Below, piece after piece: positions 1 through 64,000 of a stretch of DNA of 64,000 nt; the stretch's first letter is position 1, and each line of letters begins with the position of its first letter. The stretch is taken from assembly GCA_900170005.1 (NCBI GenBank), contig LT827128.1, positions 1,550,001-1,614,000 of the forward strand, read 5' to 3'. Position numbers and translations under genes: made by a program. The notes under the pieces are model-generated. The model was not told the DNA's origin, did not search any database, and saw only the letters and a program-made list of their open reading frames with translations. This DNA is from Gordonibacter massiliensis (ex Traore et al. 2017) (GTDB lineage: Bacteria > Actinomycetota > Coriobacteriia > Coriobacteriales > Eggerthellaceae).

Positions 1-1
1 A

Positions 2-1042
2 GGCGTGGTGGACGCCATGCGGCGGGCGCTTGAGATGCCGCCCGAGGAGCAGCGTCGCCGCAACGCCCCCATGCAGGAGCGCCTGGCGCGCTACACGTCC
101 CAGAAGTGGGCGCGCGAGTTCCTGGACGCGGCCGACGAGGTGAAGCGCCGCCAGGCCGGCCTGAGCGCGCACCTGCTGGGCCCCACGTCGGCGCGCAACC
201 TGCTCGCGGCGTTCGAGGCGGCGCGCAGGCGGATGCTGCTGCTGGACTACGACGGCACCCTCATGCCCTTCTCCGACGACCCGGCCTGCGTGGCCCCCGA
301 CGAGCGGCTGCGCGAGCTGCTGCGGCGACTGGGCTCGAACCCGCGCACCGACGTGGCCGTGGTGTCGGGCCGCGACCGCACCACGCTGGAGGCGTGGCTG
401 GGCGACCTGCCCGTCGACCTGGTGGCCGAGCACGGGGTGTGGTTCCGCGGGCGCCGCGAGCGCACATGGACGCTGGAGGAGCCGTTGAGCGCCGAGTGGA
501 AGGACGCGGTGCGCCCGGTGCTGGCCGACTTCGTCGACCGCACGCCGGGATCGATGCTCGAAGAGAAGGATTACTCGCTCGCATGGCACTACCGCATGTG
601 CAGCAAGGAGCTGGCCGAACGGCGCGTGGTGGAGGTGAAGAACGCCCTGGGCGACGGCTTGGAGGATCGCGGCATCGCGCTCATGGACGGCAACAAGGTG
701 GTGGAGGTGAAGCCGCGCGGCGTGGACAAGGGCCATGCCGCCCACCGGTGGTTCCGAGACCCCTCCTACGGCTTCGTGCTGGCCGCAGGCGACGACCGCA
801 CCGACGAGGATGTGTTCGAGGCCGCGCCCGCGAGCGCCTGGACCGTGAAGATAGGCGACGGCCCCACCCGGGCGCGGTTCGCCCTGAAGAACGCGGGCGA
901 GATGCGCGAGCTGCTGGAGGCGCTGGCCGCCGCGTGCGCCGAGGAGCCCGCGGCCGCCGCCCTTCCGGCCGCCGCGGGACGAGGCGCGTCGCGCGCGGCC
1001 GCGGCGACGCCGTCGCGCGGGCGGGCGCTCGCACGGGCGTAG
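2..1042 (+). CDS. Trehalose-phosphatase domain, C-terminal part of a probable TPS-TPP protein (5' end cut by window)
   Basis: The frame is open from the first bases, so the gene begins outside the window. The first ~60 visible residues (ending near HLLGPTSARN) look like the end of a GT20 trehalose-6-phosphate synthase domain. They are followed by a HAD-type trehalose-phosphatase: LLDYDGTLMPF is the catalytic DxDGT loop, AEHGVWFR and NKVVEVKPRGVDKG are conserved in TPP, and AAGDDRTDEDVF is the Mg-binding motif. The protein would dephosphorylate trehalose-6-phosphate, probably after its own missing N-terminal half makes it. The last ~35 residues are Ala/Arg-rich and look unstructured. It converges on the next gene with a 21-base gap. 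The TPP domain is secure; the bifunctional assignment is inferred from the N-terminal remnant. Confidence 0.85.
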   Translation, partial: GVVDAMRRALEMPPEEQRRRNAPMQERLARYTSQKWAREFLDAADEVKRRQAGLSAHLLGPTSARNLLAAFEAARRRMLLLDYDGTLMPFSDDPACVAPDERLRELLRRLGSNPRTDVAVVSGRDRTTLEAWLGDLPVDLVAEHGVWFRGRRERTWTLEEPLSAEWKDAVRPVLADFVDRTPGSMLEEKDYSLAWHYRMCSKELAERRVVEVKNALGDGLEDRGIALMDGNKVVEVKPRGVDKGHAAHRWFRDPSYGFVLAAGDDRTDEDVFEAAPASAWTVKIGDGPTRARFALKNAGEMRELLEALAAACAEEPAAAALPAAAGRGASRAAAATPSRGRALARA

Positions 1043-1063
1043 GCCCGCAGGCGGGTTGGGCGG

Positions 1064-1660
1064 CTAGAACAAGGGCGACTCGAACCGCACGGTGCCGGTG
1101 CCCTCGCAGGGCGCCGAGTCGCCGTCCTGCGAGCCCTCCGCCGTTGCGACCGGCTCACCGGCCGGAGCCCCTTCGCCCAGCAAGAACGCCATGATGCGGT
1201 CCAGCAGCTCGGCCAACCCGTCGGGCGCGAGCGTGCGCGCAAGGCCGCTCTCCGACAGGTTCGCGAACCCGACGTCCTGGCAATGCCGCACGGCGTCGAG
1301 GACGAACGCCTTGCGGCGGTTCCCTCCGTCGCGCACCACCACGACGGTGCGCGCGGCCAGTTGGGCGTATAGCCGCGGCCCCACGCCGAGCTTCCGCTCG
1401 TACCATTCGGGGACGTTGCGCACGCCCTGATCGGCGAAGAACTCCCGGATCTCCCCGCAACCGGCCAGCGGATACGGCGGCAGCTCGTAGCCGGCGCGGC
1501 GGCCGTACTCGTAGACGTAGCGCGAAGCGTCGCCCACTTGGACTCGGTCCCCCAAAAGAAGCGACAGCACCTCCAGCGCGTCGCGCGGGCGCAGACGCGC
1601 GCGCTCCGCGAGGATCAGGCGCGCGAGGCGCCCCGCCACATCGGGCGCACCGGCCGTCAA
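1064..1660 (-). CDS. Hypothetical protein, coupled to the YhcH-like gene
   Basis: Unrecognised soluble protein of about 198 residues. The frame opens at 1714, but the likely start is the TTG at 1660: it overlaps the stop of the upstream gene as TTGA, a coupling geometry also used by cas1 in this window. It begins LTAGAPDVAGRLARLI and carries a helical stretch (LRPRDALEVLSLLLGD), a Tyr/Pro-rich segment and a hydrophobic strand (RTVVVVRDGG). The last ~35 residues are acidic and low in complexity. No catalytic motif or membrane segment was seen. Its position suggests co-expression with the sugar-related YhcH-like protein; function is unknown. Confidence 0.6.
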   Translation of the reverse strand: MTAGAPDVAGRLARLILAERARLRPRDALEVLSLLLGDRVQVGDASRYVYEYGRRAGYELPPYPLAGCGEIREFFADQGVRNVPEWYERKLGVGPRLYAQLAARTVVVVRDGGNRRKAFVLDAVRHCQDVGFANLSESGLARTLAPDGLAELLDRIMAFLLGEGAPAGEPVATAEGSQDGDSAPCEGTGTVRFESPLF

Positions 1661-2112
1661 GCCAGCACCTTCACCACGACCTTGCGCACGCGCGCCGGGG
1701 CACCCGCGGCGCATCCCGGCTTGTGCGCGTCCTCCGGCGCGAGCACGGCCATGTCGCCCGCGCGCAGCACGACGGAGCTCGGAGCCTCCGGCGTGGCGAA
1801 GAGGCCGAAGTCTATCGCCTCGTCGAACTCCCCGGCCGGCGCGAGCCCTTCGAGCGGCGCGTACTGAAGCAGCTCCTCCCCTTCCACGACGTACTGCACG
1901 TCGTAGTAGCGTCGATGAGCCTCCATCTGCTTCTGGTCGGCGGGCACGGTGTCGTACTCCTGCACGTTCGCGAACACCTCGTCGCCGTCGACATCGACGC
2001 GCCCCAACGGCAATCCCGCAAGGTCGGCCTCGCGCAAGAAGGAATAGGCGGCGCGCATGCGTGCAGAGAGGTAGTCGTTGCGATCGGCGGTGGGAAGCGG
2101 GGTGACGAGCAC
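1657..2112 (-). CDS. YhcH/YjgK/YiaL family protein (DUF386)
   Basis: A 151-residue cupin-like protein of the YhcH/YjgK/YiaL family, often found beside sialic-acid or sugar catabolism genes. Family hallmarks are KQMEAHRRYYDVQYVVEGEE (metal-binding His and Glu of the double-stranded beta-helix) and MAVLAPEDAHKPG near the C-terminus. Length matches the family (~150 residues). The start is GTG at 2112, with AAAGGA eight bases upstream. It is first in a two-gene leftward unit; its stop overlaps the next start. No sugar-catabolic genes lie nearby, so the substrate cannot be inferred. Confidence 0.85.
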   Translation of the reverse strand: MLVTPLPTADRNDYLSARMRAAYSFLREADLAGLPLGRVDVDGDEVFANVQEYDTVPADQKQMEAHRRYYDVQYVVEGEELLQYAPLEGLAPAGEFDEAIDFGLFATPEAPSSVVLRAGDMAVLAPEDAHKPGCAAGAPARVRKVVVKVLA

Positions 2113-2259
2113 GGGAGGTCCTTTCGACGGAGGGTGCGGCTACCGACTATTCTAGCAGCAACGGACGTTCGACGTCGCAACAAGCGCACCCGCACGGGCA
2201 TCGGCTTCGCCGCTCTCGAACCCGATACGAGAGGGCTCCGGCAGCCAAGCTCGAGCCGG

Positions 2260-2796
2260 CTACGCTTCCGCTTCCGAACGCGCGTGCTCCCGCATGGACT
2301 CGAGGAAGGCCGCGACGTCGCGCGGATTCTTGAGCACGACCATCTTGTCGGGGAAATCGGCGGCCACGCGCTCGTAGCGATCGCGCTCGCTTCGCGTCCG
2401 GCCGTCGCGCAGAATCCATCGCACGAAGGCGAGGTCGAACTTCTCCGGACAGCCGGCCGCCATGTCCTCGCGTTCCGCGCCCCGGTTCGAACGATAGCGC
2501 CTCCACGCCCGCCACAGGCAGCGACCGCGCGGGAAGTCCAGCATGACGACCATGTCCGCCTCGGCGTACCGGCGGCCCCGGTCGAGTTTGCGCCAGTTGC
2601 CTTCCACCACCCAGCCGTCGTGCGCGCCGAGGAAGGCCGCTACGATCGAACGGGCCTCGTCCACGTCGCGCAGCCGCCAGCCCGCCGACCAGCCGACGGC
2701 GTCGAGGTGCAGCACGGGCGCACCGAACGCCTCGCCTAGCTGCCTCGCGAGCGTCGACTTCCCCGCTCCGCTGTAGCCGATGACCGCGATCTTCAT
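2260..2796 (-). CDS. P-loop nucleotide kinase-like protein (FlaR / adenylate-kinase-like)
   Basis: A 178-residue small P-loop kinase. Walker A is [10 protein letters not shown] at residues 6-15. It is followed by LHLDAVGW (the D typical of shikimate/adenylate-kinase-like folds), WVVEGNWRK and [12 protein letters not shown], a pattern seen in proteins annotated as FlaR or topology-modulation protein. The substrate is not determinable; a nucleoside monophosphate is plausible. ATG at 2796 overlaps the upstream stop by four bases (ATGA), making it the last gene of a tightly coupled three-gene operon with GIY-YIG and thermonuclease genes. Confidence 0.8.
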
Positions 2797-3269
2797 CGAG
2801 ATGCCCCCTCGCCCGGATCGGCCCCCGCGTCGGCGGGCTCGGCGTCGCGGGGGTCGGGCTGCAACGCGGCGAGCGCGTCGGCGAACCCCACCGTGCGAGC
2901 GCGGGCCAGCAGATCGTCCTTCGCCGTGCGCGACAGGCGCTTGAAACGGAACTCGGCGCTCATGGCCTCGTGCTTCGTGGCGAAGCGGGCTTGGGCGACC
3001 ACCTCGACGGGCGTACGGCCGCGCGTGTACTTCGCACCCTTGCCGGCGTTGTGCGTGCGCACCCGCTGCTCCACGTCGTTGGTGTAGCCCGTGTAGAGCG
3101 TGCCGTCGGCGCAGGACAGCACGTACACGAAGAAGGCGGGCGGCCCGTCGGGCGGAAGCCCCTCGGAAGAGGGTTCCTCGGAAGGCCCGCGCCACGCGTC
3201 CCGGGCCTCGGCAGGTTCTTCGCCCGAAGGGCGGGACGCGCCCGCGCCGGCGGGTTCTTCGACCCTCAC
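2793..3269 (-). CDS. GIY-YIG nuclease family protein (UPF0213-like)
   Basis: A 158-residue protein with a GIY-YIG domain at about residues 47-125: [20 protein letters not shown] is the GIY-YIG pair, followed by [17 protein letters not shown] (catalytic Arg region) and the Glu in [13 protein letters not shown]. Single-domain members of this family (YhbQ type) are putative DNA endonucleases. The start is GTG at 3269, overlapping the thermonuclease stop as GTGA; longer in-frame starts would lie deep inside the upstream gene. The ~45-residue N-terminal and ~30-residue C-terminal tails are Glu/Pro/Ala-rich and look disordered. The neighbouring nuclease suggests a shared DNA-processing role, but that is inference. 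Confidence 0.85.
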
Positions 3270-3904
3270 GCCCACGCGCGCGTCACCCCTTTGCCCTCGG
3301 CGGCTGCCTCGTCGCCCCAGCGTTTGAACAGGTCGTACAGCGTGGCGTCGGGCTTGTAGCGCTTGACCTGGGCGTAGCCGTCGCGCACGAGGACGGCGTT
3401 GAGCATCTTGTCCGCGATCTCGCTTTCGCTCGTCGGGTCGCTCGGCCGCTCGAGCCACACGTAGCGCAGCAGGCGCCCGTATCGGTCGGTGTCGGACACG
3501 TCGCGCGAAAGCCACACCGTCTGCCCCGGCACGACGAGCGACTTCGTGTAGTCGGCCGCGATGACGCCCTCCTCGCAGTTGCGCGCCTCTTCCGCGGCGA
3601 CGCTCTCCGGCGTGTCCATGCCGATGAGCCGCACCCGCTCCTCGGAGCCGTCGGGCATCCTCACCTTTATCGTGTCCCCGTCGACCACCCGCACGACCTC
3701 GGCCTGCTCGAGCGCCTCCTCCGACGCGGTCGCCTGCGCGCTTCCATCCGCGAACGTTCCGCTCTCATCGCCGGTGCCGGTAGCTCCCCACCACCCGAGG
3801 GCCCCCGCCGCAAGCAGCGCGACCGCCAGCAGCAGCGCGGCCAGCGGGCGCTTCCGCGCCAGCCGCTTGAACGCGCGCTCCGCCTGCTGCCGTTCCGACG
3901 CCAT
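3266..3904 (-). CDS. Membrane-anchored thermonuclease-like (SNase) protein
   Basis: A 212-residue protein. A basic N-terminus is followed by one hydrophobic segment (residues ~19-40, [19 protein letters not shown]), a signal anchor or uncleaved signal peptide. After a short linker comes a staphylococcal-nuclease domain: [37 protein letters not shown] and LVRDGYAQV carry the conserved Asp, Arg and Glu positions of the OB-fold nuclease. It probably degrades DNA or RNA outside the membrane. ATG at 3904 was preferred over one at 3937 because GGGAGGG lies just upstream. It is the first gene of the three-gene operon and diverges from ade. Confidence 0.87.
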
Positions 3905-4330
3905 GCACCCTCCCTCGACCTGTTCGCGAGGATGCATTATAGCCCAAAGCGAAGGAAGAGGGCCTCCACCCTTGGTTGAACCGGGCCGGCTGAACGGGAC
4001 GGCCGCACCCGCAGCCCCCTCGGGCCGTGCCGCAATCCCCGCACCGAGCCTCGGATTCGGCCTCGCGCCTTCCACCGTCCCGACCGCCCCCGTTCGCCTG
4101 TGCGACTGTGTGCCCCCGTTCGCCTGTGCGCCTGTGTTCGCCTGCCGGCCGCCTTCGTTCGTCCGGACGCCTTCGCCTTCGCTTCCGCGTTCGCCCTCCC
4201 CGCCCCTTCCCTTGCGTGGCAATTGTGCGGAACCGGGTGCGGCGCCCTCGACAGCCGCGCGCTTCCCGGCGAGAATGGCGCAAGCGGCCCATGGGCGCCC
4301 GACGGCGCCGTCCTTTCGAAGGAGCTCGGC
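3905..4330. other. Divergent intergenic region with a CGCCTGTG/TTCGCC-rich tract
   Basis: This 426-base gap separates the divergent thermonuclease and adenine deaminase genes and must contain both promoters. From about 4079 to 4210 the + strand has many near-repeats of TTCGCCTGTGCG and TTCGCC, a low-complexity tract. Frames that run through it look like by-products of this composition, not genes. No convincing riboswitch (for example a purine aptamer ahead of ade) was recognised by eye. Confidence 0.5.
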
Positions 4331-6136
4331 ATGATCAACAACTTCTGCAAGAAGCCTCTTTGGGAATGCTCGCAAACGCTCGCCGCCGTGGCACAGGGGC
4401 GGCAGCCCGCCGACACGGTCATCCGGGGCGCGCGGCTCGTGAACGTGTGCACGGCCGAAGTTCAGGAGGGCATGGACGTGGCCATCGCCGAGGGGCGCAT
4501 CGCCTATCTGGGCGACGCCGAGCACTGCATCGGCGAGGACACCCAGGTCATCGAGGCGAACGGCCAGTGCATCGCGCCCGGGTTCCTGGACGGGCACATC
4601 CACGTGGAGTCGTCGATGATGGGCGCGGGCGAGTACGCGCGCGCCGTCGTGCCGCACGGGACCACGGGCATCTACTGGGACCCCCACGAGATATGCAACG
4701 TGCTTGGCCTCGAGGGCGTGAAGGTGATGGAGGAGGATGCCCTGCGCACGCCGCTCAAGGCCATGATAACTACCCCGTCGTGCGTGCCGGCCGTGCCCGG
4801 CTTCGAGGACACGGGATCGTTCGTGGGGCCGAAGGACGTGGCCGAGACGATGGCCTGGCCGAGCGTGGTGGGACTGGGCGAGATGATGAACTTCCCCGGC
4901 ATCCTGGGCGGCACCGACCACGCGCACGGCGAGGTCGCCGAGACGCTGCGCGCCGGCAAGGTGGTGACCGGCCACTACTCCCTGCCGGAAACCGACCGGG
5001 GCTTGAACGCCTACGTCGCCTCCGGGGTGCGCTGCTGCCACGAGTCCACGCGCGCCGAGGACGCGCTGGCGAAGATGCGTCTGGGAATGTACGCGCAGCT
5101 GCGTTACGGGTCGGCGTGGAAGGACCTGCCCGTGCTGGCCGAGGCCGTGCTGGCGCACGACATCGACACGCGTTTCGCCATGCTGGTGAGCGACGACACG
5201 CACCCGCACACGCTCGTGGCCGACGGGCACCTGGACCACATCGTGCGCACGGCCGTGGAGCTGGGGATCGACGCGATCACCGCCATCCAGATGGTCACCA
5301 TCAACTGTGCGCAGTGCTTCCAGATGGACCACGACCTGGGCTCCATCGCGCCCGGCAAGTGCGCCGACATCGTGTTCCTGGATGATCTGGAGAGTCTGCA
5401 GGTTACGCGTGTGCTGATCGACGGCGAGGTGGTGGCCGAGGACGGGCGGGCCACGTTCGACTTTCCGCCGTTTCAGTTCCCCGCGTGGGTGACGCACTCC
5501 ATGCACCTCGGGCGCGACATCGCGCCCGAGTCGTTCGCCGTCGCCGCGCCCGAGGGCGCCGAGGACGCCGTGCGTGTGCGCGCGATCGAGATCATCCCCG
5601 GCAAAGTGGGCACGTTCGAGACGCACGTCGACTTGCCCGTGACATGCGGCCGCCTTGAGTCCGACATCGAGCAGGACGTGCTCAAGACGTTCGTGTTCGA
5701 GCGGCACCGCGAGACGGGAACGTTCGGCTATGGGTTCGCCAAGGGCTTCGGCATCAAGCGCGGCGCCATGGCGTCCACCGTGGCGCACGACGCGCACAAC
5801 CTGCTGGTGGTGGGCACGAACGACGAGGACATGGCCCTGGCCGCCAACACGCTGGCCGCCTGCGGAGGCGGCATGGCGGTCGTCGCCGACGGCAAGGTGC
5901 TGGGGCTGGTGGAGTTGCCGATAGCCGGCCTGATGGACGCGCTGCCCGCCGAGGAGATGAGCGAGAAGGTGCACGCCCTGGAGGGCGCCTGGGCCGAGAT
6001 CGGCTGCACCATGCCGTCTCCGTTCATGACAATGGCCCTGATCCCGTTGGCCTGCCTACCCGAGCTGAGGTTGACGAACCGGGGGCTGGTGGACTGCACG
6101 ACGTTCGAGTTCGTAGAGCTGGTGGTTGAGGAGTAG
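4331..6136 (+). CDS. ade: Adenine deaminase
   Basis: A 601-residue adenine deaminase (AdeC type, amidohydrolase superfamily), which converts adenine to hypoxanthine and ammonia in purine salvage. FLDGHIHVESSM holds the HxH metal ligands; PHGTTGIYWDPHEI, VVTGHYSL and LVSDDTHPH are further conserved metal and substrate motifs; NCAQCFQM and the C-terminal GIKRGAMASTVAHDAHN block are characteristic of the family. Length matches AdeC (~590-600). The start ATG at 4331 has AAGGAG just upstream; frames open further upstream are composition artefacts. It stands alone on the + strand, followed by a hairpin and then CRISPR array 1. Confidence 0.95.
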   Translation: MINNFCKKPLWECSQTLAAVAQGRQPADTVIRGARLVNVCTAEVQEGMDVAIAEGRIAYLGDAEHCIGEDTQVIEANGQCIAPGFLDGHIHVESSMMGAGEYARAVVPHGTTGIYWDPHEICNVLGLEGVKVMEEDALRTPLKAMITTPSCVPAVPGFEDTGSFVGPKDVAETMAWPSVVGLGEMMNFPGILGGTDHAHGEVAETLRAGKVVTGHYSLPETDRGLNAYVASGVRCCHESTRAEDALAKMRLGMYAQLRYGSAWKDLPVLAEAVLAHDIDTRFAMLVSDDTHPHTLVADGHLDHIVRTAVELGIDAITAIQMVTINCAQCFQMDHDLGSIAPGKCADIVFLDDLESLQVTRVLIDGEVVAEDGRATFDFPPFQFPAWVTHSMHLGRDIAPESFAVAAPEGAEDAVRVRAIEIIPGKVGTFETHVDLPVTCGRLESDIEQDVLKTFVFERHRETGTFGYGFAKGFGIKRGAMASTVAHDAHNLLVVGTNDEDMALAANTLAACGGGMAVVADGKVLGLVELPIAGLMDALPAEEMSEKVHALEGAWAEIGCTMPSPFMTMALIPLACLPELRLTNRGLVDCTTFEFVELVVEE

Positions 6137-6151
6137 AAAACCGGCATGCTG

Positions 6152-6180
6152 GCCGTGCCTGTCGCTGCGGCAGGCACGGC
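6152..6180 (+). terminator. Hairpin downstream of ade
   Basis: Perfect 10-bp inverted repeat, GCCGTGCCTG and CAGGCACGGC, around a 9-base loop, 15 bases after the ade stop. There is no clear U-tract, so it is a candidate terminator or RNA-stabilising hairpin. It also lies beyond the distal end of array 1 and could act on that transcript from the other side. Confidence 0.55.
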
Positions 6181-6268
6181 TGGAAAGCTTATAGCCGCGC
6201 GAAGGAATTAAGGAATCAATTCCTCGCTCTCCTTACGGGAGACGGTCTGAACGGTTGTCCGGCCAGCA

Positions 6269-9200
6269 GTTTCAACCCTCGAGCCAGTGAGGGCTCGACC
6301 AACGCTTGGGCCAACAGCAACACGATCAGCATCGTTTCAACCCGCGAACCCGTGAGGGCTCGACGGCGTGTCGGTATTCGACGGCGCCGTGGGCGCGGTG
6401 TTTCAACCCGCAAGCCCGTGAGGGGCTCGAGTGCTTCGACTCCACAGGCTGATACAGGTAAGCGTCGTTTCAACCCGCGAGCCCGTGAGGGCTCGACAAA
6501 AGGGCTTCGCCGCACGGGCAAGGCGTTCGAGTTTCAACCCGCGAGTCCGTGAGGGCTCGACACGTAAAGCCGTACCTCTCCGCGAGGCCGTTCAGGTTTC
6601 AACCCGCGAGCCCGTGAGGGCTCGACGTAGTCCCCGCCAAGAACGCCAGGCCCACTGCGTGTTTCAACCCGCGAGCCCGTAAGGGCTCGACGTTGGCCAT
6701 GGCCTGCCGCCAGAACATGTCCGTGTTTCAACCCGCGAGCCCGTGAGGGCTCGACCTTGCAGCGGCTTGGAGTTCTGCACCATTCCGACGTTTCAACCCG
6801 CGAGCCCGTGAGGGCTCGACGGCGGCCTAGGACGTGGCCGGGCTGCTCGCACATGTTTCAACCCGCGAGCCCGTGAGGACTCGACGAAGGCGCCGTGCGG
6901 GTTCGCTTGCGCGTTGGAGGTTTCAACCCGCGAGCCCGTGAAGACTCGATTCCATGGTTCCTACTCTCTCTAGCGTTCGGTTTATGTTTCAACCCGCGAG
7001 CCCGTGAGGGCTCGACGTATAGGGTATATGGCGCTTACGCACCAACTAGGTTTCAACCCGCGAGCCCGTGAGGGCTCGACGAAAGCAGTCGATCTTCCAA
7101 ACTGTCTTTTACCGTGTTTCAATCCGCGAGCCCGTGAGGGTTCGACGCTGACGAACAAGCGGTACTCGCTTCCGTTCGCGTTTCAACCCGCGAGCCCGTG
7201 AGGGTTCGATCACCGAACGCGCCGCCCAAGATCGCACGACAACGATAGTTTCAACCCGCGAGCCCGTGAGGGTTCGACGCGCAACGACAGCTACCAGATA
7301 GCCGCAATCCTGAAGTTTCAACCCGCGAGCCCGTGAGGGTTCGACCAGACAAGAGCGCCGTCTGCGTCTGACCAAGCGTTGTTTCAACCCGCGAGCCCGT
7401 GAGGGTTCGACCGGAGCCTGAGCCGACCCCGGACGTGCAGCAGCTTGTTTCAACCCGCGAGCCCGTGAGGGTTCGACCGAAGGTAAGGTGCCAACGCCTC
7501 GCCGCGCTTCCCGTTTCAACCCGCGAGCCCGTGAGGGTTCGACGGCCGATCCCGGAACCGTGGACAAACCGAGCATGTTTCAACCCGCGAGCCCGTGAGG
7601 GTTCGACTTTCCAGTGCCTTCTCGACCTCGGCCTGTCGGTGTTTCAACCCGCGAGCCCGTGAGGGTTCGACCCGTGCTCTCTCCCGTTATGGACTACCTG
7701 GGCGAGTTTCAACCCGCGAGCCCGTGAGGGTTCGACCAGCGTTACCGCTCCGCCGCCGAGCGCGCCGACAAGGTTTCAACCCGCGAGCCCGTGAGGGTTC
7801 GACACATGATAAGGATGTGATCGAATGACTATCTGGGAGTTTCAACCCGCGAGCCCGTGAGGGTTCGACGATACTGGGGGTGGAGTAATATGGCCTACCA
7901 GAAGTTTCAACCCGCGAGCCCGTGAGGGTTCGACCGCCCTTGCCGAGGCCGACGCCGAGCTTGGAGGTGTTTCAACCCGCGAGCCCGTGAGGGTTCGACA
8001 ACTGCACGCTCGACATGGCATTCGGCGACTCCGAGTTTCAACCCGCGAGCCCGTGAGGGTTCGACAGGGGTCGCAGAGGTACGGCGACGGGAGCATAGAG
8101 TTTCAACCCGCGAGCCCGTGAGGGTTCGACCGAAAGAAAGATCCCGAGGCGCGCCGCAGCCCGGTCGTTTCAACCCGCGAGCCCGTGAGGGTTCGACTCT
8201 TCGCGATGATGATTTCGATTGGTACTCGCCGGTTTCAACCCGCGAGCCCGTGAGGGTTCGACCCTTCGTTGCGGCCTCGGTCGTTTCGGACTCCATGTCG
8301 TTTCAACCCGCGAGCCCGTGAGGGTTCGACACGTAGATTCCTACCCATCCGGTGTCGCGGGATATGGTTTCAACCCGCGAGCCCGTGAGGGTTCGACTAT
8401 CACCGTCCAATCGCCGGATGTGTGGCATATGGTTTCAACCCGCGAGCCCGTGAGGGTTCGACGCTTTATGTAGCGTTGATTTTCCATCGGGCGAATACTA
8501 GTTTCAACCCGCGAGCCCGTGAGGGTTCGACGAATCCTCAAGGTCAAGCGTGCCGAACTCGGATGGTTTCAACCCGCGAGCCCGTGAGGGTTCGACCGAC
8601 CGAGAGGCGGCAATCCTTCGCAAGATGAAGTTTCAACCCGCGAGCCCGTGAGGGTTCGACCGACCCCTATTGCCTGTTCGAGGACTTCGACGGTTTCAAC
8701 CCGCGAGCCCGTGAGGGTTCGACGCAAGGCTTAACGTCGGCAACAGCAGCGGCTTCGTGTTTCAACCCGCGAGCCCGTGAGGGTTCGACATGTCTAAAGA
8801 CGTTGCCAAACGTGATTCATATGTTTCAACCCGCGAGCCCGTGAGGGTTCGACAGACGGTCATAATGCCCAAGAGCGTACCAACGGGTTTCAACCCGCGA
8901 GCCCGTGAGGGTTCGACTGTGCCGTCGATTTCGCGTTCGTCCGAGCTGACGGGTTTCAACCCGCGAGCCCGTGAGGGTTCGACGGTAACGTCCTCGTGGA
9001 CAATCGTCTGGCATATAGTTTCAACCCGCGAGCCCGTGAGGGTTCGACTTTTATAGCCAGCGCGCCTTCGTAACTCTTTTAGCTGTTTCAACCCGCGAGC
9101 CCGTGAGGGTTCGACTCTCGATTGTGCGCGCGGCGAACGAAGCATGGCTGTTTCAACCCGCGAGCCCGTGAGGGTTCGACTGTTCCCGTATTTGATAAGG

Positions 9201-9576
9201 TGCGCTTCCTTGATGTTTCAACCCGCGAGCCCGTGAGGGTTCGACCCCTTCCAGCCGAAATTGCCAAGGCGCCTGTGTTTCAACCCGCGAGCCCGTGAGG
9301 GTTCGACCGCAGACCTTGGCCCAATCCTCGGCCGTGTACCAGTCGTTTCAACCCGCGAGCCCGTGAGGGTTCGACTCAGCGCTTGCCGAATTGGATGATG
9401 GCGAAGAATCAGTTTCAACCCGCGAGCCCGTGAGGGTTCGACTGGAGTGTGTGTGGCCCACTCCAACGACGTCGATCTGTTTCAACCCGCGAGCCCGTGA
9501 GGGTTCGACGCGTCGTGAGCTACGCGATAGCCTCCGTCTCGTGGGGTTTCAACCCGCGAGCCCGTGAGGGTTCGAC
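6269..9576 (-). CRISPR. CRISPR array 1, type I-C, 51 repeats and 50 spacers
   Basis: I counted 51 repeats starting at 6269, 6334, 6400 and so on to 9546, with a spacing of 62-69. The typical repeat is 31 nt, reading GTTTCAACCCGCGAGCC then CGTGAGGGTTCGAC on the + strand; spacers are about 31-38 nt. Read on the minus strand the repeat ends in TTGAAAC, the usual 3' end of type I-C repeats, so pre-crRNA should be transcribed leftward from a leader at the high-coordinate end. Repeats at the low end are degenerate (6269, 6334, 6400, 6855, 6920), as expected for the oldest end. The first 13 copies carry C where copies from 7116 onward carry T in GGG(C/T)TCGAC. Cas5c presumably cleaves this RNA. Confidence 0.97.
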
Positions 9577-9780
9577 AGTCGAAATATGCAAAAACATGCA
9601 TTATTTCGACAAAAAGTAAATTATTATGAATATTTGAAGAGCAATACCGGAAGTAATACGGCAAAAACACCGCCCTTCCTGCGCGAACCTCCCGAATGAC
9701 GCGCCATAGCTAGGGGTTCGCGCAGCGTCGTCTTCTACCTATTCGGCTGTCAAGGTGCACGCGTTGAACCGCCGTCGATC
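9577..9780 (-). promoter_or_regulatory. Leader of CRISPR array 1
   Basis: AT-rich stretch between the newest repeat and the cas2 stop. Nine bases from the repeat is a dyad, TATGCA (9585-9590) and TGCATT (9597-9602). At 104 bases from the repeat is a 45-base segment with perfect 10-bp arms, TGCGCGAACC (9680-9689) and GGTTCGCGCA (9715-9724). Both elements recur at exactly the same distances beside array 2. The arrangement fits a leader with integration signals near the repeat and a promoter or regulator site further out. No gene was found here. Confidence 0.8.
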
Positions 9781-10071
9781 CTACACGCACAAAAACCCTT
9801 CCGGGTCGTACGCTTCCTTCGCGCCCACGTGCTCGACCTTGCGTTTCCAGTTCTTTCCAAGATTGTAGTAGCGCAGGCTGTCCTTCGACAGATCGGCTAC
9901 CTTTTCCAACTCGCTTTTCATCTTCTCGAACTGCGCGGGATCGAGCGAGCACTCGAACACCGAGTTCTGCACGCGCTGCCCGTATTGCACGCATATCTTC
10001 GCCACCCTGCGCAGGCGCCTCGCGCCCTGGGGGCTCGCCGTTTGCACGTCGTAGGTCACGAGCACGTACAT
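9781..10071 (-). CDS. cas2: CRISPR-associated endoribonuclease Cas2
   Basis: 96-residue Cas2, which forms the spacer-integration complex with Cas1. It starts with the conserved beta-strand and Asp, MYVLVTYDV, followed by ARRLRRVAKICVQYGQRVQNSVFEC, typical of type I-C Cas2. The size is normal. It is the last gene of the leftward cas operon, two bases after the cas1 stop. Its own stop lies 204 bases from the first repeat of array 1. Confidence 0.95.
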   Translation of the reverse strand: MYVLVTYDVQTASPQGARRLRRVAKICVQYGQRVQNSVFECSLDPAQFEKMKSELEKVADLSKDSLRYYNLGKNWKRKVEHVGAKEAYDPEGFLCV

Positions 10072-10073
10072 CG

Positions 10074-11099
10074 CTACCTCCAGATGAATGCCGGATAGTC
10101 GTCAAGATCGCCGCGCACATAGCGGGCGAGCAGCTGCACCTGCAGGAACGGCACCAGCCCGACAGGCACTTTCTCCTTGAGAAACGGATGCATGACCTGC
10201 TCCTGCTTTCGTTGCTGCCAAAGCCCCAGCACGTTCTTCCGGGCCGCATCCCCCAAAACCACCCCGGTCGCCTCGCTCGAGTCGAAGTCGGCCGCGCACA
10301 CCTGGCGGCGGTTGATCAACGACACGACGAAGCGGTCGACGTACCACGCGCGCAGCTCCTCCATCACGTCCAAAGCGAGGCTCGCCCTCCCCGGCCGATC
10401 CCTATGGAAGAACCCGACCTGCGGATCGAGCCCCACGGTCTCGCAGGCGCTCGCCACCTCGCGGCTCAGCATCGAGTAGAAGAACGACAGCAGGGCGTTC
10501 ACCGGATCGCGCGGAGGCCGCCTCGTCCGCCCGGCGAACGCGAACCCGTCTTGCACGCGCAGCAGACGATCGAACACGGAGAAGTACCGATGGGCCGCAT
10601 CCCCTTCGAGCCCCCTCAGCTCGTCCGCGCCGCACGTCGAAAAGGCTCCCAGTTCATGCCCCTTCAGCGCCTTGACGGCATCGGCCAAATCCTCGCCCGC
10701 GTCCTCGGGGTAATCGCGCATGCAGCGCTGCAGGACGATGCGCGCGTTGTGCACTTTCGCGGCGACGAAGCGCTGGGCGAGCGCCAGCGCGGCACCCTCG
10801 TCGTCGGAGGCGCGGTATTGCGCGCGCCGCAGCAGCACGTTGCCCGAGACGGGGCCCTCGACCCGCGCCAGGAACCGCCCGCCCGCATCGAGGAACGCGA
10901 GCGAGATGCCCTGCTTGGCGCACGCCTCGAACACCGCCGGCGAGCAGCCCAGATAACCGAACATGACGATGCCCTCCAGCAGGTGGAACGGCAGCTGCAT
11001 CGCCTTCTCGCCATCCACGCGGACGACCAGCGCGTCATCCGCTTTGCACAGATAGGCCTCGGGGTTCGTCACGTACAGCGTGTTGAGGAGCTTCTTCAA
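10074..11099 (-). CDS. cas1: CRISPR-associated integrase Cas1 (type I-C)
   Basis: 341-residue Cas1, the integrase that inserts new spacers. The start is TTG at 11099, overlapping the cas4 stop as TTGA and preceded by AAGGAGG; it gives LKKLLNTLYVTNPEAYL, the usual type I-C N-terminus. Metal-site regions are visible: RPPRDPVNALLSFFYSML with its conserved Arg/Asn, GLDPQVGFFHRDRPGRASLA with the catalytic His, and LDVMEE. Length and motif order are normal for subtype I-C. It is coupled with cas4 upstream, in line with Cas4-Cas1 cooperation in PAM-selected spacer acquisition. Confidence 0.95.
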   Translation of the reverse strand: MKKLLNTLYVTNPEAYLCKADDALVVRVDGEKAMQLPFHLLEGIVMFGYLGCSPAVFEACAKQGISLAFLDAGGRFLARVEGPVSGNVLLRRAQYRASDDEGAALALAQRFVAAKVHNARIVLQRCMRDYPEDAGEDLADAVKALKGHELGAFSTCGADELRGLEGDAAHRYFSVFDRLLRVQDGFAFAGRTRRPPRDPVNALLSFFYSMLSREVASACETVGLDPQVGFFHRDRPGRASLALDVMEELRAWYVDRFVVSLINRRQVCAADFDSSEATGVVLGDAARKNVLGLWQQRKQEQVMHPFLKEKVPVGLVPFLQVQLLARYVRGDLDDYPAFIWR

Positions 11100-11731
11100 A
11101 ACCCGGCCTCCTTCCAATAGGACCGCACGTCGCGGCCGAACGCCTCGGGAAGGCACACGTCGGCCAGGGAGCAGCGCTTGCACTTAGATCCGGCGATCGC
11201 GGCGGGTGTTTTGCCGAGCTCGAACAGCTCGTGCATGCGAAGCGCCAACGTGGAAACGCGTTGGCGCAGGTCGTCCACTATATCGACGCGCTCGCGACGA
11301 CGCGTCGCGCCGTAGAACAGGTCGCCCTGCCCTACGACGCAACCGAGCATCTCCTCCAAGCACATCGCCTGCGCGCACAGCTGCACGCGATCCCAATCCT
11401 CCACCTTCGGCTTGCCCACCTTGTACTCCACGGGACGCACGGATCCAGTCGATCCCGCAGCCCCCGCGGCGCTCCCGCCCGAGAACTCGACGATATCGGC
11501 GACCCCGGCGATCCCGAGCCGATGGCTGACGAGCCTATACCCCCGCTCGGACCTCACCCCGCCCGAGACCGAGTAGCCCTCGAGGTGCGCGCGCTCGTGG
11601 AACAGCTCGCCATGAACCGTGTCGAAGCTCTCGGCCCACAGCTGCTCGAGGTGGATCAGCGCCCATTGCCGCTCGCAGTAAGCAAGATGCTGCAGCCCGG
11701 ACAGCGGTAGCATCTCGTCTTCGGCGTACAC
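11096..11731 (-). CDS. cas4: CRISPR-associated exonuclease Cas4
   Basis: 211-residue Cas4 of the RecB/PD-(D/E)XK family, used in PAM-dependent trimming of prespacers. The first cluster-binding Cys lies in LQHLAYCERQWALIHLEQ; the other three are in CKRCSLADVC near the C-terminus. A nuclease segment is visible at GIAGVADIVEF and RPVEYKVGKPK. GTG at 11731 was chosen because it gives VYAEDEMLPLSGLQ, matching the usual start of type I-C Cas4; ATG at 11713 is an alternative. It follows cas7 with a 5-base gap and overlaps cas1 by four bases. A short Gly/Ala/Ser-rich insert sits around residue 85. Confidence 0.93.
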   Translation of the reverse strand: MYAEDEMLPLSGLQHLAYCERQWALIHLEQLWAESFDTVHGELFHERAHLEGYSVSGGVRSERGYRLVSHRLGIAGVADIVEFSGGSAAGAAGSTGSVRPVEYKVGKPKVEDWDRVQLCAQAMCLEEMLGCVVGQGDLFYGATRRRERVDIVDDLRQRVSTLALRMHELFELGKTPAAIAGSKCKRCSLADVCLPEAFGRDVRSYWKEAGF

Positions 11732-11736
11732 CGCGC

Positions 11737-12654
11737 CTACACGGACGGCTGCAGCTCGTCGATGGCGCGAAGCGTCACGCCCTCGGGCACGTGCTCCTCG
11801 TCGATCTCGATGGCGTAGTCGTCGAAGCTGCGCGCCTCGACGCCCTCCGGCAGCAGGCGGCGCGCCTTCACCAGATCGAACAGCTTGTGCGCCGACGCGT
11901 TGCCCAGCTTGCCGTCGTGCTTGAAGAGCACCAGCAAACGCGAGGTCATGAGCCCGCGCGCCGCGCTGCGGTCGTGCTCGAACATGTTCATGAGCGCCTC
12001 GGCGAACAGCTCTAGGTCCTCCTCGGAAAAGCCGGTCTTCTCCGCGAGCGAGGCCGAGATGAAACCCTCGGCGCGGTACAGGCCGTATGGCACGTACTGC
12101 TTGCGCCCCATGGTCTTTTCCTTCTCGGCGTCCTTCTCGTTCGTCACCGCCATGCGCGTGATGCTCATCTCCAGCGGCAGCACCGGGTCGACCGACTCGG
12201 CGAAGCACAGCTGGATGGGGCCGCGCACCTGGCCGCAGTTCACGTCGGTGGTCATGACCGCGCCGAACGCCCGGATGTCGAAGAAGTTGTCGCACATGAA
12301 CTTCGTGACCTTGAGCTGGTCTTCCTTCGCCTTCGGCAGCTTCTTGGAAGCGGGCTTCATGTCGTAGTGCACGTACGCCTTGCGGTTGCGGTCGTTCAGA
12401 ACGGCGGCTTCCTGCACGTAGATCTTGTAGCCCAGCTCGCCCTCGGCCACGTCGGGATCGTCGACGGCCTCGCCCTTGACCAGGTCCACGTAGTTGCGCA
12501 CCTTGCGCTTGAGGCACACGTCGGACACGATGCCCCTGCTCGTCTCGGGGTCGATGCGGGGCATGTTGCCGGCATCGGGGTCGCCGTTCGGGTTGCCGTT
12601 CTTCACGTCGAAATAGAACACGAAATCGTAGCGGTTCTTGATGGACTCTGCCAT
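11737..12654 (-). CDS. cas7: Type I-C Cascade backbone protein Cas7 (Csd2)
   Basis: 305-residue Cas7/Csd2, the repeated backbone subunit that lines the crRNA in the I-C effector. The N-terminus NRYDFVFYFDVKNGNPNGDP and the following NMPRIDPETSRGIVSDVC are the family signature. A downstream stretch (VMTTDVNCGQVRGPIQL) is also conserved. Length matches the family. ATG at 12654 lies 9 bases after the cas8c stop. It should be the most abundant Cascade protein. Confidence 0.96.
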   Translation of the reverse strand: MAESIKNRYDFVFYFDVKNGNPNGDPDAGNMPRIDPETSRGIVSDVCLKRKVRNYVDLVKGEAVDDPDVAEGELGYKIYVQEAAVLNDRNRKAYVHYDMKPASKKLPKAKEDQLKVTKFMCDNFFDIRAFGAVMTTDVNCGQVRGPIQLCFAESVDPVLPLEMSITRMAVTNEKDAEKEKTMGRKQYVPYGLYRAEGFISASLAEKTGFSEEDLELFAEALMNMFEHDRSAARGLMTSRLLVLFKHDGKLGNASAHKLFDLVKARRLLPEGVEARSFDDYAIEIDEEHVPEGVTLRAIDELQPSV

Positions 12655-12663
12655 GATGTCCTC

Positions 12664-15161
<2,498 letters not shown>

Positions 15162-15205
15162 TCACCTCGCTTTATGAAGGCGCACCCACTCTCTCGCGCC
15201 TCGGC

Positions 15206-17500
15206 TTAGCTGATCAAAAGCTCGAGCACCTCCCCTCCGGGCGCGACCAAGCCCACGTCCTCCCGGTAGAACGACCGGCAACCGTCGTCTTTCAGGATGA
15301 GGAACGGCTCGAGCGAATCGTCGAACGCGTCGCCGTATTTCCCGACGAGCCACGCCGGCACCCCAACGCTGAACCGCTGCAGGCTCCGGGCCATCCCCGC
15401 CGGGTTCTCGCTCGCAAGCAGCTCCTTGAGCAGCTTGCGGCCTTCGACGCCCCACGGCACGAACACGGGGACGGAATCGTCCTCGATGATCCGGTAATCC
15501 ACCGCGCACTGCTCGAAGGGCATCGTCGTGAAGCCGCTGTTGATCAATTTGCACGAGGTCAGTTTGGCGAACACGTCCTTCGCGTCGAGGCTCTCCAGAT
15601 CGTAGCGCCTTTCGAAGAACGCGGGGATCAGCCCCTCGTCCACCTTCCCGCCGTTCTCGCCGATCACGTCGCGTGCGATGGTCTTCATCTTCTCGAGCCA
15701 AGGGCTCGTCGTCAGCCGCTCGCCGTCGACGGAGCATTCGAAGACGCAGACCACTCCCCCTTCGGGCAAGCCCCCTTCGCGATTGCAGCGCCCGGCCGCC
15801 TGCACGATGGAGTCCAGGCCCGCCAGCTCGCGGTACACTTCGGGGAAGTCGACGTCGACGCCCGCCTCCACCAGCTGCGTGGAGACGACAACGCATCGCC
15901 GCCCGTCGGCGAGGCGCGCGCGGATGAGCTCGAGCATGGCGCTGCGATGCGCAGGGACCATGAAAGCACTCAGGTGGAAGAACCCCTCGTCGAACGCCCG
16001 ATCAACGTGCGCGAGCTCGCCGCGCTCGACCGCCCGGGCGACCACGTCGTCGTAGATCGTGCGCGCGCCGCCCCGCGTTCCCAAGACGCACAGCGCCTCG
16101 TGGCGTTCGACGAGGCTCTCCACGAGGTCGGCCTCCTCTATCGTGCCGAGCATCTCGTAGGACACCCTGCCGCCGAAGGCCTCGTCGAACGCCTCGCGAT
16201 GCTCCACGATCTCGCGCGGCTTCGCGCCGAACGGCCACAGCCCGTCCAAAGCAGGCTGCGTGGCCGTGCAAAGCACGATGCTGGAGCCGTACCCCGCAGC
16301 CAGTTCTTCGAGCATGGCGAGCGACGGCGCGAACAGCGAGTCGGGCAGCGTCTGCGCCTCGTCGAGGACCATGACGCTGTTCGCCATGTTATGCACCTTG
16401 CGGCTCTTGCCCGGCTTGTTCGAGAACAGCGATTCGAACAACTGCACGTTTGTCGTCACCACGATGGGCGCGTCCCAGTTTTGGACGGCGAGGCGCTGCT
16501 CCGCCTGCCGCTCGTCGTCGAGATCGCCGAAATCGTAGTTCGAATGATGCTCGAGCACGTTCTGCTCGCCGAGAACCTTCTTGAGCACGGCGGCGGTTTG
16601 CTCGACGATGCTGGTGAAAGGGATGGCCACGATGACCCGGTCCATGCCGTGCGCCACGGCGTGACGCAGCCCGAAGGCGACGGAGGCGAGCGTCTTTCCG
16701 CCACCCGTCGGCACCGTCATCGTGAACAGGCCGGGCAGCTGCGCGGCTGCGGAGAGGCAATCGTCGTACACCGCACGGCGGGCCCGATTGACCGGCGTGT
16801 CCTTGGCTTCGGCCATGAGCGCGGACATGTGGCCTTCGAGTTTCGCGAACAGCTCTTTCGTGCTAGAGCATTCGTGCGCGCCGCGCACCTCAGAAGCCTC
16901 CGGCGTCATGACCCGTTCGGAGTCCAGATAGTCTGCGTCGACGAGCGCCGAGTACAGGAAGCGGTCGAGAACGAAAAGGGAGAACACCTTGCTGGCGGTG
17001 CTCTCGAACGTGCGCCCGGGACGCATGGGCGCGCCCAGGTCTTGGAGCTCAGGTAGGGTGATCTTACCTGCATCGACCAGCTCGAAGAACGCGTCGTAGG
17101 ATTCGATCTCGCGTCCGAGCCGTTCTTCGAGAGGCGTCCTCAGGGAGTCGCGCAGGTGAGCGGAACATTGGGTTCTGACGATGCCGTTGGGCATCCCGCC
17201 GTGATGGCCGACAAGAGCATACGCCATGAGCCGGCCGTAGACGTCATATCGATCAATGGCGATCTTCGCCCCCGCCGTCGCATGGTCGACCGACGGGCCG
17301 CCTCGCAGGCGCTTTTGGAAACCGGCGGTCGCCTTGCCCGCATCGTGCAACAGGCCGAGCGTCCGACCCCACGGAGCCATGCCGAAGACGGCAGCGAACT
17401 CCTCCGCGCGCCGGGCGACCTCGTTCGCATGCTCGACAAGCGTTTGCCACGTGGAAACGTCCTCGGCATCCGAACCTGTATGGGCGTAGCATTCGGTCAC
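15206..17500 (-). CDS. cas3: CRISPR-associated helicase-nuclease Cas3
   Basis: About 764 residues with an N-terminal HD nuclease and a C-terminal superfamily 2 helicase; it degrades DNA marked by Cascade. HD motifs are CYAHTG, LVEHANEV, GLLHDAGKATAGFQ and LVGHHGG. Helicase motifs are MTVPTGGGKTLASVAFG (Walker A), MVLDEAQTL, IVLCTATQPAL and a VEAGVDVDFP / QAAGRCNREG C-terminal lobe. GTG at 17500 was chosen because GAGAGGGG lies upstream and the protein then starts near the family N-terminus; ATG at 17545 or TTG at 17572 would add 15-24 residues. It is the first gene of the cas operon. Confidence 0.94.
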   Translation of the reverse strand: MTECYAHTGSDAEDVSTWQTLVEHANEVARRAEEFAAVFGMAPWGRTLGLLHDAGKATAGFQKRLRGGPSVDHATAGAKIAIDRYDVYGRLMAYALVGHHGGMPNGIVRTQCSAHLRDSLRTPLEERLGREIESYDAFFELVDAGKITLPELQDLGAPMRPGRTFESTASKVFSLFVLDRFLYSALVDADYLDSERVMTPEASEVRGAHECSSTKELFAKLEGHMSALMAEAKDTPVNRARRAVYDDCLSAAAQLPGLFTMTVPTGGGKTLASVAFGLRHAVAHGMDRVIVAIPFTSIVEQTAAVLKKVLGEQNVLEHHSNYDFGDLDDERQAEQRLAVQNWDAPIVVTTNVQLFESLFSNKPGKSRKVHNMANSVMVLDEAQTLPDSLFAPSLAMLEELAAGYGSSIVLCTATQPALDGLWPFGAKPREIVEHREAFDEAFGGRVSYEMLGTIEEADLVESLVERHEALCVLGTRGGARTIYDDVVARAVERGELAHVDRAFDEGFFHLSAFMVPAHRSAMLELIRARLADGRRCVVVSTQLVEAGVDVDFPEVYRELAGLDSIVQAAGRCNREGGLPEGGVVCVFECSVDGERLTTSPWLEKMKTIARDVIGENGGKVDEGLIPAFFERRYDLESLDAKDVFAKLTSCKLINSGFTTMPFEQCAVDYRIIEDDSVPVFVPWGVEGRKLLKELLASENPAGMARSLQRFSVGVPAWLVGKYGDAFDDSLEPFLILKDDGCRSFYREDVGLVAPGGEVLELLIS

Positions 17501-17582
17501 CCGGAACACCCCTCTCGGGAGATTTTCTCCGATCACGAGGGTCATGGTAACATTTGACTTTGCGAAATGCAAGTCATTTCAG

Positions 17583-17627
17583 GTTCAGTGAGAATATTGT
17601 AGGAGACGTTCAGTGAAGAGTATTGTA
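17583..17627 (-). promoter_or_regulatory. Tandem repeats at the presumed cas operon promoter
   Basis: Two near-identical copies, GTTCAGTGAGAATATTGTA (17583-17601) and GTTCAGTGAAGAGTATTGTA (17608-17627), start 25 bases apart, upstream of cas3. On the minus strand each contains TACAAT, one base from the -10 consensus. They could be two start sites or paired operators for a regulator on one face of the helix. Confidence 0.5.
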
Positions 17628-17658
17628 AGAAAAGCCGTAACCGTTGCCCCTTGCGCGA

Positions 17659-17684
17659 GGGGGCTGGTTCAAGCGCCAGCCCCC
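17659..17684. terminator. Perfect hairpin between array 2 and the cas promoter
   Basis: Nine-bp inverted repeat, GGGGGCTGG and CCAGCCCCC, around an 8-base loop. It lies downstream of array 2 in the leftward direction and upstream of cas3, so it could end the array 2 transcript or shield the cas promoter. No U-tract follows on the minus strand. Confidence 0.5.
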
Positions 17685-17710
17685 TCCCTCGCCTACAAGT
17701 ATTCCTCACT

Positions 17711-17841
17711 ATTTCAATCCGCGCACGTTAGCTGCGACAAGAATATTTTACCTCAAATGCCCGCTTCGCCCGAATTACATGCTCAAGGATATTACGACTG
17801 CCAGCCAATAACTACGCTCACGCGCCCACAAGGGGCGCGAC
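17711..17841 (-). repeat. Two decayed repeats beyond the old end of array 2
   Basis: 17711-17738 (starting ATTTCAATCCGCGCA, ending GCTGCGAC) and about 17810-17841 (ending CACAAGGGGCGCGAC) resemble the array 2 repeat with many changes. The second is 65 bases from the first recognisable repeat at 17875, the normal unit length, so these look like the decayed oldest units of the array. Confidence 0.55.
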
Positions 17842-17874
17842 GCCCTTCCAGGCCGAGTACTTCCGCTTCGTCAA

Positions 17875-22135
<4,261 letters not shown>

Positions 22136-22535
22136 GATCCCCTCGCGCGTTCATTCAAAAGAAGAAGCTGCAAGTAACGTTTGGAATCGGCACTCAGCAC
22201 CACCATTATAAAGTAGTTAAGGCGTCAGCGTTGACCATTCGAACGCGCCGCTCCCTCCACCCCGCCAACACCGCCCCCGTCCCCTCCCCCAAAACTATCC
22301 TCCCGCGCGCTTTTGGACATGGTGCCGCCATCCTCCGCCGGGCCATACTGTCCCTAACGTCATTCCCCTAGCTGCACCTCAGATCGACCGCACGTCGCAC
22401 GTTTTTCGAAGGCAGGCGCCCGCAGGCACCGCGAAGCGGGCACACGGCATGGCAAGCCCCGTTCGGAAAGGAGTGGACCGAAGGCGAAACGATCATCCAC
22501 AATCGTCGACCGACAAGACGAGAGGAAGAGGACTC
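22136..22535. other. Intergenic region upstream of the molybdoenzyme gene
   Basis: About 400 bases between the array 2 leader and the molybdoenzyme start. It contains a C-rich stretch around 22230-22300 and no credible gene. The promoter of the rightward molybdoenzyme operon should be here; by eye I could not fix -35/-10 boxes or a TetR-type operator with confidence. Confidence 0.4.
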
Positions 22536-24764
22536 ATGGCTGAAGACAAGGTGGAGGTACTGCGAGCAGGTTGCTTCTTCTGCCACGTGCGCTGCGGCGT
22601 GCTGGTGACGAAGGTCAACGGCAGGATCACGAACATCGAGGGCGACCCGGACTGCCCGCACAACAAGGGCTACACGTGCTCCCGCTTGGACAAGGAACGC
22701 TACCTCGAGGGGTTCGTCTACAACCCGAACCGCCTGAAGAAGCCGCTCAAGCGCAAGGGAGAGCGCGGCGGCGGGCAGTGGGAGGAGATCTCGTGGGACC
22801 AGGCGTTCGACGAGATAGCCGCGAAACTCGCAGAGCTGCGCGACGAGTACGGCCCCGAGACGCTGGCCTTCACCGAGGGCACGGCGCGCACGTGGAGCTG
22901 GCTGCACTACAAGTTCACCAACCTGTTCGGCAGCCCGAACACCGGCGGCAACGGCACCATCTGCTACAGCTCCGACATGTGGCTCGAGCCCTGCACCTAC
23001 GGCGGCTTCTGCTCCGACAAGGCCGACTGGGTGAACGCCGACCTCGTGGTGCTGTGGGGGCGCAACACCATCGCGTCGGAGCCGCTTTTGTGGCACTGGG
23101 TCGACACGAACCGCAAGGAGCGGGGCGCGAAGCTGCTGGTCATCGATCCGCGCTTCAGCGAAGTGGCCCAGCAGGCCGACCTGTTCCTGCAGCTGCGCCC
23201 CGGCACCGACGCGGCGCTCGCGCTCGGCTTCATCAACGTCATCATCGAAGAGGACCTCTACGACCACGAGTTCGTGGACGAGTGGTGCATCGGCTTCGAC
23301 GAGCTGCGCGAGCGCGCCAAGGAGTACCCTCCCGAGAAGGTGGCCGAGATCACCTGGGTGTCCGCCGACAAGATCCGCGAGGCGGCGCGCCTGTACGCCA
23401 CCGCGCCGTCGGCCTGCCTGCCCTGGGGCCAGAAGGGCGGCGACGCGAGCGGCATCAACGCCTCGAGCGCCATCCAGGCCAAGGCCATCCTGCGCGCCAT
23501 CACGGGCAACATCGACAAGAAGGGCGGCGACCAGCTGGCGCCCCCATCGCGCTTCCCCCCGGCGTTCTACGAGCACTACGCGCTCTCGCAGGAGCAGCGC
23601 GACAAGATGATCGGCAACGACCGCTTCCCCGGCCTCACGTTCAAGGGCTGGGACGTCATCTCGCAGGCGTACCCGTCGTTCTACCCGTACAGCAACGCGC
23701 CGCTCCTGTTCCGCGCCATGCGCGACGGGGACCCTTACCCCGTGAAGGCGCTCATCGTGCAGGCCGACAACCCGGTCATGGCGTTCTCGAACACGAAGCT
23801 CGTGGTCGAAGCGCTCATGAACCTGGAGCTTCTGGTGGTGCACGACTACTTCCTCACACCTACCGCGGCGCTCGCCGACTACGCGCTGCCGGCGGCCACC
23901 TGGCTCGAGCGCCCCGACAACTGCTACGCGGTCATGAACCACCGCCCCATGTACTTCGGCGCGCAGGCGCGCGTGATCGAGCGGTTCGAGGGCGGCGCCG
24001 ACGTGGACTTCCGCGACGACTACGAGTTCTTCTACGGCCTGGCCTGCCGCCTGGGCCAGGAGGACAAGTGGTGGGGACCGACCACCGCGGGCATGCTGGA
24101 CTTCCAGCTGGCGCCCATGGGCATGACGCACGAGAAGTTCTACAACGACGTGAAGTACATGGCCGGCCAGAAGAAGTTCGAGAAGTACAAAGAGCCCGGC
24201 TACAAGTTCCTCACGCCCTCGGGCAAGGTGGAGCTGAAGTCGAGCGTGGTGGAGAAGCTGGCCGCGGAAACAGGGCTGCCGTTCGACCCGCTGCCGCACT
24301 TCGAGTACCCGGGCCTCAGCGTGGAGAAGCACCCCGAGTGGGAAGGCGTCTACCCGCTCGTCATGATCACCGGCGCGCGCTTCATGCCGTTCTACCACTC
24401 GGAGCACCGCCAGCCCGGGCCGTACCGCGACCTGCACCCCGACCCGATCTTCGACATCCACCCCGACACAGCCATCGACCTGGACATCCGCGACGGCGAC
24501 TGGTGCTGGATCGAAACGCACATGGGCCGCATCAAGCAGCGCGCCCGCAAGACGTCCATCGTGGACCCGCGCGTCATCAGCGTGCAGCACGACTGGTGGT
24601 TCCCGGAGAAGGAGGAGGCCTTGCCGAGCCTGTTCGGAGCGTTCGAGTCGAACGCGAACGTGCTTCTGGACGACGACCCCGAAACGCTCGACCAGCTCAT
24701 CGGCGCCTGGCAGCAAACCGGCGTGGCCGCAAGGGTATACAAGTGCGAGGAGCAGGACCGGTAG
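22536..24764 (+). CDS. Molybdopterin-dependent oxidoreductase, DMSO reductase superfamily, cytoplasmic
   Basis: 742 residues. The N-terminal [4Fe-4S] site is CFFCHVRC at residues 13-20 plus C48. Next comes the bis-molybdopterin-guanine-dinucleotide fold (WDQAFDEIAAKL, GTARTW, VLWGRNT, VIDPRFSEVAQQADLFL). Cys143 in NGTICYSSDMW sits where the Mo/W ligand is expected. The C-terminal molydopterin-binding domain includes LDIRDGDWCWIETHMGRI. There is no Tat signal and no electron-transfer subunit next door, unlike exported reductases. Size and layout recall acetylene hydratase and the cytoplasmic catechol dehydroxylases of gut Eggerthella and Gordonibacter, but the substrate is unknown. ATG at 22536 follows GAGGAAGAGG. 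It heads a group with three small proteins and a TetR regulator. Confidence 0.88.
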   Translation: MAEDKVEVLRAGCFFCHVRCGVLVTKVNGRITNIEGDPDCPHNKGYTCSRLDKERYLEGFVYNPNRLKKPLKRKGERGGGQWEEISWDQAFDEIAAKLAELRDEYGPETLAFTEGTARTWSWLHYKFTNLFGSPNTGGNGTICYSSDMWLEPCTYGGFCSDKADWVNADLVVLWGRNTIASEPLLWHWVDTNRKERGAKLLVIDPRFSEVAQQADLFLQLRPGTDAALALGFINVIIEEDLYDHEFVDEWCIGFDELRERAKEYPPEKVAEITWVSADKIREAARLYATAPSACLPWGQKGGDASGINASSAIQAKAILRAITGNIDKKGGDQLAPPSRFPPAFYEHYALSQEQRDKMIGNDRFPGLTFKGWDVISQAYPSFYPYSNAPLLFRAMRDGDPYPVKALIVQADNPVMAFSNTKLVVEALMNLELLVVHDYFLTPTAALADYALPAATWLERPDNCYAVMNHRPMYFGAQARVIERFEGGADVDFRDDYEFFYGLACRLGQEDKWWGPTTAGMLDFQLAPMGMTHEKFYNDVKYMAGQKKFEKYKEPGYKFLTPSGKVELKSSVVEKLAAETGLPFDPLPHFEYPGLSVEKHPEWEGVYPLVMITGARFMPFYHSEHRQPGPYRDLHPDPIFDIHPDTAIDLDIRDGDWCWIETHMGRIKQRARKTSIVDPRVISVQHDWWFPEKEEALPSLFGAFESNANVLLDDDPETLDQLIGAWQQTGVAARVYKCEEQDR

Positions 24765-24870
24765 GAAAACGACGCGGCGGCGGGTCGGGCCGGTTTCGAC
24801 CGCCCGCGCGGCGCGCGCCATCGCCCGCCGACGAGGATCGGGGGCGGGCGCGTTGGCATGTTGACGATTC

Positions 24871-24893
24871 CCGCGCGGCGCCCCGCCGCGCGG
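24871..24893 (+). terminator. GC-rich hairpin after the molybdoenzyme gene
   Basis: CCGCGCGGCG and CGCCGCGCGG, a perfect 10-bp stem with a 3-base loop, 18 bases before the next small gene. With no U-tract it may be a partial terminator or an RNA-stability element that lowers or protects the downstream small-protein message. Confidence 0.45.
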
Positions 24894-24910
24894 ACGACCA
24901 AGAAAGGCGG

Positions 24911-25138
24911 ATGATCTCCATGGCTGCCGATCTCGACAAGCTGTTCGGTATCGACCCCGACGCAGTGGCGAAGCTCAAGGACCTGGGCATCGACACCATC
25001 GAGGACTTCTACGAAGTGGCCAAGCATGCCGATTCCCGCGCGGAGCTCGCGGAGAAGATCGGCGTCGACCCCTTCAAGCTGGAGGAATGGTCCTCGACGG
25101 CCGGCAACTTCATCCTCATGTCGAACTGCGAATGGTAA
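24911..25138 (+). CDS. Small DUF4332-like helix-hairpin-helix protein
   Basis: 75 residues. The pattern LKDLGIDTIEDFYEVAKH, then RAELAEKIGVDPFKLEEW, resembles the helix-hairpin-helix repeat of DUF4332 proteins, which are predicted to bind nucleic acid or act as adaptors. The start could be ATG at 24911 or at 24920; the purine-rich AGAAAGGCGG suits neither perfectly. It lies between the molybdoenzyme and a zinc-ribbon gene, 12 bases from the latter, so it is probably co-transcribed. Its role with the enzyme is unknown. Confidence 0.72.
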   Translation: MISMAADLDKLFGIDPDAVAKLKDLGIDTIEDFYEVAKHADSRAELAEKIGVDPFKLEEWSSTAGNFILMSNCEW

Positions 25139-25150
25139 GGAGGTAGCGCC

Positions 25151-25378
25151 ATGTGCTTCAGACCACCCACGGCGGAGGCGGGCGAGGTGGTGTGCCCCAG
25201 CTGCTACATCGTCGCCGAGCCGAATGCCGACGGCACCTGCCCCGAGTGCGGCGCGATGATGAGGAAGCCGCAGGATCAAGCGGCCCCGCCCGGCGCCCCA
25301 GGCGCTCCCGCCGCGCCGGGCGCGCCCAAGGCCCCCGCGCCGCCGAAGGCGCCGGGAAGTTCAGAGGACGGCGCATAG
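25151..25378 (+). CDS. Small zinc-ribbon protein with Pro/Ala tail
   Basis: 75 residues. CPSCYIVAEPNADGTCPECG holds two CxxC knuckles 12 residues apart, a zinc ribbon or rubredoxin-like metal site. The second half is Pro/Ala/Gly/Lys-rich (APGAPAAPGAPKAP) and looks disordered. ATG at 25151 follows AAGGAGG at ideal spacing. It is probably the last gene of the molybdoenzyme transcript, since a strong hairpin follows. Possible roles are metal delivery or electron transfer for the enzyme; both are speculation. Confidence 0.78.
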   Translation: MCFRPPTAEAGEVVCPSCYIVAEPNADGTCPECGAMMRKPQDQAAPPGAPGAPAAPGAPKAPAPPKAPGSSEDGA

Positions 25379-25406
25379 CCGACCCTTCCCGATCGACGCG
25401 CACCGA

Positions 25407-25444
25407 GAAGTTCCCGCGGCGCCCCGTTTCGCCGCGGGAACTTC
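25407..25444 (+). terminator. Perfect 15-bp hairpin between zinc-ribbon and TetR genes
   Basis: GAAGTTCCCGCGGCG (25407-25421) and CGCCGCGGGAACTTC (25430-25444) pair perfectly around an 8-base loop. It could end the molybdoenzyme operon, or serve as an operator for the TetR protein encoded 75 bases further on. There is no U-tract. Confidence 0.5.
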
Positions 25445-25518
25445 CGCGCTATCATGGAAGCCGCAGCAGCCCGCGCCGCCGACCGGCCGCGCGGCAGACG
25501 AACCGTTCGAGGTGCCGC

Positions 25519-26283
25519 ATGAGCCCGAAACGCTACGAAGCGAAGCTCCGCCTGGCCGAGGCGTTCGTGCGCCTCGTGGAAACCATGCCCGCGGAACGGA
25601 TCACCGTCAACCAGATCGCGGAGGCGGCGGGCAAGCACCGCAAGACGTTCTACTACCACTTCGCCGACAAGGAGCAGCTGGTCGTCTGGCTGTTTCGCTA
25701 CGATTTGGCAAGCGGGCTCGCCGACAAGTTCCCCGAGGACTTGCTCGTGCGCGAACACGACGCACCCGACAACCCGCTCGCGGAGCTCCCCTTCTACGCG
25801 CGCAGGATCGAAGAGTCGGGGCGCATCTACAACGCCCCCTTCTTCGCGGCGCTCTCCTATTCTTTGGAGAAGCGAAGGGCGTACTACCGCTGCATCTTCT
25901 CGACCCGCGGTCCAGGAACGCTCGACTTCTACCTGCACCAGCTGTTCTTCCCGGTGATCAAGGAGGACATACTGTTCCTGATCGACCGCGAGATCGACCG
26001 GCAGAGCGCGGTGGAGCAGAGGGCCCTGCGCGAGCGCCTGACGGGCAACGCGGGGGTCGACTTCCTCGCCGAGTTCTACACAGGGGCGGTCCTGTCGCGC
26101 TACGTCGAGCGCCTCAACTACACGTCGGCGCGGCGCACCGCACGCGACATCATCCCCTTCGAGAACGTCGTGCACGACTCGCTGGCAGCCCTCATACGGC
26201 AGGAGATCGAGAAAGCCGCCCGGGAACCCGGCGCCGAGGAACGGAAAAGGAAAGGAGACGCCCCATGTGCATCCCCTGCGTGA
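25519..26283 (+). CDS. TetR/AcrR family transcriptional regulator
   Basis: 254 residues. The N-terminal helix-turn-helix is clear: LAEAFVRLVETMPAERITVNQIAEAAGKHRKTFYYHFADKEQL, in one continuous TetR pattern at residues ~9-52. The rest is an all-helical ligand-binding domain with a Tyr/Phe-rich core (FYARRIEESGRIYN, YYRCIF). ATG at 25519 follows GAGGTG. Its place within the molybdoenzyme cluster suggests it senses the enzyme's substrate and controls that operon. Its last 19 bases overlap the next zinc-ribbon gene. Confidence 0.87.
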   Translation: MSPKRYEAKLRLAEAFVRLVETMPAERITVNQIAEAAGKHRKTFYYHFADKEQLVVWLFRYDLASGLADKFPEDLLVREHDAPDNPLAELPFYARRIEESGRIYNAPFFAALSYSLEKRRAYYRCIFSTRGPGTLDFYLHQLFFPVIKEDILFLIDREIDRQSAVEQRALRERLTGNAGVDFLAEFYTGAVLSRYVERLNYTSARRTARDIIPFENVVHDSLAALIRQEIEKAAREPGAEERKRKGDAPCASPA

Positions 26284-26477
26284 TGTGCGGCGCCTGCATG
26301 GACGGCGACGGCACGGCCGCCGACGACGGCCGCTGCCCCGCATGCGGCGAGCCGGTCGCTCCCGATGCGGTGAGCTGCCCGAAGTGCTTCACGTTCCTCT
26401 ACCGCAAACCCGTTGCGCCGAGCGATCGGCGCGAGGCGGACCGCGTCGATCGGGCTCAACCGGAAGGCGGCGCATAG
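26265..26477 (+). CDS. Small cysteine-rich zinc-ribbon protein
   Basis: 70 residues with nine Cys. CIPCVMCGACM at the N-terminus is followed by CPACGEPVAPDAVSCPKCF, a paired CxxC zinc ribbon. ATG at 26265 has AAAGGAG upstream and lies inside the end of the TetR gene (19-base overlap), so the two are translationally linked. Together with the zinc-ribbon protein at 25151 it gives two such proteins around one regulator. Function unknown. Confidence 0.75.
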   Translation: MCIPCVMCGACMDGDGTAADDGRCPACGEPVAPDAVSCPKCFTFLYRKPVAPSDRREADRVDRAQPEGGA

Positions 26478-26594
26478 GGCGCCGCCCGACTGGAAGCGCC
26501 GATCCTTCGTTGGCCTCGCGGCCCGCGCTCCGAACTTGTGCGGTTCGAGAGCGGCCCACCGATCAACTGCCGGCGAGAACGAGCCCGCAGCCGT

Positions 26595-27695
26595 TCATCC
26601 TCGCGCCGAAGCGCGCCAATCGCCTCGCCGCAGGCAGTACGCCTCAAGATCGCGCACGACGCCGTCGGGACCGACCTCGGCGGCATGGAGGGTGCCCTCA
26701 TGCGCGAAGCCGCACTTCTCGATGACACGGCGGGAGCGGTCGTTGGACGGGTAGTGCGTGCAGGTGACCAGGTCGAGCGCCAGCTCCTCGAAGCCGTAGC
26801 GCAGCACCTCGCGCGACGCCTCGGTCATGAGGCCGCGGCCCCAAGCGGGCTTCGCCATCGAGTAGCCCAGCATGAGGGCGTCCACGTTGCGCCGCTGCGG
26901 GTCGGGGATGAGGCCGACCGAGCCGATGCAGGGGCCCGTGCGCAGCGCAGCGCCCCCGTCGCCGGGCGCGGCGGCAGACCCGCTGGCGGAAAGCTTCTCG
27001 AACAAGCCGAACACGTGCGGCTCGCAGGCCACGGCCTCGATGAACGCGCGCGAGTCCTCTATAGTGCGGTGCATGGGCCAGCCGGCGTCCGCGCCCACGT
27101 CGGGATCCGAGCAATAGGCGAACACGTCCTCGGCGTCGTCCGGCACGATGGCGCGCAGCACCAGCCGCTCGGTCTCGAGCACGGGGCAGTCGGCGGCGGA
27201 GTCGGCCAGCAGACCGGGCCGCGCGCCCGGATGGCGCGCCTCGGACGCGGCGAGCGCGGCGCGCAGGCGCCCCTCGTCGATCACGCGCATGCCTTCCCCG
27301 CGCAGCAGGCGCGCCGCAGCACCGTAGCCTTCCGCGAGCGTGCCCGTGAACGTGCCGTCGTATACGCGCCCGCTGCCGCACGCCGGGCTCTTGGCCTTGA
27401 GCACGGCCAGCTTGCACCCGTTTCGCTGCACGATCTCGAGCGCCTTTCGCGCACCTTCCATGAACGCGGCCGTGACGTCGGCACCTTCCGCGTCCGTCAC
27501 GCGCAGGACGCGCTCGGACGCGGCGATCTCGCTCGGCGGACGCGGCACGGGCAGGCCGCCGAGGACCTCCGGGCACAGCCCCACGAGCTCGACGCCGTCA
27601 ACGTCTCGCAGGGACCGAGCCGTTTCGTTCGGGCAAGCCCGCCCGTCGAAGCGGCATGACTCCCCCATAAGGCAGGAGCTGATGGCTATCTTCAA
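26595..27695 (-). CDS. DUF523 domain fused to a GNAT acetyltransferase
   Basis: 366 residues. The first ~150 are DUF523: ISSCLMGESCRFDGRACPN, then GLCPEVLGGLPVPRPPSEI and AVLKAKSPACGSGRVYDG with its conserved Cys and Gly. From about residue 165 comes a RimJ/RimL-type GNAT domain: LETERLVLRAIVPDDAEDVF, GSVGLIPD, GYSMAKPAWGRGLMTEA (acetyl-CoA loop) and NDRSRRVIEKCGF. The start is TTG at 27695, with AGAGAGG six bases upstream and the protein beginning LKIAISSCLMG, as DUF523 proteins do. The two domains usually occur separately. The gene diverges from the NUDIX gene. Confidence 0.85.
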   Translation of the reverse strand: MKIAISSCLMGESCRFDGRACPNETARSLRDVDGVELVGLCPEVLGGLPVPRPPSEIAASERVLRVTDAEGADVTAAFMEGARKALEIVQRNGCKLAVLKAKSPACGSGRVYDGTFTGTLAEGYGAAARLLRGEGMRVIDEGRLRAALAASEARHPGARPGLLADSAADCPVLETERLVLRAIVPDDAEDVFAYCSDPDVGADAGWPMHRTIEDSRAFIEAVACEPHVFGLFEKLSASGSAAAPGDGGAALRTGPCIGSVGLIPDPQRRNVDALMLGYSMAKPAWGRGLMTEASREVLRYGFEELALDLVTCTHYPSNDRSRRVIEKCGFAHEGTLHAAEVGPDGVVRDLEAYCLRRGDWRASARG

Positions 27696-27787
27696 GAGCG
27701 GCCTCTCTTCCGTAGCATCGGACAATAACGACGGCCATTCTACCACGCCGTCCCTCTCGCGGCGTTGCCCTTCGCGTGGGCTCCGCG

Positions 27788-27793
27788 TACAAT
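27788..27793 (+). promoter_or_regulatory. -10-like box of the NUDIX gene
   Basis: TACAAT lies only eight bases before the NUDIX ATG, with no ribosome-binding site in between. If used, the transcript would be leaderless or nearly so. No clear -35 was seen. Confidence 0.4.
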
Positions 27794-27801
27794 GGGCACC
27801 C

Positions 27802-28377
27802 ATGAGCCTCATCGACGACATACGCGCCTACGAACCCTTCAACGAGCAGGAGGAGGCCGACCGGCAGGTCATCCTGCACGCGCTCGAAACCGACCCGCAC
27901 GCATTCGACCGCTCGTCGGCCGCCCATATGGCCTGCTCCGTCTGGACGGTCGATCCCGCCCGGAAACGCACGCTCATGGTGTACCACAACCTTTACGACT
28001 CATGGAGCTGGATCGGCGGGCACGCCGACGGCGAGCGCGACCTCGCCCGCGTGGCGCTGCGCGAGCTGGAAGAGGAGACCGGGGTCGCGCATGCGCGCCT
28101 CGTGCCGTGCGGACCGGGCGGCATCTACTCGCTCGAGGTGCTCACGGTGGACGGTCACGAGAAGCGCGGACGCTACGTGAGCTCGCATCTGCACCTGAAC
28201 GTCACCTACCTGGCCGTGGCCTCGCCGGACGAGCCGCTGCGCATCAAGCCCGACGAGAACAGCGGCGTGAGGTGGGTGGACCTGGACGACGTCTGCGCCG
28301 TGTCGACCGAGCCCTGGATCGCGATGCGCATCTACCGCAAGCTCATCGACAAGCTGGCCGCCGTCGACCTCGGCTGA
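27802..28377 (+). CDS. NUDIX hydrolase
   Basis: 191 residues. The Nudix box is GHADGERDLARVALRELEEETG at about residues 73-94 (Gx5Ex7REUxEExG with the metal-binding Glu residues). It is preceded by SWSWIGG and followed by the beta-strand SHLHLNVTYLAV. Such enzymes hydrolyse a nucleoside diphosphate linked to another group; the substrate is not evident. ATG at 27802 has a TACAAT box just upstream. It converges on the GGDEF gene with a 59-base gap. Confidence 0.9.
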   Translation: MSLIDDIRAYEPFNEQEEADRQVILHALETDPHAFDRSSAAHMACSVWTVDPARKRTLMVYHNLYDSWSWIGGHADGERDLARVALRELEEETGVAHARLVPCGPGGIYSLEVLTVDGHEKRGRYVSSHLHLNVTYLAVASPDEPLRIKPDENSGVRWVDLDDVCAVSTEPWIAMRIYRKLIDKLAAVDLG

Positions 28378-28436
28378 GCAGAGCGCACGCAGCGGAAAGT
28401 CCCTCGAAAACCCGCAGAGCAGCCGGCACTGCAGCG

Positions 28437-29711
28437 TCACGCCACCGTGTAGCCGTTTCTCCCGTTATCTTTCGTTCGATAAAGAGCCTGGTCGGCAGCA
28501 TGGTACAGCGTTCTGAAATCGTTACGTCCGCCGCCGCAGCGAACAGCGCCCAAGCTCACGGTGATGGGCGGCGTGCATTGCGCGAACGCGGCCTCCACCT
28601 CTTCGACGATGCCGCGCGCGAACCGCTCCACTTCGTCATCGGAGCACGGCTCGGGAAGGAACAGCAGGAACTCGTCCCCGCCGAGCCGGGCGAAGCTCGC
28701 CTCGTCCGAAAGGAGCCCGCGCACGGTGTCGGCCAGCGCCACGAGCACATCGTCGCCCCGATCATGGCCGTACTCGTCGTTCACTCTCTTGAAGTCGTCC
28801 ACGTCGACGATGGCGAGCGCGCCGCCGCCTCCGTCGGCGACCTGCTGATTGACGATCGCCTCGATGGCGACGCGGTTCAAAGCGCGCGTCAGCCCGTCGC
28901 GTTGGGATAGCTCGGTCAGCAGCTCCATGCGGCGCTTGGCATCGTCGATGTTCCGCAAGCAGCCGACCACCGCATGCACGACCCCGTTGCCGTCGGCCAA
29001 AGGCGTCAGGCTGAGCGACGACCACACGTAGCGCCCTTCCCCGTCGCGAACCTTCAGCTCCATGCTCCCCGGCTCCTTCGAGCGCGCGGCCGCCTGAGCC
29101 AGCGCCTCGAAGTGCCGGCGAGAGGATTCGTCTATCCAGCCGTCACGCAACAGCACGCCGAGCGGCCCCTCCGGAGGCTCACCGGAGAACACCTGGCGGT
29201 AGTTCTCGCTGAACGAAATCTCTCCCGTGTCGTCGTTCCATTCGAAGACCACGTTGCCGCTGCCCTGAATGGCCAGACGGTACTTCTCCTCGCTCAGCTT
29301 GAGCGCCTGCTCCATCGTCTTGAGTTCGGTCACGTCGGTGAGCATGCAGTGGATGTAGCGCTTCCCGTCGTCGTGCAGCACCGCCTTGGCGCGGTCGAGG
29401 ACGTGAACGCAGCTGCCGTCCTTCCTTTTCAACCGATACTCCACTTCGAAGGTGTCGCCCCGCGAGAACTGGTCGACCACCTCGGCGGTCAGACGCTCGA
29501 CGTCGTCTTCGTGAACAAGCTGCATCTGCTCTTTCCGCAGAAGTTCGTCATGCGTGTAGCCGCTCAGCCGCGTCATCCCCTCCGTGGCGTAGCGCAGATG
29601 GAACGGCGGATCGTAATCCGAGTACACGATGCCTCCCTGCAGGTTTTCCAGCAGGAAGCTGTTCTCCAAGAAGGCGTCGCCGTGAAGACCGTCTTCTCCC
29701 ATGCCAACCAT
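28437..29711 (-). CDS. PAS-PAS-GGDEF diguanylate cyclase
   Basis: About 424 residues. Two PAS/PAC units: the first at ~20-135 (IVYSDYDPPFHLRYATEGMTRLSGYT, then VEYRLKRKDGS), the second at ~140-265 (EEKYRLAIQGSGNVVFEW, then GSMELKVRDGEGRYVW). A C-terminal GGDEF domain follows (SQRDGLTRALNR, IVDVDDFKRVNDEYGHDRGD). The active-site motif GGDEF is intact in ARLGGDEFLLF, so it should make cyclic di-GMP; an RxxD inhibitory site is not apparent. No membrane segment, so a cytoplasmic sensor. ATG at 29711 was chosen for GGGGAG upstream; 29702 and 29789 are alternatives. Confidence 0.9.
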   Translation of the reverse strand: MVGMGEDGLHGDAFLENSFLLENLQGGIVYSDYDPPFHLRYATEGMTRLSGYTHDELLRKEQMQLVHEDDVERLTAEVVDQFSRGDTFEVEYRLKRKDGSCVHVLDRAKAVLHDDGKRYIHCMLTDVTELKTMEQALKLSEEKYRLAIQGSGNVVFEWNDDTGEISFSENYRQVFSGEPPEGPLGVLLRDGWIDESSRRHFEALAQAAARSKEPGSMELKVRDGEGRYVWSSLSLTPLADGNGVVHAVVGCLRNIDDAKRRMELLTELSQRDGLTRALNRVAIEAIVNQQVADGGGGALAIVDVDDFKRVNDEYGHDRGDDVLVALADTVRGLLSDEASFARLGGDEFLLFLPEPCSDDEVERFARGIVEEVEAAFAQCTPPITVSLGAVRCGGGRNDFRTLYHAADQALYRTKDNGRNGYTVA

Positions 29712-29992
29712 CGCCTCTCCCCTCGCGCTCTTGGCCGTGCAAGGCTGGATCGGTCCTTCGTTCGATGCGCCCGTCGCGGTCACCGTCAAGTATAACGCCT
29801 GCTTCTCGGCGCGTATCGGAAAATCCCACTGTTTTGATCGGTAAAAGCCCCTTTTTCGACGTTCGGCTTCAACCCGCAGGCGCTCGACGCTGATAAAATC
29901 GGGAAAGCCGCTTCGCGGTCGAGCGAATAATCACGCGAACGAACGTTCCGTTATAGTATACTGAAAGTTCTTCGCACAAAAGAGAGGCTGCC

Positions 29993-32900
29993 ATGGTATC
30001 CGAAGACGAGCTCGACCGTCACTGCCACCCGCGCACGTTGCAGCGGGCCCAGGCGATCGCGGCCTCCGATCGGAACATCCTCACGAAGCAGGTGCGCTAC
30101 GACGGCGACGAGACCGTGCTCTCCGCGTTCGTCGCTTCGAGCAACGGCTGGAACGACCGCTATCGCACCTCCGCGTCCTTCGACGAGGAGGCCGACGTCG
30201 TCACGGACTACGCGTGCACCTGCCCCGCCTACCGCGAGTACGACGGCATGTGCAAGCACTCCGCGGCGTTGCTCCTGGCCTACGGGAAGGCGCCGGAAAA
30301 GTTCTTGGGCTACCGGGAGGTGCGCACGGCCTCCACCTCGCCGAGCATCGCCGCGTTCATGGAGCGCGCGCGGCAGGCGGATGCCGAGGAGCCGGGCACC
30401 GTGGACGTGGAGGCCACCGTCGCCTACGGCTACCGCACGTGGTCGGCGCACTTCCGCGTGGGCGGCCCGAACGGGTCCTACGTGCTGCGGAGCATCTCCG
30501 ACTTCGTGCGCCGCATGCGCACCGGCGAGCGTTTCGCCTACGGCAAGAAGCTCGCCTTCGCCCACGTCCCCTCCGCGTTCACCGACCGCGGGCGCGCCCT
30601 CGTCGGCTTCCTGGACAAGGCGGTCTCGTTGCGCGAGCAGGCGAACGGCCCGCTGTACGGCCGCTACCGCAGCCGCGAGGAAGTTGAGCGCAGCCTGGAT
30701 CTGTCGGACTGGGAGCTCATCGAGCTTCTGGACGTGCTCGACGGCACCTCGTTCACCGTCGAAGGGACCGACTACGGCACGCGCTCCGTCACGCAGGCGC
30801 GCATCGTGCACGAGGACCCGTTCATCGACGTGCGCCTGAACCGCACGGACAAAGGCGGCTTCGCCATCGCGCGGGGGGACGACATCCCCTTCGCCGCGCA
30901 GGGAGAGCGCATGTACGTATGGCAGGACGACCTGTTCTACCGCTGCTCGCCCGGCTTCGCGCGCACGGCCGACTTCCTGCGCAACGTGTACGGAAGCGAC
31001 GACGACCGCCTGTTCGTGAGCGAGACCGACATGCCCCTGTTCTGCGCGGCCGTGCTGCCCGCCATCGAAGAGCACCTGCACGTGATCGCCCCCGCCGAGG
31101 TGAACGCCTACCGCCCGGTACCCTGCCAACTGGAGTTCTACTTCGATCGGGACAAGCGCGGGGTGACCTGCGACGCCCAAGCCGTGTACGGAGAGCACCG
31201 CCACCCGCTGTTCGAGGCGCTGGGAAGCGGGACCGCAGGCGGCCGTCCGTCTCGGGGCGAAGGGCCCGACGCGCCTCCCGGCCCGCTGCGCGACGAGCGC
31301 CTGGAAGGCAAGGCGCGCGATCTGGTGGAGCGCTACCTCGACCTGCCGGATCCTTTCATCGAGATAGGCGACGACGAGGCCATCGCCACGCTCGTGTTCG
31401 GCGGCCTCGCCCGCTTCCAGGAGCTCGGCGAAGTGTTCACCACGCCCGCCTTCGACCGGCTCTTGCGCGACAAGCAGCCGCGCATCGCCACGGGGCTCTC
31501 CCTCGCGGGGGACCTGGTGAACCTCACCGTGTCGTCCGACGACCTTCCGGCCTCGGAGCTCGCCGCGCTGCTTTCCAGCTACCGCAAGCGCAAGCGCTAC
31601 CACCGGCTGCGCAACGGCGCGTTCATGAGCCTGGAGGGCTACGACCTGGCCGAGCTCGACCGCCTGGTGGAGGACTTCGGCATCACGGCCAGGGAGCTCT
31701 CGTCGGGCACGGTGCAGCTGCCCGCCTTCCGCGCGCTCTACCTGGACGAGGCGCTGGCCGACGCCGAGCGCGACGAGTCGTTCACGCGCTACGTGGAGAA
31801 CTTCCGCAAGGTGGACGAGCGCGCCTACCGCGCGCCGGCGTCGCTCGCGGGCACGCTGCGCCCCTACCAGGAGGCGGGCTTTCGCTGGATGAGCGCGCTC
31901 GCCGACGCGGGGTTCGGCGGTATCCTGGCCGACGAGATGGGCTTGGGCAAGTCCGTGCAGCTCATCGCCTTTTTGCTCGCACGGCGCGAGGAGGCGCGCG
32001 AGGCGGGGCCTAGCCTTATCGTGTGCCCCGCCTCGCTCGTGTACAACTGGAAGGCCGAGTTCGAGCGGTTCGCGCCCGAGCTGAACGTGCGCGCCGTGGC
32101 GGGCACGAAGCGCGAGCGGACCCTCGCGCGCGACGAAGCCTGCGGCACCGCGACGCACGGACGCGGAACGACCGGCGGCAAGCCCTGCGACGTGCTCGTG
32201 ACCTCCTACGACCTGCTGCGCATCGACGCGGACGACTACGCCCGCCGATCATTTTTCTGCTGCGTGCTCGACGAGGCGCAGTACGTGAAGAACCATGCCA
32301 CCAAGACGGCGCGCGGCGTGAAGCGCGTGCGGGCGCGCCACCGCTTCGCCCTCACCGGCACGCCGGTGGAGAACCGCCCGAGCGAGCTGTGGAGCATCTT
32401 CGACTTCCTCATGCCGGGGCTACTGGGCTCCTACATGCGCTTCCGCGAACGCTTCGAGCTGCCGCTGCTCGGCGGCGACGACGAGGCCGCTCGGCGACTG
32501 CAGGCGCTCGTGGGGCCGTTCATGCTCCGACGCCTGAAGGCCGACGTGCTGCGCGACTTGCCCGACAAGCTGGAATCGGTGGTGCGCGTGAGCCTGGAGG
32601 GCGAGCAGCGCCGCCTGTACGCCGCGAGCGAGCAGCAGCTGCGGGAGGCGCTGACCGCGCAGCACCGCGAGCGCAAGAGCCGGGAGCGCGACCGCACCAA
32701 AGTCGAGGTGCTCGCCGAGCTCACGAGGCTGCGCCAGCTGTGCTGCGATCCGGGGCTTCTGTACGAGAACTACGACGGCCCCGCCGCGAAGCTGGACGCC
32801 GTCGTGGAACTGGTGGAGTCCGCTTTGGACGCCGGGGAGAAGACGCTCGTGTTCTCGCAGTTCACGAGCTTCCTCGCGCGCATCTCGAAGCGGCTCGCGC

Positions 32901-33295
32901 GCGCCGGCGTGCCCCACTACACCATCACGGGCGCCACGCCCAAGAAGAAGCGCCTGGAGCTGGTGGACGCCTTCAACGCCGACGACACGCCCGCGTTCCT
33001 CGTGTCGCTCAAGGCGGGCGGCACGGGGCTCAACCTCACGGGCGCGTCGGTGGTCGTGCACGCCGACCCCTGGTGGAACGCCGCCGCGCAGAACCAGGCC
33101 ACCGACCGCGCGCACCGCATCGGCCAGACGAAGGTGGTGAGCGTGCACCAGGTCATCGCCGAGGGCACCATCGAGGAGCGCATCCTGCGCCTTCAGGACG
33201 CCAAGAGCGAGCTGGCCGACCGCCTGGTGGCCGGCGGCGGCATCTCGCTGGCCAGCTTGAGCAAGGAAGAGCTCGCAGACCTGCTGCAGGGCTAG
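29993..33295 (+). CDS. SWIM zinc-finger SNF2-family helicase
   Basis: 1100 residues. A SWIM finger lies near the N-terminus (CTCPAYREYDGMCKH, residues 75-89). A long middle region of the bacterial SNF2-associated type follows. The SNF2 ATPase starts near residue 620: ILADEMGLGKSVQLIAF (Walker A), VLDEAQYVKN (DEAQ), FALTGTPVENRPSELW. The helicase C lobe holds VFSQFTSFLARI, SLKAGGTGLNLTGAS and ATDRAHRIGQTKVV. Such proteins are ATP-driven translocases of nucleoprotein; some appear in defence islands, but none of those genes is adjacent here. ATG at 29993 has AGAGAGG upstream. A TATACT box lies at 29957. Confidence 0.93.
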   Translation: MVSEDELDRHCHPRTLQRAQAIAASDRNILTKQVRYDGDETVLSAFVASSNGWNDRYRTSASFDEEADVVTDYACTCPAYREYDGMCKHSAALLLAYGKAPEKFLGYREVRTASTSPSIAAFMERARQADAEEPGTVDVEATVAYGYRTWSAHFRVGGPNGSYVLRSISDFVRRMRTGERFAYGKKLAFAHVPSAFTDRGRALVGFLDKAVSLREQANGPLYGRYRSREEVERSLDLSDWELIELLDVLDGTSFTVEGTDYGTRSVTQARIVHEDPFIDVRLNRTDKGGFAIARGDDIPFAAQGERMYVWQDDLFYRCSPGFARTADFLRNVYGSDDDRLFVSETDMPLFCAAVLPAIEEHLHVIAPAEVNAYRPVPCQLEFYFDRDKRGVTCDAQAVYGEHRHPLFEALGSGTAGGRPSRGEGPDAPPGPLRDERLEGKARDLVERYLDLPDPFIEIGDDEAIATLVFGGLARFQELGEVFTTPAFDRLLRDKQPRIATGLSLAGDLVNLTVSSDDLPASELAALLSSYRKRKRYHRLRNGAFMSLEGYDLAELDRLVEDFGITARELSSGTVQLPAFRALYLDEALADAERDESFTRYVENFRKVDERAYRAPASLAGTLRPYQEAGFRWMSALADAGFGGILADEMGLGKSVQLIAFLLARREEAREAGPSLIVCPASLVYNWKAEFERFAPELNVRAVAGTKRERTLARDEACGTATHGRGTTGGKPCDVLVTSYDLLRIDADDYARRSFFCCVLDEAQYVKNHATKTARGVKRVRARHRFALTGTPVENRPSELWSIFDFLMPGLLGSYMRFRERFELPLLGGDDEAARRLQALVGPFMLRRLKADVLRDLPDKLESVVRVSLEGEQRRLYAASEQQLREALTAQHRERKSRERDRTKVEVLAELTRLRQLCCDPGLLYENYDGPAAKLDAVVELVESALDAGEKTLVFSQFTSFLARISKRLARAGVPHYTITGATPKKKRLELVDAFNADDTPAFLVSLKAGGTGLNLTGASVVVHADPWWNAAAQNQATDRAHRIGQTKVVSVHQVIAEGTIEERILRLQDAKSELADRLVAGGGISLASLSKEELADLLQG

Positions 33296-33480
33296 TTGTC
33301 ATCCTGAGCGGAGCGCCGAAGGCGCGGAGTCGAAGGATCTTCAGCATCGGAAGGATTCCATCGTCGAAGATCCTTCGACTCCGGCCTGCGGCCTCCGCTC
33401 AGGATGACAAGAAGAGGAGGGCTTGCGGCCTTCCACCAGGATGACAAGAGGGGGCCTGCGGCCCCCTCTCAAGATGACAG
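33296..33480. repeat. Compound palindromic intergenic element
   Basis: Outer arms TTGTCATCCTGAGCGGA (33296-33312) and TCCGCTCAGGATGACAA (33394-33410) are perfect complements. Inner arms at 33326-33342 and 33366-33382 (GGAGTCGAAGGATCTTC and its complement) also pair. The tail holds two further partial copies (AGGATGACAAG near 33453, AAGATGACAG near 33472) with a GGGGGCCTGCGGCCCCC hairpin between them. It lies between convergent genes and could act as a two-way terminator. GTCATCCTGAG palindromes of this kind are dispersed intergenic repeats in many bacteria. Confidence 0.7.
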
Positions 33481-33500
33481 AAAGATCGCCCGCCCGAAGC

Positions 33501-36053
33501 TCAGAACTTCGCGAAGCGCTCGTAGCGGGCTTCCAGCACCTCTTCGATCGGCTGCTCGCACAGCTCGGCGAGGACATCCGCCACGTAGGCGCGCACCTGC
33601 TCGGCGGCGGCCTCGGGGTTTTCGTGGGCCGGAGCGGGACCTTCGGACAGCACGGCGTCCACGATGCCCATTTGGCAGGCCTCCGCGGCGCTCATCTTCA
33701 TGACGGCAGCGGCCTCGGGCGCGCGGGTGCGATCTTTCCAGAGGATGGACGCGAAGCCCTCCGGCGACAGCACCGAGTACACGGCGTGCTCCTGCATGGC
33801 CACGCGGTCGGCCAGCGCCAGCGCCAGCGCGCCGCCGCTTCCGCCCTCGCCCAGAAGCACGCTCACCACCGGCACGCGCAAGCCAGCCATGGCCAGCAGG
33901 TTGTCGGCGATGGCGTTGCCCTGCCCGCGCTCCTCGGCCTCCATGCCGCAGAACGCGCCCTGCGTGTCCACGAGACACACCACGGGGCGGCCGAACTTCT
34001 CGGCCTGGCGCATGAGGCGCAGGGACTTGCGGTACCCCTCGGGCTGCGGGCAGCCGAAGTTGCGGCGGATGCGCTCCTTGAGGTCGGCCCCCTTCTCCTG
34101 CGCGATCACCGTGACGGCACGGCCGCCTATCCAGCCCACGCCGGCGACCACCGCCCCGTCGTCGCCGAACGCGCGGTCGCCGTGCAGCTCGATGAAACCG
34201 TCCACGAACGCGTCGATGTAGGCCCGCGCCGTGGGGCGGTGCACGTTGCGCGCGAGCTGCACGCTCTGCCAAGCGCGGTTGCCGGGATCGGCGGCCACGT
34301 TCGCGTCACCGCCCACCACCACGCCGTTCACCTCGAGCGACGCGCCCTCCTCCGCGTCGAAGCCGCCGCGCGAGAGCGCCTTCTCCAAACGCTTGGGCAT
34401 CGCAGGCCCGGAAGCCTTGCGCTCGAAGCGCCCGGCAAGGCCGGACAGCAGCCGCTGGGCCCGCCGGGAGCCGCGCGCGGCGGCGTCGCCGAACGGCAGG
34501 CCGCCCTCGGGCTCCAGCATGCCGTACGTCACCGTGTTGTAGGTGTCCGTGCCGTGCTCCAGGTTGTCGCGCACCTTCCGGTAGTCCAACAGGATGGCGC
34601 TCTCGCCCGGTCCGCACGAACCGCGATCCACCGTTGCCAGATGGATGGCCAGCAGGTGCGCGAGCGTCGCGCGCATGTCTGCGCGCTCCACGATGGCGTC
34701 GATCAAGCCGTGCTCGAGCGCGAACTCGGCGGTTTGGAAGCCCTCGGGCAGCTCCTGCTTGATGGTGTCCTTGATGACGCGCTGGCCGGCGAAGCCGATG
34801 AGCGCGCGCGGCTCGGCCAGGATGACGTCGCCCTGCATGGCGAACGACGCGGTCACGCCGCCCGTGGTGGGATCGGTGAGCACCGAGAGGTACGGCAGCC
34901 CCGCCTGGGCGTGGCGCGAAAGCGCGCACGAGACCTTCGCCATCTGCATGAGGGACACGAGCCCCTCCTGCATGCGCGCCCCGCCCGACGCCGTGAACAC
35001 CACCACGGGCAGGCGCTCGTCGGTGGCGCGCTCCACCATCCGGCTGAGCTTCTCGCCCACGACCGACCCCATGGACCCCATGAAGAACCGCGACTCCATG
35101 ATGCCCACGGCCACGCGCAGGCCCGCGATGCGGCCCTCTCCCGTGCGCACGGCCTCCTCGAGGCCGGTTTTCTCGCGTTGCGCGGCCAGCTTGTCGTCGT
35201 AGCCCGGGAAGTTCAGCGGGTCGGTCTCGGGCACGCGGCGGTTCCACTCGACGAAGCTGTCCGCGTCGAGCGTGTCGTCGATGCGCTCGGCCGACGACAT
35301 GCGGAAGTATCCGCCGCACGAGGGGCACACGTAATGCCCGGACGCCAGGCTGGCCTCGTCGAACGAAAGGCCGCAGTGCTGGCAGGTGCGCCAGGTTCCG
35401 TCGTCGGCGGCGGGCTTGTCGGTAGAGCAGAGGATCCAGCCGAGCGCCGGCGCGTCCGGGTTCATCGCGCGGAACACGCGCACGCCCCGCGCGGCGGCAC
35501 GGGCCAGGAAGCTGTCCACCTCGGCCAGGGGGAGCGCCTCGTCGGAGAGCAGCACCACCGCCGCCTCGCACTCGGCAGCCGCCTCCAGCACGGCGTGGCC
35601 GTTGCAGAACAGCGCGTCGGAGTACTTCTCGCCCAGGCACACCGCACGCTGGGCCGCCTTGAGGTAGCCCTCGTTGCGACGGTCCTGCGTGTACGCCGCG
35701 CAAGCGCAGAAGCCCGCGTCCGCCACGGCCTGCAGCAGCCGCTTCGCCGATTTCGAGCGCGCCATCACGAGCGCGACGGGCTTCGCCGCCGGTTCCGCGA
35801 CGCGGGCTGCCCGCTCGGCACGGGCGGCGGTTTGGGCCTCGCCCGGCGCCACGGCGGTGTACTCCGACATGTCGGCCGCGTCCAGCGCGTTCGGGGCCAC
35901 CGGGGAGCCGGCGGCCTCCTCCACCATGCGCGACAGGCGGTAGGCGACGTCGGCCGATTCCTGCGCGGGAGCCGCATCTTCGACCGCGCTCCCCTGCGGG
36001 ACGACCTCGCCGTCGGCGGAGAGCGTGATGTAGTTCTGCTTGCGTTGCTTCAT
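33501..36053 (-). CDS. accDA: Fused acetyl-CoA carboxylase carboxyltransferase AccD-AccA with an extra N-terminal domain
   Basis: 850 residues. Residues ~224-246 form the AccD zinc finger (CQHCGLSF, CPSCGGYF), followed by the beta carboxyltransferase (VFTASGGARMQEG, TDPTTGGVTASFA, GFAGQRVI). From about 560 comes the alpha subunit (FVDGFIELHGDRAFGDD, IAQEKG, NFGCPQPEGYRK, GEGGSGGALALA). It moves a carboxyl group from biotin to acetyl-CoA, giving malonyl-CoA. Residues ~91-205 resemble the first domain of biotin carboxylase AccC (LVMARSKSAKRLLQAV, AQRAVCLGE, AAARGVRVF). No accB or accC gene is present nearby. It is the last gene of the fatty-acid locus. Confidence 0.93.
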   Translation of the reverse strand: MKQRKQNYITLSADGEVVPQGSAVEDAAPAQESADVAYRLSRMVEEAAGSPVAPNALDAADMSEYTAVAPGEAQTAARAERAARVAEPAAKPVALVMARSKSAKRLLQAVADAGFCACAAYTQDRRNEGYLKAAQRAVCLGEKYSDALFCNGHAVLEAAAECEAAVVLLSDEALPLAEVDSFLARAAARGVRVFRAMNPDAPALGWILCSTDKPAADDGTWRTCQHCGLSFDEASLASGHYVCPSCGGYFRMSSAERIDDTLDADSFVEWNRRVPETDPLNFPGYDDKLAAQREKTGLEEAVRTGEGRIAGLRVAVGIMESRFFMGSMGSVVGEKLSRMVERATDERLPVVVFTASGGARMQEGLVSLMQMAKVSCALSRHAQAGLPYLSVLTDPTTGGVTASFAMQGDVILAEPRALIGFAGQRVIKDTIKQELPEGFQTAEFALEHGLIDAIVERADMRATLAHLLAIHLATVDRGSCGPGESAILLDYRKVRDNLEHGTDTYNTVTYGMLEPEGGLPFGDAAARGSRRAQRLLSGLAGRFERKASGPAMPKRLEKALSRGGFDAEEGASLEVNGVVVGGDANVAADPGNRAWQSVQLARNVHRPTARAYIDAFVDGFIELHGDRAFGDDGAVVAGVGWIGGRAVTVIAQEKGADLKERIRRNFGCPQPEGYRKSLRLMRQAEKFGRPVVCLVDTQGAFCGMEAEERGQGNAIADNLLAMAGLRVPVVSVLLGEGGSGGALALALADRVAMQEHAVYSVLSPEGFASILWKDRTRAPEAAAVMKMSAAEACQMGIVDAVLSEGPAPAHENPEAAAEQVRAYVADVLAELCEQPIEEVLEARYERFAKF

Positions 36054-36096
36054 CGAATGATCCCTTGCCTCTGTCTCGGGGCGCGAGCGCGCCGCC

Positions 36097-36546
36097 TTAC
36101 GCCTCGGCCTTCGCCAGCACGTACTTCTGCGTGGCCGTGGCGCACACCGCGCCGTCCACGCTGGCCTCCACCTCGGCCACGCACAGACGCGACGAGGACT
36201 TCACGATGCGCCCTTTCAGCGTGAGCGTCTCGCCCGGCTCCACCTGCCGGCGGAACTTCGCGCCGTCGATGCCGGTGAGAAAGCCGATGGATCCCTCCGC
36301 GCCGCGCTCCACGAGGATGCAGAACGAGGCCGCCTGCGCGAGCGCCTCCATGATGATGACGCCCGGCAGCACCGGATGCCCAGGGAAATGCCCCGCGAAC
36401 AGGGGAAGGGAGGGATCGACGTCCAGCTCGGCCGTCACTTCCACGCCCGGCTCGCACGCCACCACCCGGCTCACCCAGCAGAACGGGTCGCGATGCGGCA
36501 GCACCGCCTCGATGACGTCCTTGCCGCAGGGATATTCGATGTCCAT
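36097..36546 (-). CDS. fabZ: 3-hydroxyacyl-ACP dehydratase FabZ
   Basis: 149 residues. It dehydrates 3-hydroxyacyl-ACP in fatty-acid elongation. Typical motifs: VLPHRDPFCWVSRVV, then the active-site helix region FAGHFPGHPVLPGVIIMEAL with catalytic His, and Glu in MEALAQAASF; ATATQKYVLAK ends the hot-dog fold. Length matches FabZ. ATG at 36546 follows AAGGAAAG. It is 43 bases upstream of accDA, but separated from fabF by a 362-base palindrome-rich gap. Confidence 0.95.
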   Translation of the reverse strand: MDIEYPCGKDVIEAVLPHRDPFCWVSRVVACEPGVEVTAELDVDPSLPLFAGHFPGHPVLPGVIIMEALAQAASFCILVERGAEGSIGFLTGIDGAKFRRQVEPGETLTLKGRIVKSSSRLCVAEVEASVDGAVCATATQKYVLAKAEA

Positions 36547-36908
36547 GCTCTTTCCTTCCAACGTTCCTTGCCTTGCGGAGCGGTTCCGCAGGACGACCGC
36601 CCTCCGCTTCGAGCGACGGCAATCCTCGTAGGGCGCTCTCCAGAGCGCCCGTTCCGGCAAAGCCGGAAAACCCAACCATGTGCCGCGTTCTCGCGCTTCG
36701 CGCGAGCGGGCGCTCTGGAGAGCGCCCCTACGGTCAACCTGCCAATCACTTGCTCTGCCATGGCGAACTCGCAGGTTGGCGCTAGTAAGTCAGCGAGGGC
36801 GTCCGTGGTGCCCGAGATCGTGGGGATGGCGAGGACGAAGCGTACTTCGGTACCCGAGCCCTCGGCATCGCCGCGAGATCGGGTGCCACGGACGGCCGCA
36901 GCGTCGGC
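36547..36908. repeat. Palindrome-rich gap inside the fatty-acid locus
   Basis: No gene was found. Elements seen: GGGCGCTCT-CC-AGAGCGCCC (36631-36650) and GGGCGCTCT-GG-AGAGCGCCC (36708-36727), the same stem twice with the loop bases complemented; TTCCGGC-AAA-GCCGGAA (36652-36668); CTCGCGC-TTC-GCGCGAG near 36690; and a long imperfect hairpin, about 36791-36897, with arms of roughly 40 bases ending in GTCCGTGG / CCACGGAC. It may host a second promoter for fabZ-accDA. Confidence 0.65.
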
Positions 36909-36940
36909 CTATTTCGCCGTTCGGCAGAACGGCGAAATAG
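36909..36940 (-). terminator. 13-bp perfect inverted repeat at the fabF stop
   Basis: CTATTTCGCCGTT (36909-36921) and AACGGCGAAATAG (36928-36940) pair perfectly around a 6-base loop. The stem includes the fabF stop codon and its last residues (AISPFCRTAK). It could attenuate transcription into fabZ-accDA. There is no U-tract. Confidence 0.55.
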
Positions 36941-38201
36941 CCAACGAGGCGTTGTGCCCGCCGAACCCGAGCGAGTTCGACAGCGCCACCTTCTGCGGGT
37001 AGTTCGTCTTCGCCTCCGTGACGACTTTCACCGGGCATTCCGGATCGGCCTCGGCGAAGCCGGCCGTGGGCGGCACGCAGTCGTTCATCACGGACAAGGC
37101 GCACACGATGGCCTCGATGGCGCCCGCGGCGCCCAGCGTGTGGCCCGTCGTGCCCTTCACCGACGTCACCGGGACCGCGTGCCCCGCCTCTTCGCCCATG
37201 AGCGCCAATAGCGCCTTGGACTCGGTAGCGTCGTTCGCGGGCGTGCCCGTGCCGTGCGCGTTCAAGTGTCCCAGATCGTCCGACGTGAAGCCGCCCTCCT
37301 CAAGCGCCTGGCGCATCGCGCGCGCCACGCCCTCGCCGCTGGGCTCGGGGGCCGTCATGTGGAAGGCGTCGCCCGTGGAGCCGAAGCCCGTGACCTCGGC
37401 CAGCACCGTCGCGCCTCGTCCGAGCGCGTGCTCGAGCGACTCCAGCACCACCGCGCCCGCGCCCTCGCCCGCCACGAACCCCGCGCGGCGCACGTCGAAC
37501 GGTAGCGACGCCTGCGCGGGATCATCGGCCTTCGACAGCGCGCCGAGGTTCGAGAACCCGGCCAGGCAGATGGGCGACACGGACTCCTCCGAGCCGCCGG
37601 CCAGCGCCGCGTCGATGTAGCCGTGGCGGATGTCGCGCACGGCCGCGCCGATGGAATGCGCGCCGGTGGCGCAGGCGGTGACCACGTTCAGGCACTCGCC
37701 GCGCAGCCCGTAGCGGATGGAGAGGTTGCCGGCCGCGATGTTGCCGATCATCGTGGGGATGAAGAGCGGGCTCACGCGCTTCGGCCCCTTCTCGGCCAGG
37801 GTGAAGAAGCCGCTCTGCAGCTCGTCGATGCCGCCGATGCCGGTGCCGAACACGCATGCGATGCGCGTGGTGTCTTCGGCTTCCAAGTCAAGACCCGACT
37901 GCGTCAGCGCCTCGTCGGACGCGACGATGGCGTACTGCACGAACCGCTCGAAGCGGCGCGCCTCCTTCTTCGACAAACCGTGCTCGGTGGCGTCGAAATC
38001 GCGCACCTCGGCTGCGATATGCACGTCGTAGTCGGCCGTGTCGAAGCGCGTGACCGGCCCGATGCAGCAGGCGCGGCCCATGACCGCGTCCCACAGCGCC
38101 CCCACGCCCACGCCGGCGGGCGACACGGCGCCCATGCCGGTGATGACCACGCGATGCGTGCCGTCGGGACGGCGCGTCGATGCGTTCGTGTTCTCGCTCA
38201 T
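36909..38201 (-). CDS. fabF: Beta-ketoacyl-ACP synthase II FabF
   Basis: 430 residues. It condenses malonyl-ACP with the growing acyl-ACP. The catalytic Cys is in VVTACATGAHSIG; the two His are in NAHGTGTPAND and VKGTTGHTLGAAGA. The usual C-terminus SNSLGFGGHNASL is present, but is followed by the unusual tail AISPFCRTAK, encoded by one arm of an inverted repeat. ATG at 38201 overlaps the fabG stop as ATGA. No fabH-like initiating synthase lies in this locus. Confidence 0.95.
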   Translation of the reverse strand: MSENTNASTRRPDGTHRVVITGMGAVSPAGVGVGALWDAVMGRACCIGPVTRFDTADYDVHIAAEVRDFDATEHGLSKKEARRFERFVQYAIVASDEALTQSGLDLEAEDTTRIACVFGTGIGGIDELQSGFFTLAEKGPKRVSPLFIPTMIGNIAAGNLSIRYGLRGECLNVVTACATGAHSIGAAVRDIRHGYIDAALAGGSEESVSPICLAGFSNLGALSKADDPAQASLPFDVRRAGFVAGEGAGAVVLESLEHALGRGATVLAEVTGFGSTGDAFHMTAPEPSGEGVARAMRQALEEGGFTSDDLGHLNAHGTGTPANDATESKALLALMGEEAGHAVPVTSVKGTTGHTLGAAGAIEAIVCALSVMNDCVPPTAGFAEADPECPVKVVTEAKTNYPQKVALSNSLGFGGHNASLAISPFCRTAK

Positions 38202-38962
38202 AGCGACATACCTCCGTCGATGCAGACAACCTGTCCGGTGATGTAGCCCGCGTCCTCGCTGGCCAAGAAGCGCACGAGTTTCGCCACGTCCTCGGGCTCC
38301 CCGAGGCGCTTGGACGCGATGCGCCCCACGATGGCCTCGCGCTGCTTCTCCGACAGCGCGTCGGTCATGTCGGTGGCGATGAAACCCGGCGCCACCGCGT
38401 TCGCCGTGATGTTGCGGGCCGCCAGCTCGCGGGCGATGGATTTCGTGAGGCCGATGACGCCGGCCTTCGAAGCCGCGTAGTTCGCCTGGCCCGCGTTGCC
38501 CGCCACGCCCACGACGCTCGACAGGTTCACGATGCGCCCGTAGCGCTGCTTCATCATGCGTTGCGCCGCGGCCTTGCAGCAGTTGAACGTGCCTTTGAGG
38601 TTCACGTCGATAACCGCGTCGAAGTCCTCTTCCTTCATGCGGGCCACGAGGCCGTCGCGCGTGATGCCGGCGTTGTTCACCAGCACGTCCACGCGTCCGA
38701 ACGCCTCCTGGGCGGCGTCGATGAGCGCAGCGGCTTCGGCGGCGTCGGCCACGTTGGCGGCCACCGCGATGGCGCGCACGCCGTGGTCGGCCGCGAGCTG
38801 CTCCGCCAGCTCGCGTGCGGCGGGCAGACCGCCCTCGCTCGAGCAGTTCACGCACACGTCGAAGCCCGCGCGTGCCAGCTCCTCGGCCACCGCGCGGCCG
38901 ATGCCGCGGCTTGAGCCGGTGACGACCGCGCTGCGGCGCGGGGTTTCGGTATCGTTGGTCAT
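38198..38962 (-). CDS. fabG: 3-oxoacyl-ACP reductase FabG
   Basis: 254-residue short-chain dehydrogenase, which reduces 3-oxoacyl-ACP with NADPH. Motifs: VVTGSSRGIGRAVAEEL (nucleotide-binding), VLVNNAGITRDGL, the catalytic Ser-Tyr-Lys in NLSSVVGVAGNAGQANYAASKAG, and a C-terminal ITGQVVCIDGGMSL. It is 13 bases downstream of fabD and overlaps fabF by four bases. Confidence 0.95.
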   Translation of the reverse strand: MTNDTETPRRSAVVTGSSRGIGRAVAEELARAGFDVCVNCSSEGGLPAARELAEQLAADHGVRAIAVAANVADAAEAAALIDAAQEAFGRVDVLVNNAGITRDGLVARMKEEDFDAVIDVNLKGTFNCCKAAAQRMMKQRYGRIVNLSSVVGVAGNAGQANYAASKAGVIGLTKSIARELAARNITANAVAPGFIATDMTDALSEKQREAIVGRIASKRLGEPEDVAKLVRFLASEDAGYITGQVVCIDGGMSL

Positions 38963-38975
38963 AGGGTGGAAGCTC

Positions 38976-40151
38976 CTATTCGGAATCGGTTGCGGAGGAG
39001 GCGGCGAGGAAGCCGTCGAAGCTCGCGCGGTCCTGCACGCAGGCGCGCTTCGCGGTCAAGGCGCAGCGCTTCACGAGGTTCGCCAGCACCCCGCCGAAGC
39101 CCACCTCGACGAACGTGTCGGCTCCGGCGCCGGCCAGCGCCTCGACGCTCTGCTGGAAGCGCACGGGACTCGTGAGATGGCGCACGAGATGGTCGCGCGC
39201 CTCGGCGGCGGACAGCGGCGCGGCGGTGACGTTGCAGACGAGCGGGATGCGCGGCTCCGAGAACTCGACGTCCTCCAGGTAGGCGGCGAGCCCGGCCGCG
39301 GCATCGGCCATGAGAGGGCTGTGGAACGCGCCCGACGTGGCCAGGCGCGACGAGCGCTTCCCCGCCTCGGCCCACGCCGCCTCGGCGCGCGCGACGGCCG
39401 CCGACGCGCCCGCGACGACGATCTGCCCCGGGCAGTTGAAGTTCGCGGGCACCAGCACCTCGCCTTCGGCGCACTGGTCGCAGAGCGCGACGACACTCTC
39501 CTCGTCAGCCTTCAAAAGGGCGCTCATGGCCCCCGGATGCGCGGCGGCCGCCTCGGCCATGAGCTCCGAGCGCGCCTTCACGAACGCGAACGTCGCCTCG
39601 TCGGAAAGCATGCCCGACACGGCCAGCGCGCTCACCTGCCCCAGCGAGAAGCCCAGCACCGCCGCCGGCTCCGCGCCGCGCGCCATGAGGGCGCGCGCGA
39701 CAGCCACCGACAGCACGCACAACGCCGGCTGGGCGTTGCGCGTGTCGTTGAGCTCGTCGGGATCGGCGTTGAGCACGAGGTCGGCCACGTCGTATCCCAG
39801 CACGTCTGACGCGCAGGCGAACACCTCCCCCACCTCTTTCACAGCGAGGAGATCGCCCCCCATGCCGGGTTTCTGCGACCCCTGCCCCGAGAACATGAAC
39901 ACAGGCGCACCAGAGGAGATGGAAGGGATCGCCGAACCGGAACAGGGCTGGACGGCAACACTCGTCAAACGACTTCCGGCGTCCTTGGAGCAGGAGGCGT
40001 CGGGGGTGCCCACCAAGCGAGTTCCGCAGCGCAGCGAGGACTGTTCGAGCGACTGGGTATCCCCGACGCCTCCTGCGGTCGCACAGCAAGCAACCTCTTC
40101 GGGGGACTGGGTGTCGACGACCGGCCCTCCCGCAGGTTGAAGATCAGCCAC
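38976..40151 (-). CDS. fabD: Malonyl-CoA:ACP transacylase FabD with a repeat-derived N-terminal extension
   Basis: 391 residues; the FabD fold starts only at about residue 83 (PVFMFSGQGSQKPGMG). It loads malonate onto ACP. The nucleophile motif reads GFSLGQ, where GHSLGE is usual; the catalytic His is in SGAFHSPLM, and VEVGFGGVLANLV is the conserved end. GTG at 40151 follows AGGAGG with 8-base spacing, so the ~80-residue extension is probably translated. It includes DTQSLEQSSLRCGTRLV (residues 31-47), encoded by the same 46-base core found in rnr. Gaps are 10 bases to fabK and 13 to fabG. Confidence 0.92.
   Translation of the reverse strand: MADLQPAGGPVVDTQSPEEVACCATAGGVGDTQSLEQSSLRCGTRLVGTPDASCSKDAGSRLTSVAVQPCSGSAIPSISSGAPVFMFSGQGSQKPGMGGDLLAVKEVGEVFACASDVLGYDVADLVLNADPDELNDTRNAQPALCVLSVAVARALMARGAEPAAVLGFSLGQVSALAVSGMLSDEATFAFVKARSELMAEAAAAHPGAMSALLKADEESVVALCDQCAEGEVLVPANFNCPGQIVVAGASAAVARAEAAWAEAGKRSSRLATSGAFHSPLMADAAAGLAAYLEDVEFSEPRIPLVCNVTAAPLSAAEARDHLVRHLTSPVRFQQSVEALAGAGADTFVEVGFGGVLANLVKRCALTAKRACVQDRASFDGFLAASSATDSE
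39991..40075. repeat. Core-plus-stem element inside fabD (copy A)
   Basis: Arms CAGGAGGCGTCGGGG (39991-40005) and CCCCGACGCCTCCTG (40061-40075) pair perfectly and flank a 46-base core (40011-40056, starting CACCAAGCGAG, ending CGAGCGACTGG). The core is identical to 44779-44824 in rnr, but the arms differ. CCTTGGAGCA at 39983-39992 is also shared with the rnr copy (44751-44760). It reads without stops in the fabD frame. A possible degenerate half-copy of the core end lies at about 40100-40130 (encoding DTQSPEE). Confidence 0.85.
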
Positions 40152-40161
40152 GGCAAACCTC

Positions 40162-41133
40162 CTAGATCGCGCGCCCGCGCCGAGCGTTCAGCGCAGCCAC
40201 CGCTTCGAGGTCGAGCCCGCCGAGCGCTTCCGCCTCTTTCACCATTGCGGCGATAGCCTCCGCCGCCGTCGCGCGCTCGTGCACGAGTGCGGCGGACTGG
40301 CCGGCCATCATGGTGCCGTTGTCCACGTCGCCCTCCACCGCGCGGCGCAGGGAGCCCACGTACATGGCCTCCAGCTCGTTGCCGTTGGCGGCGACGTCGC
40401 CCTCGAGCTTGCGCACGGTGCGGGCGAACTTGTTCTTCAGGCAGCGCACGGGATGCCCGCTGCCGCGGCCCGTGACGATGGTGTCGGCGTCCTTGGCGGC
40501 GATCACCTTGTCCTTGTAGGCGTCGGCGATGGTGCACTCGTCCACCGTGAGGAAGCGGGTGCCCACCTGCACGCCCTCGGCGCCCAGCGCGAAGGCGGCG
40601 GCCATGCCGCGCCCGTCGGCGATGCCGCCCGCGGCGATCACGGGGATGGACACGGCGTCGCACACCGCCGGGATGAGCGCCATCGTGGTCAGCTCGCCGA
40701 TGTGGCCGCCGGCCTCGGTGCCCTCGGCCACCACGGCGTCGGCGCCGAGGCGCTCCATGCGCGCGGCCAGCGCGCTCGAGGCCACCACGGGCACCACCTT
40801 GATGCCGGCTTCCTTCCACATGGGCAGGTAGTTCGCAGGCGAACCCGCGCCCGTCGTGATCACGTCCACGCGCAGCCTCGCCAAAAGCTCGGCCGTCTCG
40901 CCGGCGTTCGGGTCCATGAGCATGACGTTCGCGCCGATGGGCTTGTCGGTCATCGAGCGGGCGATGCGCACCTGCTCCTCCACCCAGTCGAGCGGCGCGC
41001 CGCCGCACGCGATGATGCCCAGGCCGCCGGCCTCGCTCACCGCGCCTGCCAGGCTCGCGTTCGCGATGCGCGCCATGGCGCCCTGGATGACGGGCACCTC
41101 GATGCCCAGCAGTTCCGTGATACGCGTCTTCAT
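40162..41133 (-). CDS. fabK: Enoyl-ACP reductase II FabK (FMN-dependent)
   Basis: 323 residues of the nitronate monooxygenase/FabK TIM-barrel family. It performs the last reduction of each elongation cycle, in place of FabI. Conserved stretches: PVIQGAMARIANASLAGAVS, GGLGIIACGG, GADAVVAEGTEAGGH, IPVIAAGGIADGRGM and GAEGVQVGTRFL (FMN phosphate loop). Its place between acpP and fabD fixes FabK over a true nitronate monooxygenase. ATG at 41133 is preferred; an in-frame TTG at 41139 is better spaced from AGAGGAG and would add two residues. Confidence 0.93.
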   Translation of the reverse strand: MKTRITELLGIEVPVIQGAMARIANASLAGAVSEAGGLGIIACGGAPLDWVEEQVRIARSMTDKPIGANVMLMDPNAGETAELLARLRVDVITTGAGSPANYLPMWKEAGIKVVPVVASSALAARMERLGADAVVAEGTEAGGHIGELTTMALIPAVCDAVSIPVIAAGGIADGRGMAAAFALGAEGVQVGTRFLTVDECTIADAYKDKVIAAKDADTIVTGRGSGHPVRCLKNKFARTVRKLEGDVAANGNELEAMYVGSLRRAVEGDVDNGTMMAGQSAALVHERATAAEAIAAMVKEAEALGGLDLEAVAALNARRGRAI

Positions 41134-41208
41134 GCTCAAGTTCGCTCCTCTTCGTTCCGGCGTGCGTCAAAGCAAGGGCCCCGCAGCGGGGCCCGATCGG
41201 CATGCGCT

Positions 41209-41430
41209 TTACTTCAGCGAGTCGATGTGCGCGACGAGCTGGCCGATGGTCTCGATGCCCTCGGGCTCGCCGAACTCGACCTCGCACTTCTCCTCCAGGT
41301 CGCAGATAAGCTCGACCATGTCGAGCGAGTCGACGCCGAGCGACTCCAGCGTGGCGTCCTCGGTGATCTTGTCGGCCTCGAGGTCGAGGTTCTCCACGAG
41401 CACGTCTTTCACGATGTCGATGGTAGCCAT
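41209..41430 (-). CDS. acpP: Acyl carrier protein
   Basis: 73-residue acidic carrier. The phosphopantetheine Ser is in LGVDSLDMVEL; the flanking helices (IDIVKDVLVENLDLEADKI, GIETIGQLVAHIDSL) are typical. ATG at 41430 follows AAAGGAA. It heads the acpP-fabK-fabD-fabG-fabF run, with a FabT-type palindrome about 30 bases upstream. Confidence 0.97.
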   Translation of the reverse strand: MATIDIVKDVLVENLDLEADKITEDATLESLGVDSLDMVELICDLEEKCEVEFGEPEGIETIGQLVAHIDSLK

Positions 41431-41461
41431 GGTTGCGTTCCTTTCACGTCATGCCAATTAG

Positions 41462-41474
41462 TTTGATAATCAAA
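41462..41474 (-). promoter_or_regulatory. FabT-like operator upstream of acpP
   Basis: TTTGATAATCAAA is a perfect palindrome with one central base, set in AGTTTGATAATCAAAGTA. It closely matches the FabT site known from streptococci (core TTTGATTATCAAA). It sits 32 bases before the acpP start, in the 296-base gap below the MarR gene, which otherwise holds no credible gene. Binding there would block transcription of the whole fab run. Confidence 0.7.
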
Positions 41475-41726
41475 GTATTTCTACCGAAGTAATGGTATGG
41501 TGGCGGACTTTCGATTGCAAGCCCCCTCGCCGCCCCTCCACGATTTCTGCGGCCTTCCCCTCTCTTCTTCCGCCCCGTTCCCGGCGCTCCCCGGGATGCT
41601 GCGACGCTTCCAGCCAAATCGTCCAGCCACGAACAGGGCGGCGCGGTCGTGCAGTGCGACGAACTTTCGCGAAGTGTGTGAGGAGTGCTGCGCGACCGCG
41701 CCGCCCGTCCCGCAGGTCGACACCCT

Positions 41727-42197
41727 CTAAGCCTGAGAATCGAAAAACGCCTTCACCTTCGCGAGCGCGTCGGCGAACACGCGCTCCTCTTCGTCGGTGA
41801 GGTCGGCCAGGGCCTCGTCGATCATCTGATGGTGGAACAGGTTGTGCGCGCGCAGCACCTGCCTGCCCTTCTTGGTGAGCGATACGAGCACCTTGCGCCG
41901 GTCGTCCTCCGCGCGCGTGCGGTCGACGAACCCCTTTTTGGCCAGCTTGTTCACCGCCGTGGTCAGCGTGGCCAGCGTCACGTTCAGGCGGGCGGCCACC
42001 ACGTTCATCGGATTGCGCTCGTGCAGCCCGACGGCCACGATGGTGTGCACTTCGGTGATGGTGAGCCCGTGGGTCAGGCGGTTGTCGAGCGACTGCTCCT
42101 CGATGCGCAGGATGGAGTTGAACGTACCCGACAGCAGGTCGTCGATCTCCTCGCGCCGCTGCCGCGACGCGCTCGCCTCCCGGTTGGAACCGTCCAT
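41727..42197 (-). CDS. MarR family regulator, probable FabT-like fatty-acid repressor
   Basis: 156 residues. The winged helix is clear: LTHGLTITEVHTIVAVGL, then MNVVAARLNVTLATLTTAVNKLAKKGFVDR and the wing RAEDDRRKVLVSLTKKG. In firmicutes the gene at this place is FabT, which uses acyl-ACP as co-repressor and binds a TTTGAT-type palindrome; such a site lies between this gene and acpP. The FabT role is inferred from position and operator. A separate promoter for the marR gene itself was not identified. Confidence 0.88.
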   Translation of the reverse strand: MDGSNREASASRQRREEIDDLLSGTFNSILRIEEQSLDNRLTHGLTITEVHTIVAVGLHERNPMNVVAARLNVTLATLTTAVNKLAKKGFVDRTRAEDDRRKVLVSLTKKGRQVLRAHNLFHHQMIDEALADLTDEEERVFADALAKVKAFFDSQA

Positions 42198-42251
42198 TCC
42201 CTCCCCCTTCTCGCTCGTCGCTTCACGTCGTTCGCATCATACCGCACAAAG

Positions 42252-43232
42252 TTAGACCGTCAAAGTACCGGGCTCGTCGGAGTCGGCGGATTCGCCCGCA
42301 ACCCCGCTATCGCGCGCATCGGCAGAAGCCCCGAGGCCGTCGACGCCGCGAAAGCCGCCACGCCCGCCGGAAGCGTTCGGCTCGCGAAAGGCGCCGGCCT
42401 CGCGAGGATCGCCGCGCCCGTCGCGGGTGCCGAGGCCCTCGTCCGACACGGAGAGCACGGGCACGAAGCGGCGCGCGAACGTGCCCTCCCCCTTGCTTTT
42501 CAAGTAACGGTAGCCGATGACGGAGAACGCGAGCGCGCCCACGAAGTTCACGAACAAATCCTCCATCGTGTCGATGAGCCCGATGTCCAGGTACCCTCCC
42601 AATCCCAGATCCTGCCCGTTCACCGTCACAGACCCGATGCCGTCGATGCGAAACGGCCGTTGCAGCCCCTCGGGGTCAAGCAGCACGCTCGAGATGGCCG
42701 ACACCACGGTGTCCTTCTGCATGTCCAGCCCGAACACCTGGTCCATGCCGAACTCGAAGAACTCCCATAGCACGCCGATGGTCATGGAGAAGCAGAAAGC
42801 CACGACGGCGCAGAAGAACGGCGAGAGGAAGAACGCGATGCGGTCCGAGCGGTTCAGGATGGACACGAGCGCGAGGCCGATGGCCGCCGCCAGAAACCCG
42901 TTGAACGTGTGCAGCAGCGTGTCCCAAAACGGGAAGATGGTGTAGAAGTGGAACACCTCGCCCAGGATCTCCGCGGCGAAGATGAACAGCGCGATGACCA
43001 CCTCGAGCGTCTCGGGTATCGTGATGCTGAAGTTGACCTCGATGAACGGCGGCACCAAGAACAGCACGAGCGTGAGCAGGCACAGGAAGAACGCCTCGTA
43101 GTTGCCGAACACGAGCGCGGCCACAGCGCAGGCCAGCACGACAAGGCGCAGCACCACGTACAGCGCGAATGTCTTCTTGTTGCGGCGCATGACATGCACC
43201 ATGGCCTTTGCCACGTCGCGCACCCGTCCCAT
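42252..43232 (-). CDS. Multi-pass membrane protein of unknown function
   Basis: 326 residues, with about six or seven hydrophobic segments in the first ~235 residues (TFALYVVLRLVVLACAVAAL, AFFLCLLTLVLFLVP, VVIALFIFAAEIL, AAAIGLALVSIL, LSPFFCAVVAFCFSMTIG, FVNFVGALAFSVIGY). Conserved-looking polar motifs lie between them: FWDTLLHTFNGF, GVLWEFFEFGMDQ and GLIDTMEDLFVN, reminiscent of the YjdF/DUF2238 group. The last ~80 residues are Gly/Ser/Asp-rich and probably cytoplasmic and disordered. ATG at 43232 follows GGGGAG. Function unknown. Confidence 0.8.
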   Translation of the reverse strand: MGRVRDVAKAMVHVMRRNKKTFALYVVLRLVVLACAVAALVFGNYEAFFLCLLTLVLFLVPPFIEVNFSITIPETLEVVIALFIFAAEILGEVFHFYTIFPFWDTLLHTFNGFLAAAIGLALVSILNRSDRIAFFLSPFFCAVVAFCFSMTIGVLWEFFEFGMDQVFGLDMQKDTVVSAISSVLLDPEGLQRPFRIDGIGSVTVNGQDLGLGGYLDIGLIDTMEDLFVNFVGALAFSVIGYRYLKSKGEGTFARRFVPVLSVSDEGLGTRDGRGDPREAGAFREPNASGGRGGFRGVDGLGASADARDSGVAGESADSDEPGTLTV

Positions 43233-43350
43233 AGCTCCCCTTCCTCGTCCGCGGAAACCGGTTTCCGCCTTTCAAAGGGCGCAAGACCGGGCGGACGCAC
43301 GACGCCACTATAAAGCAAAAAGGGCTCCGAACGCGAGCGAACCTTGCTTC

Positions 43351-45555
43351 TTAGCGCTCTTCGCGCGCCGGACGGAAGTCGAGCCGACCGGCGCGCGGGT
43401 CGGCCGCGGTCAGCACGACGGGAAGGCGCTGCCCCAAACGGTAAACCGTGCCCGTGTCCTGTCCCGTCAAGCGGTGCAGCACCGGATCGAACGAGAAGTA
43501 CTCGCGCCCGAGGTTTTTGAGCGGCACGAGCCCTTCGGCCGTGTTCTCCAACCGCACGTACACCCCGTACGTGGCCACGCCCGACACGACGGCCGGAAAC
43601 GCCTGCCCCACCGCGCGCTCCATGTACTCCACGATCTTGAGCTCTTGCGACTCGCGCGCCGCCTTCTCGGCCACGCGCTCCATGCTGGAGGAATGCTCGG
43701 CTATCCACGGAAGGGCGGCGACCTCCTGGTCGAACCGCTCCGGGCGGCGGCGCAACTGCGCCTTGAGCATGCGATGCACCACGAGGTCGGGATAACGCCT
43801 GATGGGGCTTGTGAAATGCGCGTACGCCTCGCTCGCCAGGCCGTAGTGGGGGTCGCAGACGGGGCGGTACACGGCGCGCTTCATGGATCTCAGCACGAGC
43901 GTTGACACGAGCTCGCCCTCCGGACGGCCCGCGCTCGCCTCGAGCACGCTGCCGAGCACGTGCGGGTCGCCGGCCACGAGCCGGTTCTGGTCGATATCCT
44001 TGAACCACGCGAACTCTTGGAACACCGGAACGAGCGCCGCCAAGCTGTCGGCCGAGGGCTTGTCGTGCACGCGGAAAAGGGCCGGGAACTTGGCGTCGCG
44101 CAGGTGGCGCGCCACCGTCTCGTTCGCCAGGATCATGGCCTCCTCGACAAGCGACGTCGCGTCCGTCTTGCGCCGCAGGTCGATGGCCACGGGGTGCCCC
44201 TCGCCGTCCAGGCGCACCTTCGCCTCGGTCGTGTCGAAGTCCAGGCCGCCGGCCGCCTCCCGCGCCGCCGCGCGCCGCTTCGCGATGCGCGAGAGCGCCG
44301 CGAGGCGCGCGGCGAGGGGGTCGTTCAATACCGCAGGTCCACTCAAGTCAGCGAGGGTTTCCACAGCGTCGGCGTTGCCTGTCGGCTGGCAAGCCGACAG
44401 CATATGCTGGGCCTCGTCGTACGTTAACCGGGCGTTCGACTCGATGAGCGCGGGGTACAGCTCGTAGCCCACGAGCCGAGCCTCGTCGTCCAGGTACAGG
44501 TCGGCCGTCATCGCGCGCCGCGCCTCGCCGGGCCGCAGCGAGCACAGGTCCCCCGACAGCTCCTCGGGAAGCATCGGGATGACCCGGTCGACCAAGTACA
44601 CGCTCGTCGCCCGCCTCCGCGCGTCCAGGTCGATCGACGAGTTCCACGGCACGTAATGCGACACGTCCGCGATATGCACCCCCAACCGCCACCGCGCCGC
44701 GCGGGCGCCGCGTCCGTCAACGAACCGCACCCCGGCAGGAACCTCTTCTCCCTTGGAGCAATCGAGGGCGGCGGCGTTCACCAAGCGAGTTCCGCAGCGC
44801 AGCGAGGACTGTTCGAGCGACTGGACGCCGCCGCCCCCGATCGCGGTCCCGCCGGTCGAAACCCGCTCCAAAGACAGCGCGTCGTCGAAATCCCGCGCAT
44901 CGGCGGGGTCGATGGTGAACGTGAAGCGCCCCCGCAGGTCGCGGTACCCTTCGGCGAGCGCCCCCTCCTCGTCCAGCACGGCGGCCCGCGCCTCGGCGAG
45001 CGCGCCTTCCGAGAACGTCGTCTCCAGCTTGTGCCGCGCCACGATGAGGTCCACGCCCAGCTCCTCGTCGTCCGCACGGCCGACGACCTCCTCCACCACG
45101 CCGGTGGCCGCCGTGTTGCGCGACGGGAACGTCGTGATGCGCACGCGCACGATCGACCCGTCCTCGATGTCCGGACGGTCGGTGCGCATGGTGAAGATGT
45201 CGTAGGGGATGCGCGGATCCTCGGGCACCACCACGCCGAAGGGCTCGGCCACCTCGTAGCGGCCCAGAATCGTATCGTGGGCGCGGTCGAGCACGCGCAC
45301 GACGCGCGCGGCCGGTTGGTCCGCGGGACGGGAGCCGCCCTGATGCGGCTGCTTCGCCCCTCCCTTGCCTCCCGTCGGGGGCAGGGGCGCCACTTCCACG
45401 AGATCGCCGTCGAAGGCGCCGCCCATCTTCGACGCGGGAACGAAAAAGGCGCCTTCGGCCGTCTGCACGAACCCGAAGCCGCCGCCGCGCACGGTCAGCA
45501 CGCCGCGCGGATTGCTGCGGGGGCGGCGGCGCGTATGCGACCGCGAGCGCGCCAC
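43351..45555 (-). CDS. rnr: Ribonuclease R with an insertion in the catalytic RNB domain
   Basis: About 734 residues. A cold-shock-like domain lies near the N-terminus (GVLTVRGGGFGFVQTAEG), then the RNB exonuclease (FTIDPADARDFDDALSLE with active-site Asp; GVHIADVSHYVPW; VYLVDRVIPMLPEELS; HFTSPIRRYPDLVVHR), then an S1 domain (VVSGVATYGVYVRLENTAEG). It degrades structured RNA 3' to 5'. Between DDALSLE and RLGVHIADV there are about 50 extra residues, including VQSLEQSSLRCGTRLV, encoded by the core-plus-stem repeat. GTG at 45555 is chosen; the frame open further upstream overlaps ctpA. The usual N-terminal helix-turn-helix of long RNase R is absent. Confidence 0.92.
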   Translation of the reverse strand: MARSRSHTRRRPRSNPRGVLTVRGGGFGFVQTAEGAFFVPASKMGGAFDGDLVEVAPLPPTGGKGGAKQPHQGGSRPADQPAARVVRVLDRAHDTILGRYEVAEPFGVVVPEDPRIPYDIFTMRTDRPDIEDGSIVRVRITTFPSRNTAATGVVEEVVGRADDEELGVDLIVARHKLETTFSEGALAEARAAVLDEEGALAEGYRDLRGRFTFTIDPADARDFDDALSLERVSTGGTAIGGGGVQSLEQSSLRCGTRLVNAAALDCSKGEEVPAGVRFVDGRGARAARWRLGVHIADVSHYVPWNSSIDLDARRRATSVYLVDRVIPMLPEELSGDLCSLRPGEARRAMTADLYLDDEARLVGYELYPALIESNARLTYDEAQHMLSACQPTGNADAVETLADLSGPAVLNDPLAARLAALSRIAKRRAAAREAAGGLDFDTTEAKVRLDGEGHPVAIDLRRKTDATSLVEEAMILANETVARHLRDAKFPALFRVHDKPSADSLAALVPVFQEFAWFKDIDQNRLVAGDPHVLGSVLEASAGRPEGELVSTLVLRSMKRAVYRPVCDPHYGLASEAYAHFTSPIRRYPDLVVHRMLKAQLRRRPERFDQEVAALPWIAEHSSSMERVAEKAARESQELKIVEYMERAVGQAFPAVVSGVATYGVYVRLENTAEGLVPLKNLGREYFSFDPVLHRLTGQDTGTVYRLGQRLPVVLTAADPRAGRLDFRPAREER
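44761..44841. repeat. Core-plus-stem element inside rnr (copy B)
   Basis: Arms ATCGAGGGCGGCGGCGT (44761-44777) and ACGCCGCCGCCCCCGAT (44825-44841) pair with one mismatch and enclose 47 bases. Of these, 46 (44779-44824) are identical to the fabD core. The arms are unrelated in sequence to the fabD arms. The element reads without stops in the rnr frame, giving the same peptide SLEQSSLRCGTRLV as in FabD. Confidence 0.85.
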
Positions 45556-45559
45556 AGCG

Positions 45560-46849
45560 CTATTCCCGCACGAGGGACTGGGCGGTTTCCAGAGCCAGGT
45601 TCTTCTGGTTGTCGCTGCCGGCATCGCCGCCAAGGCCCACCGACACGTCGGGCGTCACGCCCACGCCGTCGAACGAGCGCCCCTGGGGGCTCAGATAGTA
45701 GGCCGCCGTGTAGCGCAGCGCGCCGCCGAAGCTCAGGTCGCGCACCACCTGCACCGACCCCTTGCCCAGCGTCGAGGCGCCCACGAGCGTGGCGCGCTGG
45801 CTCTCCTGCAGCGCGGCGGCCAGCACCTCGGCGGCGGCGGCAGTGTTCTCGTTCACCAGCACCACGAGCGGCTTGTCGGTGGCCACGCTGCCCGTGGCCG
45901 ACTTCACGCTCTTGCCGTCCTTCGTCTCGATCTGCACGATGGCGCCACTCTTCACGAACAGGCTCGCCAGGTCCACGGCCTGCGTGAGGTACCCGCCGGG
46001 ATTGTCGCGGATGTCGAGCACGAACGAGAGGGCCCCCTGGGCGCCCAAATCCGCAAGCGCCTGCTTCACCAAGCTGGACGAGTTCTGCGTCAGCTGCTTC
46101 ACCTTGATGTAGCCCACGGTTCCGGAGAGGCTCGTCGTGACGTTCTTCACGTCGTACTTCGAGCAGGGCAGCGTCGTGGTGAACTCCTCGCCGCCCTCGG
46201 CCTCGAGCGCCGCCGGGCGCCGCCACGTCACGACCACGGTGTCGCCCTCCGCACGGTCGAGCGAGGCCGTGACCTCGTTCATGGACCACTCCTGGCCCCG
46301 GTCGCCGTCGACGGCCACCACGAAGTCGCCTTGGCGCACACCGGCCGCCTGGGCCGCCGAGCCGTCGAACACGTCCACGGCATAGGCCAGCCCGTTGTAT
46401 TCCGAGAACAGCACGCCCACGCCGGAGTAGCTGCCCGAGCTGTCGTGCATGAGGGAGGAGTAGCGCGCCGGGTCGTAGTAGCGCAGGTAGGGGTCCTCCG
46501 TGGTGTCGGCGAACGCGTCGAGCACGCCCATGGTCGCCGTGTCGAGGTCGTAGGAATCCAAGGAGTCGTTGGCGAGCGCGTCCTCGACTTCCGAGACGCG
46601 CGCCGATAGCGAGTTGTAGGCGTTCTTGTCCTTGGCCGCCGCCGTGCCCGCCGCGGAATCGCCGTTTTCGAGCAGCGGGGCGAAGCCGAGCGACGAGAGC
46701 AAGGCGTCGTTGCCGCGCACGGCGAAGCCTGCCACGAAGGCCGCGCAGAGGAACACGACGAGCGCGAACGTCCTCATCAAACGCAAATTGCGGGCCCGCG
46801 CTTTACGCGCGGACGCCGCAATCTGCTTGTTGTCTCCATGCCTTGCCAT
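45560..46849 (-). CDS. S41-family C-terminal processing protease-like protein, nucleophile replaced
   Basis: About 429 residues. An N-terminal membrane anchor (MRTFALVVFLCAAFVAGFAV) is followed by a PDZ domain (YSGVGVLFSEYNGLAYAVDV, AAGVRQGDFVVAVDG) and an S41 core (GTVGYIKVKQL, SFVLDIRDNPGGYL). The catalytic Lys is present in TLGKGSVQV. The Ser expected 25 residues before it (middle Ser of the usual SASASE) is Ala, because the segment reads NENTAAAAEVL. It is therefore either inactive or uses another residue. ATG at 46849 follows GGCGG. It sits between ftsX and rnr, a place where CtpA-type genes often lie. Confidence 0.88.
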   Translation of the reverse strand: MARHGDNKQIAASARKARARNLRLMRTFALVVFLCAAFVAGFAVRGNDALLSSLGFAPLLENGDSAAGTAAAKDKNAYNSLSARVSEVEDALANDSLDSYDLDTATMGVLDAFADTTEDPYLRYYDPARYSSLMHDSSGSYSGVGVLFSEYNGLAYAVDVFDGSAAQAAGVRQGDFVVAVDGDRGQEWSMNEVTASLDRAEGDTVVVTWRRPAALEAEGGEEFTTTLPCSKYDVKNVTTSLSGTVGYIKVKQLTQNSSSLVKQALADLGAQGALSFVLDIRDNPGGYLTQAVDLASLFVKSGAIVQIETKDGKSVKSATGSVATDKPLVVLVNENTAAAAEVLAAALQESQRATLVGASTLGKGSVQVVRDLSFGGALRYTAAYYLSPQGRSFDGVGVTPDVSVGLGGDAGSDNQKNLALETAQSLVRE

Positions 46850-46871
46850 ATGCAAGCCGCCTGCGCGGCCG

Positions 46872-47777
46872 TTACACCTTCAGGTAGCGGCGCATGGCCA
46901 ACGCGGAACCCAAAAGGCCGATGACCAGGCCCGCGACCACGAGCGCGACGTAGATGAGCAAGAACATGTTCAGGCTCACGTCGAAGGACAAGAACGGCAG
47001 CGCGCTCTGCAGCTTCGGCAATGCCATGTTGCGCAGAAGCTCCAGCACGCCCACCGCCAAAAGCGAGCCGATGACGGCGTGCAGCGCGCCTTCCATGAGG
47101 AAGGGCCCGCGGATGAAGCCGTTCGACGCGCCCACGAGGCGCATGATGGCGATCTCCTTGCGGCGCGCCAGGATAGCCAGGCGGATGGTGTTGTTGATGA
47201 ACACCATGGCGATGAAGATGAGCAGCGCGATGAGGGCGATGCCGATGTAGCGCACGTAGTTCGTGAGCGTGAACAGCTTCTCCACCGTCTTCTGGCCGTA
47301 CTTGAGGGAATCGTCCACGGTGTCGTAGCCGTAGATCTTCTGGTACGTGGCGTTGCTGCGGATCGAATCGGCCACCTGCTCCACGAGCTGCGGGTCGGAA
47401 AGCTCCACGTCGATGGACGCGGGCAGCGGGTTCTGCCCGTCGAGCGCGTCGATGATGTCGGTGGTGGACGTCGAGCGGAAGTTCTCGAGCGCCTGGTCCT
47501 TGGTGGTGAAGCCGACCGAGGCCACGCCTTCGAGGCCGCGGATGTAGCTCTCCACCTGGTCGATGTCGCTCTGCGAGGCGTCGTCGGCCACGAACGCGGC
47601 GATGGACACCTCGTTCTCCACGCCGGACACCACGTTCTCGACCACGAGGCCGCCGACAAGGAACACGCCGATGATCAGCAGCGACAGGAAGATGGTGACG
47701 ATGGAGCCGAGCGCCGTCGAAAGGTTGCGCGTGAAGCCCGTCAGGGACTCTTTGAGGAAGTACGCGAAACTAGACAT
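46872..47777 (-). CDS. ftsX: Cell division protein FtsX
   Basis: 301 residues with the FtsX layout. A cytoplasmic N-terminus precedes the first membrane helix ([20 protein letters not shown]). A large extracellular domain follows (~residues 50-165), then three more helices ([51 protein letters not shown]). With FtsE it controls peptidoglycan hydrolases at division. It overlaps ftsE by eight bases and is followed by the S41 protease gene. Confidence 0.95.
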
Positions 47778-48612
47778 CGAAGCCGTACACCCCCCTATCC
47801 TGGTCGCGGGTCAGGTGCCCGCGGTCGAGCGCGACCACGCGGCGGCGCATGTTGTCCACCATCTCGCGGTCGTGCGTGGCCACGAGCACCGTGGTGCCCG
47901 TGCGGTTGATGCGCTCGAGCAGGTCCATGATGCCGCGCGACGTCTGCGGGTCGAGGTTGCCGGTGGGCTCGTCGCACACCAGAAGCGGCGGGCGGTTCAC
48001 GATGGCGCGCGCGATGGACACGCGCTGCTGCTCGCCGCCGGAGAGCTGGTCGGGGCGCTTGTTGAGCTTGTCCTGCAGGCCCACCAGGCGCAGCACCTCG
48101 GGCACCTGCGTCTTGATGACGTGGCGGCTCTTGCCGATGACCTCGAGCGCGAAGGCCACGTTCTCGAACACGGTCTTGTTCGGCAGCAGCTTGAAGTCCT
48201 GGAACACGCAGCCGATGTTGCGGCGCAGATACGGCACGCGCCAGTTGCGCATGGTGGTGAGGTCCTCGTCGGCCACGTAGATGTGGCCCTGCGTCGGCTT
48301 CACCTCGCGGATGAGCATGCGGATGAAGGTGGACTTGCCGGAACCGGAGTGGCCCACGAGGAAGATGAACTCGCCCGCGTAGATCTGCAGCGATATGTCG
48401 TTGAGCGCCGGCTTGTTGGGCTGCGCGGGGTACACTTTCGTCACATGGTCGAAGGTGATGACCGGCGTGCCCGTCTGCTGGGGAATGTCGTCGACCTCCA
48501 GAACGGGCAGCGACGCAGAAAGCTGCGAGGTAGCCTGTCGGGAGTGAGCCGCGTGGGCGCCGGTGCGACCCGTCGGGCGCGCAGAACCCCCTTGGCTGGA
48601 AACGTTCGTCAC
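47770..48612 (-). CDS. ftsE: Cell division ATP-binding protein FtsE
   Basis: 280 residues. The ABC ATPase shows Walker [11 protein letters not shown]-loop [20 protein letters not shown], signature [14 protein letters not shown], Walker [13 protein letters not shown] and the H-loop VLVATHD. An unusual ~50-residue N-terminal extension, rich in Ser/Thr/Ala/Gln, precedes the domain (which starts at [12 protein letters not shown]). ATG at 48612 opens the pair with ftsX. Confidence 0.95.
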
Positions 48613-48658
48613 AGAATGCTCCGTTCGAATAGTGATGTACTGAGACGGCTAGATTCTA

Positions 48659-49633
48659 TCAGACTTGCTTTCGCGCCATAACGTTCTTCACAGCTTCGAC
48701 AAGCGCCCTCGCGTCCAGGTTGAAGTACGCCATCAGCTCCTCGAACTCGCCCGATTTGCCGAACGCGTCGCGCATGCCCACGAACTCCACCGGAGTCGGG
48801 AGCTTGCGCGCGAGGACCTCGGCCACGGCCGATCCCAAGCCGCCCATCACGCTGTGCTCCTCGGCCGTGACGACGCAGCCCGTCTTGGCCGCCGAGGCCA
48901 GGACGGTCTCCTCGTCGAGCGGCTTCACGGAGAACGCGTCGATCACCTCGGCGTCGATGCCCGCGTCCACCAGCATATCGGCCGCCTTGAGCGCCTGCTC
49001 CACCTCCACGCCGCAGGCCACGATGGTGACGTCGGAACCTTCGCGCAGCACGTAGGCGCGCCCGAGCTCCAGCTCCACGTCGTCGGCGTACACGCACGGC
49101 ACGCTCGCTCGGCCCATGCGCACGTAGACGGGGCCCGGCTCGGCGGCCGCCAGGCGCAGCGCGGCGCGCGCGGCGGCGTAGTCGGCCGGCACGAGCACGC
49201 GCATGTTCGGGAGCCCCCGCATGAGCGACACGTCCTCGAGCATCTGGTGGCTTCCGCCGTCGGGTCCCACGGAGATGCCGGCGTGCGTGGGGGCCACCTT
49301 CACGTCCAGGTTGGAGTAGCACACGGTGTTGCGGATCTGGTCGTAGGCGCGCCCCGTGCCGAACACGGCGAAGGAACCCGTGAAGGCCACGTGCCCCGTG
49401 ACGGCCAGGCCAGCGGCCACGTCCACCATGTTCTGCTCGGCTATGCCGCAGTTGAACAGGCGATCGGCGTATCCGGCGTCGGCGAGCTTCTTCGTGGTCG
49501 TGGAGCCCGTGAGGTCGGCGTCCACCGCAACGACCGGAACGCCCTCGCCCGCGAGCTCGGCGAGCGTCGCTCCGTAAGCCGCGCGCGTGGCCTTCTTCTG
49601 CTTGGCTTGGTCCTCGCTTGCGAGCTTAACCAC
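48659..49633 (-). CDS. Transketolase, C-terminal subunit
   Basis: 324 residues holding the pyrimidine-binding and C-terminal transketolase domains: RLFNCGIAEQNMVDVAAGLA (catalytic Glu), THAGISVGPDGGSHQM, PVYVRMGR and VVTAEEHSVMGGLGSAVAE. It pairs with the separate N-terminal subunit to run the non-oxidative pentose phosphate pathway. GTG at 49633 follows AAGGAGG and overlaps the partner's stop by eight bases. Confidence 0.93.
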   Translation of the reverse strand: MVKLASEDQAKQKKATRAAYGATLAELAGEGVPVVAVDADLTGSTTTKKLADAGYADRLFNCGIAEQNMVDVAAGLAVTGHVAFTGSFAVFGTGRAYDQIRNTVCYSNLDVKVAPTHAGISVGPDGGSHQMLEDVSLMRGLPNMRVLVPADYAAARAALRLAAAEPGPVYVRMGRASVPCVYADDVELELGRAYVLREGSDVTIVACGVEVEQALKAADMLVDAGIDAEVIDAFSVKPLDEETVLASAAKTGCVVTAEEHSVMGGLGSAVAEVLARKLPTPVEFVGMRDAFGKSGEFEELMAYFNLDARALVEAVKNVMARKQV

Positions 49634-50465
49634 GGCAAGCCTCCTTCCCCTCGGCGCCCTCGAGCGCGGCGAGCGCGTCGGCGGTTTGCTCGGCATTCGG
49701 AGCCTTTCCGTGCCAGCCCGCCTCGTTTTCCATGAACGGAACGCCCTTGCCCTTGACGGTGCGGGCGATGACCGCGTGGGGCTTGCCCGCGCGGGCGGCC
49801 TTCGCGGCCCCGAGGACCTCGACCAGGGCACTCGCGTCATGGCCGTCCACCTCGGTCACGTCCCATCCGAACGCGGCGAACTTCGCGCCCAGGTCGCCCG
49901 GATCGCACACGTCGCAGGTGCGCCCGTCGATCTGCAGCCCGTTGCGGTCGACGACGGCCACGAGGTTGTCCAAACCGCGGTGCGCCGCGAACATGGCGGC
50001 CTCCCACACCTGACCCTCCTGGCACTCCCCGTCGCCCAGCAGCGCGAACACCGCCTGCGGCTTGCCGTCGAGCTTCAGGCCCGCGGCGGCGCCGGCGGCG
50101 ATGGACAGCCCCTGGCCGAGCGAGCCCGTGGACACCTCGACGCCGGGCACCTGGTTCGAGTCCGGGTGGCCCTGGAGCCGGCTGCCCAGCTTGCGCAGCG
50201 TAGCGAGCTCGTCGGTCGGGAAGTAACCGGCCTGCGCGAGCGCCGCGTACAGCGCCGGCGCCGCATGCCCCTTCGCCAGGATGAAGCGGTCGCGCCCCTC
50301 CCACTCCGGGTTCTCCGGGTCGTGCTCGAGCACGCCGCCGAAGTACAGCGCGGCCAGGATGTCGGCGCACGAGAGCGATCCGCCCGGGTGCCCGCTGCCG
50401 GCCTCCGCGATCATGCGCACGATGTCGGCGCGCATCTCCGTCGCCCGCCGTTCAAGCTCGGTCAT
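49626..50465 (-). CDS. Transketolase, N-terminal (thiamine diphosphate) subunit
   Basis: 279 residues with the thiamine-diphosphate domain: GSGHPGGSLSCADILAALYF, ILAKGHAAPALYAALA, GSLGQGLSIAAGAA and the motif LLGDGECQEGQVWEAAMFA, then VDRNGLQIDG. Split transketolases are common in anaerobes and archaea. ATG at 50465 follows AAGGAAA. It is 14 bases after prfB. Confidence 0.94.
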   Translation of the reverse strand: MTELERRATEMRADIVRMIAEAGSGHPGGSLSCADILAALYFGGVLEHDPENPEWEGRDRFILAKGHAAPALYAALAQAGYFPTDELATLRKLGSRLQGHPDSNQVPGVEVSTGSLGQGLSIAAGAAAGLKLDGKPQAVFALLGDGECQEGQVWEAAMFAAHRGLDNLVAVVDRNGLQIDGRTCDVCDPGDLGAKFAAFGWDVTEVDGHDASALVEVLGAAKAARAGKPHAVIARTVKGKGVPFMENEAGWHGKAPNAEQTADALAALEGAEGKEACRG

Positions 50466-50479
50466 TTCGTTTCCTTCCG

Positions 50480-51574
50480 TTATTGAGAGACTCGCCATTT
50501 GTGATAGCCTATCACGAAATCCTCCAGGTCGCCGTCGAGGACGGCGTCGACGTTGCCGGTTTCCACGCCGCTGCGCACGTCCTTCACCATCTGGTAGGGA
50601 TACAGCACGTAGTTGCGGATCTGGCTGCCGAACGTGTTGTCCATGCGGTCGCCGCGCAGCTCGGCCAGCTCCTCTTGGCGCTTCTGCTCCTCGCGCTCGT
50701 AGAGCTTCGCCTTGAGCACGCGGAACGCCGCCTCCTTGTTCTGCAGCTGGGACTTCTCGTTCTGGCACGTCACCACGATGCCCGTGGGCAGATGGGTGAG
50801 GCGCACGGCCGAGTCGGTGGTGTTCACGCACTGGCCGCCGGGGCCGCTGGAGCGGTACACGTCCACGCGCACGTCGGCGGGATTCAGGTCCACCTCGATG
50901 TCGTCGGGCAGCACCGGCAGCACCTCCACGCCCGCGAACGTGGTGTGGCGGCGCTTCTTGTCGTCGGTGGGGCTGATGCGCACGAGACGGTGCACGCCGT
51001 TCTCGCTCTTCAGCATGCCAAAGGCGTTGCGGCCCTCGATCTGGATGGTGGCCTTGTCCAACCCGATGCCCTCGCCCGGCACCACGTCGAGGATGGTGAC
51101 CTTCCAGCCCTTGTTCTCGGCGTAGCGCACGTACATGCGGTAGAGCATGTCGGTCCAGTCCTGGGCCTCGAGGCCGCCGGAGCCGGGATTCACCGTGAGG
51201 ATGGCGTCGCCGCCGTCGAAGCGCTCGGAGAACCATGACGTGATCTCCAGGGCGTCGAGCAGGCCCGACAGGCGCGCCAGCGCGGCGTCGGCCTCCTCGG
51301 CGAACGCCTCGTCCTCCCCCGCCAGCTCGAGCGCGGCGCGGGCGTCTTCCAGAAGCGCCGCGGCCTCGTCGTACTCGCGTATGGTCTCGCGCAGGTTCGA
51401 CGCCTGCTTCGAGACGCCCTGCGCATGGGACGCGTCGTCCCAGAAGCCGGGGGCCGCTATCTCCTCGTCGAGCTTCGCCAGCTCGGCCGTCTTGTCGTCT
51501 ATGTGCAGAAAGCCGCGCGCGTCGCTCACGCGCTCGGCCATCTGCTCGATGTCTCGTTCGTTGCTGTCTGCCAT
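50480..51574 (-). CDS. prfB: Peptide chain release factor 2
   Basis: 364 residues. The GGQ loop is intact (SSGPGGQCVNTTDSAVRLTH). N-terminal and core RF2 features are present: PGFWDD, NPGSGGLEAQDWTDMLYRMY, ENGVHRLVRISP. The tripeptide that reads the stop codon, normally SPF, is SPT here (RISPTDDKKRRHTTF). The gene is one continuous frame, so the programmed frameshift known from many prfB genes is absent. ATG at 51574 is chosen (TAGG six bases upstream); an in-frame TTG at 51580 adds two residues. It follows secA by seven bases. Confidence 0.95.
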   Translation of the reverse strand: MADSNERDIEQMAERVSDARGFLHIDDKTAELAKLDEEIAAPGFWDDASHAQGVSKQASNLRETIREYDEAAALLEDARAALELAGEDEAFAEEADAALARLSGLLDALEITSWFSERFDGGDAILTVNPGSGGLEAQDWTDMLYRMYVRYAENKGWKVTILDVVPGEGIGLDKATIQIEGRNAFGMLKSENGVHRLVRISPTDDKKRRHTTFAGVEVLPVLPDDIEVDLNPADVRVDVYRSSGPGGQCVNTTDSAVRLTHLPTGIVVTCQNEKSQLQNKEAAFRVLKAKLYEREEQKRQEELAELRGDRMDNTFGSQIRNYVLYPYQMVKDVRSGVETGNVDAVLDGDLEDFVIGYHKWRVSQ

Positions 51575-51581
51575 GTTCAAC

Positions 51582-54392
<2,811 letters not shown>

Positions 54393-54483
54393 GTGATGCG
54401 CCGTCCTTCTCTTGGCTTTGAACAGTACTTGCTACTCTAGCATAACGCGCCTCGCGTCAAAGGAAATCCACAGGGCACGCAAG

Positions 54484-54526
54484 GCCCCGCCGCGCGCCGG
54501 CGAGGGCGCGGCGGGGCTCCGTTTTT
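54484..54526. terminator. Strong GC hairpin with T-run
   Basis: GCCCCGCCGCGC (54484-54495) and GCGCGGCGGGGC (54506-54517) pair perfectly; TCCGTTTTT follows on the + strand. It lies between the antitoxin-like gene and secA, both leftward, so the T-run faces the opposite direction to known genes. It may still act as a two-way terminator. Confidence 0.6.
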
Positions 54527-54622
54527 CCGAAGCAGCCTTCGCGTTCGGCCGGCCGCGCGACGGCCGAGCGGCGCTCCCTCGGAATGCGCCGCGGCTTCGA
54601 CGCGCAGAGGCCGGCGAGCCGC

Positions 54623-54886
54623 TCAGGCGCTCCTGCGCGCCGCCTCGTCGTCGAGGCGTTCCGCGATCCACGTCTTGATGACCGCTTGGCGGCCGATGCC
54701 GATCCGCCGAGCCTCGCGGTCGAGCGCCTCCACCACCCATGCGGGGAAGTCCACGTTCACGCGCTTGGTTTCGAAAACGGCATCGGACACCACCGCTTTG
54801 TCGAGATCACAGTAGGCGAGCACGTCCTCTTCGCCCTCGTCGAATATCCGGTCGAACTCATCAGTGCTCAATCTTTTTTCCGTCAT
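54623..54886 (-). CDS. BrnA/CopG-type antitoxin-like protein, no toxin partner seen
   Basis: 87 residues. The C-terminal half fits a ribbon-helix-helix protein of the BrnA/CopG kind: KRVNVDFPAWVVEALDREARRIGIGRQAVIKTWIAERLDD. The N-terminal half is acidic (DEFDRIFDEGEEDVLAYCDLDKA), as in antitoxins whose N-terminus contacts the toxin. ATG at 54886 follows GGAGG. The usual toxin gene next to it was not found, so it may be orphaned or regulate something else. Confidence 0.78.
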   Translation of the reverse strand: MTEKRLSTDEFDRIFDEGEEDVLAYCDLDKAVVSDAVFETKRVNVDFPAWVVEALDREARRIGIGRQAVIKTWIAERLDDEAARRSA

Positions 54887-54930
54887 AGTATTCAGCCTCC
54901 TTTGCCCGAGAGCGGCGAACGGATATGATC

Positions 54931-54952
54931 CGAACGTTCGAATTCCATTATA
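54931..54952 (-). promoter_or_regulatory. Promoter and palindromic operator of the antitoxin-like gene
   Basis: On the minus strand a perfect TATAAT (54947-54952) is followed within seven bases by the palindrome CGAACGTTCG (54931-54940), placed where a repressor would block transcription. GGTAT and ATACC arms seven bases apart (54963-54979) flank the expected -35 position. This fits autoregulation by a ribbon-helix-helix protein. Confidence 0.55.
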
Positions 54953-55055
54953 GCTCCTTATAGGTATATTTACCATACCTTTATTATTCAATTATGCTCT
55001 CTTCTTCACGCACATCGCCATCCATGCGGAAGCGGTGCGGAACGGCGCCCCGTCG

Positions 55056-57674
55056 TCAATCCAGCGGCTCCTCCGTTTCGATGATGCTGCGATAGAGCGC
55101 CATGGTCTTGAGCGAAGGGTCGATGCCCAGCTCCGAGGTGAGGAAACGGCGGCAGGAGAAGTACGTCTCGAGCGCGGCCGTGCGCTGCCCGGCGGCGATC
55201 TGGGCCCGCATGAGGGCCGTGTAGGCGTCCTCGCGCGTGCGGTCGCGGCGCAGCGCCGCGCGGGCGAACCACAGCCCCTCTTGCGCGTCGTCCGATTCCA
55301 CGAGGCGATCCGCCGCCGCGACCAGCGCGTCGACGAGCTGCACGCGGCATTCGCGGCGCGCCTGCACCACGAACTCGTTGTCCTGCTCGCTGGGCATGAG
55401 GTCGTCGGCGAACGCGTCGTCGATCTCGGCGTAGAGCTGCGCCCATCCGTCGGCGCCGGGCTGCCCGAACAGCAGCATGCGGCACACGGCGTCGAACCGC
55501 GCCACGTCGGTGTTCAGCAGGCGCTCGTCGAGGCGGCACCCGTTCTGCTGGCGCACGAGGTAAGGGCACGTGCCCGACGGGCCCGACAGGGCGCTGCGCA
55601 GGTACGACCAGATGGAGTAGAAGTTTTTGCGCGCCGTTTCGATCTCGCTCTCGGGCCACAGGATGCGCACGAGCCGGTCGCGCGGGAACTCGCGACCGCG
55701 GTTGAGCACGAGCAGCGCCAGAAGCGTCTTCACCTTCTGGCGGCGGAAGCGGCGCGGGTCGACGGGCGTGTCGCCGATGCGCACGTCCAACCCGCCGAAC
55801 AGGTTTACGGTGAGCAGCGGGACGATGGTCGCGCTGCGGCCCTTCTCGGGCAGGTAGCGCCCGTCGAGGTACTCGTCGGGACGCGCGGCGGCGCGCTCCG
55901 CCCTTCGCTCCTCGCGCTCGCGGGCAGCCCGCTCGAACGAACGCCTCTGGGAGAAGAGCTCCATCTCCACGCGGTGCAGCATGAGGGCCTCGGAAGCGCC
56001 GAGCGGCTCGATCGGGCCGAGCGCTCCCCGATCGCGAACCCGTTCCAAGGCGAGGCCGGCCGCCGCGACGAACAGGTCGCGCGGCCGATCGCCCGCCTCC
56101 GCGAGCCGCGACCGCACGAACGTCTCCAGCCGGACCAAGGCCGCAGCGCGCTCGGACGCCTCGTCGGACCGGGCGCCCTCCCTTCCCTCGGCCACCTCGT
56201 CGAGCGCCCATGCCGCCGCGAGGGCGCGGGCATCCTCGTCCGCGCCCTCCATGCGGCATGCGGCTCCGTGCGCGAGCCACGAGGGGTCGTCGAGCATGGT
56301 CAGCTGCGTTTGGACGAGCGGTCGCCAAAACGCCGCATCGGACGCCCTTCCCTCGTCGCGGTTCTTCGCCGAAGGCTCCGTGCCGCCTCGTTGCGGTCCT
56401 GCGAGCCGTGCGAGCTCTTCGCAGGCGCGCTTGCGCGACGGGCCCTTGCCGCGCCTCACGACCACGAGCGCCGCGAGGGCGCGCACGCCATCGGGCGCCG
56501 AAAGGTCGAAGGCGACGCGTCGGGCGAGGCCGAGCGCCCCGGTCGTGTCGCCGAGCGCGGCGAGCCTTGCGGCCTCCCCCAGTTCGAGCCGCGGGTTCGC
56601 CAGGGACGCGGCTTGCCCGAGCGAGGCGTACAGCTCGTGGGCCGGCAGCACGCACACGCCCTTCATAAGCGCGCGCGAGCGCTCCGTCAGCCATGCCGCC
56701 CGCGCGCCGCGCGAGCAGAGCACCCCCACCAGCTCGCAAGCCCGCTCGCAGCGGGCGCGGGCGACGAGCGCGTCCGCCCAGCGTCCTGCGAGCGCGTCGC
56801 GCCCGGCGAAGCGCGAACGGGCGGCCAGGGCGTCGATCTTTCCGGCGACGGCCCGCGCCACGGCCGATGCGGGGAAATCGGGCGCCTCGAAGCGCTCGCC
56901 GCGCCGGTCGATGCCCAGATAGGGATAGCTCGACGCCATCAGCGCGACGAGGTCGTCGCCGCAGGGTCCGAACGCGTCGACGTCGAGCACGGAGCCCCGC
57001 CCCAGCACGAGCATCGTGGACATGGCCAGCAGCACGTCGGCGGGCAGCTCCTCGCGCAAGGCGCCGTCGAGGAAGGCCGCCTCCGCGCCGGATGGACCCC
57101 ATACCAATGCGGGAATGCGCTCGGCCGGGGGAACCGCGGAGGCTGGCCGCGCCGCCCGGTCGTCGACGGAGCGGCCGGCATCGACCTCGACGTCGGAAAG
57201 CAACAGCTCGACGGCGGACAGCTTGAGGCGGTCGTGCTGAAGGGGTCCGTACGCGTCGCACGAGGGCGTGCACGTGGCCAGAACCTCGCAACCGCGTCCG
57301 AGCAGGTCGTCGAAGGCTGCGGAAAGCGACGCCGCGCGGGCCGCGTCGAGCGGAGGGACGTCCTCCACCACGACGAGGAACGGCTCCTCGTCGGCCATGG
57401 TCAGCGAGGACACGATGATGCCGCGATCGAGGTCGCGCAGGAAACAGGGGCTGCGCCCGTTGATCCAGAACACGTGCTCGAACGAGAACACCGTGTCGGA
57501 GTACTCCATGGCGAGGCCGCTTTTGCCGAACCCCTCCGGCGCGACGAGGAATCGGGCGACATGCCGCTCGCGCAGAAGCCGCGCGATGAGGTCGGGCCTC
57601 GGGTAGTGGCGCCGGGACGCCAAGTGGTTCGGTCGACGACCCTTGCACGCCGATTGTTCCAAGAATCCAGTCAT
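55056..57674 (-). CDS. SARP-type regulator with N-terminal ATPase-like region and C-terminal BTAD
   Basis: 872 residues. Near the N-terminus is a P-loop-like motif, VAPEGFGKSGLAMEY (residues ~44-58), with a hydrophobic strand and acidic end (FLVVVEDVPP), as in STAND-type regulators. A long helical middle part is Arg/Ala-rich. From about residue 620 comes an OmpR-like winged helix (LFGGLDVRIGDTPVDPRRFR, KTLLALLVLNRGREFPRDRL, ILWPESE), then a bacterial transcriptional activation domain (LVDALVAAADRLV, RAALRRDRTREDAYTALMRA). The SARP layout is inverted: DNA-binding domain at the C-terminal side. It diverges from the S58 peptidase-ClC pair, a possible target. Confidence 0.83.
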   Translation of the reverse strand: MTGFLEQSACKGRRPNHLASRRHYPRPDLIARLLRERHVARFLVAPEGFGKSGLAMEYSDTVFSFEHVFWINGRSPCFLRDLDRGIIVSSLTMADEEPFLVVVEDVPPLDAARAASLSAAFDDLLGRGCEVLATCTPSCDAYGPLQHDRLKLSAVELLLSDVEVDAGRSVDDRAARPASAVPPAERIPALVWGPSGAEAAFLDGALREELPADVLLAMSTMLVLGRGSVLDVDAFGPCGDDLVALMASSYPYLGIDRRGERFEAPDFPASAVARAVAGKIDALAARSRFAGRDALAGRWADALVARARCERACELVGVLCSRGARAAWLTERSRALMKGVCVLPAHELYASLGQAASLANPRLELGEAARLAALGDTTGALGLARRVAFDLSAPDGVRALAALVVVRRGKGPSRKRACEELARLAGPQRGGTEPSAKNRDEGRASDAAFWRPLVQTQLTMLDDPSWLAHGAACRMEGADEDARALAAAWALDEVAEGREGARSDEASERAAALVRLETFVRSRLAEAGDRPRDLFVAAAGLALERVRDRGALGPIEPLGASEALMLHRVEMELFSQRRSFERAAREREERRAERAAARPDEYLDGRYLPEKGRSATIVPLLTVNLFGGLDVRIGDTPVDPRRFRRQKVKTLLALLVLNRGREFPRDRLVRILWPESEIETARKNFYSIWSYLRSALSGPSGTCPYLVRQQNGCRLDERLLNTDVARFDAVCRMLLFGQPGADGWAQLYAEIDDAFADDLMPSEQDNEFVVQARRECRVQLVDALVAAADRLVESDDAQEGLWFARAALRRDRTREDAYTALMRAQIAAGQRTAALETYFSCRRFLTSELGIDPSLKTMALYRSIIETEEPLD

Positions 57675-57909
57675 AGGGCAACGCTCCTCTCGTAGAGGCA
57701 GCGCATCGGCCCTGATGGTTCGCTTATCATAGTCGCAGGGTCAGCGTTATGCAATACCCGACATACGTTCGTGTCCGCACACCCCGACCCGTTCGAGAGG
57801 CCCGACCGGGTTCCGAAGCGCAGGGAAACGGTGCCCGCAGGGCGCGAAATGGGCATCGGAAGGCGCGAACGGCGGGCGTGCGGACGCGCGGCAGGCGGCT
57901 GCGACGGTG

Positions 57910-57915
57910 TACAAT
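57910..57915 (+). promoter_or_regulatory. -10-like box upstream of the S58 peptidase gene
   Basis: TACAAT lies 32 bases before the chosen start, in the 273-base divergent gap shared with the SARP-type regulator gene. No convincing -35 was identified. The rest of the gap holds no gene. Confidence 0.4.
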
Positions 57916-57947
57916 AGGCGGCAACCTACATGAGCAAGGAGGACCCG

Positions 57948-58955
57948 ATGTTCCGACCCGCAACCCTCGCCGACCTGCCCGCCTTCCGCTGCGGCCACGC
58001 GCAGAACGCCGAGGCCGCAACCGGATGCACCGTGGTCGTCGCACCCGCTGGGGCCGTGTGCGGCGTCGACGTGCGCGGCGGCGGGCCCGCCACCCGCGAA
58101 ACCGACCTGCTGCGCCCCGAGAACATGATCGAGGCCGTTCACGCCGTCGTGCTCGCAGGCGGAAGCGCCTTCGGGCTGGCCGCCTCGACCGGCGTCATGG
58201 ACGAGCTCGCCGCGCGCGGGATCGGCTTCCCCGTGGCAGGCGCATGCGTGCCCATCGTGGTGGGGGCCTGCCTGTTCGACCTGCCCGTCGGCGAGAGCGC
58301 GCACCCCGACGCCGCCATGGGCGCCGCGGCCTGCACCGCCGCGTTCGAGCGCGGAGAGGGCGAACCCCTGGAGGAAGGCAACGTCGGCGCCGGCTGCGGC
58401 GCCACGGTGGGCAAGCTGCTGGGCGGCGAGCGCGCCATGAAATCGGGCCTCGGCGTGTGCGGCCTGGCGCTCGGCGACCTCGCCGTCTGCGCCATCGTGG
58501 CCGTGAACGCGCTCGGCAACGTGCGCGACGAGAGCGGCGCCTGGATCGCGGGATGCCGCGACGACGCGGGCGGCGTCATGGACCCGCTCGACGCGTTCGG
58601 CGCGATGGCCGCGCAGGCGGCCGCCGAGGCCGCAAGCGGCGCTCCCGCAGAAGGAGGGCCCTGCCCCAACACCACCATCGGCGTGGTGCTCACGAACGCG
58701 AGGATCACGAAGGCGCAGGCGGCCAAGACCGCCTCGACCGTCCACGACGCCTATGCGCGCGCCATCAAGCCCGTGCACACCTTGAACGACGGAGACACCG
58801 TGTTCGCGTTCGCGTCGGGCGAGGTGGAAGCCTCGCCCGACGCGGTGTCCGTGCTGGCGACCGAGGCCATGCAGGGCGCCATCGTGCGCGCCGTGCGCCA
58901 GGCGGAAGGAGCCTACGGGCTGCCGGCCGCCCGCGATATGGCCGGCCGACGATAG
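57948..58955 (+). CDS. S58/P1-family peptidase (DmpA/BapA-like aminopeptidase)
   Basis: 335 residues of the self-cleaving Ntn-like family S58. Typical motifs: CGVDVRGGGPATRETDLL, AVVLAGGSAFGLAASTGVM, EGNVGAGCGATVGK and the processing region GGPCPNTTIGVVLTNA, where cleavage would expose the catalytic Thr or Ser. It would act on N-terminal residues of small peptides or amides. ATG at 57948 has AAGGAGG at ideal spacing; the ATG at 57930 lies upstream of that site and is less likely. It precedes the ClC gene by nine bases. Confidence 0.9.
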   Translation: MFRPATLADLPAFRCGHAQNAEAATGCTVVVAPAGAVCGVDVRGGGPATRETDLLRPENMIEAVHAVVLAGGSAFGLAASTGVMDELAARGIGFPVAGACVPIVVGACLFDLPVGESAHPDAAMGAAACTAAFERGEGEPLEEGNVGAGCGATVGKLLGGERAMKSGLGVCGLALGDLAVCAIVAVNALGNVRDESGAWIAGCRDDAGGVMDPLDAFGAMAAQAAAEAASGAPAEGGPCPNTTIGVVLTNARITKAQAAKTASTVHDAYARAIKPVHTLNDGDTVFAFASGEVEASPDAVSVLATEAMQGAIVRAVRQAEGAYGLPAARDMAGRR

Positions 58956-58964
58956 GCGGGGCCC

Positions 58965-60305
58965 GTGGAGACGACGAAGCTCGCGAACCGCACGCTGTTC
59001 GTTCTGGCCGTCATCGTCACCGGCGCCGTCGCCGGAGCGTTCGTCTGGGCGCTGCTGTTCGCCATGAACCTGGGCATAACGTTCATCTGGAGCAACCTGG
59101 GCTCGCGCTTCGGCATCTACTTCCCCTTGGCCGCGTGCCTCGTAGGAGGCCTGGTCATCGGCCTGTTCACCAAGCGCTTCGGCCCTTACCCCGAAGACCT
59201 GAACGAGGTCATGGCGAAAGTGAAGCGCGACGGACGCTACGACTACGACAAGCTGGGATCCCTGTCCGTGGCCGCGTTGCTGCCGCTGTTCTTCGGCGGG
59301 TCCGTCGGACCCGAAGCGGGCCTCACCGGCGCCGTCGCGGGAATCTGCACGTGGGTGGGCGACCGCATGAAGCGTTTCGGCGCCGACTTCCAGAAGCTCA
59401 CCGAGGTGGGCACCATGGCGGCGCTCTCGGCCATCTTCACCGCTCCGTTGTTCGGCTTCGCCGCGCCGCTCTATGGCACCGGCGACGGCGACGGAGACGA
59501 CCGCGAAGGCAAAGAGGGCTCGACCATCACGCTGCCGAAGAACGGGAAGATCGTCGTGTACTTCTGCGCCATCGCAGGCGCGCTCGGGGCGTTCATGGGG
59601 CTGGGCGCGCTGTTCGGCGGCGGCCTGTCGCTGCCGCGCTTCACCGACATCCACGTCGGCGCGACCGAGCTCGCCTGGCTCGTGCCCCTCGCGCTCATAG
59701 GCGCCCTTGGCGGCTGGCTGTTCTGCGTGTTCGACGGCCTGTTCGAGAAAGCCGCAAGCAAGATGGGCGACCGCCCCGTGGTCAAGGCCCTTATCGCCGG
59801 ACTCGTGCTGGCGAGCGTCGGCATCCTGCTTCCGTTCACCATGTTCGCCGGGGAGACGCAGGCCGAGCAGCTGGGCGAGGTGTGGACGACCATGGGCGCG
59901 GCGGCGTTGCTCGCCACCGGGTTCGCTAAAGTCGCGGTGACGCCGCTCTGCATCCGCTTCGGCTGGAGAGGCGGGCACTTCTTCCCCGTCATCTTCTCGG
60001 GTATAGCCATCGGCTACGGCATGGCCGCGCTCACCGGGGCCGACCCCGTGTTCTGCCTGTGCGCCTGCACGGCCGCGCTCGTGGGCGGCGTCATGCGCCA
60101 GCCCCTCATGGCCGTGCTGCTGCTGTTTCTGTGTTTCCCCGTCAAAGGCGTCGTGGTCATGTTCCTGGCTGCCGCCCTGGGCGCCGCCGTCCCGCTGCCG
60201 AAGGCGTTCCGCCCCGTCAAACGGAAGAGAGCCGCGGCGGCCAGAAGCGAGCGCCGAAGCGGCGAGGACCCCGGGAATGACGGCGGAAAGCCCGCCGGGA
60301 ACTAG
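58965..60305 (+). CDS. ClC-family chloride channel-like membrane protein
   Basis: 446 residues with about ten hydrophobic segments. The ClC selectivity loop reads FFGGSVGPEAGLTGAVAG; in classic ClC transporters this is GxEGP with a gating Glu, but here the third position is Val. That is the pattern of the YfeO-like subgroup. A second conserved loop, RFGWRGGHFFPVIFSG, is intact. A charged insert (GDGDGDDREGKEG, around residue 170) and a basic C-terminal tail are odd. GTG at 58965 is nine bases after the peptidase gene. Probably a passive anion channel, not a proton-coupled exchanger. Confidence 0.87.
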   Translation: METTKLANRTLFVLAVIVTGAVAGAFVWALLFAMNLGITFIWSNLGSRFGIYFPLAACLVGGLVIGLFTKRFGPYPEDLNEVMAKVKRDGRYDYDKLGSLSVAALLPLFFGGSVGPEAGLTGAVAGICTWVGDRMKRFGADFQKLTEVGTMAALSAIFTAPLFGFAAPLYGTGDGDGDDREGKEGSTITLPKNGKIVVYFCAIAGALGAFMGLGALFGGGLSLPRFTDIHVGATELAWLVPLALIGALGGWLFCVFDGLFEKAASKMGDRPVVKALIAGLVLASVGILLPFTMFAGETQAEQLGEVWTTMGAAALLATGFAKVAVTPLCIRFGWRGGHFFPVIFSGIAIGYGMAALTGADPVFCLCACTAALVGGVMRQPLMAVLLLFLCFPVKGVVVMFLAAALGAAVPLPKAFRPVKRKRAAAARSERRSGEDPGNDGGKPAGN

Positions 60306-60433
60306 GAGCGCGGTTCCACTGCCAGCTTGAATCCCAACGCGTCGACCACGCCCATAACCGTGGAGAGCCGAGGATTGCCGTCGGCCGAGAGCGACTTGTA
60401 CAGGCTCTCGCGCCTTGAACGATCCAACGCGAG
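60302..60433 (-). pseudogene. Remnant of a HigA/HI1420-type addiction-module antitoxin
   Basis: On the minus strand a 43-codon segment encodes RSRRESLYKSLSADGNPRL, then STVMGVVDALGFKLAVEPRS and a stop. This matches the C-terminal half of HI1420-type antitoxins (ReaLYkaLsxxGNPxxxTvxxvxxALG). No start codon with a ribosome-binding site and no N-terminal half are present. A MITE-like insertion lies 40 bases upstream. Its stop overlaps the ClC stop in the opposite direction. Confidence 0.7.
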
Positions 60434-60473
60434 AGGGGGCGTGTGAACCTTGCATGCTTTCAGGTACCCGATG

Positions 60474-60575
60474 CGGGAAAATCCGCTGTTAAACCAGCAT
60501 TGACATGCACCTGCTCAGGATGACAACGCGCTGGCTTGCATAATGTCAATGCTGGTTTAACAGCGGACGGGAAAA
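60474..60575. mobile_element. 86-bp MITE-like element with 8-bp target duplication
   Basis: Perfect 25-bp terminal inverted repeats at 60482-60506 (starting TCCGCTGTTAAACC) and 60543-60567 enclose a 36-base loop. CGGGAAAA flanks the element directly on both sides (60474-60481 and 60568-60575), as a target-site duplication would. The loop contains GCTCAGGATGACAA, also found in the 33296-33480 palindrome. It has no coding capacity and sits at the edge of the rsfS terminator. Confidence 0.78.
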
Positions 60576-60609
60576 CGGGGGGCGGCGCGCAAGGGCACGC
60601 CGCCCCCGT
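60575..60609 (-). terminator. Rho-independent terminator after rsfS
   Basis: On the minus strand ACGGGGGCGGCG and CGCCGCCCCCCGT pair around a 10-base loop (one bulge), followed by TTTTCCCG. It ends the leftward proB-proA-nadD-yqeK-rsfS run. The MITE-like element begins within its T-tract. Confidence 0.75.
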
Positions 60610-60705
60610 TGGTTGGGACAACTTCTCTGGAAGGCGCGCGTTCGCCGCCTGTACCGTCGGCACGGCCCGTCATCCTCGGGCGCGCCGCCCCGCAAGCCGG
60701 ATGGC

Positions 60706-61143
60706 CTACGCCTTGCCCAGGAGCTTGGCGATGCGGTCGGAGTACTCGAGCTCGGTGAGCCCGGCCTCCTTGGCCAGGTCGATGACCGGGGCGTCGTTCC
60801 ACAGGGCCTCGAGGCGGTAGTACTCGCGCGTCTCGGGCTGAAACACGTGCACGACGATGTCGCCGTAGTCCAGAAGCGACCACGTGCCGTCTTGAGTGCC
60901 CTCGCGGTGCAGCGGCTTGCAATGCCCCTGCACGCGCTCGGCCTCCTCGATCTCGTCGACGATGGCCTCCACCTGGCGGTTGTTCGCCGCCGTGGCGATG
61001 ACGAAGTAGTCCGTCACGCCGATAAGGTCGCGCACCTCCTGCACCATGATGTCGGTGGCCTTCTTCTCGTCGGCCGCGCGCGCCGCTATGAGGGCGCGCT
61101 CCCGCGAGGTCGTCTCGTCCTGCTTGCTCTTCGGTTCGCTCAC
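60706..61143 (-). CDS. rsfS: Ribosomal silencing factor RsfS
   Basis: 145 residues. It binds ribosomal protein L14 and blocks subunit joining in starvation. Family motifs: KATDIMVQEVRDLIGVTDYFVIATAANNRQVEAI, GTWSLLDYGDIVVHVF and REYYRLEALWNDAPVI. GTG at 61143 has AAAGGAA upstream and overlaps the yqeK stop as GTGA. Order nadD-yqeK-rsfS is classical. Confidence 0.95.
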   Translation of the reverse strand: MSEPKSKQDETTSRERALIAARAADEKKATDIMVQEVRDLIGVTDYFVIATAANNRQVEAIVDEIEEAERVQGHCKPLHREGTQDGTWSLLDYGDIVVHVFQPETREYYRLEALWNDAPVIDLAKEAGLTELEYSDRIAKLLGKA

Positions 61144-61805
61144 GCTGTTCCTTTCTTCTTCCTTCGGTCGTCCGCCGCGTCGCGCGAGCGGGCGATGTAA
61201 TGGTTCCATATCTCGATGGTCTGCGGGTGGATGCGCTTGCGGCGCTGCACGAGGTTCAGGAACACGTGTCCGAACGTCGCCAGGTACAGCTCCTCGAGCG
61301 ACACCCGCCCCACCAGGCTGCGTATCTCCCCCAACCCCTCGTAGTCGCGCCCCGGCTCGAGCGCGTCGGCGATGTAGACGATCATGTCGAGGTCGGTCAT
61401 GCCCACCGCGCCCGCCGTGTGCCGCTCGATGGCCTGCACCACGTCGCGCGGCAGGCCGGGGAACTCCCGGACGAGGGCGGCCGCAGCCGTGGGGCCGTGC
61501 AGCAGCTGGGGCATCTCCTCGAACACGTAGGGATCCACGACGAGGCCCAGCTCTTCCACGCGGGCGCGTATGCCCTTGTCATCGTAGCTCTTGTCCCAGT
61601 CGTGCAGCAAGCCCGCCAGGCGCGCCTTCCGCTCGTCGGCTCCGTAGAGCCGCGCAAGGTTCTCCGCCGTTCTCGCCACGCCGAGCGCGTGCTCGAAACG
61701 GCCGTGCCTCAGGCGGCGGGACAGGTCGTCTTCGCGTGCCGCGTAGAACGCGTCGGACAGCACGTCGACGGCCCCGCCCGAGGCGGTTCGGGGCTCTTCG
61801 CTCAT
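61140..61805 (-). CDS. yqeK: YqeK-type HD-domain hydrolase (diadenosine tetraphosphatase)
   Basis: 221 residues. HD motifs: RFEHALGVARTAENLA, AGLLHDWDKSYDD, LLHGPTAAAALV and AIERHTAGAVGMTDLDMIVYIADALEP. YqeK enzymes split Ap4A symmetrically to ADP. ATG at 61805 overlaps nadD as ATGA; the longer open frame upstream lies over nadD. Confidence 0.93.
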   Translation of the reverse strand: MSEEPRTASGGAVDVLSDAFYAAREDDLSRRLRHGRFEHALGVARTAENLARLYGADERKARLAGLLHDWDKSYDDKGIRARVEELGLVVDPYVFEEMPQLLHGPTAAAALVREFPGLPRDVVQAIERHTAGAVGMTDLDMIVYIADALEPGRDYEGLGEIRSLVGRVSLEELYLATFGHVFLNLVQRRKRIHPQTIEIWNHYIARSRDAADDRRKKKGTA

Positions 61806-62584
61806 CGCCGCGCCCCCTTTCCGGCCTCGATAGGGTCGTTTGCCGCAACAGCCTGCGGTGATCGAACGGCTGCATCGGCCTCGTCGTCGGTCTCCGCCGC
61901 CGGAACCTCTTCCGCGGGCTCGATCGCAGCGCCCGCATGCTCGTACAAGCCGTGCTCCATGATGTATTCGCGCACGCTCTGCATGGTGAGGTAGCGGATG
62001 GAACGGCCTTCGCGCAGCCGCGCGCGCAGGTCGCTCGACGAAATGGCCAATGCCGTGACCTCGAGGTACGAGACGTCGAAGCTGCCCTCGTCCTCTATCT
62101 CGCGCTTGCGCTCGGCCGTGAGCGCGTAGCCCGGCCGCGTGACGGCGATGAGGTGGGCCAGATCGGCGATGGCGGCGCTCTCGCGCCACTTCACGATGTG
62201 AGCCACGGCGTCGGCGCCCGTGATGAAGAACAGCTCCACGTTGTCCGGGTAGTGGGCGCGCAGCTCGCGCAGCGTGTCCACCGTGTAGGTGTCGCCGCCG
62301 CGCTCGATCTCGAGCGCGCTCACGCAGAACGCCGGATTGCTGGCCACGGCCAGCCGGCACAGGGCCAAACGGTCGGCCGCCGGCGTGACGCGGCGGTGCT
62401 TCTTGAACACGGGGTTGCCGGCCGGCACGAACACGACGGCGTCCAAGCCGTAGGCCTCGCGCGCTTGCTCGGCCGTGGCCAGGTGCCCGATATGGATGGG
62501 GTCGAACGTGCCGCCCATGATGCCGAGGCGCGCGGGCGCGCCGTCCGCGCCCAGGTCGTCGAAGCGCTCGCAGATGCGTGCCAC
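61802..62584 (-). CDS. nadD: Nicotinate-nucleotide adenylyltransferase
   Basis: 260 residues. It makes nicotinic acid adenine dinucleotide in NAD synthesis. Signature LGIMGGTFDPIHIGHLATAE carries the (H/T)xGH nucleotidyltransferase site; PAGNPVFKKHRRVTP and ISSSDLRARLREGRSIRYL are also typical. GTG at 62584 shares one base with the proA stop (TAGTG). The C-terminal ~45 residues are Glu/Ala-rich and extend beyond the usual family end. Confidence 0.94.
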   Translation of the reverse strand: MARICERFDDLGADGAPARLGIMGGTFDPIHIGHLATAEQAREAYGLDAVVFVPAGNPVFKKHRRVTPAADRLALCRLAVASNPAFCVSALEIERGGDTYTVDTLRELRAHYPDNVELFFITGADAVAHIVKWRESAAIADLAHLIAVTRPGYALTAERKREIEDEGSFDVSYLEVTALAISSSDLRARLREGRSIRYLTMQSVREYIMEHGLYEHAGAAIEPAEEVPAAETDDEADAAVRSPQAVAANDPIEAGKGARR

Positions 62585-63876
62585 TACGCGCGCACCTGCC
62601 CGTTGCCGCGCAGCACGTACTTGTACGACGTGAGCGCCTCGAGGGCGAAGGGCCCGCGCGCGTGCAGCTTCTGCGTCGAGATGCCGATCTCGGCGCCCAA
62701 GCCGAACTGCCCGCCGTCGGTGAAGGCCGTGGAGGCGTTCGCGTACACGGCGGCCGCATCGACGCGCGCGAGGAAGGCCTCGATGGCCGCCGAGCCCGCC
62801 GGCGCGTCCGGATCGGCCACGATGGCCTCGGAATGCTTCGTGCCGAAGCGGTTCACGTGGTCGATCGCCTCGTCGACGCCTTTCACGCACTTGACGGCGA
62901 TCTCGGGCGCCAGGTACTCGGCAGCCCAGTCCTCCTCGATGGCGGGCACGGTCTCGATGCCGTGCGCCGCCGCGACGTCGGCCGCGCGCTCGTCGGCGTG
63001 CAGGACCACGCCGCGCTCGCGCAGGTCGGCCAGCGCAAGGGGCAGGAACGCCTCGGCAGCGGCCTCGTCCACGAGCAGCGTCTCGGCCGCGTTGCACACG
63101 CCGAAGCGGCGGCATTTCGCGTTCACGACGATGGCCCGGGCGCGCTCGAGGTCGGCCGTCGCGTGCACGTACACGTGGCAGTTGCCGGTGCCCGTCTCGA
63201 TGACCGGCACCTTCGAGCACTCGACGCAGTGGCGGATGAGCCCTGCTCCGCCGCGCGGGATGAGCACGTCCACCGTCCCGTGCAGCTGCATGAGCTCGTC
63301 GGCGGCGGCGCGGTCGGTGGAAGCCACCAAGCCGATACAGCCCTCCGGCATGCCGGAGGCCACCGCGGCGTCGTGCAGCACGGATGCGACGGCCGCGTTC
63401 GAGCGCGCGGCCATGCTGCCGCCGCGCAGGACGGCCGCGTTGCCGGATTTCAGGCAGATGCCGGCGGCGTCGGCGGTCACGTTCGGGCGCGCTTCGTATA
63501 CCACGGCCGCCACGCCCAGCGGCACGCTCACGCGGGTGAGCTCGATACCGTTGTACAGCGTGCGCTCGTCCTGCACCGTCCCCAGCGGGTCGGGCAACGC
63601 CACCAGGTCCTCGAGCGCGCTCGCCATGGCCTCGACGCGCGCGTCGTCCAGCATGAGACGGTCGATCAGGCTCTCCTTCGTGCCGGCGGCGCGGGCCGCC
63701 TCCACGTCGCGGCCGTTCGCCGCCACGATGGCCGGCACATGCGCGCGCAGCGCCGCCGCCATAGCCGCGAGCGCCGCGTTGCGCTCCTCCGAGCTCGTCT
63801 GAGCGAGCGCGCCGCTCGCGCGCTTCGCCGCCTCGGCGATACGCCTGACCTCAGCCCTTGCGTCTTCGATTACCAT
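62584..63876 (-). CDS. proA: Glutamate-5-semialdehyde dehydrogenase (gamma-glutamyl phosphate reductase)
   Basis: 430 residues of proline synthesis, reducing gamma-glutamyl phosphate with NADPH. Motifs: PLGVAAVVYEARPNVTADAA, LKSGNAAVLRGGS, PVIETGTGNCHVYV and the catalytic Cys in RFGVCNAAETLLV; FGLGAEIGISTQKLHARGP ends the domain. ATG at 63876 lies 12 bases after the proB stop. Operon proB-proA-nadD-yqeK-rsfS. Confidence 0.96.
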   Translation of the reverse strand: MVIEDARAEVRRIAEAAKRASGALAQTSSEERNAALAAMAAALRAHVPAIVAANGRDVEAARAAGTKESLIDRLMLDDARVEAMASALEDLVALPDPLGTVQDERTLYNGIELTRVSVPLGVAAVVYEARPNVTADAAGICLKSGNAAVLRGGSMAARSNAAVASVLHDAAVASGMPEGCIGLVASTDRAAADELMQLHGTVDVLIPRGGAGLIRHCVECSKVPVIETGTGNCHVYVHATADLERARAIVVNAKCRRFGVCNAAETLLVDEAAAEAFLPLALADLRERGVVLHADERAADVAAAHGIETVPAIEEDWAAEYLAPEIAVKCVKGVDEAIDHVNRFGTKHSEAIVADPDAPAGSAAIEAFLARVDAAAVYANASTAFTDGGQFGLGAEIGISTQKLHARGPFALEALTSYKYVLRGNGQVRA

Positions 63877-63888
63877 GCCGTCTCTCCC

Positions 63889-64000
63889 CTACTCGAACAC
63901 GATCAGCTCGTCGCGGTGCACGAGCGCCTTGTCGGCCAAACCGGCCAGAAGCCGGTTCGCCCGCAGCGCCTCGCGCGAATGCCCTACGGCGAGCTCCACC
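63889..64000 (-). CDS. proB: Probable glutamate 5-kinase, C-terminal end (cut by window)
   Basis: Only the last 36 codons are present; they read VELAVGHSREALRANRLL, then AGLADKALVHRDELIVFE and stop. The closing ALVHRDELIV matches the end of the PUA domain in ProB (VxHRDxLV). Position directly upstream of proA supports proB. The kinase domain is outside the window. Confidence 0.75.
   Translation of the reverse strand, partial: VELAVGHSREALRANRLLAGLADKALVHRDELIVFE

Follow-up and report, generated by a model that had tools for sequence, protein, structure and literature searches.

The window analysed here is a 64,000-nucleotide stretch of Gordonibacter massiliensis contig LT827128.1 (genome G000). 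It holds two copies of a short core, one between a fabK-like gene and the acyltransferase domain of fabD and one within rnr. In both copies the core reads on the minus strand and is flanked by arms that pair with each other. The respective features are:

38976-40151, minus strand: fabD ORF, acyltransferase domain from residue 84
39943-39961, minus strand: 3' arm of an older outer copy; GCCGTCCAGCCCTG in common with the right arm of L018
39983-39992, minus strand: outer right end TGCTCCAAGG of the fabK-fabD copy, overlapping the arm by 3 bases
39990-40005, minus strand: 3' private arm, fabK-fabD copy; forms an inverted repeat of 16 bp with 40061-40076, without mismatch
40011-40056, minus strand: short-form core (tip) of the fabK-fabD copy, same sequence as 44779-44824
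40061-40076, minus strand: 5' private arm of the fabK-fabD copy, pairing with 39990-40005
40105-40141, minus strand: 5' half of the older outer copy (TTCAACCTGCGGGAGGG..ACCCAGTC), compared with the un-nested orthologues L018 and L072
40162-41139, minus strand: fabK-like gene (Pfam NMO, domain match), upstream of the nested copies
43351-45633, minus strand: rnr (RNase R) with in-frame insert; RNB, CSD2 and S1 domains
44751-44760, minus strand: right outer end of the rnr copy (TGCTCCAAGG), by sequence match
44761-44777, minus strand: 3' private arm of the rnr copy, 16/17 complementary to 44825-44841 by eye, 12 contiguous pairs by script
44779-44824, minus strand: short-form core (tip) of the rnr copy, same sequence as 40011-40056
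44825-44841, minus strand: 5' private arm of the rnr copy, pairing with 44761-44777
44843-44862, minus strand: left outer end of the rnr copy (GTTTCGACCGGCGGGACCGC), belonging to the insert and missing from rnr of G024, G063, G005 and G069

The sequence-only reading had reported identical cores in the same orientation and frame, which we confirm: both copies are read in the frame giving GTRLV. A 43-base stretch of the core occurs twice in the window and in none of 100 shuffles, i.e., a chance origin of the repeat is ruled out. The second shared sequence, CCTTGGAGCA, forms the element's outer right end and is indeed found at 39983 and 44751 and nowhere else in the window. The rnr arms had been counted correctly, while the fabD-side stem is perfect as described with a computed length of 16 bp instead of 15 bp. 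Both copies had been placed inside housekeeping genes. This holds for rnr, where the element lies inside the RNB domain, but may not hold for fabD. In the fabD ORF of 391 residues, the acyltransferase domain does not begin until residue 84; the element is thus outside that domain and sits either in the fabK-fabD junction or in an N-terminal extension of fabD. As judged from the un-nested orthologues, this copy is nested within an older one, the halves of which lie near 40105-40141 and 39943-39961.

By orthologue comparison, the rnr copy is a clear insertion, since the four rnr genes without it lack the whole element including its outer ends. This also bears on the idea that a mobile tip enters the loop of pre-existing hairpins (e.g., terminators), such that each stem is a host hairpin. 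It would fit a perfect tip-less hairpin at the same place in rnr of G004, as well as the 113 tip-less hairpins from our scan of 838 stop codons in the same loci. Given the joint absence of element and outer ends from the four orthologues, and given that the private arms are enclosed by conserved outer ends, we consider it very improbable.

The two repeats are members of a hairpin family with a fixed tip and mostly private stems. The suggested search for the core in other genomes yielded many more copies, from the genus to distant phyla: it is present in 5/5 Gordonibacter genomes and 26/138 genomes of the family, in other Coriobacteriia and in a small number of records from Bdellovibrio-like bacteria, Omnitrophica and Fusobacteria. 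The unit, as seen in the Gordonibacter group, consists of the outer ends RACCTGCGGGACC ... TCCAAGG (consensus sequences only), a private stem some 20 bp long and the conserved tip, i.e., private arms are placed between conserved parts on either side. The short-form tip is CTCRRACAGTCCTCGCNNNGCTGCGGAACTCGC. The long form has a second, inner private hairpin and hence two private stems, with conserved internal-loop letters. The tip motif of about 23 bases is present in very distant phyla. Stems measure about 20 to over 30 bp at sites common to related species. In Bdellovibrio-like copies they are very long, with as many as 51 scored pairs. Within the tip, several Bdellovibrio-like and Omnitrophica copies show G-C to A-T covariation.

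The family is apparently undescribed so far. Among the open-access papers listed for Eggerthella or Gordonibacter repeats, for conserved loops between inverted repeats, for palindromes in frame and for stem-loops of Coriobacteriia, none describes it, and a search of open-access literature by sequence gave nothing relevant by title among the matches listed. By word search, the main text of two REP papers does not mention Coriobacteriia, Eggerthella, Gordonibacter or Bdellovibrio. In Rfam 15, the elements of the window stretch and 10 loci had no match above the curated score, with weak microRNA/sRNA matches below it. A 25-letter tip pattern had no exact match in a viral contig collection, blast matches in phages and plasmids span at most 74% of the 34-base tip, and an enterobacterial plasmid motif (three records) matches the tip in part and lacks such a stem. 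A phage or plasmid origin is rejected on these grounds.

Next, we consider the position relative to genes. A same-strand gene precedes half of the 216 placed copies, with a median of 17 nt from stop codon to stem start (5-24 nt in 55/101). Sense placements outnumber antisense ones in tandem context (69 vs. 25) and convergent outnumber divergent ones (30 vs. 8). A few copies are in frame within genes: rnr is so by comparison with orthologues, while copies in ORFs with ABC, TsaD-GNAT and CcmF domains are in-gene by coordinates only. Intrinsic terminators likewise form a sense-oriented hairpin shortly downstream of the stop codon; the element differs by its fixed tip and its frequent location between tandem genes. 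Base frequencies past the stem reveal no T tract in 104 Eggerthellaceae copies (T dominates at the first base alone, 77%), and a terminator with T tract was therefore rejected. In UBA6776, a TTT run is located at most 10 nt from the tip, within the arm, in 12/12 copies among the matches listed.

Integron attC sites also follow genes in sense orientation, have a variable stem of which one strand is thought to be folded, and are recognisable by GTTRRRY / RYYYAAC boxes and an integrase. The element differs from this description in that the tip is its most conserved part and its neighbours are housekeeping genes at shared places. Rickettsia palindromic elements are palindromes in frame inside protein genes. 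By their description, they resemble the rnr copy in in-frame genic insertion and differ in that the stems are private here and most copies are outside genes.

The private self-complementary stems around a fixed core, first noticed in the window, are seen in more than 100 copies. In a set of 137 (copies with N or less than 32 bases of flank excluded, near-duplicates collapsed), 109 copies can form an uninterrupted run of 8 or more Watson-Crick pairs between their two arms, which is reached by only 2.0% of 2887 cross-genome arm draws. The proposed covariation check gave 290 double-changed cells compared to 85.9 (sd 6.2) in shuffles; its 48 copies are of type A with a scored stem, which biases their percentage paired upward. 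Such stems require either stem-loop selection or an arm-copying process, and in this respect the sequence-only reading stands. Two observations of the kind it had named as refuting do occur, each in a minority: 16/137 copies miss a 13-of-16 stem criterion (20/216 placed copies have no scored stem), while most pair, and arms are common to 14/17 copies examined in one genome, G078. The private-stem rule is thus strong, not absolute.

The G078 copies would suit a plain REP- or MITE-like family that disperses as whole hairpins, where private stems are old diverged copies. So would the rnr element of G000, which is 87% identical over 114 bases to another G000 copy and 90% to a G003 copy. Yet divergence alone would ruin the pairing, which stays near-perfect. 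REP/REPIN sequences are, as defined in PMC12306157, dispersed short palindromes, mostly extragenic and with many copies per genome, and the element is similar in these respects. According to PMC3733652, REPs bear a GTAG or CGTC tag at one end. In contrast to REP/RAYT, the element shares its tip while most stems are private (G078 being the exception), has up to two private stems and some in-frame genic copies, and shows no linkage of core and Y1_Tnp. A linked transposase, for which the sequence-only reading had suggested a search, was sought as Y1 (RAYT): G000 has no match, and among the other carriers Y1_Tnp is present in 8/13 genomes with the core missing from 20/20 Y1 loci examined. Linkage to RAYT/Y1 is rejected for the genomes tested. 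We thus regard the plain repeat as quite unlikely. The family was probably dispersed in the past, given the insertion at rnr and a burst of like copies in one genome.

Among 110 copies, we identified 29 site groups common to different species, where a one-sided flank match suffices for grouping and some groups chain neighbouring sites. At shared sites, place and tip are kept while the stems are altered on both sides together. For the outer stem, we compared the 68 (of 117 candidate) orthologue pairs with alignable arms, which stem from 24 groups and are not independent, and counted 121 double vs. 30 single changes (A.C 12, G.T 14, other 4). Among the double changes, 74/121 are of transversion type and cannot be bridged by any single wobble step. 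In 23/68 pairs from 12 groups, both arms show the identical register shift (8 of them at the pheS site). A stricter cut (62/117 pairs) gives the same picture with 177 double changes and single A.C 64 and G.T 19. At the rnr site, arms are replaced wholesale across three species. For the closest species pair, G000-G003, 11/14 outer double changes are of transition type; here, rows L154/L213 and L055/L229 compare different sites from chained groups, and row L250/L259 (20/20 aligned pairs the same) is scored as replaced due to a cut-off artefact. How paired stems survive mutation, given that two matching changes are needed at once, is a long-standing puzzle, and dozens of shared sites with the same tip and rewritten stems make an unusually clean system for weighing template switching against compensatory selection.

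The shared sites also speak against an insertion that copies its flank in inverse orientation, as the sequence-only reading had offered. The stems of up to 51 scored pairs in Bdellovibrio-like copies could be taken in its favour. Arms are, however, internal to the element and differ at shared sites without re-insertion, which leaves this explanation scarcely credible.

We also compared mismatches within stems, where counts pool related copies. The outer stems of 196 copies have 59 A.C, 44 G.T and 63 other mismatches, i.e., no strand preference (p 0.17). The tip-less gene-end hairpins serve as control (n=113, with differing limits, i.e., loops of 3-9) and have 34 G.T and 18 A.C (p 0.04 alone), which differs from the outer stem (Fisher p 0.01). 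In the inner zone, A.C prevails strongly over G.T (149 vs. 16), which reads as G.U wobble on the complementary strand. The strand thus favoured is antisense to the gene usually beside the element.

A structured RNA, i.e., an mRNA 3' UTR element or antisense RNA whose stems are held by ordinary compensatory selection alone and whose internal-loop letters are bound by a protein, would account for the strong covariation, the sense placement following stop codons, the conserved internal loop of the long form with its two private stems and the covariation within the tip. The complementary-strand reading of the inner zone and the transition-type changes of G000-G003 agree with it as well. In contrast, the absence of a G-U preference in the outer stem on either strand, unlike in the tip-less hairpins, counts against plain RNA compensation, and so do the joint register shifts and the transversion-type double changes. 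Furthermore, the antisense orientation of the inner-zone strand is at odds with it. We therefore treat the structured RNA as possible but rather doubtful.

To the following explanation we give an even chance: a once-mobile REP-like element is kept at gene 3' ends, with arms rewritten jointly by template switching and hairpin selection. The element would have dispersed in the past, often to sense positions directly after stop codons, and copies would then persist there across species and genera. During replication, the nascent strand may fold back at the tip, with the inner stem acting as primer and the opposite arm being copied. With one arm serving as template for the other, stems would change and yet stay paired, and selection would retain copies with an intact hairpin, which may act at the mRNA 3' end in end formation or stability. 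The inner-zone excess of A.C is expected if this zone is the primer, pairing as G.T on the complementary strand. Arm-on-arm copying alone brings no new sequence, so the wholesale replacement at rnr must involve something more, e.g., exchange between copies. On the other hand, wobble-mediated compensation would also give the G000-G003 changes, and the inner A.C band may reflect a sequence motif or selection on the RNA of the complementary strand.

PMC8794818 proposes that hairpins arise and are repaired by template switching, and terms the evidence for a role in stem maintenance circumstantial. Its hairpins have perfect stems by arm copying and multi-base compensatory changes, as here; they belong to RNA genes (e.g., microRNA, rRNA), whereas the present family is dispersed in bacteria and has a single fixed tip. 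Multi-base changes of both arms with unaltered loop are found at our shared sites, from which the switch itself is inferred by comparison. Of the two base-pair asymmetries that PMC8794818 predicts for intrastrand switching, only one is seen, i.e., 5'-3' GC exceeds CG (1583 vs. 1086), while TA and AT number 455 vs. 480.

An extension of template switching, which we consider unlikely, is a selfish or domesticated class of element defined by its hairpin tip and by being paired. Its heredity would be of complementarity, not sequence, and on this basis it would have spread between phyla. An enzyme or the replication fork would recognise the folded complementary strand by the tip, and snap-back copying would rebuild a perfect stem from any sequence flanking it. 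The tip, being found in very distant phyla and often at gene ends, is perhaps read by something in the cell.

The element is a hairpin family of patchy, cross-phylum occurrence that frequently sits at the ends of genes; what its stems pass on is complementarity, not sequence. Two copies with identical 46-base cores lie in the window:

40011-40056, minus strand, core of the fabD copy (fabK-fabD junction or N-terminal extension)
44779-44824, minus strand, core of the rnr copy

The sequence-only reading described them as identical cores between private, self-complementary arms (i.e., stem halves differing between copies), which is borne out across the family. In 109 of 137 distinct short-form copies (conserved tip with one private stem), the two arms share an uninterrupted run of 8 or more Watson-Crick pairs, and in 121 they pair at 13 or more of 16 positions. 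The respective values are 2.0% and 0.8% when left and right arms are drawn from different genomes (2887 draws), and 11.9% and 12.5% for arms of different copies within one genome (638 ordered pairs). In a gap-free alignment of 48 type-A copies, chosen for a stem at a common offset and excluding genome G078, 20/21 stem pairs change on both sides, with 290 double-changed cells vs. 85.9 in shuffles and a covariation score of 0.749 vs. 0.185. Sliding the partner by 1-3 columns reduces pairing in this set from 91% to 42-50%. Arms alike in all copies had been named as counting against the claim. G078 (25 places matched) comes close, sharing its arms among 14 of 17 copies inspected, which looks like recent ordinary dispersal; copies elsewhere are mostly private-armed.

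In the 3.95 Mb single-contig genome of the window (G000), a 20-base probe (up to 3 mismatches) finds 10 places, 9 of them copies with long arms; the tenth (L007) is a chance match. The short-form core occurs in all five genus genomes G000-G004 (42-base probe; 8, 11, 1, 6 and 5 copies), as does a long form (probe GGCTCGTGCGGAACTCGC, 1 mismatch; 16, 18, 4, 15 and 8 copies) built from a private outer stem, a conserved internal loop and a private inner hairpin of about 10 bp. At family level, a shorter probe matches 26/138 genomes. A scan across 84,980 species, with a single genome per species, yields at least 112 matching stretches; judging by record titles, those listed are mostly from Coriobacteriia (Eggerthellaceae, Atopobiaceae, others), but also include Bdellovibrio-like, Omnitrophica and Fusobacteria records. 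In a Bdellovibrio-group sample, 4/191 genomes match, 3 of which were already known carriers, and the distribution is therefore patchy. Since every copy was recruited via a tip search with few mismatches, the sampling itself accounts for part of the apparent tip conservation. Where the flanks of Bdellovibrio-like and Omnitrophica copies are long enough, 20 of 21 have stems, of 9 to 51 pairs. In Fusobacteria (2 and 7 places), the copies lie within a longer imperfect palindrome of different build. Seven Propionigenium maris loci (L281, L285, L288, L291, L294, L297, L299) form a family of long imperfect palindromes, each carrying a similar tip close to its middle and outermost arms that vary between them; a 5'-side gene, where predicted, lies over 180 nt away from this tip. 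Viral contigs gave no exact tip match. Part of the tip is matched by 986 plasmid records (833 from Klebsiella; best matches 19-23 bases). In two of three enterobacterial records inspected (L203, L204, L205), a TTACGGCT..AGCCGTAA hairpin adjoins the partial tip, where no gene is annotated.

With regard to genes, 108 of 216 placed copies are intergenic with a same-strand gene upstream, 48 lie within a same-strand ORF and 20 within an opposite one (remainder otherwise); placement used a custom gene finder with inexact starts, such that some assignments inside genes reflect N-terminal over-extension. Tandem intergenic copies are 69 sense vs. 25 antisense (p=6e-6), and convergent regions hold 30 copies vs. 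8 in divergent ones (p=5e-4). Among 101 sense copies, the stem starts at a median of 17 nt past the stop codon, 55 of them at 5-24 nt; 20 antisense copies, at 16 to 774 nt from the stop of the right-hand gene, show no comparable clustering. In UBA6776 (Bdellovibrio-like), 9 of 12 copies inspected come after a gene on their own strand, and in 8 of these the tip is 50-81 nt past that gene. The own-genome genes preceding a copy are diverse (by Pfam, they include alanyl- and phenylalanyl-tRNA synthetase, IF-2, biotin carboxylase, ETF, ABC transporters). Five own-genome ORFs contain the core, namely rnr, an ABC-domain ORF, a TsaD + GNAT ORF, a CcmF ORF and the fabD ORF, where the comparison with insert-free orthologues covers rnr, and the ABC-domain, TsaD + GNAT and CcmF cases rest on ORF coordinates. 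In all five (L183, L029, L033, L017, L232), the core's right half is read in one frame (GTRLV).

The earlier, simple proposal of an insertion that copies its flank in inverse orientation does not stand. The entire element in rnr, together with its outer ends, is inserted in frame into the RNB domain and is absent from four other genera (G024, G063, G005, G069). It is 87% identical to another G000 copy over 114 bases, outer ends included, and 90% identical to a G003 copy. The same place holds long-form elements with different arms in G003 and G001 and a perfect hairpin without the tip in G004; rnr was not found in the G002 assembly (82% complete). In the fabD ORF (391 residues, acyltransferase domain from residue 84), the copy is nested in an older one with arms that, by eye, have begun to lose pairing; at this place, G003 and Enteroscipio rubneri each have one copy, with a different stem.

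Flank similarity gave 29 groups of shared sites (110 copies, eight genomes), where a one-sided match sufficed and neighbouring sites are chained together in some groups; G024, another genus, has 12 of its 13 copies in them. At many sites, short and long forms are swapped and the arms differ but remain complementary. Across 68 orthologue pairs from 24 groups (all within-group pairs, i.e., non-independent; unalignable arms omitted), 719 outer-stem pairs stay the same, 121 change on both sides and 30 on one side (A.C 12, G.T 14, other 4). For the inner stem, the figures are 435 unchanged pairs and 70 double changes, with single changes of A.C 58 and G.T 6. Transversion types account for 74/121 outer double changes, while 11/14 are of transition type in the closest genome pair, G000-G003. 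An identical register shift in both arms is found in 23/68 pairs (12 groups; 8 of the 23 at the pheS site). G000-G003 flank identity at true site pairs is 0.79-1.00, mostly at least 0.9, and arms are largely different at three of their site pairs (rnr, nested vs. un-nested fabD copy, L213/L229).

A sense-strand RNA stem under compensatory selection should favour G.T mismatches. Among 196 copies with a scored stem (counts pool related copies), the outer zone lacks this preference (A.C 59, G.T 44, other 63) and the inner zone shows the opposite (A.C 149, G.T 16, other 17), whereas 113 tip-less hairpins past stop codons at the same loci have G.T 34 and A.C 18 (outer stem vs. this control, Fisher p=0.01). 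The inner-zone bias is also present in antisense-placed copies (25 to 5) and thus belongs to the element, not the gene. We infer that the inner zone acts as primer and the outer stem is the copied part. That is, the nascent complementary strand would fold back and prime at the inner zone, where A.C mismatches would be tolerated as G.T on that strand, and the outer stem would then be copied. Such arm copying would correspond to the template switch primed by a hairpin that PMC8794818 puts forward for RNA genes, a paper which itself rates the evidence for stem maintenance circumstantial. The A.C bias would look no different from that of priming if the inner zone held a sequence motif or if an RNA were made from the opposite strand.

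Base frequencies past the stem in 104 copies show no T tract, the first base being T in 77%, and Rfam gave no match above curated scores at the elements searched. A 6S RNA-like match at L087 (4159-4328) reaches 38.9 of 46.4 bits, below the curated score. Among transposases, Y1 was searched; the own genome has none, and 20 Y1 loci of other genomes show no link to the element. We take the element to be a once-mobile palindrome, now retained as a 3'-end hairpin. Its kind, dispersed palindromes at gene ends, we call known; its manner of keeping stems we call unusual, and testable.

Further repeats and hairpins were seen in the window:

6254-8542 and beyond, and 17810-21983, a pair of long CRISPR-like arrays whose repeats are related, GTTTCAACCCGCGAGCCCGTGAGGG(C/T)TCGAC and GTTTCAACCCACGCGCCCACGAGGGGCGCGAC
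9679-9724 and 22086-22131, 46-base repeat, 89% identity
33296-33410, TGTCATCCTGAGCG-type repeat in inverted copies, a motif also following many G078 copies
60482-60567, perfect 25 bp inverted repeat with a 36-base loop unlike the element tip, between genes predicted to be convergent
41636-41706, perfect 14 bp stem with a 43-base loop, directly past a gene

The last hairpin is perhaps a diverged relative of the element, given a loose resemblance of its loop to the tip by eye.
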